In this document: one piece after another, positions 1 through 35,689 of the stretch
How the letters are laid out: each line of letters opens with the position of its first letter
Position numbering within the stretch: the first letter of the stretch is position 1
From: Chloroflexota bacterium
GTDB lineage: Bacteria; Chloroflexota; Chloroflexia; Chloroflexales; Roseiflexaceae
Direction of reading: 5' to 3'
Length of the DNA stretch: 35,689 nucleotides
Assembly (NCBI GenBank): GCA_030550675.1
Contig: JAUQOW010000017.1
Coordinates: 1 to 35,689 of the forward strand
Notes under the pieces: generated by a model
Database searches by the model: none
What the model was told of the DNA's origin: nothing
Seen by the model: the letters and a program-made list of their open reading frames with translations, nothing else
Made by a program: the position numbers and the translations under genes

Positions 1-169
1 CGCCCGCCGGGAGATTGGTGGTCCAGCGGATCGTGGCGTGGTCGGCGCCGGGCGTCGCCTGCACATCGGCGATGGTCAGCGCCGCCGGGAGCGGCGTCGG
101 GTCGGCGGCGAGCGCGCTGCCGAGCGCCAGCATTGTCAGTATGAGTGCGATAATTGCAGTGGAGCGCAT
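1..169 (-). CDS. Secreted fibronectin type III-like protein, N-terminal fragment
   Basis: The reading frame starts at ATG 169-167 and runs off the left edge, so only the first 56 residues are visible. They begin with a Sec-type signal peptide: MRST, a hydrophobic stretch of about 15 residues, then a probable cleavage after SALAA. A short Pro-rich spacer follows, and then the start of a beta-sandwich with the pattern ATIRWTTNLPAG. That pattern is typical of the first strands of fibronectin III-like domains in secreted enzymes and adhesins. The rest of the protein, and so its activity, lies outside the window. It is read away from the polysaccharide locus, in the same direction as the genes upstream. 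The assignment of a secreted FN3-like protein is inferred from this short stretch. Confidence 0.6.
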   Translation of the reverse strand, partial: MRSTAIIALILTMLALGSALAADPTPLPAALTIADVQATPGADHATIRWTTNLPAG

Positions 170-401
170 ATTTCCCTGTCCCTGCCGCTTGTTCCCTGCA
201 TCCCCCGGCTTCTCTTTCTAACTCTTGCGCCCCCATCTCCCCGCTGGCCCGGGCGTAGGGTTGCGAGCAGCGGGGGAGAAGCGAGAGGCGAATTGTTCTG
301 ACGCCCGGAGCAGGCAACCCGATGCGAGGACCTGCCACACGAACCTGTCCCTGTCGGGAGCGCCCCGACATCATGGCATCCCGACACCGCACATGCCTTC
401 G
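170..401. other. Gene-free gap with two hairpins
   Basis: No convincing gene is present between the methyltransferase stop and the fibronectin-like start. A perfect 7-bp hairpin (352-358 with 364-370, loop 359-363) lies about 30 bases downstream of the methyltransferase and could help end the transcript, but no T-tract follows it on the minus strand. A second, imperfect hairpin pairs roughly 236-244 with 271-280. It resembles the CCCCGC/GCGGGG hairpins of the intergenic repeats elsewhere in the window. Confidence 0.45.
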
Positions 402-1634
402 CTAGACGATAACAGGACTGGGGATCGGAATAATGAATTTCCCGCCGCGTCGACGGTACTCCGCCTGCTGACGCAGAATCTCGTCAGCGAAGTTCCATGC
501 CAGCAACAGCACATAATCCGGCTGCTGTTCCAGCAGCGCTGCGGGAGGAACAATCGGCAGATGACTGCCGCTCATAAATTTGCCCTGTTTGTACGGATTC
601 AGATCGGCGACAAAATCGACCAGTTGCGTATCGATCTGGCAATACGCCAGCAAGGTTGTCGCCTTTGCGGCAGCGCCATACGCGGCGATACGCTTCCCCT
701 GACGTTTCAGATCGTGCAGCAGCGTCGTCAATTCATCTCGAATAGCGCGCACCCGGTCGGCAAATGAGCGATAGAAGTCGATGCGATCAACGCCGCGTTC
801 GCGCTCCATCGCCAGCAATGACTGCACCCGCTCGCCAACTGCTTCATAGCGCGCCACAAACAGGCGCAGCGAGCCGCCGTGGATCGGCGTGCGTTCGACA
901 TCGTTGAGGAACAGCCCGTTAGCGCGGAACAGGCGATCAAGCGCCGTCACCGAGAAGTAGCACAGATGCTGATGGTAGATGGTATCAAATTCGCAATGAT
1001 CGACAAGATCAACCACATACGGGCACTCAATCACGGCGATGCCATCGTCCTTGAGCATAATGCGAATGCCGCTGACAAAGCCGTTGAGATCCGGCACATG
1101 CGCCAGGACATTATTTGCCAGGAAGACATCGGCGGCTTTGCCTTCGCTGCGCAACTGCAGCGCTAGATCGCGGGTAAAGAAGGTATTGAGGGTCGGGATG
1201 CCGATCTTGCGGGCTGCCTCAGCCGGAGCGCGCGCCGGGTCGATGCCCAGCACCGGAATGCCGCGCTCGACGAAATTGCGCAGCATATACCCATCGTTGC
1301 TGGCAGCCTCAACCACCAGGCTCTCCGGTCCGAGCTTCCGCGACGCCATAATCGCCTGGGCGCTCTCGCCGAAATGTTTCAGCAGCGACTTCGAGACCGA
1401 TGAAAAATATGGATATTCAGCATAGAACAAAACTTCAGGATCGACCGTTTCCTGGATCTGCAGCAACGCCGAGTCCGGGCAAAAGACCAGCGTTAACGGA
1501 GCAAACGGCTCCTCGCCGCCAAGCTGAGCCGCCGTAAGCAATCGATCCGCCAGCGGTGTCACACCAAATGAGATCACCGGCAGCAGATTCGGGGAGCCGC
1601 TGGCGCGGCAGCGTTCTTCGACACGATAGAGCAT
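402..1634 (-). CDS. Class I SAM-dependent C-methyltransferase, NDP-sugar type
   Basis: The 410-residue product has the three-part layout of the TylC3/NovU sugar C-methyltransferases. An N-terminal metal-binding-like region (about 1-65) is followed by a Rossmann SAM domain with the motif [11 protein letters not shown] at about 108-118, and by a C-terminal domain with [10 protein letters not shown] at about 320. Known relatives methylate C-3 of a 4-keto nucleotide sugar. It sits downstream of an SDR epimerase and a glucose-1-phosphate cytidylyltransferase, so a CDP-sugar substrate is inferred. An oddity: family members usually carry two CxxC pairs for zinc, but here both read CxxS (C9/S12 and C52/S55). 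The start has AAGGA eight bases upstream, and the gap from the previous gene is 29 bases. Confidence 0.8.
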
Positions 1635-1663
1635 GGCTCAATTCCTTACACTGGATAACGCGG

Positions 1664-2728
1664 TTATGCAGCCCCAGCCGACGCCGCCCCCACCGCCAGC
1701 GCCTGTTCGGTGCGCCGGAGCGATGAGTCCAGGCGACCCGCCGCGATCAGTTTCCGAATGTGATCGATGCGCTTGTAGCGCGGACCCTCGAAGTCTTCGA
1801 GTTTCAACCCAATCGTGCGGTAGGCGTCATACAGTTCCTGTGCGCCTTTGCGAGCATCCCACACTGGCTGAAAACCGGGCAGCACCCGGCGAATTTTTGA
1901 GCAATCAACGCGGTAGTTGCGCTTATCCGGCTGCGCGCCTTCGGCGAACTGAATGCGGCAGCCGGGCACCGTCTCGTACACAATCTGCGCCAGGTCGCGG
2001 ATGCGGTAGTTGTCTTCGTTGCGCCCGACATTGAAGGCTTCATTGTGGATCAATTCGCGCGGCGCTTCCAGCACCGCGATAAACGCACGGGCAATATCGG
2101 CGATATGCACAATCGGACGCCAGGGGGTGCCATCGCTCTTCAGGTACACCAGCCCCGTCGTATACGCCCAGGCGACCAAATTGTTCAGCACCAGGTCAAA
2201 GCGCAGGCGCGGCGATACGCCATACGCGGTGGCGTTGCGCAGATACGTCGGGCTGAAATCGGCGTCGGCGAGTTTCGCCAGGTCTTGCTCCACCAGCACT
2301 TTTGAGCGTCCGTAAGGAGTGACCGGATTGAACGGCGAGGTTTCATCGAGCATCTCATCGCCAGCCGCGCCGTAGGTGCTGCACGACGACGAGAAGATGA
2401 AACGTTTGATGCCCGCCTGCTTCGCCAGCATCGCCAGGCGCACCGACGCCAGGTAGTTGATTTCGTAGGTCAACTGCGGATCGAGATCGCCGAGCGGATC
2501 ATTCGAGAGACCAGCCAGGTGCATGATCGCGTCGACGCCCTCGAGATCGGAGGCTTCGACATCACGGATATCCTTGCGGATCTCCGGCACGTTCACCGGC
2601 GGATCGCCGAACGTGCAGTCCTCGAACAGATCGCTGTCGAGACCCAGCACCTCGTAGCCGCGCTCGAGCAGCATCGGCGTCAGCACCGTTCCAATGTACC
2701 CTTTGTGACCCGTCACCAGTACGCGCAT
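1664..2728 (-). CDS. NAD-dependent epimerase/dehydratase (extended SDR)
   Basis: This 354-residue enzyme belongs to the extended short-chain dehydrogenases that act on nucleotide sugars. It begins with a Rossmann motif (VTGHKGYIG, 5-13). The active site shows SSSCSTYG (113-120) and the catalytic YxxxK pair Y139/K143. A late FNVG motif and the segment [10 protein letters not shown] are typical of UDP-glucose 4-epimerase-like folds. It lies between the cytidylyltransferase and the C-methyltransferase, so epimerisation or dehydration of a CDP-linked hexose is inferred. The exact reaction cannot be read from the sequence. AAAGGA eight bases before the ATG supports the start. The Ala-rich C-terminal tail after about residue 340 is probably disordered. 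Confidence 0.82.
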
Positions 2729-2784
2729 CGCTGATATCCTTTCGCGTCGAGTCGTTCTTCACGGCGGTTGTCGGTCGAGGCAGG

Positions 2785-3555
2785 CTAGTCCCAGATCTTC
2801 CAGGGCGCCTTGCCGCTCTGCCAGAGGCTTTCGAGCAGTTTCTTATCACGCAGCGTATCCATGCACTGCCAGAACGACGTATGCTTGTACGCCATCAACT
2901 GACCTTCGCGCGCCAGGCGCTGGAGCGGCTCGCGCTCCCAGGCGGTATCGTCGCCGTCGATATAGTCGAACACCGCCGGTTCGAGCACAAAGAACGCGCC
3001 GTTGATCCACCCCTCGCCGGTTTGCGGCTTTTCATTGAATTCCACAATCCGGTCGCCGTCCAACTCCAGATGCCCGAAGCGCGCTGGCGGACGAACCGCC
3101 GTCAGAGTTGCCAGTTTGCCGTGCGAGCGGTGAAATTCCAGCAGCGCGTGCAGGTTGACGTCCGACACGCCGTCGCCCCAGGTCAACATGAACGTTTCAT
3201 TGCCCAGATACGGCGCCAGACGCTTGATCCGTCCGCCGGTATTGGTCGGAATGCCGGTATCGATCAACTCGACATTCCAGTCGGGGCGGTAGCCGCCGTT
3301 CATCTCGACCGTGCCTGAGCGCAGGTTGACTTTCAGATTGCTGTTGAGCGAACAGTAATCGACCATATATTTCTTGATGACCTCGCCTTTGTACCCCAGC
3401 GCAATGACGAAATCCTTGAAGCCATAGTATGAATAGTGCATCATTATGTGCCACAGGATCGGGCGACCGCCGATCTCGACCATGGGTTTCGGCTTGACTT
3501 CCGTTTCTTCAGCGAGGCGTGAACCGACTCCTCCCGCAAGAATAGCGACTTTCAT
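2785..3555 (-). CDS. rfbF: Glucose-1-phosphate cytidylyltransferase
   Basis: The product has 256 residues, the usual length for RfbF, which makes CDP-glucose from CTP and glucose-1-phosphate. The N-terminus MKVAILAGGVGSRLAEET followed by KPKPM is the nucleotidyltransferase signature. LTWGDGVSDV (near 130) carries the metal-binding Asp, and a WINGAFFVLE segment follows. The open frame extends upstream to 3687, but ATG 3555 is preferred because GGAGG lies eight bases before it and the family motif starts there. The ATG overlaps the stop of the upstream glycosyltransferase in an ATGA junction, so translation is probably coupled. CDP-glucose is the entry point to 3,6-dideoxy and branched-chain sugars, which fits the two genes downstream. 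Confidence 0.9.
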   Translation of the reverse strand: MKVAILAGGVGSRLAEETEVKPKPMVEIGGRPILWHIMMHYSYYGFKDFVIALGYKGEVIKKYMVDYCSLNSNLKVNLRSGTVEMNGGYRPDWNVELIDTGIPTNTGGRIKRLAPYLGNETFMLTWGDGVSDVNLHALLEFHRSHGKLATLTAVRPPARFGHLELDGDRIVEFNEKPQTGEGWINGAFFVLEPAVFDYIDGDDTAWEREPLQRLAREGQLMAYKHTSFWQCMDTLRDKKLLESLWQSGKAPWKIWD

Positions 3556-4499
3556 AGCGAGTTCCTCCGTGCTACTCGTGTGGAATTTAATCCGCGAATG
3601 CGGCGCAACGCGCGCATTCCCAGTTGACGACCCGCATAGACGACATCGTTGCCCAGGCGCGCCCAATTGCGATCTGAGGCGACCCACTGCAGGAGCGCGC
3701 TGTAGCAGCGGCGCGCCTCATCGGGCGGGAGCGGCGTCTCGCGGATGGCTTTGATGTACTCATAGAGGGTGCGGAAATGCGGCATCACAATCTTGCCCTC
3801 GTTGGCGGGATCGAACCAGGCGGCGCGGGCGCGCAGCTTCGCCGCACGCACCGACTGGGTTGGATGCCGTCGCGAAATGAATAGATGCTCAGGCGCCTCG
3901 TAGAACGCCCCCAACAACCCCAACCGCGCCAGCAGAATTCTGTCCGACGGCACATAATTGCCGATCAACGGCGTGCGCCGCAGCACATCCGCGCGAATAA
4001 CTCCGAACACCTGAAAGCAGGGATGACCGATGCAGACCAGATCGCGGAAACGAACGCTGGCGAGCGGCGAATCGGTGCGCAATTGCTCATCATAGGTGTA
4101 CAATGTGTCGCCGTGGGCGTCGACGACGCGGGTGCGACTGAAGGCGAGCACGATCTGCGGATCACGATCCAGCATCGTCACGCACCGTTCAAGAAACGAC
4201 GGCTCAAGCATATCGTCATGAGCGTGCCATTTGAAGTAGACGCCGCGCGCCAGCCCAAACACGTAGTTGAAGTTCCACGCTGCGCCGCGGTTGACCTCGT
4301 GGCGCACGCAGCGAATGCGCGGGTCGCGCGCAGCGTACTCGCGACAGATCTCCGGCGTGGCGTCGCTTGAGGCGTTATCGGAGATGATCAACTCAAAATC
4401 GCTGAATGTCTGCGCCAGGAGAGAATCCAGCGCCTGACGCAGATATTGCTGCCCGTTGTACACCGGAAGACCGATACTGACGCGCGGTGCAACATCCAT
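3552..4499 (-). CDS. Family 2 glycosyltransferase (paralogue A)
   Basis: This 315-residue inverting GT-A enzyme begins VSIGLPVYNGQQYL, followed by IISDNASSDATPEICREY and a metal-binding segment KWHAHDDML that replaces the common DxD. It is cytoplasmic, with no membrane span. It closely resembles the products at 4532-5446 and 8838-9743, and the first of these is its tandem neighbour. ATG 4499 is chosen because GGAGG lies ten bases upstream and the N-terminus then matches its paralogues. An earlier ATG at 4535 would overlap the preceding stop as ATGA but has no ribosome binding site. The 3' end contains the ribosome binding site of rfbF. The transferred sugar is unknown. Confidence 0.85.
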   Translation of the reverse strand: MDVAPRVSIGLPVYNGQQYLRQALDSLLAQTFSDFELIISDNASSDATPEICREYAARDPRIRCVRHEVNRGAAWNFNYVFGLARGVYFKWHAHDDMLEPSFLERCVTMLDRDPQIVLAFSRTRVVDAHGDTLYTYDEQLRTDSPLASVRFRDLVCIGHPCFQVFGVIRADVLRRTPLIGNYVPSDRILLARLGLLGAFYEAPEHLFISRRHPTQSVRAAKLRARAAWFDPANEGKIVMPHFRTLYEYIKAIRETPLPPDEARRCYSALLQWVASDRNWARLGNDVVYAGRQLGMRALRRIRGLNSTRVARRNSL

Positions 4500-4531
4500 A
4501 GCGTTAACGCCTCCACACTCTCCAGACACTG

Positions 4532-5446
4532 TCATCCGGCGCTTGCGACCGATGGGCGCAACAATAATCTGGCGGCAACCGCAAGATCGCTCAGCATCTC
4601 CCATCGCGTCCGACGCAGCCACCACTGCATATGGGCAAAACAGAGCGCTCGATCGTGCCAGGTTAATGGCGCGCGCCAGATAACACGCAGCAACTCCCAT
4701 GACCAGCGCCAGTGGGTCAACTCGATTTTGCCGCGATTCCGCGGGTCGAACCAGACCTGACGCAACTGATAGTCCCGGTTCGCCTGAACCGACGCCGCTT
4801 CGTGATCGCGCCGCAGAAAGAGGTATTCCGGCACTTCATAAAACTCGCCGCGAAGCACCAGGTCAGCCAGCAAGATCATGTCAGATGACGAATAACTGCC
4901 GATTAACGCCGTCTGACGCAATACGTCCGCGCGTATAACGCCAAAAATGGCGTTGATCCAGTTGCGGGCTACGCGCAGATAGGCGTGGTATCTGGCAAAT
5001 ACTGAAGGATGGCGAAAGTGCAGACTATCTTCGTCGTAGCCGATGACCTGATCGTTTTCATCGATAAAAACTGTTTTTGAATGGCAGAGAACGACGCCGG
5101 GATTGGCGTCGAGCGCGGCGACGCAGCGTTCAAGATACGTCGGCGCCAGGATGTCATCATGCGCCATCCATTTGAAATAAACGCCGCGCGCCAGCGCAAA
5201 CGCTCGATTATAGTTCGGCGCAGCACCGATGTTCCGCTCATTGCGAAAATAACGGATGCGTGGATCGCGTGCGGCATACTCACGGCATATGTCGGGAGTA
5301 GCGTCGCTGGAAGCATTATCACAGATGATCAACTCGAAATCGTTGAAAGTCTGTAAAAGTAACGAATCGAGCGCTTTCTGAAGATATCGCTGCCCGTTGT
5401 AAACGGGCAGACCAATGCTGACCTTTGGCGAGTACGTATGAATCAT
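4532..5446 (-). CDS. Family 2 glycosyltransferase (paralogue B)
   Basis: This 304-residue GT-A enzyme has the same order of motifs as its neighbour: VSIGLPVYNGQRYL, IICDNASSDATPDICREY, KWMAHDDIL, and a late basic and Trp-rich tail. It probably arose by tandem duplication with the gene at 3552-4499. ATG 5446 is chosen because the product then starts like its paralogues (MIHTYSPKVSIG). No clear Shine-Dalgarno precedes it, and upstream ATGs at 5494 and 5524 are open. It follows a 137-base, AT-richer gap after gmhA that holds a possible promoter. It probably transfers one sugar of the repeat unit at the cytoplasmic face of the membrane. Confidence 0.83.
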   Translation of the reverse strand: MIHTYSPKVSIGLPVYNGQRYLQKALDSLLLQTFNDFELIICDNASSDATPDICREYAARDPRIRYFRNERNIGAAPNYNRAFALARGVYFKWMAHDDILAPTYLERCVAALDANPGVVLCHSKTVFIDENDQVIGYDEDSLHFRHPSVFARYHAYLRVARNWINAIFGVIRADVLRQTALIGSYSSSDMILLADLVLRGEFYEVPEYLFLRRDHEAASVQANRDYQLRQVWFDPRNRGKIELTHWRWSWELLRVIWRAPLTWHDRALCFAHMQWWLRRTRWEMLSDLAVAARLLLRPSVASAG

Positions 5447-5583
5447 AGGCGTTAGTCGTTCATATTGCGGATTAATCGCCGATTGACCCTTCATTACTAT
5501 AATATGTCGCAGATTGTTTTTCAATTACAACTTTGTTATCCAGGCAACGATCCGTCACCCAACGGTTACAGAAATTGTCATCT
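5447..5583 (-). promoter_or_regulatory. Possible internal promoter region before paralogue B
   Basis: This gap is clearly AT-richer than its surroundings. On the minus strand it contains a TATTAT box at about 5500-5505, with TTGAAA 14 bases or TTGTAA 20 bases upstream. Neither spacing is ideal, so the promoter is tentative. It could let the last five genes of the locus be expressed separately. Confidence 0.25.
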
Positions 5584-6174
5584 TCAGGCGAAGAGCGTGC
5601 GTTCGACGATCTCGCACACGACGTGCGCTACGGTGATGTGCACTTCCTGGATCCGCGCCGTATTCTGTGACGGAACGCACAGACACACATCAACCTGACC
5701 GACCAGCAACCCGCCGGTCGCTCCGGTGAACCCGATCGTTGCCATACCGCCGTTGCGCGCCGCCTGCATCGCTGCGAGCACGCTCGCCGATGTCCCGCTG
5801 GTGCTGATGCCAATGACCGTATCGCCTGGCTGACCGAGCGCCTCAATCTGACGGGCGAACACCCGCTCGTAGCCATAGTCGTTGCCGATCGCGGTCAGGA
5901 TTGAGGTGTCGGTCGTCAGCGCAATCGCGGGCAGCCCGCGCCGCTCACGGCGAAACCGGCTGACGAATTCCGCCGCGATATGCTGCGCATCGGCGGCGCT
6001 GCCGCCGTTGCCGCACAGCAACACCTTGCCGCCGCGCTCAAATGTATCGACAATCCGCTCTGCAATTGCCACGATGACCGGCAATTGCGACTCCAGCGTG
6101 CGTCGCTTGAGATCGATGCTGGCTTCGATTTCGTCGCGCGCCCAGCGAGCATACCGTTCACTTCGTGAGTCCAC
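5584..6174 (-). CDS. gmhA: Phosphoheptose isomerase (SIS domain)
   Basis: The product has 196 residues, normal for GmhA, which converts sedoheptulose 7-phosphate to D-glycero-D-manno-heptose 7-phosphate. The signature CGNGGSAADAQHIAAEF is present, as are LTTDTSILTAIGNDYG and the phosphate-binding loop GISTSGTSASV. The frame is open to 6234, but GTG 6174 is preferred: it has AAGGAAGG just upstream and gives the usual length. It overlaps the upstream GT4 gene by 17 bases. The later heptose enzymes (HldE, GmhB) are not in the window. Its presence suggests a heptose in the glycan, although the host is probably not an LPS producer. Confidence 0.82.
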   Translation of the reverse strand: MDSRSERYARWARDEIEASIDLKRRTLESQLPVIVAIAERIVDTFERGGKVLLCGNGGSAADAQHIAAEFVSRFRRERRGLPAIALTTDTSILTAIGNDYGYERVFARQIEALGQPGDTVIGISTSGTSASVLAAMQAARNGGMATIGFTGATGGLLVGQVDVCLCVPSQNTARIQEVHITVAHVVCEIVERTLFA

Positions 6175-7372
6175 GTCCGCCTTCCTTCTTCCAATCCCGC
6201 ACAGGAGTGCGGATCGTCCTGACATTTGCGCCACTCAACAGGCTTTCGTACATAGTCGCATAGCGTTGCGCCACTGCATCAATAGCGTACTGATCCTGAA
6301 TGCGTCGACGCGCCTGGACGCCCCATTCCGGCGTTGCGAGCGCCTCCGTCAGCGCCTTTGCCAGCGCGGCGGCATCCTCCGGCGCCACCAGGCGTCCGCT
6401 CGTCCCGTCCTCAATCACCTCTGCCGACCCGCCAACGCGCGTGGCGACGCACGGTAAACCACACGCCATCGCTTCCAGCAGGGCGACCGGCATACCCTCC
6501 GTCCGCGAAGAGAGCACAAAGGCGTCGCAGGCGCGCAGATACGCCGCCGGATCATGAGTGCCGCCGGTGAACACGACGGACTGCGCAATCCCCAGGCGCT
6601 GCGCCTGATGCACAAGATCATCACGCAACTCGCCATCCCCTACCAGAACCAGGCGCGCATCCGCCAGCGACGCATCCCGCTGCGCCCATGCGTTCAACAG
6701 CACGTCCAGCGCTTTGGCAACCGTCAACCGCCCAACGAAGACGACCAGTTTTCCCTCGTCGGGCAACCCAAGCCTGCGCCGCAAAGCCAGCCGCTCATCG
6801 GGAGCGGTTGGCGCAAAACGCTCTACGTCAACACCATTGGCAATATCCCATATGCGATCTTCCGGGACGCCCATTGCGCGCAGTTCTTCGTGGATCTCGC
6901 GGGCAATCGCAACGAAAGCGTCGCCCCAATGCAACGCCGCCGCGACGCGCAGTTTCCCGGTCAGCGGACGCAAGCGGGTAATCTTTGCCACATCGCCGCG
7001 CGGACCGCGACCGTGCGGGTTGATGACCAACCGTTTTCCCGGCAATGCACGCGCCATCAACGCCAGCGTCATCGGCGAAATCATCTGATGGCAGTGCAAA
7101 ATCTGGTAGCGATGGCGCTCACGCACCAGAAGGGCGAGACCGGCAACCAGATAACTCAAACCCGCAATTGCACGCCCGCCGCGCACGCCGACGCGATACG
7201 TCGGAATACCCTGAACCTCTTCACGGGCTGGCGTTCCGGGATGCGGACGTGTGACCGCGATCACGTCAATCCCGCGTGCGCGAAGCGCCCGACTGAGCGC
7301 CAGCGTATGGGTTTGCGCCCCGCCGATGGACGGGTAGAAATCGTGCAGGATCATGGCAACGCCAATCGGCAT
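6158..7372 (-). CDS. Family 4 glycosyltransferase
   Basis: This 404-residue GT-B retaining enzyme has the GGAQTHTLALSRAL acceptor-side loop (17-30), the PHGRGPRG segment near 119-126, and the C-terminal donor site VFVGRLTVAKALD. The EX7E motif is visible at E292-E300 (EGMPVALLE). AAAGGAG seven bases before ATG 7372 supports the start, and 18 bases separate it from the preceding GT4. The 3' end carries the gmhA ribosome binding site and start. Enzymes of this class usually use nucleotide sugars to extend a lipid-linked oligosaccharide. The sugar is not predictable here. Confidence 0.87.
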   Translation of the reverse strand: MPIGVAMILHDFYPSIGGAQTHTLALSRALRARGIDVIAVTRPHPGTPAREEVQGIPTYRVGVRGGRAIAGLSYLVAGLALLVRERHRYQILHCHQMISPMTLALMARALPGKRLVINPHGRGPRGDVAKITRLRPLTGKLRVAAALHWGDAFVAIAREIHEELRAMGVPEDRIWDIANGVDVERFAPTAPDERLALRRRLGLPDEGKLVVFVGRLTVAKALDVLLNAWAQRDASLADARLVLVGDGELRDDLVHQAQRLGIAQSVVFTGGTHDPAAYLRACDAFVLSSRTEGMPVALLEAMACGLPCVATRVGGSAEVIEDGTSGRLVAPEDAAALAKALTEALATPEWGVQARRRIQDQYAIDAVAQRYATMYESLLSGANVRTIRTPVRDWKKEGGRGLTK

Positions 7373-7390
7373 GGCGATACTCCTTTATTA

Positions 7391-8524
7391 TCAGCGAGGC
7401 AGACGGGCGACTCGCGTTCGACCGCGCGCCACAGCCAGCGCCTCGTATAACTGCTCGTGCCCGCGGATGTACTGTTCCAGTCCGAACGCGCGACGCACCT
7501 TCTCGCGTCCGCGTCGTCCGTACAGGCGCTGACGCTCAGGATCAGCGAGCGCTTCGAGGAGCGCCGCCGCCAGCGCCTCGACATCTCCTGGCGGAACCAG
7601 CCACCCCTCGACCCCTGGCGTCACCAGGTCGCGGCAACCGCCGACATCGGTCAGCACCACCGGACGCGCCGCCGCCATGGCTTCGACCGCCGTCACCGGC
7701 AAGCCTTCCCAGAGCGACGAGAGGACGAAGACGTGCGTTTCCGCCAGAATCGCCGGAATATCGTGCCGCAGTCCATCGAACGACACCGCATGCGCGATGC
7801 CGAGGTCCTGCGCCTGCTGACGGAGCGCCGCTTCCAGGCGTCCCTCGCCGACAACACGAAAGCGGGTTTCAGGGCGTTTGTCCAGCACCAGACGCGCGGC
7901 GGCAAGGAGCAGATGGTACGCCTTCTGCTCACTCAATCGGCCGATCGTCGTCACCGTCGGCGGAATAGGATCGGCGACCCCTTCGGCGATTGCCAGGTAT
8001 GGCGCCATCGGAACGGAATTATTGATAGTGACGATGCGTGAAGCTGGAATACCCCATTGACGCACATACTCCTCGCCGATGCCAGGCGCGACCATGACCA
8101 GTCGAGATGCAAGCGTTCGTGCAGTCAATCGTTGCAGCGCGCGCCGATGCCATTTCTGCTGATCGTAGTCGCGTGGAACATTGTGCATTGTCGAGATGAC
8201 CGGTATGCCGCTCGCCGCTCCGACAATGCGCCCCACAATATCGGCGCCAGTGAGGTGCGTATGGATCACATCAGCCTGCCAGACGCACGCCAACTGACCA
8301 ATGGTCGAAACAACCCGCGGTTCATAGAAACGCTGCACGCCAAGCACCGTCAGCGGCAAACGAGCAGATTCAAACTCCTGGCGCAGCGGTCCATCGTGCA
8401 ATGCTACAATATGCCCTTCAAAACGCTGCGGATCGAGATTGGCGACCAGCCCTGGCAGCAACCGTTGCGCGCCGCCAAGCCAGAGCGTTTCGACGATATG
8501 CAGCACACGAATGCGGTCGTTCAC
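7391..8524 (-). CDS. Family 4 glycosyltransferase
   Basis: This is a 377-residue GT-B enzyme. It starts IRVLHIVETLWLGGAQRLL, with the glycine-rich acceptor loop, and shows VTTIGRLSEQKAYHLLLAA at the start of the donor domain and the EX7E motif EGLPVTAVE. GTG 8524 is chosen because GAGGAG lies seven bases upstream. The frame is open to 8608, but that extension enters repeat-rich intergenic DNA and has no family match. It follows a 313-base gap with a dispersed repeat, so it may start a sub-operon with the GT4 and gmhA downstream. Confidence 0.85.
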   Translation of the reverse strand: MNDRIRVLHIVETLWLGGAQRLLPGLVANLDPQRFEGHIVALHDGPLRQEFESARLPLTVLGVQRFYEPRVVSTIGQLACVWQADVIHTHLTGADIVGRIVGAASGIPVISTMHNVPRDYDQQKWHRRALQRLTARTLASRLVMVAPGIGEEYVRQWGIPASRIVTINNSVPMAPYLAIAEGVADPIPPTVTTIGRLSEQKAYHLLLAAARLVLDKRPETRFRVVGEGRLEAALRQQAQDLGIAHAVSFDGLRHDIPAILAETHVFVLSSLWEGLPVTAVEAMAAARPVVLTDVGGCRDLVTPGVEGWLVPPGDVEALAAALLEALADPERQRLYGRRGREKVRRAFGLEQYIRGHEQLYEALAVARGRTRVARLPR

Positions 8525-8837
8525 GCGGATGCTCCTCACCAATCCAGCCGAGAACCCTGCGTTGCCGTTCTTCCGAGGCGCGCCAGCGCCGACACGATCT
8601 TCCTGCACGCCAGGAGATTGCTGCGCTGCGCTCGCACTGACGTCGATCCCTCATGGGAAGATCAACCAGAGATTGGACAGTCTCGTGATCGGCGTTGGCT
8701 TCGACAGGCTCAGCCAACGCCGGTTGAGCCTGTCGAAACCAACGCCAGCCGCTCCACAGGTGCAGGCTCGATTGTCTGAGTTTTGGTTGATCTTCCTATC
8801 AGATATTCAAGCATGCGCCAGGGGAGACGTCTTCGCA
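8525..8837. other. Gene-free gap holding a palindromic repeat
   Basis: No gene is supported here. Most of the gap is the dispersed palindromic element at 8656-8796, described separately. The remainder includes the GAGGAG ribosome binding site of the GT4 gene just upstream of 8524. Confidence 0.6.
8656..8796 (-). repeat. Dispersed palindromic element, copy A
   Basis: This 141-base element has 13-bp terminal inverted repeats beginning GGAAGATCAACCA (8656-8668 and 8784-8796). Inside lies a large hairpin: 8691-8712 pairs with 8725-8746 at 21 of 22 positions around a 12-base loop. The core contains TTCGACAGGCTCA, a motif of widespread REP-like elements. A second, shorter copy lies at 31988-32092 in the opposite orientation. 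No transposase is nearby, so it would be a non-autonomous element. Confidence 0.8.
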
Positions 8838-9743
8838 TCATCGCCGCCATGCAGGCGCGTATCGCACCGCCATCACCATCTCGCCAAACAGTTCGCGGCG
8901 CGTCCATTTCACCCAGCGCGTCAGCGCAAGCGCGCAGCGCACCTTTTCATCCGGATGTATCGGCGCGCGCCGGATAATCCGCAGGTACTCCATCACCCAG
9001 CGCCAGTGCACCATTGGCGCGCGCCCCTGATACGACGGGTCGAACCAGCGTTGTCGCTCACGCGCCGACGGATTGGCCCGCACCGACATCTCACGGTGCT
9101 CACGACGATAAAACAGCGACTCGGACAGTTCGTGAATTGCGCCGCGCAACGCAATTTCCGCAATCAGGATCATATCCGATGACGGATAGCTGCCAATGCG
9201 CTGCGTCTGACGCAGAACATCGGTGCGATACAGCCCGAACACCGGGTTCATCCAGCCGCGCGCCAGCGGCAGGAATCGACGAAACCGATCCGATGGACGT
9301 CGCTCACGGAAATGAAACCCATCGCGAATAGTGCGCAACAGGCGCCCCTGTTCGTCAATAAACGTCGTTGGCGCATAACAGAGCGCAACCTCCGGTTCGT
9401 GATCCAGCACATCCACGCACGCGCCGATCAGGTCAGGATGGCAGCGGTCATCGTGCGCCATCCACTTGAAATAGCGCCCGCGCGCCAGATCGACCAGCCG
9501 ATTGTAGTTGAAGGCGGCCCCCATATTCCGTTCATTGCGTACATAGCGAATGCGCCGATCCCGCCGCTCATAACGGCGGCATATGTCGGGCGTGCCATCG
9601 GTCGAGGCGTTATCGCTGATGATCACTTCCAGCTGATCGAAGCGCTGCGCCAGCACCGACTCGATCGCCTCAGCTAGATAGCGTTCGCCGTTGTAGACCG
9701 GCATCCCGATCGTCACTGTTGGAGCAAGATGTGCAGGCATCAT
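8838..9743 (-). CDS. Family 2 glycosyltransferase (paralogue C)
   Basis: This 301-residue GT-A enzyme carries VTIGMPVYNGERYL, IISDNASTDGTPDICRRY and KWMAHDDRC, the same layout as the tandem pair at 3552-5446. It is a diverged third copy separated from them by about 3.4 kb. The frame opens with GTG 9755. ATG 9743 is chosen for its spacing from the GGAG at about 9755-9758, and ATG 9740 is equally possible. It begins about 20 bases after the upstream GT2. The protein is soluble and presumably acts on a lipid-linked intermediate in the cytoplasm. Confidence 0.83.
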   Translation of the reverse strand: MMPAHLAPTVTIGMPVYNGERYLAEAIESVLAQRFDQLEVIISDNASTDGTPDICRRYERRDRRIRYVRNERNMGAAFNYNRLVDLARGRYFKWMAHDDRCHPDLIGACVDVLDHEPEVALCYAPTTFIDEQGRLLRTIRDGFHFRERRPSDRFRRFLPLARGWMNPVFGLYRTDVLRQTQRIGSYPSSDMILIAEIALRGAIHELSESLFYRREHREMSVRANPSARERQRWFDPSYQGRAPMVHWRWVMEYLRIIRRAPIHPDEKVRCALALTRWVKWTRRELFGEMVMAVRYAPAWRR

Positions 9744-9764
9744 ACGCAATGTCACTCCGTGTCA

Positions 9765-10742
9765 TCAGGGCAATTCGAGACCCTCGCGCTTGCTGGCGGG
9801 ACGTCGCATGACTGCTCGCGTGGTGCGCCCAAAAGCGGTATAGGTTTCCTCACCGAGCAGCGATCGCAGCAGACGCTTCGTTTTACTCACTGGACGCTCG
9901 AAGGGGAAGAGCGCCAACCCTATCAACGCATGCCACACCCGACGTGGGCGAGATAATCCGAGTTGTGCGGCATACGCCGCGCGATCGCACTGGTCCCAAC
10001 TCAAACGGCGCGCATACAGGATGGGGCGGCGCCATGCCGGATGGATGCGTGCAATGCCGCGGCAGGCAATCGACTGAAACATATCAAGACGCTCAATACC
10101 TCGATGGTGTGATATGCCGCCGGGATGCCAACGATAGATCATCAGCGGTTCCATCACAAACCCTACCGGTCCATACGCTGCAATCCGAATAAACAGGTCC
10201 CAATCCTGCCCCCAGCGCAGGGCGGGATCGAACATGCCGACCGCATCAAAGACCGAACGGCGGATGAGCGTCATTGATGGATTGCCGATAACGTTGCGCA
10301 CTGTGTTTTCGCGCGCCAGGTTGCGCCCTGGACGCACGCCAAAGTATTCGATATGGCGCTCACCGGTGGTTTGATCCCAGCGCCAGCGCAGACAACTAAC
10401 CATCACCGTTTCAGGATGGGCGACGAAATATGCTATCTGACGCTCGAGTTTGTGTGGCAACCAGAGGTCATCGCCATCGAGAAACGCCACCAAGTCGCCG
10501 CTCGTCTCACAAATGCCGCGATTGCGCGCTGCGCCCGGGCCCTGATTGGTTTGTTGAACCAGGCGCACACCGTGAGACTCATAGCGGCGTGCAACATCAG
10601 CGCTGGCATCCGTCGAGCCATCATCAATCACAACAATTTCATCTGCAGGACGCGACTGCGCCAGAACGCTTTCAATCGCTGCGCCAAGATAATCCGCCGC
10701 ATTATACGCTGTCACCACGACGCTCACGCAAAAATCGCGCAT
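9765..10742 (-). CDS. Family 2 glycosyltransferase
   Basis: This 325-residue GT-A enzyme has VSVVVTAYNAADYLGAAIESVL, IVVIDDGSTDASADV, and the metal site FLDGDDLWLPHKLERQI. It then shows GNPSMTLIRRSVFDAVGMFD and WDLFIRIA, typical of glycan-extending GT2 enzymes. It is of a different subgroup from the HDD-type paralogues nearby. ATG 10742 is preferred because GGGAG lies five bases upstream. GTG 10748 is an in-frame alternative overlapping that site. It lies 71 bases downstream of the flippase gene. Confidence 0.86.
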   Translation of the reverse strand: MRDFCVSVVVTAYNAADYLGAAIESVLAQSRPADEIVVIDDGSTDASADVARRYESHGVRLVQQTNQGPGAARNRGICETSGDLVAFLDGDDLWLPHKLERQIAYFVAHPETVMVSCLRWRWDQTTGERHIEYFGVRPGRNLARENTVRNVIGNPSMTLIRRSVFDAVGMFDPALRWGQDWDLFIRIAAYGPVGFVMEPLMIYRWHPGGISHHRGIERLDMFQSIACRGIARIHPAWRRPILYARRLSWDQCDRAAYAAQLGLSRPRRVWHALIGLALFPFERPVSKTKRLLRSLLGEETYTAFGRTTRAVMRRPASKREGLELP

Positions 10743-10813
10743 ATGCACTCCCTTCCTTCAGCCATACCTCAGCGCCACATCGACCATCACAGTAGTATGC
10801 GGTTGTCCCGCTA

Positions 10814-12277
10814 TCAACTGCGCGCCAGGCTGGCGCGCAGCATGGTGCGCGCCTGGAGCAGTGTGTCGCGCCCGGCAAACCAGACCGCTCCGATATATGT
10901 CCCTGCTCCTGCCAGAGGAATGATCGCCGCCTGGAGCCATGCGTCGGTAAGCGCGAGCATGAGCGCCGTCGCCGCCACCGCCATCGCCGCTGTGCCCAGG
11001 ACTGCCGGACGCACCGCTTCCAGCACACCCTTCAATGGCGCTTTCGTCACCCGCTGGATCATCACCAGGTCCAGCGCCATACACAGGAATGTCAGCGCCA
11101 CATGACCAGCCGCGACGCCCGCAATATTCCAGAAGGTCCCGATATACAGCACAACCACGACCACGGGCAATTTCACCAGCGACAATTTGAAGGTCAGGTC
11201 TGGACGACCAAGCGCGTTGTAAATGACTCCCGACAGATACGACACAATGGAGAAGGCGCTGGCAAGCGCAATAAACTGCATCGGCGCAATCATCGGACGC
11301 CACACCTCGGCAAAAAACACCTGCACGAGCGCTGGCGAGAGCAGCGCCAGTCCAACGCCGGTAGGAAACGTCACCAGCGACATATAGCGCAGATACGCGA
11401 AATAGACCTCGTGGGTCTTTTCAGGATTGGATTGGGTGTGTGCCAGAACAGGAAACGCCACCGTGCTGACGATCTGGCTGACGCTCCGAATAACCAGTTC
11501 GGGAATACGAAAGGCCATGGTATAGTAGCCCAGCGCCGCTGCGCCAAGGAGCCGCCCGACCAGGAGGTAATCAACATTGACCATAAATGAGCCAACCAGG
11601 CTGACCCCGGTAATATGGATGCCATACCCCAGCATCTCGCGCATCACCTGTGGATCGAACGCGCGCGTCGGGCGCCAGCGGACAATCCACCACGGGATAA
11701 TGACTTCTAACACTTTGTTGACCAGTTCGGAAACCACAAGACTCCAGACGCCGAACCCCTGCCAGGCCATGCCGACGGCCACGATCGCTCTGATGACATT
11801 GCGAATAATCCCCGGCAACAGATAGGCTTTGAAACGCAGATCGCGCTGCAACATGGCCATCGGAACCGTGCCGAATCCGACCAGAATCAATCCAATCGAA
11901 AGGACGCGCAACAGCGGCGTTACCTGCGGTTCGTTGAAAAACGCAGCCAGCGATGGCGCTGCAACCCATGTAGCTGCGTACAATGCCACACCGCTGCCCA
12001 CACTGACGACAAACGCCGCATTCTGCGCTGCTTCAAGGCGGTCACGTCGTGCAATCAGCGCATGACCGACGCCAAAATTGTTGAGCAGATCGAGGTAGGC
12101 GATGACAATCGTACAATACGCAATGACGCCGAACTCTTCCGGCGCTAGCAGGCGCGCCAGAACGAGAGTCGTGACGAATGTCACGACTCGTCCGCTGGTA
12201 TACGAAAGGAACGACCAGAACGTGCCGCGCACAGCGCGTTTGCCGACTCCGTCCGGTTGGGTTGTCGTCGTTTCCAC
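10814..12277 (-). CDS. Wzx-like polysaccharide flippase (MOP superfamily)
   Basis: This 487-residue membrane protein has about 12-14 hydrophobic spans. It begins RAVRGTFWSFLSYTSGRVVTF and then LARLLAPEEFGVIAY, the hallmark of the WzxC/RfbX branch of the MATE/MOP superfamily. Such proteins flip lipid-linked repeat units across the cytoplasmic membrane. GTG 12277 is preferred because AAAGGAG lies seven bases upstream. The longer open frame to 12352 runs into a dispersed repeat (12306-12486) and is not credible as protein. It sits between the polymerase-side genes and the glycosyltransferases, as expected for a Wzx/Wzy system. Confidence 0.88.
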   Translation of the reverse strand: METTTTQPDGVGKRAVRGTFWSFLSYTSGRVVTFVTTLVLARLLAPEEFGVIAYCTIVIAYLDLLNNFGVGHALIARRDRLEAAQNAAFVVSVGSGVALYAATWVAAPSLAAFFNEPQVTPLLRVLSIGLILVGFGTVPMAMLQRDLRFKAYLLPGIIRNVIRAIVAVGMAWQGFGVWSLVVSELVNKVLEVIIPWWIVRWRPTRAFDPQVMREMLGYGIHITGVSLVGSFMVNVDYLLVGRLLGAAALGYYTMAFRIPELVIRSVSQIVSTVAFPVLAHTQSNPEKTHEVYFAYLRYMSLVTFPTGVGLALLSPALVQVFFAEVWRPMIAPMQFIALASAFSIVSYLSGVIYNALGRPDLTFKLSLVKLPVVVVVLYIGTFWNIAGVAAGHVALTFLCMALDLVMIQRVTKAPLKGVLEAVRPAVLGTAAMAVAATALMLALTDAWLQAAIIPLAGAGTYIGAVWFAGRDTLLQARTMLRASLARS

Positions 12278-12591
12278 CAACGCACTCCTTTGCATCTGCG
12301 CCGGGTGTAGGCATGAATTGTCAGGCGGCAAGCAAGCGCGTTCCTGAGACAATCCACCCTGGCTGGCGACTGAAGTCGCGCCGGGCAGGCGTTCCGCCAG
12401 GCGTCCACCCGCGTGGACGCTGCCGTTCCCGTCCGCCTGCGCGGAGGGTCAGCCGCAGGCCCGCCATAAGCGATTTCAATCGCTGGAAGTTGGAGCGTCG
12501 TTTCCTGACAATGTCATGCCCGGACTCCTCTGCGCCCATATCCTGCCATCACCTGGCGCCCTGGAGATCGCCCGCCAGATTCTTCGTTCCG
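12278..12591. other. Gene-free gap mostly filled by a dispersed repeat
   Basis: The gap between the flippase and the beta-propeller gene holds the repeat at 12306-12486. No gene is supported in it. The short open frames here encode Arg/Pro-rich peptides that reappear in the second repeat copy, which shows they are repeat-derived. Confidence 0.6.
12306..12486 (-). repeat. Dispersed intergenic repeat with two small palindromes, copy 1
   Basis: This stretch aligns, in the opposite orientation, with 33451-33655. Both copies share the ends TGCCTACA-like/CCAGCGATTGAAATCGC and an internal palindrome GCGACTGAAGTCGC (about 12376-12389). A second palindrome, GCGATTTCAATCGC, is at about 12470-12483. 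Similarity is high across most of the length, with indels in the middle. It is probably a non-autonomous mobile or REP-type element. It lies immediately upstream of the flippase start. Confidence 0.78.
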
Positions 12592-13518
12592 TCACCGGCG
12601 CACATAGAACCGCTTCTGATGCCCATCAACCAGCGCAAGCCAGGTCCCTTCCGCAAGACGATGGAGATCCAGCGTGTGCATACCACGCTGATTCCAACCG
12701 GAGCGCCCGGGTTCAAGCAGCGCCGCCGGACGGCAGGGACGTTCCGCGTAGCGTTCAGGAGTCAGTTCCGTCATTTCAAACGCCAGCACCCGTCTGCCAT
12801 AGCTTTGTGCACAATCCTGCGCCAATCGGATCAACCGCCCGCCGTTATGAATCACGCGCCCCGCCGGACGCGCTATCCGCGCATCGCCACGCACAATCGG
12901 GCTGCGCGGATGCTCACGCCAGGATCCGAGCGGCGTTGTGGCATGATAGAGACGAAGGGTGTCATTCCGTTCGACGTTGGTTCCGACAAACATCCACCAG
13001 CGATCATGGAAGAAAAACGGCGTCGGATCGAGATAATCGTCGCCATCCAGCAACGTCGCAACGTATTCCCAGCGGAATGGAAAATCCACGGCGCGATACA
13101 GACGCACCTGGCGTTGTGATGCAGTTTCGGGCGTCATATACCAGGAATCGTTCCATCTGAAGACCAGCGGATACGACAGGTGAAACGGCTCATCCAGCAC
13201 GATCCGGCAATACTCCCATGTCTGCCCATTCCGGCTGACGGCCACACCGATCTGTCCGCGTCGCAGGGTTGCGTGCAACACCTCGAAAAACAGCCACCAG
13301 TGATCGTCGGTGCGCACCAGGAATGGATCGGCGACGAACAGCGCCGGCACATCGCGCACATGCGCCGCCGTGAGCACCGGATTGCGTATCCCGGGCAACG
13401 GATGCAAGGCGTCGAGATCGTTGCCGCCGTAGACGCCAATCGCCCAGTCGTCCTTGCGCCGCACCCGGCGCATCAGCGGCAGCAGATTACGAATGGAGGA
13501 AAACAACGAGCGCATCAT
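12592..13518 (-). CDS. GINT1_N-like five-bladed beta-propeller protein
   Basis: This 308-residue protein has no signal peptide. It matches the glycosidase-43-like beta-propeller known as the N-terminal domain of glucosamine inositolphosphorylceramide transferase (GINT1_N). Visible family motifs are ADPFLV, WWLFFEVL, HLSYPLVFRWNDSWYMTPET, LYRAVDFPFRW, RPAGRVI and GMHTLDLHRL. In bacteria such domains occur in surface-glycan loci alone or fused to formyltransferases. Their activity is unclear, and a sugar-modifying or sugar-binding role is inferred. ATG 13518 overlaps the stop of the upstream ligase-like gene (ATGATG over TGA), so translation is probably coupled. ATG 13515 is the alternative. 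Confidence 0.72.
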   Translation of the reverse strand: MMRSLFSSIRNLLPLMRRVRRKDDWAIGVYGGNDLDALHPLPGIRNPVLTAAHVRDVPALFVADPFLVRTDDHWWLFFEVLHATLRRGQIGVAVSRNGQTWEYCRIVLDEPFHLSYPLVFRWNDSWYMTPETASQRQVRLYRAVDFPFRWEYVATLLDGDDYLDPTPFFFHDRWWMFVGTNVERNDTLRLYHATTPLGSWREHPRSPIVRGDARIARPAGRVIHNGGRLIRLAQDCAQSYGRRVLAFEMTELTPERYAERPCRPAALLEPGRSGWNQRGMHTLDLHRLAEGTWLALVDGHQKRFYVRR

Positions 13519-15011
13519 TGGCTCACAAGCCTCAACGAAACAGCACGCTGCGCCGCCTCACGCTCCGCAATCACCACGAGCGCCACTGCCATGCCGACCT
13601 GCAACCAGAGCATATATCCATATGCGCCGTGCAGGAACAGCGACGTCACCAGGTATCCCAGGAGACCGACTTTTACGGCGACAGCGAGCGCGGCCATGCG
13701 ATACTCGTCCGCCGCAGCGAAGAGCTTTTCGGCTTTCCGCAGGCGTCCCCACACCGTCGCCAGCAACCCGACAAAAACCGCCAGACCGACAATTCCCTGT
13801 TCAGCAGCAACCTCGAGATACAGACTGTGCGCGTCACGCTCGGTATTTGAGCCAGCGCCTTCGATTTCATTAATGTAATCGCGGTAATGCAAGCGATAGT
13901 TGCCGCGCCCGACCCCAAAGATCGGATTGTCCGCCACCATTGTGAGCGCGATCTCCGCCTTGACCGTGCGCCCCTGGAGCGAGCCGTCAGCATAGGCGCC
14001 GGCATTGTTGCCGGGCAGCACTTCATCGAGCGTACCGAAACGTGCGCGAAACTCCGGCGGGGCGACGTACAGCAGCGCGCCGACGAGCGGCAGAATGAGC
14101 AGATAGCGCGCATCGAGCTGCAAGTACATCGCGTAGACGCACAGCACCACGACTGCGCCTAAATAGGCGCCGCGCGAGAACGTCAGACCAATAGCAGCCA
14201 GCAATAACAGCAATGCCGCCATGCCAAACGATTTTCCGCGCCAGGTTCGTCCATTCAGCGCAGCCCATATCGCCAGCGGCACGAGCACGAGCAACAACTG
14301 ACCGAAATAGTTCGGGTCGTTCACCGTGCCAAACGCGCGTGCGCGGTCGTCCATCGTCGTTGAAATCTGGCGCACCGCCGCCTGGGCAAATCCCCAGTAG
14401 TTGTTATCGTAGGTTTTGGTAATCTCCTGATAGACCGTCAGCGCGCTCAACACAGCGCCGACGATCAGCAACCCCCAGACCGCGCGCTCGAACGCCGCCC
14501 GTGTGGCGAGCAGATTGAAGATCAAAGCGGCGATAATACAGTCCTTGGCGGTATCGATCAGATGCTTCATCACGGCGTCGGTGTCGCGCGCAAACCAGAG
14601 ACCCGTCGCTCCGACCACCAGGTACGCCAGTATCCACCAGACGACCGGGTCGGACACCAGCCCGCGCGGCTTGCTAGAGAGGAACCGTCGCCACACGAGC
14701 ACGACCGCCAGCAGAGCGACCATCGGCTTAACCACCGAAGGGATGCCGTGATGCTTGATCAGAACGTCATGGATGTTGCCCCAGTGGATCACCAGCAGCG
14801 CCGCCGCGACGTACTCCGGCTTGACGAATGCTATGGCAACAACGACGACTCCCGCGATGCCGCCGAAGATCAGCCAGAGCGGCAGGTCGCGCGACACAAC
14901 CATGCCAGTTGCCAGCGACACAGCGACAACCACGCCGATTTGCAACCAGATGTTCTGCCAGAGTTCGGCAGCGGTCTGGATCGGGTTTTTGAGCATACGT
15001 TCCAGGCGCAT
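13515..15011 (-). CDS. O-antigen ligase/polymerase-like membrane protein (Wzy_C)
   Basis: The 498-residue product has about 12 hydrophobic spans and a large loop between about 330 and 400. Within it are RAFGTVNDPNYFGQ (near 225), LTFSRGAYLG (near 279), FGVGRGNYR and AHSLYLEVAAEQGIVGL (near 405). These are the conserved features of the Wzy_C/WaaL family, whose members polymerise lipid-linked repeat units or transfer glycan to an acceptor. Next to wzx- and wzz-like genes, polymerase is the likelier role. The host probably lacks LPS, so a ligase onto lipid A is unlikely. The start at 15011 has GAGG five bases upstream. Confidence 0.83.
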   Translation of the reverse strand: MRLERMLKNPIQTAAELWQNIWLQIGVVVAVSLATGMVVSRDLPLWLIFGGIAGVVVVAIAFVKPEYVAAALLVIHWGNIHDVLIKHHGIPSVVKPMVALLAVVLVWRRFLSSKPRGLVSDPVVWWILAYLVVGATGLWFARDTDAVMKHLIDTAKDCIIAALIFNLLATRAAFERAVWGLLIVGAVLSALTVYQEITKTYDNNYWGFAQAAVRQISTTMDDRARAFGTVNDPNYFGQLLLVLVPLAIWAALNGRTWRGKSFGMAALLLLLAAIGLTFSRGAYLGAVVVLCVYAMYLQLDARYLLILPLVGALLYVAPPEFRARFGTLDEVLPGNNAGAYADGSLQGRTVKAEIALTMVADNPIFGVGRGNYRLHYRDYINEIEGAGSNTERDAHSLYLEVAAEQGIVGLAVFVGLLATVWGRLRKAEKLFAAADEYRMAALAVAVKVGLLGYLVTSLFLHGAYGYMLWLQVGMAVALVVIAEREAAQRAVSLRLVSQ

Positions 15012-15102
15012 TCCAACCTCGCTCCCCTGAGTTGCGCCGACAAACGCCTTTCAATCAGGCGACATCGACGTATGTCCTGTTACGAAACCTGGGGAGGTCG
15101 CA

Positions 15103-15795
15103 TCATTCGTCCTTTGATCGCGCCGGAGGAGGTGAAACGGCAGCCTCAACCGGTGAGAGCGCCGGCGTCTGAGCCGCGCCGATGTCGATGCCTGGCATGC
15201 CAGCGCCGGTGCGCAGACTCAGCAACACCTGCTCCAGCAGCGCGAATGCCACACCCAGAATCAGACCAAAGACCAACCCCAGGGTCAGCAACCGCAGCGG
15301 CTGCGGCGCAACCGGCGTTATCGGCGGTATTGCCGGATCGATGACTTCAACGGCAATAACTTTTTCATAGTCCTGTCCCACCATGTTCCGCGCCACGGTA
15401 TTTGCCACCTTCGCCGCGAACTCTGGATCGTGGCTCTGCGCCCGCACTTCGATCAGATTCGTCTCTGGCGGCGTGATCGTGCGCACCTGCGCAGCCAGCA
15501 CCGCTTCAACCGGCACGCCAAGTTCACTTGCCACCTCTTCGTGCATCGATATGCTGGTGGCTTTGCGGGCGATGGTATTGATGACATTGCGCCGGGTGAG
15601 AGCGTTAATGGTATTGAGAATCTGGTTCGGATCTTCAAGCACAGCGCTCGGTTTGAGCTCCACGATCGTCGATGCCTGATACACCGGTTTCTGCAAGAGG
15701 ACAAACACCGCAGTGCTGCCCACGGTCAGCGCTGTCGCCAGCACCACCAGCCACCAGTTGCGGATCAGGACGCGAATAAACGTCGCCAGACTCAT
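15103..15795 (-). CDS. Wzz/YveK-like chain-length determinant protein
   Basis: This 230-residue protein has two membrane spans (about 14-35 and 185-207) flanking an extracytoplasmic region, the Wzz topology. The second span is preceded by the Pro-rich PAIPPITPVAPQPLRLL, the conserved proline motif of the family. Wzz proteins set glycan chain length together with the polymerase. There is no tyrosine-kinase domain, and no separate kinase gene is visible in the locus. The Pro/Ala-rich cytoplasmic tail (208-230) is short. Its ATG overlaps the upstream GT2 stop as ATGA, so translation is probably coupled. Confidence 0.85.
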   Translation of the reverse strand: MSLATFIRVLIRNWWLVVLATALTVGSTAVFVLLQKPVYQASTIVELKPSAVLEDPNQILNTINALTRRNVINTIARKATSISMHEEVASELGVPVEAVLAAQVRTITPPETNLIEVRAQSHDPEFAAKVANTVARNMVGQDYEKVIAVEVIDPAIPPITPVAPQPLRLLTLGLVFGLILGVAFALLEQVLLSLRTGAGMPGIDIGAAQTPALSPVEAAVSPPPARSKDE

Positions 15796-17051
15796 TGTCG
15801 GTTTTCCCCTTCCTTAGCTACAAGACCATACGCGACATCCTGCTCAGCCACGCTGCTCTCGCGTTCACGCCGCTGAACACGATTCCAGAGCGCGGCATGG
15901 CGCCCGGTCAGAAAACGGTGTAACCCGATGAGCGCCGCGCGATTGCCATTGACCAGGAACGCCGGAATGTACAACAGGCGTCCTAACACGCCTCGACGTT
16001 CGCTCCGACCTCCCGCCCATGCCAGCGCGTAAAACGCCGCCTGCAACGCCAGCATGATCCAGTTGAACGGGGGCGCCAGCCGCGCCAGACCGCCCTGCGA
16101 CGCCGGACGAATCACTGCCGCCAGATTGGCGATCAACGCGCCGATCATCGCCAGCGGCACAAGCGGACGCAGGTATTTATGCGAGACGATCTGCCAGACG
16201 AGCAGCGGATTCGCCAGCGGCAACATCGTGCGCGAATACCGCATCATGACAAAGCGCTGCGCGACAATCCGCGCCCGCCGCTCCTGCTCATCGTGCGCTG
16301 AGGCGGAGACTCGCTCAATCGAACGCGCATCGGGGGCGTACACCACGCGATACCCCTGTTTCAACACGTGCATGGCGATTGCCAGGTCATCCGCCATAAG
16401 CCGCGCTACCGGCGGCAATGGCTGTTCCAGCAACGACCGACGCACCGCCATGATTTCGCCCACTGCGCCGGTGCAACTGCCAAGCCGCGTTTCCTGCCGC
16501 TTGATGTACGATTCGTACTTCCAGTACAACCCTTCCGAGTCGCCAAGCGCCCCATCGCCCTTCGCAATGACCTTGGCGCCGGTCACTGCGCCGACGCACG
16601 GATCGACGAATGGCGCAACCAGCGCGCGCAGCGCTCCGGTCTCGTAGAGGTTATTGGCGTCGGAAAGCGCAATAATCTCGCCCCGCGCCTGCGACAACGC
16701 CCGCATGATCGCCGCCAGTTTCCCGGCGCGTTCTGGACGATAACTCAGCGCGACGCCGCGATCGGCGAAGCGGGCGACAATCGCGGGCGTGGCGTCGTCG
16801 GACCCGTCGGCAGCCACCAGGATCTGAAGCTTGTCGTGCGGGTAATCAAGCGCCAGGCTGTTTTCCAGTTTGGATGCAATCACGTTCTGCTCGTTGTATG
16901 CCGCGATCAGCAGCGTCACCGTCGGCAATTCGTCAGGCGGCGCAAACGATTGCGCCGGACGCAGCCGCGCCAGAACAGTCAGCAGCGCCGGGTATCCGGC
17001 GTAGACATAGCCAACCATCGCCGCGAAAAACCAGAACCATCGACCGCTCAT
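15792..17051 (-). CDS. Membrane-bound family 2 glycosyltransferase (cellulose synthase-like)
   Basis: This is a 419-residue processive-type GT2. A membrane span (about 4-26) precedes the GT-A domain with TLLIAAYNEQNVI, VAADGSDDATP and SDANNLYETGAL. A TGA-type acceptor segment and a QxxRW-like region (RIVAQRFVMMRYSR) follow, and two to three further spans lie after about residue 300. It probably adds a sugar at the membrane. ATG 17051 is chosen because GGGAG lies seven bases upstream and it overlaps the previous stop as ATGA. The next gene, wzz-like, overlaps its stop in the same way, so three genes in a row are joined by 1-4-base overlaps. Confidence 0.86.
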   Translation of the reverse strand: MSGRWFWFFAAMVGYVYAGYPALLTVLARLRPAQSFAPPDELPTVTLLIAAYNEQNVIASKLENSLALDYPHDKLQILVAADGSDDATPAIVARFADRGVALSYRPERAGKLAAIMRALSQARGEIIALSDANNLYETGALRALVAPFVDPCVGAVTGAKVIAKGDGALGDSEGLYWKYESYIKRQETRLGSCTGAVGEIMAVRRSLLEQPLPPVARLMADDLAIAMHVLKQGYRVVYAPDARSIERVSASAHDEQERRARIVAQRFVMMRYSRTMLPLANPLLVWQIVSHKYLRPLVPLAMIGALIANLAAVIRPASQGGLARLAPPFNWIMLALQAAFYALAWAGGRSERRGVLGRLLYIPAFLVNGNRAALIGLHRFLTGRHAALWNRVQRRERESSVAEQDVAYGLVAKEGENRQ

Positions 17052-18202
17052 TGCGCAACTCCCTGCCACTGATGCAACGCTGCCCGATAGACTGCATCGG
17101 TGCGCTCGAAAAACCGCTGCCGGGTATAGTGCCGCTCAACGGTGCGCAACCCCTCTTCGCCAAGACGCCGCGTCAGAGCCGGATTGTCGAGCAACAGCGC
17201 GATCCGCTCCGCCAACGCCTTGCTATCGCCCGCCGGAACCAGCAGACCGTTCTCCATCGGACGCACGTGTTCAGGAATGCCGCCGACATTGGTCGCCACC
17301 ACCGGCTTGCCGCAGGCGAACGACTCGGTGATCACAATCCCGAACTCCTCTTCCAGCGACGGCAGCGCGGTAAAGGTTGCCAGCGCCATAATTGCGACGG
17401 CGTCGCTGCGTGCGCCAGCGAAGATGACATTCCCCGCCACGCCCAGCGCCTGCGCCTCTCGTTCAAGCGTTGACCGCTCCTCGCCATCGCCCACCAGCAC
17501 AACCTGAACGTCAGGATGGCGTCGCACAACGTCGGGCAGCGCCCGTATCAGGTAAATATGCCCTTTACGCGACACCAGACGCCCGACGCTCACGATGATT
17601 GGCGCGTCGTCTTTCAGGTGCAACTCAGCCAGCAGGCGCCGCCGCTGATCATCAGACAGCGGCGCCGGAATGGCGATGCCAATTGGAATGACCGTCACCC
17701 GGTCCGGCGAAGCGCCGCACGTCTCGACCACGAAGCGCTTCATCATCGCGCTCATGGTGATAGCCTGAACCCCCAGAGCAAAGCGCGTCAGACCGCGATT
17801 CCGCCACGGCACCTCTTGCAGGGTCGTCACTACCGGCGCGCCGGTCAGGCGCGACGCCAGCCGGGCTGCCAGCGCGGCAAAACGATGGTGCGTATTGACC
17901 AGATCGATGCGCTCGGCGCGAATGATATGCGCCAGTTTGAGACCCGACGCCAGCAACCCGGGGAGATTGGGCGTCCGTTTGCTGGCGCCCAGATAAGGAG
18001 TAAGCGGCAGCCGATCATAGGATCGCGCAAACCCCATTATGCGTTTGAGCCAGTCGCCGCCGCCCGACGCCACCACGACGTGATACCCCGCCTCCGCCTG
18101 ACTCTCCGCCAGCCGGATAAGATACTCCGTGGCGCCGCCGATCCCCAGACGCGGACGGACATGCAAGACGCGCAGCGGATAATTGGACAGATCGAACGCC
18201 AT
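17048..18202 (-). CDS. Family 4 glycosyltransferase
   Basis: This is a 384-residue GT-B enzyme. It has LRVLHVRPRLGIGGATEYLI at the start, VNTHHRF near 105, IIVSVGRLVSRKGHIYLI at the donor domain and the EX7E motif EEFGIVITE, followed by GKPVVATNVGGIPE. It has no membrane span. Start codons GTG 18205 and ATG 18202 are adjacent, and ATG is preferred for its seven-base spacing from GAGG. The start shares one base with the stop of the upstream GT4. It extends the lipid-linked glycan with an unidentified sugar. Confidence 0.87.
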   Translation of the reverse strand: MAFDLSNYPLRVLHVRPRLGIGGATEYLIRLAESQAEAGYHVVVASGGGDWLKRIMGFARSYDRLPLTPYLGASKRTPNLPGLLASGLKLAHIIRAERIDLVNTHHRFAALAARLASRLTGAPVVTTLQEVPWRNRGLTRFALGVQAITMSAMMKRFVVETCGASPDRVTVIPIGIAIPAPLSDDQRRRLLAELHLKDDAPIIVSVGRLVSRKGHIYLIRALPDVVRRHPDVQVVLVGDGEERSTLEREAQALGVAGNVIFAGARSDAVAIMALATFTALPSLEEEFGIVITESFACGKPVVATNVGGIPEHVRPMENGLLVPAGDSKALAERIALLLDNPALTRRLGEEGLRTVERHYTRQRFFERTDAVYRAALHQWQGVAQ

Positions 18203-19494
18203 CACGACGCCTCAACAGGTTGCACTGTCGGTCGCTTCTCCAATGAGCGCCAGTCCTGCTCGAATAAAACGCGCAGTTGCGAGACGCTGCGTTCGAGGTT
18301 GAATTCCTGTAGTACCCGTTGCCTGCCGGCTGTCGCCAGCCGCCGTCCCAGTTCCCGGTCGGCATACAATCGCTCCAGTGCATCCGCCAGCGCTGCCGCA
18401 TCGCGTTGCGGCGCCAGCAGACCGGTTTCGCCATCGCGCACCAGCTCCGGAATGCCGGAGATCGACGTAGCCACGACAGGAACCTCAGACGCCATCGCTT
18501 CCATCAACGCCACCGGAATGCCTTCCATCTTGCCGTTCGGCATCACCACGCTCGGCAGCGCCATTACATCCGCCTCACGCACCACTTTGCTCACCCGGTG
18601 GCGCGGCAGGGCGCCCATCAGAATGACCTGTTGATCGAGTCCCAGGTCACGTATCTGCGCCTCCAGATGAGGTCGATCTTCGCCTTCGCCGACCAGAAGG
18701 CAACGGAATGGAATCCGCCGGTCGCGCAGTCGAGCGCACGCATCGATGAGATAGCGCTGCCCCTTATAGCCAGCCAGACTGCCGACGCAGACGATAGTGA
18801 ACTGTTCATTGGGATTGCGCCGCTCACGCGGGCGAAAGAGGGTCGGATCAATGCCGCAGTGCACAACGATGACGCGCTCCGCCGCTGTCGATCCGTACAG
18901 ATCGATCAGCATCCGGCGATTGAACTCAGAAATGGCTACGACGAAACTGGCGTTGGCGACCTTTTCACCCAGCATCGGACGCTCAACGTAGAGATCGTGG
19001 GCATGCACGGTGAAACTGTACGGAATGCCGGTGAGCAGGTTCACGACATAGGCAAACAGCGCCGGATGCGTGGCATAGTGCGCATGAACGTGATCGACCT
19101 CCAGTTCGACCATGCGCCGCGCCGCGTATGCCGCCTTGGGCACGACGATCAGTGCGCGGGAGAGAAACTTCGGCGACGAGAGATTGCCGCGCACCGCGCG
19201 CCACCATGCCCGCAGGTACGCCGCCGGTCGGCGCAGAAGCCAGTAGATCTGCGCCTCAAGCGTCGGGCGCGACAGCAACGCGGCGTAGTGCGCTCGATCA
19301 ACCATCGCCTGCGCTTCGGCATGCTGAACCGGCGCGCGTTCGCGAATGAGCGGAAAGACTTCGATCCGCACGCCCTGACGTTCAAGTTCGAGCATTTCGA
19401 TCAGAATAAAGGTCTCGGTCAGCTTGGGAAAGCGCGACATCGTGTACGCAACAGTGCGCGGACAGTGCGGGGTCCGGTTCATAGGCTCACTCAT
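18202..19494 (-). CDS. Family 4 glycosyltransferase, WcaL/AmsK-like
   Basis: The product has 430 residues. Near the start it shows SRFPKLTETFILIEMLELE, the P-x-x-S/T-E-T-F-I pattern of the colanic acid-type WcaL/AmsK enzymes. It then has HVHAHYATHPALFAY, FTVHAHDLY, VCVGSLAGYKGQRYLI and the EX7E motif EGIPVALME. The start is uncertain: TTG 19512, ATG 19494 and ATG 19482 are all in frame without a clearly superior ribosome binding site. ATG 19494 is a compromise. It lies 50 bases downstream of the priming transferase, so it may add the second sugar of the repeat unit (inference from position only). Confidence 0.84.
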   Translation of the reverse strand: MSEPMNRTPHCPRTVAYTMSRFPKLTETFILIEMLELERQGVRIEVFPLIRERAPVQHAEAQAMVDRAHYAALLSRPTLEAQIYWLLRRPAAYLRAWWRAVRGNLSSPKFLSRALIVVPKAAYAARRMVELEVDHVHAHYATHPALFAYVVNLLTGIPYSFTVHAHDLYVERPMLGEKVANASFVVAISEFNRRMLIDLYGSTAAERVIVVHCGIDPTLFRPRERRNPNEQFTIVCVGSLAGYKGQRYLIDACARLRDRRIPFRCLLVGEGEDRPHLEAQIRDLGLDQQVILMGALPRHRVSKVVREADVMALPSVVMPNGKMEGIPVALMEAMASEVPVVATSISGIPELVRDGETGLLAPQRDAAALADALERLYADRELGRRLATAGRQRVLQEFNLERSVSQLRVLFEQDWRSLEKRPTVQPVEAS

Positions 19495-19544
19495 CTCCGC
19501 TTTATCGTGCAACTTTCAGCGCGGCGCGACAGACAGTCGCAACA

Positions 19545-20237
19545 TCAATGCGCCCCGCGTCCCTGAAACACCGCCAGGACGGTTCGGATCAGGATCTCCA
19601 GATCCAGCCCCAGGCAGCGATGCTCGATGTACATAATGTCCAGCCGCAACCGTTCATCGAACTCAGTGCTGGCGCGCCCATACACCTGCCACAAGCCGGT
19701 CAATCCCGGTTTCACGTCCAGGCGCGCCGTCTGCCAGAGTTGATACGTACTGGCGTCAAACGACGTCGGGCGCGGACCGACCAGGCTCATCTCGCCACGC
19801 AACACGTTGATAATCTGCGGCAACTCATCAAGACTGGTCTTTCGCAAAAACTTCCCCACGCGCGTCACTCGCGGATCGTTGGTTATCTTGAAATCGGGCC
19901 ATTGCAATTCATTCAGATGCGCCAGTTGCTTTTTCAACTCCTCAGCGTTCGGCACCATCGTGCGGAACTTATACATCTTGAAGCGTCGTCCGCCCTTTCC
20001 AGTGCGATGCTGCGTAAAAATCACCGGACCATTCGGCGACTCGATCTTGATTGCCAGGGCAATAATCACAAACAACGGCAGAATAACGGGCAACGCCAGC
20101 AATGACAGAGTCAGGTCCATCATGCGCTTGGCGCGTCGGTAGGCGCGTCCGCGCAACCAGTGTCGCTCCGGACGGTAGCGCTCGATCCAGTCGAGCGAAT
20201 AGGCGGGGCGGCTTCGCTTTTCGACAATAGCAGCCAT
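19545..20237 (-). CDS. Polyprenyl-phosphate sugar phosphotransferase (priming enzyme)
   Basis: This 230-residue protein consists only of the catalytic part of the WbaP/WcaJ/PglC family, without the N-terminal four-span module. A single re-entrant hydrophobic helix with a central Pro (about 40-66) follows KRMMDLTLSLL. The family motifs are KMYKFRTM, SLDELPQIINVLRGEMSLVGPRP (with the catalytic Asp-Glu pair) and KPGLTGLWQV. It transfers a sugar phosphate to undecaprenyl phosphate and so starts each repeat unit. TGAGGA four bases before the ATG supports the start. It begins 61 bases after the degenerate GGDEF gene. Confidence 0.9.
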   Translation of the reverse strand: MAAIVEKRSRPAYSLDWIERYRPERHWLRGRAYRRAKRMMDLTLSLLALPVILPLFVIIALAIKIESPNGPVIFTQHRTGKGGRRFKMYKFRTMVPNAEELKKQLAHLNELQWPDFKITNDPRVTRVGKFLRKTSLDELPQIINVLRGEMSLVGPRPTSFDASTYQLWQTARLDVKPGLTGLWQVYGRASTEFDERLRLDIMYIEHRCLGLDLEILIRTVLAVFQGRGAH

Positions 20238-20297
20238 AACGTCCTCACACGAATAGCCTCAACAACTTCCTGCGTCCTCGTCATCAGCCATCGGCGA

Positions 20298-21176
20298 TCA
20301 TGCGCGCACTTCGGGCGCATTCAGCGTCTCCTGCGTCGAAACCTCAGCCTCCTTCTGCTGCGCCTGTCGGAGATGACGTTCAGCGGCATCGAGCAAATCC
20401 TCGAACGTTAATGAATGGTCAGGAAATGCCGCCACGCCATATCTGGCGGTGATGCCCAGACGATCCTGAACCAACCGCACCAGGCGATCGCCCAGTATGC
20501 GGGCTCGGTCCTCCGGAGTTTCGGGCGTCACCAGGATCAGGCGACCAGGGCGTTCATCTTCGATGATCAGATCGGTGCGGCGCAAATGGCGCGCCAGCAC
20601 GCGCGCCGTGACCGCCAGCACGTACCGTTGCATCATGGAGCGCTGCAAATCCTGGACGAAACGGTGCATCATCATATTGAGCGATCGCGCATCGGCTTCG
20701 AGCACAATCACGCTCAACGGTCGATGCATCCGGCGACTGGCGCTCATCTGCGTTTGTACGAGATCCTGGGCATCGCCCAGCGAGTGGAGGCGATCATTCT
20801 TGTCGCGCAGCGTGATCGTCTCGACGGCCTGGCGGAACTCTTCAAGCGCTTCGCTGGCGCGATGAGCGAGCAACGCGGCGCCCCCCACCAGAGTGAACTC
20901 AATAAAGGTCAGGTAGGTGTAGATATCGCCAAATTTCGGCGACGGATCCAGCGCCAGCCCGATTCCCAGCGCAATCCACCCCAGCGCAACCGTCAGGATC
21001 GCCGGACGTTTTTGAAAGATGCTGAACAGCGGCAAAAACGTAACCGTTGTAATCACCACATACGTGATCGGTTCGAGATCGAGCGTATCGACGCTGCCGA
21101 GGTCGAGCCGCTCAACGTTGAAGCTGGCGACCAGCCAGAGAAGAAGCGCAACAAAACGACGACGTAAACTGCTCAT
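20298..21176 (-). CDS. Membrane protein with degenerate GGDEF domain
   Basis: This 292-residue protein has about four hydrophobic spans in its first 105 residues, a short helical linker (107-130), and then a domain that follows the diguanylate cyclase fold. LSVIVLEADA is at 154-163 and RRTDLIIEDERPGRLILV at 199-216. The closing segment ITARYGVAAFPDHSLTFEDL is at 242-261, followed by a helix ending LRQAQQ. The GGDEF signature itself is replaced by EDERPGRL, so cyclase activity is unlikely. A regulatory or scaffold role in the glycan locus is inferred. ATG 21176 overlaps the upstream stop as ATGA. Confidence 0.72.
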   Translation of the reverse strand: MSSLRRRFVALLLWLVASFNVERLDLGSVDTLDLEPITYVVITTVTFLPLFSIFQKRPAILTVALGWIALGIGLALDPSPKFGDIYTYLTFIEFTLVGGAALLAHRASEALEEFRQAVETITLRDKNDRLHSLGDAQDLVQTQMSASRRMHRPLSVIVLEADARSLNMMMHRFVQDLQRSMMQRYVLAVTARVLARHLRRTDLIIEDERPGRLILVTPETPEDRARILGDRLVRLVQDRLGITARYGVAAFPDHSLTFEDLLDAAERHLRQAQQKEAEVSTQETLNAPEVRA

Positions 21177-22081
21177 GGCGCCTGTCTCTCTTTCATAGCC
21201 CGATCCTGAGAATCGAACGCCTGTGCGCGGTAAATGCGATAGGGACGATCGCTATTCGCTTGATGGTCATCCGGGTTGGTCATCCCGACGCGCACCCGCA
21301 ACATCTGAACGTTGTAGCGCAGCCGATACATCAGATAGCGCACCAGTTCGCGCCAGCCGCGCTCAAAATACCGACCCGACGTCAATACCGCCATCCGCGG
21401 CGAACTGTTGTACGCCACAGGCGCTTTTCGCGCGCGCAACACGGGACCGATGCTGAAATCAGCCGGCAGGTACCCGGCATCGAATAACGCGATAAAGAGA
21501 TCGCGATCGATAGCGAAGTTACTGCCGCGAATCGTCGGGATGCCCATGACCCGGCGCTTGAACCAGCGGGTGAGATGATGGATGGCGATACGCGCGCGGG
21601 TTGCCGCATCGTCTTGCAGATCACAAAAGTTGACCGGAGTGTACGCAGCGCGCGCGCCGGACGCAAACTGTTCGACATACCAGTCTAACAGCGCTGTCGG
21701 ATCCGGCACGCGACAATCGGCATCAATGTGAATAGTGAGCGGAGCAGCAGCGATGCGCGCACCATGAACCCGCGCCGTGACAGCCACGCGAATCCCCGGC
21801 AGACGGATATCCGGCTGGCTGATCACGCGTATCCCGGCCTGATGAAACGCTGCGAGCGATGGCGGTTCGGCGGGCGGATAATTGTTAACCATTACAATGA
21901 TTTCAAAGGTGCGCCCCCCACGGTATCCGAGGAGATCATTGATGACCACCCATACCCGATCCAGATCGGACTGAGCGTTCACGGGGATAATGATCGAACC
22001 ATCGGGCTTGCGCGAGGGATCGCCCCGCAACCGGCGCATTCGAATAGCGTAAGTTTCCCGCATGCTGATTGTGCTTTCCAT
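21173..22081 (-). CDS. GT-A fold glycosyltransferase (GT2-like), first gene of the locus
   Basis: This roughly 302-residue protein reads GSIIIPVNAQSDLDRVWVVI, EIIVMVNNYPP and HIDADCRVPDPTALLDWYVEQF, the last carrying a DxD-type metal site. It resembles family 2 enzymes but has an unusual nucleotide-binding start (PVNAQSD rather than PxYN). IPTIRGSNFAIDRDLF and DFSIGPVL fit a sugar-acceptor region. The open frame begins with TTG 22117. ATG 22081 is preferred and ATG 22063 is also possible, but no strong ribosome binding site decides. It is the promoter-proximal gene of the locus, and its stop overlaps the next start. Confidence 0.7.
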   Translation of the reverse strand: MESTISMRETYAIRMRRLRGDPSRKPDGSIIIPVNAQSDLDRVWVVINDLLGYRGGRTFEIIVMVNNYPPAEPPSLAAFHQAGIRVISQPDIRLPGIRVAVTARVHGARIAAAPLTIHIDADCRVPDPTALLDWYVEQFASGARAAYTPVNFCDLQDDAATRARIAIHHLTRWFKRRVMGIPTIRGSNFAIDRDLFIALFDAGYLPADFSIGPVLRARKAPVAYNSSPRMAVLTSGRYFERGWRELVRYLMYRLRYNVQMLRVRVGMTNPDDHQANSDRPYRIYRAQAFDSQDRAMKERQAP

Positions 22082-22392
22082 AGCAATACCGCGCCCAAAG
22101 ACAAGACGCAGTTTCAATAATTTCGTGCCACAACAGTCCTCTTGGTCTCGTTAGTACGAGTGTCGTGGTACGAGCCTTTGCAGGACGTTGTGAGGAACGG
22201 ACGACGATATTGTGTGTGGCTTGGCGCTTCGAGCATTACAGTACTGCAAGAAAAGAAGTAAGCGATGACAGACAGCAGCATCGGTATGAAGATTCATTCA
22301 TGTTTTCACTGGAGCGCCGGGGTTTACTTGACTCTTTTGCCGCAGTGATGCACGATCGATGTCGCGATCCGCCGTCATTCCAGGAGATGTGC
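22082..22392. promoter_or_regulatory. Divergent intergenic region before the glycan locus and the SIS gene
   Basis: This 311-base region must hold the promoters of the minus-strand glycan locus and the plus-strand SIS gene. It contains a direct repeat of GTACGAG (22154-22160 and 22168-22174, 14-base period) and an 8-base palindrome CAGTACTG near 22240. TTGACT at 22328-22333 could be a -35 box for the SIS gene, but the matching -10 (CACGAT) is poor. No promoter is clear. Confidence 0.35.
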
Positions 22393-23436
22393 ATGAATAC
22401 GTCGACGCTGCTCAAGGAGATACATGAACAACCTGCGGCGCTGCGTCGGTTGATTGACGCTGAGTCTGAACCCGTCGCCCGGCTGGCGCGCACATTGAAA
22501 GAGCGCGAATGTCAGTACGTGGTCATTGCAGCGCGCGGCTCGTCGGACAACGCAGCGCGCTATGCCCAATATCTGATGGGCGCGGCGCTGGGTCTGCCAG
22601 TTGCGCTGGCGACCCCTTCGCTCCACACGCGCTACGGCGCCCGTCTGCGCTTTGAGGGGGCGCTGGTGATCGGCATCTCACAGTCGGGCGCCTCACCCGA
22701 CATCTGCACCGTCATCGACGACGCCCGCCGCGCAGGAGCGTCAACCGTCGCCATCACGAACCACCCGGAATCGCCGCTGGCGCGCGCAGCGGAGTTTACT
22801 ATTCTGTTACACGCCGACGTTGAGCGGAGTATCGCCGCCACGAAAACATACACGACCCAACTGGCGGCGCTGGCGCTGCTGACCCTCAGCATGGCAAATG
22901 ACCATGCCGGACTGGCGATCCTGCAAACTGTCCCTGATGCGATAGAAGCGACGCTCTCGCTCGATGACCGCATGCGCGCCATTGCCGGGGCAATGGCTGA
23001 CGCAACCGCCGCCGTCACCATTGGTCGCGGCTATCATTACGCAACGGCATGGGAAATTGCACTCAAACTGAAAGAACTCACATATGTCGTGGCAGAGCCG
23101 TATTCGGCAGCCGATTTTCAGCACGGACCCATCGCGCTTGTACGCGACGATTTTCCGGTCATCCTCATCGCAACCGCAGGCGCCGTCGCCGATGATCTGA
23201 CAATGCTCTCACTTCGTCTGCGCGACCTTGGCGCCCATCTGACGGCGATCAGCGACGTGCCTGCTATTCTGGAAGCCGCGGATCATCCCGTCCTGCTCCC
23301 TGTCAGCGTCGAAGAGCGTTTTGCGCCAATGACTGCGGTGATCGCCGGGCAACTGCTGGCATTTCATCTGGCTCATGCCCGCGGACTCGACCCGGACAAT
23401 CCTCGTGGGTTGCGCAAGGTGACAGAGACGAGGTGA
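22393..23436 (+). CDS. SIS-domain sugar isomerase/deaminase (GlmS C-terminal-like)
   Basis: This 347-residue protein consists of two SIS domains, like the isomerase half of GlmS, without the glutaminase domain. It has AARGSSDNAARYAQYL (phosphate-binding loop), GISQSGASPDICTVI, and TKTYTTQLAALALL. The second half has GRGYHYATAWEIALKLKEL and AADFQHGPIAL, followed by LRKVTETR at the very end, as in GlmS. Such proteins isomerise or deaminate amino sugar phosphates. The frame is open to 22165, but ATG 22393 is preferred because AGGAG lies six bases upstream. It may feed or salvage hexosamine for the adjacent glycan locus (inference). Confidence 0.86.
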   Translation: MNTSTLLKEIHEQPAALRRLIDAESEPVARLARTLKERECQYVVIAARGSSDNAARYAQYLMGAALGLPVALATPSLHTRYGARLRFEGALVIGISQSGASPDICTVIDDARRAGASTVAITNHPESPLARAAEFTILLHADVERSIAATKTYTTQLAALALLTLSMANDHAGLAILQTVPDAIEATLSLDDRMRAIAGAMADATAAVTIGRGYHYATAWEIALKLKELTYVVAEPYSAADFQHGPIALVRDDFPVILIATAGAVADDLTMLSLRLRDLGAHLTAISDVPAILEAADHPVLLPVSVEERFAPMTAVIAGQLLAFHLAHARGLDPDNPRGLRKVTETR

Positions 23437-24088
23437 GAGGTAAGAGGCGAGAGGGGATGCGGCGGAGCGCGCAGGCTCACAGCGGTATCGTCCGTTTCAG
23501 ACATCATGACGCCCCAAATCTCCCTTCTCCCCCAACTCCTCGCATGCGGGGGCAAAGGGGGGCGTGGGAGAGCTTACAAGTGTAGAGTTTTCAGGCAAGC
23601 CCTCGTGTGAGATTGCCCGCTTTGCGTGTCAGGACGCCAAAGCGCTCCCCTCTCCCGCGCTGCGGGAGAGGGGCGGGGGTGAGGGCAACAACAGGCGTCA
23701 GGATGCGGAAAACACCCCTCGCATACTAAAAACTCTACCCCTGAGAGGCGTGGGAGAAGGGGGCTGGGAGGATGAGGGAAAACAGGCGTCGGAACGCGCA
23801 AAACGCCTCTCGCATCTGCAAAACCCCACCCTCGTGAGGAGGGATAGGGGGTGAGTGCAAAACAGGCGTCAGGACACGGAAGACCACTCTCGCAACTCAA
23901 AAAACGCCCCACCCAAGAGGAGCAAAAAATAAGGAGGATAGATACTGAGGCAACCTTCTTCCGAAGTCAGACAGAGGGTTGCTTTGATCAGGGCAATGTT
24001 CGGCTTTGTTCTCGAAGGGGTCAAGGCTTAGAGTCTCTCTAACCCCTAACCCTTAACCCCTAAAAACCCCCAACCCTTACCGTCCCGC
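23437..24088. other. Convergent gene-free region of intergenic repeats
   Basis: No gene is supported between the convergent SIS and auracyanin genes. The stretch from about 23570 to 23920 is built of G-rich and C-rich hairpins and recurring modules around ACAGGCGTC(A/G)GGA and AAAACxCCxCTCGCA. A complete element lies at 23582-23738. From 24040 to 24079 there is a degenerate C-rich run of TAACCCC-type repeats. Open frames here are artefacts of the repeats. Confidence 0.6.
23582..23738. repeat. MITE-like element with GTAGAGTTTT termini
   Basis: This 157-base element is bounded by 10-bp inverted repeats, GTAGAGTTTT (23582-23591) and its complement (23729-23738). At the centre is a perfect 12-bp hairpin (23647-23658 with 23662-23673, 3-base loop). 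Related sequence recurs as imperfect modules to about 23920, and again at about 33690-33950. No transposase is present, so it would be mobilised in trans or be a relic. Confidence 0.65.
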
Positions 24089-24562
24089 TTACGGCGAAAC
24101 CTTCATCACGCCCCACATACCGCCAGCGAAATGCGCCGGATAGGTGCAGATGTAGTAATACTCGCCGGGCGCAGGCGCGGTGAAGGTGATTGTTTCGCTC
24201 GCGCCGGGACCGAGCATCCTCGTAGCGGCGATAATGTCCGTCCGATCAGCTGGCAGGAAGTCGGGAGGACCGGCATTGATCGCTTCTTCATCAACCTTCG
24301 AGGCGACGTCCTGACCGCCCTTGACAATCACGATATTGTGCTGCTGCGCCGTTGACGTGTTCCTGAACGTCAGGGTGATCGTCTGACCCGTAGGAACAGT
24401 GAACTCCTTCTTATCGTATGCCAGGTTCTCGCCATCGGACGCAATCTCAATCGTCGTGCTCGCACCGCCGCCGCCGCCACCGCCGCCGCCGCCGCACGCA
24501 GCCAACGCAAAGGCGGCAACAACCGCGACCATGAGCATCCACAAGGACTTGTGCATCTTCAT
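24089..24562 (-). CDS. Auracyanin-type blue copper lipoprotein
   Basis: This 157-residue type I copper protein has a lipoprotein signal ending ALAAC (lipidated C23), a run of ten glycines as a flexible tether, and a cupredoxin domain from about 36. The copper ligands are visible: H75 in AQQHNIV, then C139, H144 and M149 in CTYPAHFAGGM. The C-x4-H-x4-M spacing matches auracyanins of filamentous anoxygenic phototrophs. There they carry electrons from alternative complex III to the reaction centre. AAGGGGAG lies four bases before the ATG. A near-consensus promoter is just upstream, and no photosynthesis genes adjoin it. Confidence 0.88.
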   Translation of the reverse strand: MKMHKSLWMLMVAVVAAFALAACGGGGGGGGGGASTTIEIASDGENLAYDKKEFTVPTGQTITLTFRNTSTAQQHNIVIVKGGQDVASKVDEEAINAGPPDFLPADRTDIIAATRMLGPGASETITFTAPAPGEYYYICTYPAHFAGGMWGVMKVSP

Positions 24563-24599
24563 ACGGCTCCCCTTTACTGGTTTTCAGGTGAACGTGTGT

Positions 24600-24627
24600 A
24601 TTCTATCACAATCTATGAGGTTGTCAA
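24600..24627 (-). promoter_or_regulatory. Near-consensus housekeeping promoter of the auracyanin gene
   Basis: On the minus strand a perfect TTGACA (24627-24622) is followed after 16 bases by TAGAAT (24605-24600). The expected start of transcription is about 30 bases before the auracyanin ATG. The -35 box lies just upstream of the stop codon of the preceding PH-like gene, and the spacer covers that stop. Confidence 0.7.
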
Positions 24628-25278
24628 CCGGTAGTACGCACTACGAGCGCGCAGGGATGGATGTCTTCCCCCGATCTGGAGCAGAAACGACTCCTTCCGC
24701 TCCTGGACAGGTTGGGTCTTTCCTTCATCAGAAGCGCTCTTGAGCAGCGCTTCACGCAACGCCTCGACAAATTCACGCGGACGCGCCGGACTGATGATGA
24801 GCGACGGCGCATCATACCGCGCCACCGCCACCAACCGTTCCCGATGCGTCGCTGCGAAGAACACGCGCCCGTATGGGTCGAGGTGAAACGGACCATGATA
24901 TCCGAACACGCCAGCATTGAATGAACGACGCAAGCCAAAACGCGGCACGTCCGCCAGCGCGCTCGCCAGTGAGACGCCAGTGATCTGGTTAAAGGGAACA
25001 CGCAGCGCGCGCGCCCAACGCCGCCGAATAACCAGTGAATCTTTTGTAATCACATACGCGATTGGCTGGACGGCGTAGTTGAGCGTCAGCCAGACGGCCA
25101 GCGCCAGCGCAACCGCAACGGTGACGATGGCGCCGGTCTGCGCAATGCCTTCGATCAGCAGCCCGCTGAGATACAGAAACAGCGTGGGCAGCATCAGGAT
25201 GCCGCCCAGCGTCGCAACGCCGCTGGTGACGCGCTCGGCATACGGATCGAGCGCGGCTGCGGTGAATGATGTTTCCAT
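24613..25278 (-). CDS. Small membrane protein with PH-like domain
   Basis: This 221-residue protein has two hydrophobic spans close together (about 22-45 and 48-72), followed by AYVITKDSLVIRRRWARALRVPFNQITGV. That is the typical entry of bacterial PH-like (bPH) domains. The rest of the domain includes YGRVFFAATHRERLVAV and a PREFVEALREAL helix. A charged tail follows from about 175. The function of such proteins is generally unknown. ATG 25278 is preferred because AGGG lies upstream and the long extension to 25500 has no hydrophobic or domain logic. A TATAGT box at 25297-25292 may be its -10 element. Confidence 0.68.
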   Translation of the reverse strand: METSFTAAALDPYAERVTSGVATLGGILMLPTLFLYLSGLLIEGIAQTGAIVTVAVALALAVWLTLNYAVQPIAYVITKDSLVIRRRWARALRVPFNQITGVSLASALADVPRFGLRRSFNAGVFGYHGPFHLDPYGRVFFAATHRERLVAVARYDAPSLIISPARPREFVEALREALLKSASDEGKTQPVQERKESFLLQIGGRHPSLRARSAYYRLTTS

Positions 25279-25520
25279 TGCAAAAACCCTGACTATAGTA
25301 CTTCTTGCGCATGAATTGCGGACATGGTATATCCTCAGTATACGGCATGTTCTGTGATGCGCCCTGGACTGCTTGCGTATCATACGTCTCGTTGAAATAC
25401 ATCGTCCCCCTGCATCGTCAGCGTCCGTAACGCTTCGCCTGGAGCGGCGCCAGCATATGCAACACGCATTCTGACCAGCCAACCTGCGCTGCGCGTTCAT
25501 TGCCTGGAGTATGCTGTCCT
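25279..25520. promoter_or_regulatory. Divergent region between PH-like gene and histidine kinase
   Basis: This 242-base region separates two divergent genes. It carries a small inverted repeat GTATA-7-TATAC (25327-25343) that could be an operator. The TATAGT at 25292-25297 (minus strand) is a candidate -10. No plus-strand promoter is convincing. Confidence 0.3.
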
Positions 25521-27458
25521 GTGTTTCCTGAGCGTATCGCGCATTCGTCTAACCAACCAGCCGTTAACCCCGTTGGGCTGGCTCGCTGGCTGTTCCAGCC
25601 GACGTCCCTTGCGATCATCGCCATCCTGGCGCTCAACAGTATCGCGCTGGCGGCAGCGCTGCCGCAATGGTCCTTCACAGCGCTGATCACAGGCGTCGGC
25701 ATCTCGATCTTGCTCGTTCTGAGCGATCGCTTCGCTGTGCACGAGACAGAGGGGCGGCGGTTGACGCCTGCGCCGGTCGTGCTTGCAGGAGGGGCGATGA
25801 TGACAGCCTGGTCTCCTGCGTTGATTGCGGCGCTCACTGGCAGCCTGCTATCGGCGCCGCGTCCCTGGCAACGCGCAGTTCATATCAGCGCCATTCGATC
25901 ATTAATTGTGAGCGGCGGCGCGCTGATTGCATCGGTCGCTCCATCTGCGCCGCCGCTCGTTCCATCGCTGGCGCTGGCGTCGCTGATCGGCGTTGGCTAC
26001 CTGCTGGACGCGCTCCTGGCAACCAACGAAGAGCGCTGGACTGAGCGCCTGCGCAGCAGCGCCGCATCCCTCCAGTGGTACATTCCTGTCATGGCGCTGA
26101 ACGGCGCCCTGTTTGGCGCATTCTGGCCCGTCGCTCCCGAAGCGCTGCCGTTCGCGCTGGCGTTGCTTGGCAGCGCCCAGTTTCTGGCGCATAGTCAGGC
26201 GCAACAACGCCGCATCAACGCCGAACTGATCGATCTGCGCGAGCAACTGAGCGCCCGCACCGAACGCCTTGAGCGCCTCCAATCGCTGGCGACGGCAATG
26301 CTGGCAACCCTGGATGATCGACGCCAGCTTCATCTCCTGTGTGAGCGCCTCGCCGCTCTGCTCGACGCCGAGGCTGGCTGGGTCGCGCTCTACGAAAACG
26401 ATACGCTGCGCGTCATGGCGGTTTACCGTCTGACGCTCCTTCACTCCGACCCGCTGCTGCCCGATCAGCAGCGCTATCGTGAGATAACGCAACGCGGACA
26501 GATCGTGCTGATTGCCGATGAACACATCCCGCGCCTGGCGCCGCCAACCGCTTCCGACGATCCTATGCGCTGGTCAGCGCTCCTTGCACTTCCGCTCAAG
26601 ACCGATCACGGCGCTCTCGGCGTCATCTGTCTGGCATTCGAGCACGTGCGCGGTCTCAACAGCGATGATCAACGGATTCTGACGTCCTTCACCCGTCAGG
26701 CGGCGGTCGCAGTCGAAAATACGCGCCTGTTCACTGAGCTGCGCCAGAAGCAGGCGGAACTGATCCAGTCGTCGAAACTGGCAGCGGTCGGCACGTTCGC
26801 AGCGGGGATCGGACACGAGTTCAACAACCTGCTCGGCGGCATGCTCGGTTACGCCGAACTGGGGCGCAGCGCCAGCGACACCGCCGAGAAAGACCACGCG
26901 CTCGACGTTATCCGGCAGGCATGCCAGCGCGGACGAGAGATCACGCGCGGCTTACTCACTTTTGCGCGGCGCAGCGAACATCGCCGCGCACTGCATCATC
27001 TGGAAGACATTATCGCCGAAACAACAACGCTTGTCGAAATCGATCTGCGTAAACTCAACATCACGCTGGTGCGCGACATTGAACCCACGCCAGCCATCCT
27101 CTGCGACGGCGGTCAGATCGCTCAGGTGCTTCTAAACCTGATCACGAATGCACGCGACGCCATTGGACAGGAGGGTGGCACGATCACGGTGTCGCTCCGT
27201 CAGTGCGGCGCATGGGTTGAACTCAGCGTCCGCGACACCGGTGCGGGCATCCCTGAGAGCGTGCGTGACCGCATTTTTGAACCATTCGTCACCACGAAAG
27301 GTGCGCTCGGCGCCAGCAATACGCCCGGAACCGGATTGGGACTCTCGGTGTCCTATGGCATTGTCAAAGACCACGGCGGGGATATCCGGTTTGAGACGGA
27401 AACCGGCGTCGGCACGACGATGATCGTGCGCCTGCCGATAACCCCCTCGCCGGAATGA
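25521..27458 (+). CDS. Membrane sensor histidine kinase with GAF domain
   Basis: This protein of about 645 residues has an N-terminal membrane module of roughly six to eight spans (about 20-225) and a coiled-coil linker with ELIDLREQLSARTERLERL. A GAF domain (about 260-400) follows, and then the kinase core. The phospho-acceptor is H432 in GIGHEFNNLLGGMLGY. The ATPase shows NLITNARDA, DTGAGIP, FEPFVTTK and GTGLGLSVSYGIVKDHGG. No receiver domain is attached and no response regulator adjoins it. The nearest regulator is the ANTAR protein 3 kb downstream, and pairing with it is speculative. The start is uncertain: TTG 25500 opens the frame, while GTG 25521 has a weak TGGAG upstream. Confidence 0.85.
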   Translation: MFPERIAHSSNQPAVNPVGLARWLFQPTSLAIIAILALNSIALAAALPQWSFTALITGVGISILLVLSDRFAVHETEGRRLTPAPVVLAGGAMMTAWSPALIAALTGSLLSAPRPWQRAVHISAIRSLIVSGGALIASVAPSAPPLVPSLALASLIGVGYLLDALLATNEERWTERLRSSAASLQWYIPVMALNGALFGAFWPVAPEALPFALALLGSAQFLAHSQAQQRRINAELIDLREQLSARTERLERLQSLATAMLATLDDRRQLHLLCERLAALLDAEAGWVALYENDTLRVMAVYRLTLLHSDPLLPDQQRYREITQRGQIVLIADEHIPRLAPPTASDDPMRWSALLALPLKTDHGALGVICLAFEHVRGLNSDDQRILTSFTRQAAVAVENTRLFTELRQKQAELIQSSKLAAVGTFAAGIGHEFNNLLGGMLGYAELGRSASDTAEKDHALDVIRQACQRGREITRGLLTFARRSEHRRALHHLEDIIAETTTLVEIDLRKLNITLVRDIEPTPAILCDGGQIAQVLLNLITNARDAIGQEGGTITVSLRQCGAWVELSVRDTGAGIPESVRDRIFEPFVTTKGALGASNTPGTGLGLSVSYGIVKDHGGDIRFETETGVGTTMIVRLPITPSPE

Positions 27459-27493
27459 CGACCCATCCTGCCAATCCTGGCGGCAACGCATCG

Positions 27494-27706
27494 CTATTTC
27501 AGCTCCGGGAGTTCGATCGGGTCCTCGCGCGGCTCGCAGACGCCGCAGTAGAGGGTGCGTGCAGTGACGACGGCGCGATGAATGTTGCGCTCATCGCGGT
27601 ATATCGCCACAATGTGCGGCATCTCGCGCACGCAATCCTTGCAGAGCGCCCGTCCGCAAAAGATGCATATGCCATGCGCCGGTCGTTCGCAATGCCAGCA
27701 GTTCAC
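27494..27706 (-). CDS. 70-residue zinc-binding protein, DUF2180/B-box-like
   Basis: The predicted product starts VNCWHCERPAHGICIFCG and contains eight Cys in four CxxC pairs (3/6, 14/17, 22/25, 54/57), enough for two zinc sites. The pattern resembles DUF2180 and B-box-type small zinc proteins, whose role is unknown. GTG 27706 is supported by AGGAGG six bases upstream. The frame stays open to 28396, but the extension is an Arg-rich antisense image of the Pro-rich linker gene and is rejected. It is convergent with the histidine kinase (35-base gap) and divergent from the beta-helix gene. Confidence 0.66.
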   Translation of the reverse strand: MNCWHCERPAHGICIFCGRALCKDCVREMPHIVAIYRDERNIHRAVVTARTLYCGVCEPREDPIELPELK

Positions 27707-27774
27707 CAGAGTCCTCCTGCAGCAGCTATGCCAGCCTTTCGTCGCTGCGATTGTACTCCAGAATTGCACCCGGA

Positions 27775-27803
27775 TTGCGCCGCCTGTGGCGCTGTGGTAA
27801 GAT
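27775..27803 (+). promoter_or_regulatory. Candidate extended -10 promoter of the beta-helix gene
   Basis: TTGCGC (27775-27780) is followed after 17 bases by TAAGAT (27798-27803), with a TGN extension just before the -10 box. An 8-bp inverted repeat (27783-27790 with 27804-27811) brackets the -10 element and could be an operator. The start codon lies about 30 bases downstream. Confidence 0.42.
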
Positions 27804-27835
27804 GCCACAGGATAGCGTGCGTTTGAGGAACGAAC

Positions 27836-29449
27836 TTGGAGCCTGCCAATCAACCGCCCAACAAACCGCCGTGGCTGCCGTTTCATATCTCGCGGGATAC
27901 GGCGATCCTGCTGGCAGCCCTGCTCTTTCTGGGGTTCGCCATTCTGCTGGCGGTGCTGTTTCCTCCTGCCGGAAGCGAACTGGCGCGCGCCCGCACGCCT
28001 GCGCCTCTCGAAACGCAGGCGGCGACTGCGCTCGTTGAGCCAGTTCAAATAGCAACCCTTGCGCCCGTCGAGGCGCCGACAATTGCAGCGCTGCCGCCCG
28101 ATGCGCCGCCCTATCCCGCGCCACAGGAAGTTGCGCCAACAACCGCGGCGCCAGCGCCGACCCCGGCGCTGCCGCTGCCGACTGCCGCGCCCGATGCGGC
28201 TGGCGCGGCGCCATCGCCGACCCCGGCGCTGCCGCTGCCGACTGCCGCGCCCGATGCGGCTGGCATAGCGCCGACGCTCCCGATCGCCCAGGCGCCGACC
28301 CTCGAACCGACTCTTGCGCCCCCTCCCGTCGTGCTGCCGACGCCGATGTCGCCTGCCGTCCAGCCGACGCCGGAGCCGCCGCCGGTCGTCGTTCAACCGA
28401 CACCGGCGCCCGCGCCGCCAACGCAGCCGCCAGCGCCCCGCCCGACGCGCCCGCCGCCAACGGCGACGCCAATTCCTGTCGATGTCATTCGCAGTACGAC
28501 CTACTGGACCTTTGCGCAGAGTCCGATTACGCTGCGTCGCGATACGGTCGTTGCCGCAGGCGCCGGATTAATCATTGAACCGGGGGTGGAAGTGCGCCTC
28601 CCGCCGGGCATAACGCTCTATGTCGACGGGCGCCTGTATGCGCTGGGAAAGGCGGATCAGCCGGTGCGCTTCACCGGCGCAAGCCTGCCGCGCTGGGAGA
28701 GCATTGTCGGACGCCCCGGCAGCGACATTGTGCTGGAACATGTCGAGGTGCGCGGCGGCGGCGCTGGCGGAACGGTCATCGCAGCGGATCGGGGATCATT
28801 GACAATTCGTGCGAGCCGCATCATCGACAACGGCGGGCACGTGCGCGTCTCCGCCGGTCGCCTCGAACTGCGCGACAGCGAGATCACGGGCAATGACATG
28901 CCGTATGGCGCAGCGGTTGAGATCATCTATGACAGCGGCGGGACAGTCACCCTGACCGGCAACCGCATCGGCGGCAATCGGATGGCGTTTGGGTCGCCCA
29001 ACGTCCGGATCAGCAGTCGCAGCCCGAACGACACGGTAACACTTGATATTCAGGGGAACCTGCTCGTCGGTCAGGACGGACCAAATCTCGCGCTGGAGAC
29101 GAATGGACCGTTGCAGGGCGCGGTGTTGTGCAACGGGTTTATCGGCGGCTCGAATGGCGTGAGCATTCTCAGCACCCTGCCGCAATCGCCCGGTCTGCCA
29201 GCGTTGACAATTCGGAATAACGCAATTGAGAAGCATACGCCGCCGATTATTCCAATCTATCTGCAGCGCGGCATCGGGCGCGGCGCCACCAGCGACGTGC
29301 TCATCGATATGCGCAATAACTGGTGGGGCGCCGCCGAAGGGCCGTATGAGCCGGATCGCCATGCCGACGGTCGCGGCGATGCGCCGGGCGATCTGGTGCT
29401 GTTCGATCCCTGGCTCACCGAACGTCCCGCCTGCGCTCCGGCGCAATAA
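27836..29449 (+). CDS. Membrane-anchored Pro-rich right-handed beta-helix protein
   Basis: This 537-residue protein begins with a short cytoplasmic segment and one membrane span (about 21-43). A Pro/Ala/Thr-rich linker (about 50-215) follows, then a parallel beta-helix domain to the end. The helix shows AGAGLIIEPGVEVRLPPG, repeated I-x-N/D-N turns such as SRIIDNGG and DSEITGNDM, and the closing NNWWGAAEGP typical of NosD/pectate-lyase-like surface proteins. The linker contains a tandem 60-base duplication. The start appears to be TTG 27836, with GAGG seven bases upstream. It is probably an extracellular surface protein. Catalytic residues cannot be assigned, and a polysaccharide-related role is possible. 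Confidence 0.75.
   Translation: MEPANQPPNKPPWLPFHISRDTAILLAALLFLGFAILLAVLFPPAGSELARARTPAPLETQAATALVEPVQIATLAPVEAPTIAALPPDAPPYPAPQEVAPTTAAPAPTPALPLPTAAPDAAGAAPSPTPALPLPTAAPDAAGIAPTLPIAQAPTLEPTLAPPPVVLPTPMSPAVQPTPEPPPVVVQPTPAPAPPTQPPAPRPTRPPPTATPIPVDVIRSTTYWTFAQSPITLRRDTVVAAGAGLIIEPGVEVRLPPGITLYVDGRLYALGKADQPVRFTGASLPRWESIVGRPGSDIVLEHVEVRGGGAGGTVIAADRGSLTIRASRIIDNGGHVRVSAGRLELRDSEITGNDMPYGAAVEIIYDSGGTVTLTGNRIGGNRMAFGSPNVRISSRSPNDTVTLDIQGNLLVGQDGPNLALETNGPLQGAVLCNGFIGGSNGVSILSTLPQSPGLPALTIRNNAIEKHTPPIIPIYLQRGIGRGATSDVLIDMRNNWWGAAEGPYEPDRHADGRGDAPGDLVLFDPWLTERPACAPAQ
28144..28263 (+). repeat. Tandem 60-base duplication in the Pro-rich linker
   Basis: Bases 28144-28203 and 28204-28263 are identical except for one position (28154 G, 28214 T). 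The repeat is in frame and encodes two copies of a 20-residue unit containing PTPALPLPTAAPDAAG. It lies in the extracellular spacer, so copy-number change would alter only the spacer length. Confidence 0.9.
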
Positions 29450-29461
29450 CACACGTCTGCC

Positions 29462-30526
29462 GTGTCCATCCCAGCGATTGACGCCATCGTCGCCAGCGCC
29501 ATCGAGCAGCGCATCTTTCCCGGCGCCGTTGTGCTGGCCGCGCGCGACGGCATCATCCTTCACTATGCAGCATATGGCGCGATGACCTACGACGCCGCAA
29601 GCGATGCGCCGGTTGAACTTGCGACTATCTACGATATTGCGTCGCTCACCAAAATGTTTACTGCGACTGCGGCGCTGCGCCTGTATGAAGCGGGACGGCT
29701 CGATCTTGAAGCGCCGGTGTGCGCCTATCTGCCCGCGTTTCGCGCCCGCACAATCGCGGTCCGCCACCTGTTGACCCACACATCCGGTCTTGACCTGCGC
29801 CTCTCCACACTCTGCCGCAGCGGGCGCGACGCTATCCTGACGGCGGTGTACAACGCCCTGCCCGCCTATCCTCCCGGCAGTCGCGTCGCCTATACGAACA
29901 TCAATTCTTTGTTGCTAGGCGAGATCGTCGCCGCCGTGTCCGAACAGGCGCTTGATCGCGCCATCGATGCACTGGTCTGCCAGCCGCTGGGTCTGCGCCA
30001 CACCGGGTTTCGCCCCGATGCCGCGCTCCTGGCGCGCATCGCGCCGACCGAGATCGATGATGCCTGGCGCGGCTGTCTGGTCCACGGCGTTGTCCACGAT
30101 GAAAGCGCGTATGCGCTTGGCGGTGTCGCAGGGCATGCCGGTCTCTTCAGCACTGCCAGCGATCTCTGGCAATTTTGCCGCGCCTGGCTGCCTCCGACGC
30201 GCGACAGCGCCGATCCCCTTCTGTTGCGACCGGAAACGATTGCGCTGGCGACGACGAATCATACGTCGGGGCTGACGCAGGCATGCGGTCTGGGATGGAT
30301 GATTGACCGACCAAACTTTATGGGTCCTGCGCCTGCGGGAAGTTACGGTCATACCGGCTTCACCGGACCGGCGCTGGTGATTGCGCCCCAATACCGCCTG
30401 ATTGTCGTCATCGTGAGCAACCGGGTCTATCCTCAACGCAGCGCGCCGCGTCATCACGCCGTGACTGCCGCCATCGTCGCTGCGACGCTCAGCAGGATTG
30501 CCTCCAGCGTTGCTCCGCACGGTTGA
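29462..30526 (+). CDS. Beta-lactamase-family serine hydrolase
   Basis: This 354-residue protein belongs to the class C beta-lactamase/D-alanyl-carboxypeptidase/esterase superfamily. The active-site SxxK is S61-L-T-K64, the second motif is Y145-T-N147, and the third is H298-T-G300 in SYGHTGFTG, in place of KTG. LLTHTSGLD near 104-112 and AGLFSTASDLWQF near 227-239 are also typical. No signal peptide is visible, so a cytoplasmic esterase or peptidase is likely. The GTG start lies 12 bases after the previous stop with no clear ribosome binding site, which suggests co-transcription and translational coupling with the beta-helix gene. The substrate is unknown. Confidence 0.85.
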   Translation: MSIPAIDAIVASAIEQRIFPGAVVLAARDGIILHYAAYGAMTYDAASDAPVELATIYDIASLTKMFTATAALRLYEAGRLDLEAPVCAYLPAFRARTIAVRHLLTHTSGLDLRLSTLCRSGRDAILTAVYNALPAYPPGSRVAYTNINSLLLGEIVAAVSEQALDRAIDALVCQPLGLRHTGFRPDAALLARIAPTEIDDAWRGCLVHGVVHDESAYALGGVAGHAGLFSTASDLWQFCRAWLPPTRDSADPLLLRPETIALATTNHTSGLTQACGLGWMIDRPNFMGPAPAGSYGHTGFTGPALVIAPQYRLIVVIVSNRVYPQRSAPRHHAVTAAIVAATLSRIASSVAPHG

Positions 30527-30635
30527 CGAGCCAAACGAACGTCGCAACGCCGTGCGATGGGCTGTCGGACCTTCTGACGCGCTCATAAACGCCCAAATGC
30601 ATGTAAATACGTTCTGATCATGCCAGAAAAGAGGG

Positions 30636-30663
30636 TTTACAAAGAAGCAAGGTGTGCTATGAT
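30636..30663 (+). promoter_or_regulatory. Promoter of the ANTAR response regulator
   Basis: TTTACA (30636-30641) is followed after 16 bases by TATGAT (30658-30663), a good housekeeping-type promoter about 48 bases before the start codon. It lies in the 184-base gap after the serine hydrolase gene. Confidence 0.6.
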
Positions 30664-30710
30664 AAGGTGACTGATACCATTTCCACACATCGGTGGAAAG
30701 GGCGGAACCT

Positions 30711-31301
30711 ATGGGTGTCACGCGCATTCTTATCGCGGAAGATAACGATCTGGTCGCGCTCACGCTCGAGGAACAACTGAAAGGGCTGGGCTACGATGTC
30801 ATCGGCATCGCCCGCACCGGCGCCGAAGCGATCGACCTCGCCACACGTCTCGGGCCAGATCTGATCATCATGGACATCCGCATGCCGGAAATGGAGGGAA
30901 CGGAGGCCGCCGCGCGGATCAACCAGCAGCGTCCGACGCCCATTCTGATGTTGACTGCGTACACTGATCGCGAAACCATCCGCAGGGCGGAGCAGGCAGG
31001 CGCACTTGCCTACCTGGTCAAACCGGTGAACGAAGCGGAACTGGCGCCCGCCATCAACATCGCGCTGGCGCGCTTCCGCGATCTGCAGGCGCTGCGCGCA
31101 CAGGTCCACGAACTGGAAGAGTCGCTCGAAGCGCGTAAATTGATCGAGCGCGCCAAAGGCATTCTGATGCAGCGCCTGGGGCTGACCGAACGCGACGCCT
31201 ATGAACGCCTGCGGCAGCGCGCCCGCGATAAGCGCGCCAAGATGAAGGATATTGCGCAGGCGATCATTGAGGCGGAAGAGTTGCTCGGCTCTGGATCGTG
31301 A
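30711..31301 (+). CDS. Response regulator with ANTAR RNA-binding output domain
   Basis: This 196-residue protein joins a receiver domain (about 4-122) to an ANTAR domain (about 133-191), the AmiR/NasR layout. The receiver has the acidic pair E10/D11, phospho-acceptor D55 in LIIMDIRMPEMEG, T82 and K104. The ANTAR part reads RKLIERAKGILMQRLGLTERDAY, with the conserved KGILM core. Such proteins bind paired RNA hairpins when phosphorylated and prevent transcription termination. No cognate kinase adjoins it. ATG 30711 has a GGCGGA-type site upstream, and GTG 30693 is an in-frame alternative. It lies directly upstream of the attenuated aroH leader, but no ANTAR-type hairpin pair was recognised there. 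Confidence 0.9.
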   Translation: MGVTRILIAEDNDLVALTLEEQLKGLGYDVIGIARTGAEAIDLATRLGPDLIIMDIRMPEMEGTEAAARINQQRPTPILMLTAYTDRETIRRAEQAGALAYLVKPVNEAELAPAINIALARFRDLQALRAQVHELEESLEARKLIERAKGILMQRLGLTERDAYERLRQRARDKRAKMKDIAQAIIEAEELLGSGS

Positions 31302-31304
31302 TAA

Positions 31305-31333
31305 TTGACACCTGCGCCAAGGTATGATATAGT
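31305..31333 (+). promoter_or_regulatory. Consensus promoter of the aroH leader
   Basis: A perfect TTGACA (31305-31310) and TATAGT (31328-31333) are separated by the ideal 17 bases. Transcription should start near 31340, about 34 bases before the leader peptide ATG. The -35 box begins four bases after the stop of the ANTAR gene. Confidence 0.8.
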
Positions 31334-31373
31334 CACAGCGTACACGGTATTGAAGCAAAGAACTCCGGCTTTT

Positions 31374-31454
31374 ATGCAACCGCGAAGCGCCTATTTCTTC
31401 TGGTTCTGGTATTTTGCCAGCTCACCACGAGACTGGTTGCTTCGCGTTGGATGA
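31374..31454 (+). CDS. Aromatic attenuator leader peptide of aroH
   Basis: This 26-codon frame starts at ATG 31374 and ends with TGA 31452-31454. Residues 7-14 are YFFWFWYF, encoded by eight consecutive aromatic codons (31392-31415), and a third Trp codon is at residue 21. Such a run is essentially never seen by chance. It is the hallmark of leader peptides that sense charged tRNA in attenuated amino-acid operons such as phe, trp and his. The product itself probably has no function: ribosome position on this frame would decide which RNA helix forms downstream. No strong Shine-Dalgarno is visible, which is the main weakness. It is not homologous by eye to known leaders. Confidence 0.82.
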   Translation: MQPRSAYFFWFWYFASSPRDWLLRVG

Positions 31455-31474
31455 AGTTTAGGATACCGGAACTC

Positions 31475-31514
31475 AGAAGGCGTGGAGCAACAGGCTCCAC
31501 GCCTTCTTGGTTTT
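31475..31514 (+). terminator. Leader terminator hairpin of the aroH attenuator
   Basis: A perfect 14-bp stem (31475-31488 with 31494-31507) closes on the 5-base loop AACAG. It is followed by TGGTTTT, a modest T-tract interrupted by GG. The stem ends nine bases before the AGGAG of aroH, so the hairpin could also affect ribosome access. Confidence 0.75.
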
Positions 31515-31526
31515 CAGGAGCGGGGT

Positions 31527-31940
31527 ATGACTATCGTCTGTCGTGGCATTCGCGGTGCAACCACTTGCGACGAGAACACGCGCGAGGCAATCCTCGAAGC
31601 GACGCGCGACCTGTTACAACGGATTATTGCCGCCAATGGCGTGCGTCCCGAAGACATCGCCAGCGCCATCTTCAGTACTACGCCTGATCTCACCGCCGAG
31701 TTTCCGGCGGTTGCCGCACGCGAACTCGGCTGGCTCGACACAGCGCTGCTCTGCACCCACGAAATGGCGGTCCCGGGCAGTCTGCCGCGCTGCATTCGCG
31801 TGCTGATCCACTGGAACACCACCCGTCGGGCGGACGAAATCGTTCATGTGTACATTCGCGGCGCACATACCCTGCGCCCTGATCGGAGCATGACCCATGC
31901 GCTGGCAGGGTCATCGGAGGATTGGAGCGGCGGAGGATAA
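31527..31940 (+). CDS. aroH: Monofunctional chorismate mutase, AroH type
   Basis: This 137-residue protein matches the Bacillus subtilis AroH class, a trimer with a pseudo-alpha/beta-barrel fold that converts chorismate to prephenate for Phe and Tyr synthesis. Conserved stretches are [43 protein letters not shown] and [13 protein letters not shown]. They supply the expected active-site Arg, Glu and Tyr. The frame is open from 31482, but ATG 31527 is preferred because AGGAG lies six bases upstream and the family starts there. It is preceded by an aromatic-codon attenuator and followed at once by an intrinsic terminator that overlaps its stop codon. This suggests a short, individually controlled transcript. 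Confidence 0.93.
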
Positions 31941-31955
31941 TGCCTCCGCTTTTTT
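31930..31955 (+). terminator. Intrinsic terminator after aroH
   Basis: A 7-bp GC-rich stem GCGGAGG/CCTCCGC (31930-31936 with 31943-31949) is followed directly by six T (31950-31955). The aroH TAA lies in the loop. It should separate aroH from the DAHP synthase gene unless read through. Confidence 0.8.
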
Positions 31956-31987
31956 GTTCGACTCTAGCGCGCGACGGTTCTCATAGA

Positions 31988-32092
31988 GAAGATCAACCTG
32001 AATCTGGAGAGTCACGCTTGCGCCTGTGGAGCGGTTGGCGTTGGCTTCGACAGGCTCAGCCAGCGCCGATCACCAGATTGTCCAACATCTTC
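31988..32092 (+). repeat. Dispersed palindromic element, copy B (internally deleted)
   Basis: This 105-base stretch matches the reverse complement of 8656-8796. It shares GAAGATCAACC at the left end, CCTGTGGAGCGG, GGCGTTGG and TTCGACAGGCTCA in the middle, CGCCGATCAC, and ATCTTC at the right end. The second arm of the large hairpin is missing, so this copy cannot fold like copy A. It lies between the aroH terminator and the heptamer array. Confidence 0.75.
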
Positions 32093-32093
32093 A

Positions 32094-32198
32094 GTTCTCG
32101 GTTCTCAGTTCTCAGTTCTCGGTTCTCGGTTCTCAGTTCTCAGTTCTCAGTTCTCAGTTCTCGGTTCTCAGTTCTCAGTTCTCAGTTCTCGGTTCCTG
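32094..32198 (+). repeat. Heptanucleotide tandem array GTTCTC(A/G)
   Basis: Fourteen uninterrupted copies of GTTCTCR occupy 32094-32191, with a degenerate fifteenth unit at 32192-32198. The seventh base alternates irregularly between A and G. The array ends about eight bases before the ribosome binding site of the DAHP synthase. The unit is not a multiple of three, so slippage would change the leader length and any reading frame crossing it. Confidence 0.93.
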
Positions 32199-32215
32199 GT
32201 TCTATGGAGGATGCC

Positions 32216-33370
32216 ATGACCGCTCTTGAACTCGATACTGCCGTGCGGCCCCGCCTGCGCCTGCCGCTGCCGCAGAGTCGCCCCTCGTACATCGACCAAC
32301 TCTTACCGCTGGCAAAGGAGAATGTGTCCATGATCGTCGTCATGCGCAGCAACGCAACAGAGGAGGAACTGAACGCCGTTCTGGCGCGCATCCAGGAACA
32401 TGGCCTCAAGGGGCGCGTCACCTACGGCGAGGAACGGAACATCGTCGGCGTCATCGGCGCCGCCATTCCGCCGACGCTCCGCGAAGAGCTTGAGCGACTT
32501 CCCGGCGTCCAGGAAGCGGTGCGCATCACCCGCCCCTACAAACTGGCATCGCGCGAGTTTCATCCCCAAGACACCGTCGTGCAGGTCGGCGACCTTCTCA
32601 TCGGCGGCGGTTCGTTCGTCGTGATTGCCGGACCATGCGCCGTCGAGAGCGAAGCGCAGATTATGGCAACCGCGTTCGCCGTGCGCGAGGCAGGCGCGCA
32701 TATGCTGCGCGGCGGCGCCTTCAAGCCGCGCTCGTCGCCATATACCTTCCGCGGTTTGGGCAAAGAGGGGTTGCGTCTGCTGGCGCAGGCGCGCGCCGAA
32801 ACCGGACTGCCAATCGTGACCGAGGTGATGACGCCGACCGATGTCGATCTGGTGGCGCGCTACGCCGATGTGCTTCAGATCGGCGCGCGCAATATGCAAA
32901 ACTTCCAGTTGCTCGAAGAAGTCGGGCGCAGCGGCAAACCAGTGTTGCTCAAACGCGGCATGTCGGCGACGATTGAGGAATGGCTGCTCTCCGCTGAGTA
33001 CATTATCGCCCAGGGCAACCCCAACGTCATCCTGTGCGAACGCGGCATTCGCACTTTCGAGACCGCCACCCGCAACACGATGGACCTGAACGCCGTGGCG
33101 CTCGCCAAGCGTCGGAGTCACTTGCCGGTGATCGCCGATCCATCGCACGGCACCGGCAAATGGTACCTGGCGCCGCCGCTGGCGCTGGCATCGCTGGCAG
33201 CCGGCGCCGATGGGGTGATGCTTGAGGTGCATCCCGACCCGGACCGGGCGACGTCGGATGGCGGGCAATCGCTGACCTGCGAGAATTTCGCCGCGCTGAT
33301 GCCGCAAATGACGGCGCTGGCGAACGTCCTTGGGCGGCGCGACGCACGCCTGGTGAGTGCGCCGATTTGA
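32216..33370 (+). CDS. aroF: DAHP synthase, Thermotoga/Bacillus type with N-terminal ferredoxin-like domain
   Basis: This 384-residue enzyme makes DAHP from phosphoenolpyruvate and erythrose 4-phosphate, the first step of the shikimate pathway. An N-terminal ferredoxin-like regulatory domain (about 39-115) begins [14 protein letters not shown]. It is followed by the barrel with [54 protein letters not shown] and [11 protein letters not shown]. In the family the extra domain mediates inhibition by Tyr or Phe. ATG 32216 has GGAGG five bases upstream. ATG 32330 also has AAAGGAG upstream and would start exactly at the family N-terminus, so a shorter 346-residue form is possible. It is 275 bases from aroH, behind a terminator. 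Confidence 0.92.
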
Positions 33371-33450
33371 ACCACAGGCGGAGCACCGTAGGGGCGCGGC
33401 GCCTTGCCCTACCCTGCGGCGCGGCGCCCTATCCCGCTGCGCCAGGGCTG

Positions 33451-33655
33451 CCAGCGATTGAAATCGCCCCTGAAAGGCCTGCAGCCGACCCTCCGCCTGC
33501 GCGGACGGGAACAGTGGCGTCCACTCGCGGTGAGCGTGCCGAACCGCGCAGGTGGACGCCCGGCGGAACGCCTGCCCGGCGCGACTTCAGTCGCCAGCCA
33601 GGGCGCATCGCAGCAGGGACGCGATTTCTTGCAGGCTGACAACTCATGCCTGCAC
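33451..33655 (+). repeat. Dispersed intergenic repeat with two small palindromes, copy 2
   Basis: This is the inverted counterpart of 12306-12486. It starts CCAGCGATTGAAATCGCC, contains GCGACTTCAGTCGC at about 33580-33593, and ends near TGACAACTCATGCCTGCAC. It is about 25 bases longer than copy 1 because of an insertion in the middle part. Confidence 0.78.
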
Positions 33656-33689
33656 CTCCAGCAAACCCTCATGTTGCATCGCCCGCTTC

Positions 33690-33950
33690 AGGCATCAGGA
33701 TGCCCTGGCTCCCCCTTCTCCCGCAGCGTGGGAGCAGGGGGCAGGGGGATGCTCGCAAGGGTAGAGTTTTTCGGCAAGCCATCGTGCTGAATCGCCTGCC
33801 TCAGGCATCAGGACGCCCCGACTCCCCCTTCTCTCGCAGCGTGGGAGCAGGGGGCAGGGGGGATGAGGGGAAAAAAGGCGTCAGAACGAGGAAAACATCC
33901 CTGCTTTTCCAAAACTCTCCATCGAGGAAGAGGGCGAGGGGCAGAGGGGA
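33690..33950. repeat. G/C-rich hairpin modules related to 23570-23920
   Basis: Two imperfect tandem units share GGCATCAGGA(T/C)GCC, then CTCCCCCTTCTC(C/T)CGCAGCGTGGGAGCAGGGGG in segments. GTAGAGTTTTTCGGCAAGCC at about 33761 matches the left end of the element at 23582. AAAACTCTCC near 33911 resembles the other end. This appears to be a decayed cluster of the same element family. Confidence 0.6.
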
Positions 33951-33964
33951 AAACTGGCAGAACG

Positions 33965-33973
33965 TGGTATAAT
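33965..33973 (+). promoter_or_regulatory. Extended -10 promoter before the PPC-domain protein
   Basis: TGGTATAAT (33965-33973) combines a consensus TATAAT with the TGN extension, which can compensate for the absence of a recognisable -35 box in the repeat sequence upstream. It lies about 39 bases before the GTG start. Confidence 0.6.
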
Positions 33974-34011
33974 GGCGCAGGTTCAGGGTGTCGCGGTTGG
34001 AGATCGTCCTC

Positions 34012-35689
34012 GTGAGCCACCAGCATACGACCCGACTCAAAACAGCTCTCATGCTGCTCGTTACCGGGGCGCTCATCGTTCTCGCTGCGAGCATCCCGCT
34101 GGCTATCGTTCAAGCGCAGCAAGTCGTTCAAGTCACACAGGTCGGTCCGCCGCCGCAGGGCGATCCAGGGACGATCATTCCGTTGACGTTCCAGTTGATA
34201 AATAATATATCGAACGCTGTCACAAATACTGTCACCACGTTTAACGTTACAGTCACAAACCTGCCGACCGGCGTTATCGTCAGTTCGCCAGGACCGGTAC
34301 AGTTACAGAACAACATTCCAGGAGGAACAAGTACAAACTTCACATTGCAACTGAGCATCGGCAGCACCACGCCGCCAGGAGCATACAGCAACCTGCTGGT
34401 TACCGTCAGCGGCACGTACCCTCTTATCGGCGGCGGTACGAGCACGGTCACTGCCAGCACCTTCGGCGCCTTTGTCGTGACTGTCGGGGGTAAAACCGTC
34501 ACGCCAACGCTGTCGCCGACGGTGACGCCAACGCCAACGCGCACGCCTGGACCGACGCCAACTCCGGGTCCTGTCTGCCCCGAAGGCGCGCGCGATCCGG
34601 GGAACGATCCCGGCGGGGCGCGGTTGGTGCTGGTTGACTCGCCGGTGACGCACGGCATCTGCGAAATCGGCGATGAGGACTGGTTCCGCTTCGGCGGCGT
34701 CGGCGGCAAGGTCTACACGATTGACATTGAGCGAATGGACCCAGGGCTTGACCTGTCGCTCGAACTGTACGACGAGAATGGTCAGCGCCTGGCGTTCAAC
34801 GACGATTTCTTCAACCGCGATCCGGCGCGCCCTGATCCGAAGGACATCCGGCCCCGCATTCAGTCGTGGCGCGCTCCACGCGACGGCATCTACTTCGTTC
34901 GCGTTCGCGACACGCTCAGCATCGGCGGCGGCAACCGCACCTATGTCTTCGTCGTGCGCTCCGAAAGCTACGGACCGACCGCTGCGCTGGTCGGCGAGAT
35001 CTGCCGCGATCTGTACGAAGATGATGGGTTGCCGGAGCAGGCGAAACTCATCCTGCCAAACGAGATCCATCCCGGTCGGCGGCTCTGCCCGGCAGGCGAC
35101 GCCGACTGGGTGAAGTTCTTCGGCAAGGCGGGCAAAGTCTACTACATCTACACCGATACCCGTCCCTACCGCAACTCGCCGGATTTCAACAATCAAACCC
35201 AGGCAGGCGCCGATACGGTCATGTACCTGTTCGACCGCGATGGCATTCGCTTGCTCGATTTCAGCGACGATATTCCCGGATCGCTCGATTCGCAGATCCG
35301 CTTTGTGCCGCAGGTGGACGGGTTCTACTATGTGCAGGTCAAGAACAATGGCGATCTTGGCAATCAGTTTATCCGCTATGACCTGATCTTACAATTGTGC
35401 GTCCCGGACGCGGAGTGCGGACGCGCGCCTCAGCCAGCAGTGCTGCCAACCCCCACCGGACCGACGCCCACGGTTGTGCCATTCGATGATCGCACGCCGA
35501 CGCCGACGGGTACGCCTGTCACGAGCGGCGCGACTGGCGATGCGTTCGGCAGCGCCCAGGACGGCGCCGCACGCGCGTTTGTCAACGGTCCGCTGGTCGG
35601 ATTCGCTGATGTGGCTTTCGATCAACTCTGGCAACGTACCGACCGGCTGGTCGCCAGCGGCAGGGTGCAACGCAGCTGGATGTGGGGAC
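34012..35689 (+). CDS. Large secreted protein with two PPC-like domains, 3' partial
   Basis: The frame opens at GTG 34012, with GGAG nine bases upstream, and stays open to the right edge, giving 559 visible residues. A signal peptide (about 10-40) ends near IVQAQQ. A Thr/Asn-rich immunoglobulin-like beta-sandwich (about 45-155) and a PTPT linker (about 164-187) follow. Two domains of the bacterial pre-peptidase C-terminal type come next, each starting D-x-DW (GDEDWFRF near 221, DADWVKFF near 363) and ending in a D/GxYxVxV strand. A second PTPT linker begins near 480, and the visible part ends RVQRSWMWG. PPC domains are usually accessory domains of secreted proteins. The function is unknown. 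Confidence 0.8.
   Translation, partial: MSHQHTTRLKTALMLLVTGALIVLAASIPLAIVQAQQVVQVTQVGPPPQGDPGTIIPLTFQLINNISNAVTNTVTTFNVTVTNLPTGVIVSSPGPVQLQNNIPGGTSTNFTLQLSIGSTTPPGAYSNLLVTVSGTYPLIGGGTSTVTASTFGAFVVTVGGKTVTPTLSPTVTPTPTRTPGPTPTPGPVCPEGARDPGNDPGGARLVLVDSPVTHGICEIGDEDWFRFGGVGGKVYTIDIERMDPGLDLSLELYDENGQRLAFNDDFFNRDPARPDPKDIRPRIQSWRAPRDGIYFVRVRDTLSIGGGNRTYVFVVRSESYGPTAALVGEICRDLYEDDGLPEQAKLILPNEIHPGRRLCPAGDADWVKFFGKAGKVYYIYTDTRPYRNSPDFNNQTQAGADTVMYLFDRDGIRLLDFSDDIPGSLDSQIRFVPQVDGFYYVQVKNNGDLGNQFIRYDLILQLCVPDAECGRAPQPAVLPTPTGPTPTVVPFDDRTPTPTGTPVTSGATGDAFGSAQDGAARAFVNGPLVGFADVAFDQLWQRTDRLVASGRVQRSWMWG

Follow-up and report, generated by a model that had tools for sequence, protein, structure and literature searches.

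Arrays of a seven-base repeat in a hot-spring Roseiflexus mostly butt against the edges of genes in one fixed strand orientation, whether the edge is the start of a gene or its end. The purine-rich strand of the array begins at the coding sequence (CDS) and extends away from it at either end of a gene, with few exceptions. One of these arrays lies upstream of a DAHP synthase gene of the aroF type in a 35,689-nucleotide stretch of DNA (called the window here). It is one of at least 68 arrays of the unit GTTCTCR (R is A or G) in the genome to which the window belongs, a fragmented assembly of 5,056,782 bases (called G000 here). The GTTCTCR arrays in turn belong to a larger set of intergenic seven-base satellites with many different sequences. 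The array at aroF looks like the product of a general genome-wide process and not like a dial for one gene.

The array upstream of aroF

Fourteen exact GTTCTC(A/G) units occupy positions 32094–32191 on the + strand of the window and are followed by two decayed units, GTTCCTG and GTTCTAT (32192–32205). The Shine–Dalgarno (SD) sequence GGAGG (32206–32210, + strand) stands immediately 3′ of the last decayed unit, 14 bases past the last exact one. The DAHP synthase gene extends on the same strand from an ATG at 32216 to 33370; its product was identified by Pfam (DAHP_synth_1, E = 8.7e-81) and carries its ferredoxin-like domain. The end of the last decayed unit creates an in-frame ATG at 32204, and this is the start picked by our own gene finder. 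TRF reports 15 copies of GTTCTCR with 92% matches and a score of 175, the second highest in the window. The highest score (235) belongs to two near-perfect 60-base tandem copies (28144–28264, 98%) within the predicted ORF 27836–29449. The dimer GTTCTCRGTTCTCR has 427 exact matches in G000 and the reversed-pattern control has none; a chance origin of the array is therefore excluded. The heptamer array before DAHP synthase that the preliminary description reported is thus real, in its 14 exact units as in the identity of the gene.

The upstream neighbor on the + strand encodes a type I chorismate mutase (aroH-like, 31527–31940; Pfam CM_1, E = 2.7e-47 on the ORF 31482–31940), its start at 31527 being set by our gene finder. 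Further upstream, at 30711–31301, lies a response regulator with an ANTAR RNA-binding domain. A consensus scan found a terminator-like hairpin and T-tract after the chorismate mutase gene (31929–31955, hairpin 31929–31950, + strand). By eye, a similar hairpin and T-tract follow the chorismate mutase gene at four other loci (L031, L032, L043 and L180). A lone GTTCTCA unit (31977–31983, + strand) comes next. Between it and the array, a MITE/REP-like dispersed element (TAGAGAAGATCAACC ... GGCGTTGGCTTCGACAGGCTCAGCCAGCGCC ..., 31984–32093, + strand) sits in the heptamer tract at a TCA. It was recognized by matches to its core and by its fold, in which it forms a hairpin. The core GGCTTCGACAGGCTCAGCC has 25 matches in 415,580 bp of examined G000 sequence, and several of these copies are directly flanked by heptamer units. 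Defined ends, a hairpin and dispersed copies are seen for this element and not for the array itself. Elsewhere in the window, the intergenic regions 23480–23920 and 33640–33960 have common phrases (GGCGTCAG.A.G, then GGAAAA or similar, and GGGGGCA-type runs), apparently from another dispersed repeat family.

The array itself has few other recognizable features. A consensus promoter scan around it gave no hit (0.1 expected), and Rfam gave no match at 31850–32300 up to E = 0.1 and none in the whole window at the gathering score. RNA structure is weak on both strands (z = −1.6 sense, −2.3 antisense). We also considered and rejected the array as protein-coding. The sense strand of the unit has no stop in any frame, and so the open frame 31922–33370 is no evidence of a gene.

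Distribution of the GTTCTCR arrays

The 68 arrays examined in G000 hold 314 of the 427 dimers; some arrays, in which the preceding heptamer starts in G and which the end pattern also missed, fall outside this set. A second Roseiflexus genome (G003) has at least 55 arrays among the matches listed. The loci in G000, G003 and a third genome (G005) were chosen for the presence of the repeat. In G005, 30 of the 65 listed places were turned into loci, and 30 of 70 in G001, G002, G004, G008, G009 and G016 together. The trimer occurs in all six members of the genus that were searched and in 13 of 40 genomes overall. The tetramer was found in 8 of 400 genomes sampled across the phylum, five of the eight being Roseiflexus. 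The arrays range from 2 to about 49 units and are mainly intergenic (inside a predicted CDS in 3/68 cases in G000 and 0/55 in G003). Four contigs of G000 (C20, C27, C54 and C121) are broken at heptamer arrays or close to them, and some of their ends seem to duplicate one locus; the copy numbers of long arrays are therefore uncertain in such assemblies.

The short tandemly repeated repetitive (STRR) sequences of cyanobacteria are dispersed heptamer arrays. The GTTCTCR repeats resemble them, being tandem copies of a seven-base unit at many loci, mainly between genes, but their host is not a cyanobacterium. We know of no report of polarity for the STRR sequences.

Polarity relative to genes

Each array was oriented as GTTCTCR, and the distances from its 3′ and 5′ edges to the nearest gene were compared. 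Genes were predicted by our own hexamer-based finder, trained on 135 long ORFs, and not taken from curated annotation; the finder also rewards SD-like motifs in choosing starts. The 3′ edge was nearer to a gene for 57 of 57 usable arrays in G000 (median 6 versus 215 bp), after 11 of the 68 had been dropped (three at a contig end, three inside a CDS, five with no gene on one side). G003 gave 47 of 55, with eight exceptions (median 6 versus 195 bp). Among the other members of the genus the counts were 26/28 in G005 (5 of 33 rows dropped), 7/7 in G001, 6/6 in G004 and 3/4 in G002 (3 of 7 dropped). Both usable arrays of G009 obey the rule, at 28 and 41 bp. Two of three in G016 obey it by small margins, and none of these abuts a gene. 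All five rows of G008 were dropped, leaving no usable array.

The type of gene edge reached depends on the strand of the gene. If the gene on the 3′ side is read in sense, its start is often where the array ends: 43 of 100 arrays in G000, G003 and G005 end within 10 bp of it, as against 3 of 59 among arrays that point away from a start. For an antisense gene, the array reaches the stop codon, ending on it, inside it or near it. The distance to a stop is at most 10 bp for 40 of 48 arrays that point at one and for 6 of 90 that point away (six genomes; Fisher p = 2e-20), a count that needs no start prediction. The background composition, arrays included, is weakly biased in the same direction: the purine fraction is 0.53–0.55 in the 40 nt after stops and 0.48–0.49 at −60 to −21 before starts. 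As to phase, 33 of 65 right edges in G000 end in TCR, and at 54 of 65 left edges the one to three bases before the first GTTCTC agree with the unit, counts that are partly shaped by the chosen unit boundary and the search pattern.

The rule extends to heptamers of other sequence. The window itself has two more arrays in the TRF output. GAGGTGA (23430–23454, + strand) overlaps the TGA stop of the ORF 22393–23436, its purine strand heading away from that ORF. GGGTTAG (24039–24063, − strand; CTAACCC on the + strand) lies 25 bp from the stop end of the ORF 24089–24556 (− strand), with the same polarity. When overlapping TRF rows are merged, other heptamers obey in 36/44 cases in G000, 34/41 in G003 and 6/6 in G005; most of these stretches had been selected for GTTCTCR arrays. 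The unmerged, partly overlapping rows give 91/108, and the merged counts were used instead. In unselected stretches of G000, 10 of 10 heptamer arrays obey, to which the window adds 3 of 3. Unselected stretches of G003 give 13/18 (p = 0.096), or 10/15 for the other heptamers alone (p = 0.3). In unselected DNA of G025, which belongs to another family of the same order, 25 of 26 unrelated arrays obey (p = 8e-7), with units such as AAGGATG, AACATAG and AGAGCAT; those whose unit lacks both GG and CC obey in 13 of 13 cases. Here too the merged counts were used (unmerged: 29/30 in G025, 14/19 in G003, 14/14 in G000 with the window).

We found no intergenic heptamer arrays in 400 kb each of G024 and G006 with TRF at equal threshold. 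G006, a relative from the same family, has intergenic octamer arrays (CACCAAGA and CACGAAGG, at L326–L345) that show no strand polarity (6/11 with a purine majority, of 14 rows). Nonamers in G025 lean the same way as heptamers (11/14), as do period-15 repeats in the Roseiflexus stretches (10/12); periods 8 to 13 in these stretches showed nothing clear on polarity. The polarity is likely restricted to period seven.

Effects on gene borders

An SD-like motif precedes only 5 of the 39 array-abutted starts in G000 and G003, compared with 151 of 247 other genes from stretches not selected for arrays (window included). The aroF gene is an exception among abutted starts in that its SD is kept. The starts predicted next to arrays look sound, because 57 of 63 are ATG (the others GTG) and the N-termini agree in all seven species pairs compared.

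At the other end of genes, the TGA within TGAGAAC often serves as the stop codon. In 15 of 36 stop-abutted genes (G000, G003 and G005) at least two codons plus the stop are taken from the array, giving array-coded C-terminal tails such as ELRTEN. The FolD gene is an example across species. Its tail is array-coded in four of the six genomes of the genus, by three different heptamers: TGAGAAC in G000, GGGTTAG in G002 and G004, and GGGAGTA in G005. These four ends begin at about one common codon. The FolD end in G003 and G001 is native, with no array. Different heptamers thus occupy one gene edge across species.

Turnover and the aroF site in related species

Among the examined loci, which in G003 were enriched for arrays, ten array sites are common to G000 and G003. 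A comparison of nine shared sites shows that most of the unit pattern has turned over since the two species diverged. Within arrays there are higher-order repeats, dimeric and trimeric, and other heptamers are interleaved in register; these mosaics and higher-order repeats point to slippage with unit mutation. In two G003 arrays (L206 and L207), GCTATCR is interleaved in register inside GTTCTCR, possibly the birth of a new heptamer family. By eye, the gene-side units or junction look conserved in two of the nine orthologous pairs, and the far flanks do not. Where the orthologous partner has no exact array, the spacer is clearly longer in the array-bearing member of three of eight pairs (48 versus 281 bases, 55 versus 286, and overlapping genes versus 101), which shows that DNA was gained and not just replaced. 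Decayed heptamers remain in two of the eight partners. A decay gradient along the arrays was considered as a clock for the direction of growth and was set aside, the left and right thirds not differing.

At the aroF site, counting decayed units, the gap before the gene holds 16 units in G000 and 13 in G005 (9 exact); only decayed remnants are seen by eye in G004, and there is no array in G003 or G001. In the last two genomes the T-tract is 105 bases from AAGGAG, compared with 250 bases from T-tract to GGAGG in the window. The search for aroF in G002 gave no match. The length of the array differs between species (one genome per species was compared), and aroF control does not include the array as a conserved component.

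The preliminary description had proposed that the array changes length, that such changes would alter the leader length or promoter spacing, and that it could act as a tuning device for DAHP synthase. The variation in length is borne out between congeners at the orthologous site. The position between the terminator-like site and the SD also agrees with the point on spacing. As a tuning device for this gene, however, the array is a most improbable candidate, even though its variable length and its position speak for such a role. The same unit abuts many other genes, the stop codons of opposing genes are abutted in the same layout, two congeners do without the array, and the promoter scan around it was empty. 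Regulation specific to aroF was ruled out as the main reading by the dispersed arrays and the abutted stop codons.

Comparison with known repeats

The polarity itself is already known. According to the parts of Rehm et al. 2015 (PMC4692102) consulted, the heptamers GGGAATC of Xanthomonas and GGGGA(C/T)T of Nostoc are mostly intergenic, and in two Xanthomonas and one Nostoc the ORF is nearer on the 5′ side of the G-rich strand, whatever the orientation of the ORF. The overlap with stop codons is included in this pattern, and the heptamers accompany many unrelated metabolic genes. The same parts state that most arrays have four units, that no role could be assigned and the polarity is unexplained, and that heptamer arrays are over-represented in bacteria with no agreed explanation; Calothrix heptanucleotides are mentioned as well. 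The GTTCTCR arrays are alike in having a polarity that is irrespective of ORF orientation. The Xanthomonas and Nostoc units, as described there, are G-rich and G-quadruplex-forming, whereas the purine strand here, YGAGAAC, has no two adjacent G (an isolated GG occurs on the other strand of units with R = G). The numbers of units, mostly four in that account and 2 to about 49 here, differ as well. Since YGAGAAC has no G-tracts and all 13 GG- and CC-free arrays of G025 obey the rule, G-quadruplexes are not needed for it. What is new here is that the purine strand lacks G-tracts, that one rule covers many units, and that it is found in two Chloroflexota families.

The TAACTGA arrays of marine Beggiatoaceae, as excerpted from MacGregor 2015 (PMC4679880), end beside start codons where the SD is mostly missing. 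They are mainly forward upstream of starts, and the sense strand is the weakly purine-rich one, an orientation opposite to the purine rule of the Roseiflexus arrays. With GTTCTCR in sense, its complement rotates to GAACYGA, which is near TAACTGA yet on the other strand. The GTTCTCR family shares the feature of arrays that end at SD-less starts, although aroF itself keeps its SD. Within the same phylum as Roseiflexus, Chloroflexus aurantiacus has dispersed (GATAGRA)n heptamer satellites (PMC6749651), a different unit for which the consulted section mentions no polarity. GATAGRA had one match in eight genomes of the order, too few arrays for a polarity test. The element of Geobacter metallireducens (PMC2700814, in part) is likewise a tandem heptanucleotide, dispersed in 49 copies, but it has a fixed number of four repeats and lies both within and between genes. 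Oligopurine and mirror repeats are moderately over-represented in Chloroflexus, Roseiflexus, Anabaena, Nostoc and others, according to an extract of PMC4060949. A search of titles and abstracts found no published account of GTTCTCR repeats in Roseiflexus; a paper that matched Roseiflexus repeats (PMC2612747) concerns CRISPR in the part consulted.

Origin of the polarity

The pattern is mirrored around the CDS, and so the direction or initiation of transcription alone cannot explain it. Our preferred explanation, to which we give a little less than an even chance, is directional growth by slippage that is halted at gene edges by selection. Units would multiply by in-register slippage or template switching, and the purine-rich template strand would set the direction of growth. 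On the nascent strand, which is pyrimidine-rich, the array edge at the 3′ end would creep into the adjacent spacer and replace it. Purifying selection would halt this growth at the CDS, so that the edge comes to rest on a start codon, an SD or a stop codon, and mutation inside arrays would yield new unit sequences. At aroF, this would leave a largely passive stretch of spacer or leader that separates the SD from the upstream terminator-like site, and an influence on expression, if there is one, would be a by-product. We prefer this explanation because a direction built into the array and a barrier at the CDS jointly account for the starts, the stops, the lost SDs and the tails. Several observations count against it, namely the eight exceptions among the 55 arrays of G003, the 13/18 in its unselected stretches, the G016 arrays that abut no gene and the gain of DNA seen as longer spacers in three of eight orthologue pairs. 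Simple growth at one end predicts a decay gradient, and the absence of one counts against it; the conserved gene-side units in two of nine pairs fit growth away from an anchored gene edge better.

The main rival is orientation-specific selection at the RNA level with no directional mutation, which we consider rather unlikely. Arrays would arise both ways round at gene edges, and those giving purine-rich RNA before starts or pyrimidine-rich RNA after stops would be removed as disturbing initiation, termination or stability. The polarity rule does amount to pyrimidine-rich leaders and purine-rich tails, it tracks purine content and no particular unit, and the abutted starts mostly lack an SD. 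Selection of this kind, however, requires two unrelated pressures, at starts and at stops, of similar strength, and the G006 octamers show no polarity. A control element for translation initiation or post-transcriptional regulation, as proposed for the TAACTGA repeats, is unlikely. The single-stranded pyrimidine-rich leader would replace the SD and serve as a binding site for S1, a cold-shock-type protein or another regulator. The proximity of sense-side arrays to starts (43/100) would fit, as would the 34 of 39 abutted starts in G000 and G003 that lack an SD-like motif and the identical layout in Beggiatoaceae, as the MacGregor 2015 excerpts (PMC4679880) present it. Stop codons, however, are abutted at least as tightly (40/48), aroF retains its SD and two of its orthologues have no array. 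Mobile MITE/REP-like elements inserting beside genes, with the arrays as their terminal part or favored target, are a very unlikely explanation. Some left flanks are indeed element ends (GATC..TATCR in 9/68 arrays of G000, AGTATCR in 7/33 of G005), and the window element sits within a heptamer tract at a TCA; but by flank motifs most arrays have no element (0/55 in G003), and the other heptamers share the polarity.

We regard a broader proposal as possible but doubtful. An undescribed directional process, common to bacteria of several phyla, may build seven-base arrays at CDS edges and rewrite gene borders. Its direction would come from the purine-rich strand only, and the period of seven would be part of the machinery, perhaps because a step involving a polymerase, repair or templating has a footprint of seven bases. 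If this is true, one shared process removes SD sequences, supplies stop codons and adds C-terminal tails. The polarity across many unrelated units argues against explanations by a single motif, by G-quadruplexes or by the control of a single gene. The repeats reshape translation starts, stop codons and protein C-termini, and their polarity is easy to count, a simple signature open to testing in any genome and in passaged cultures.
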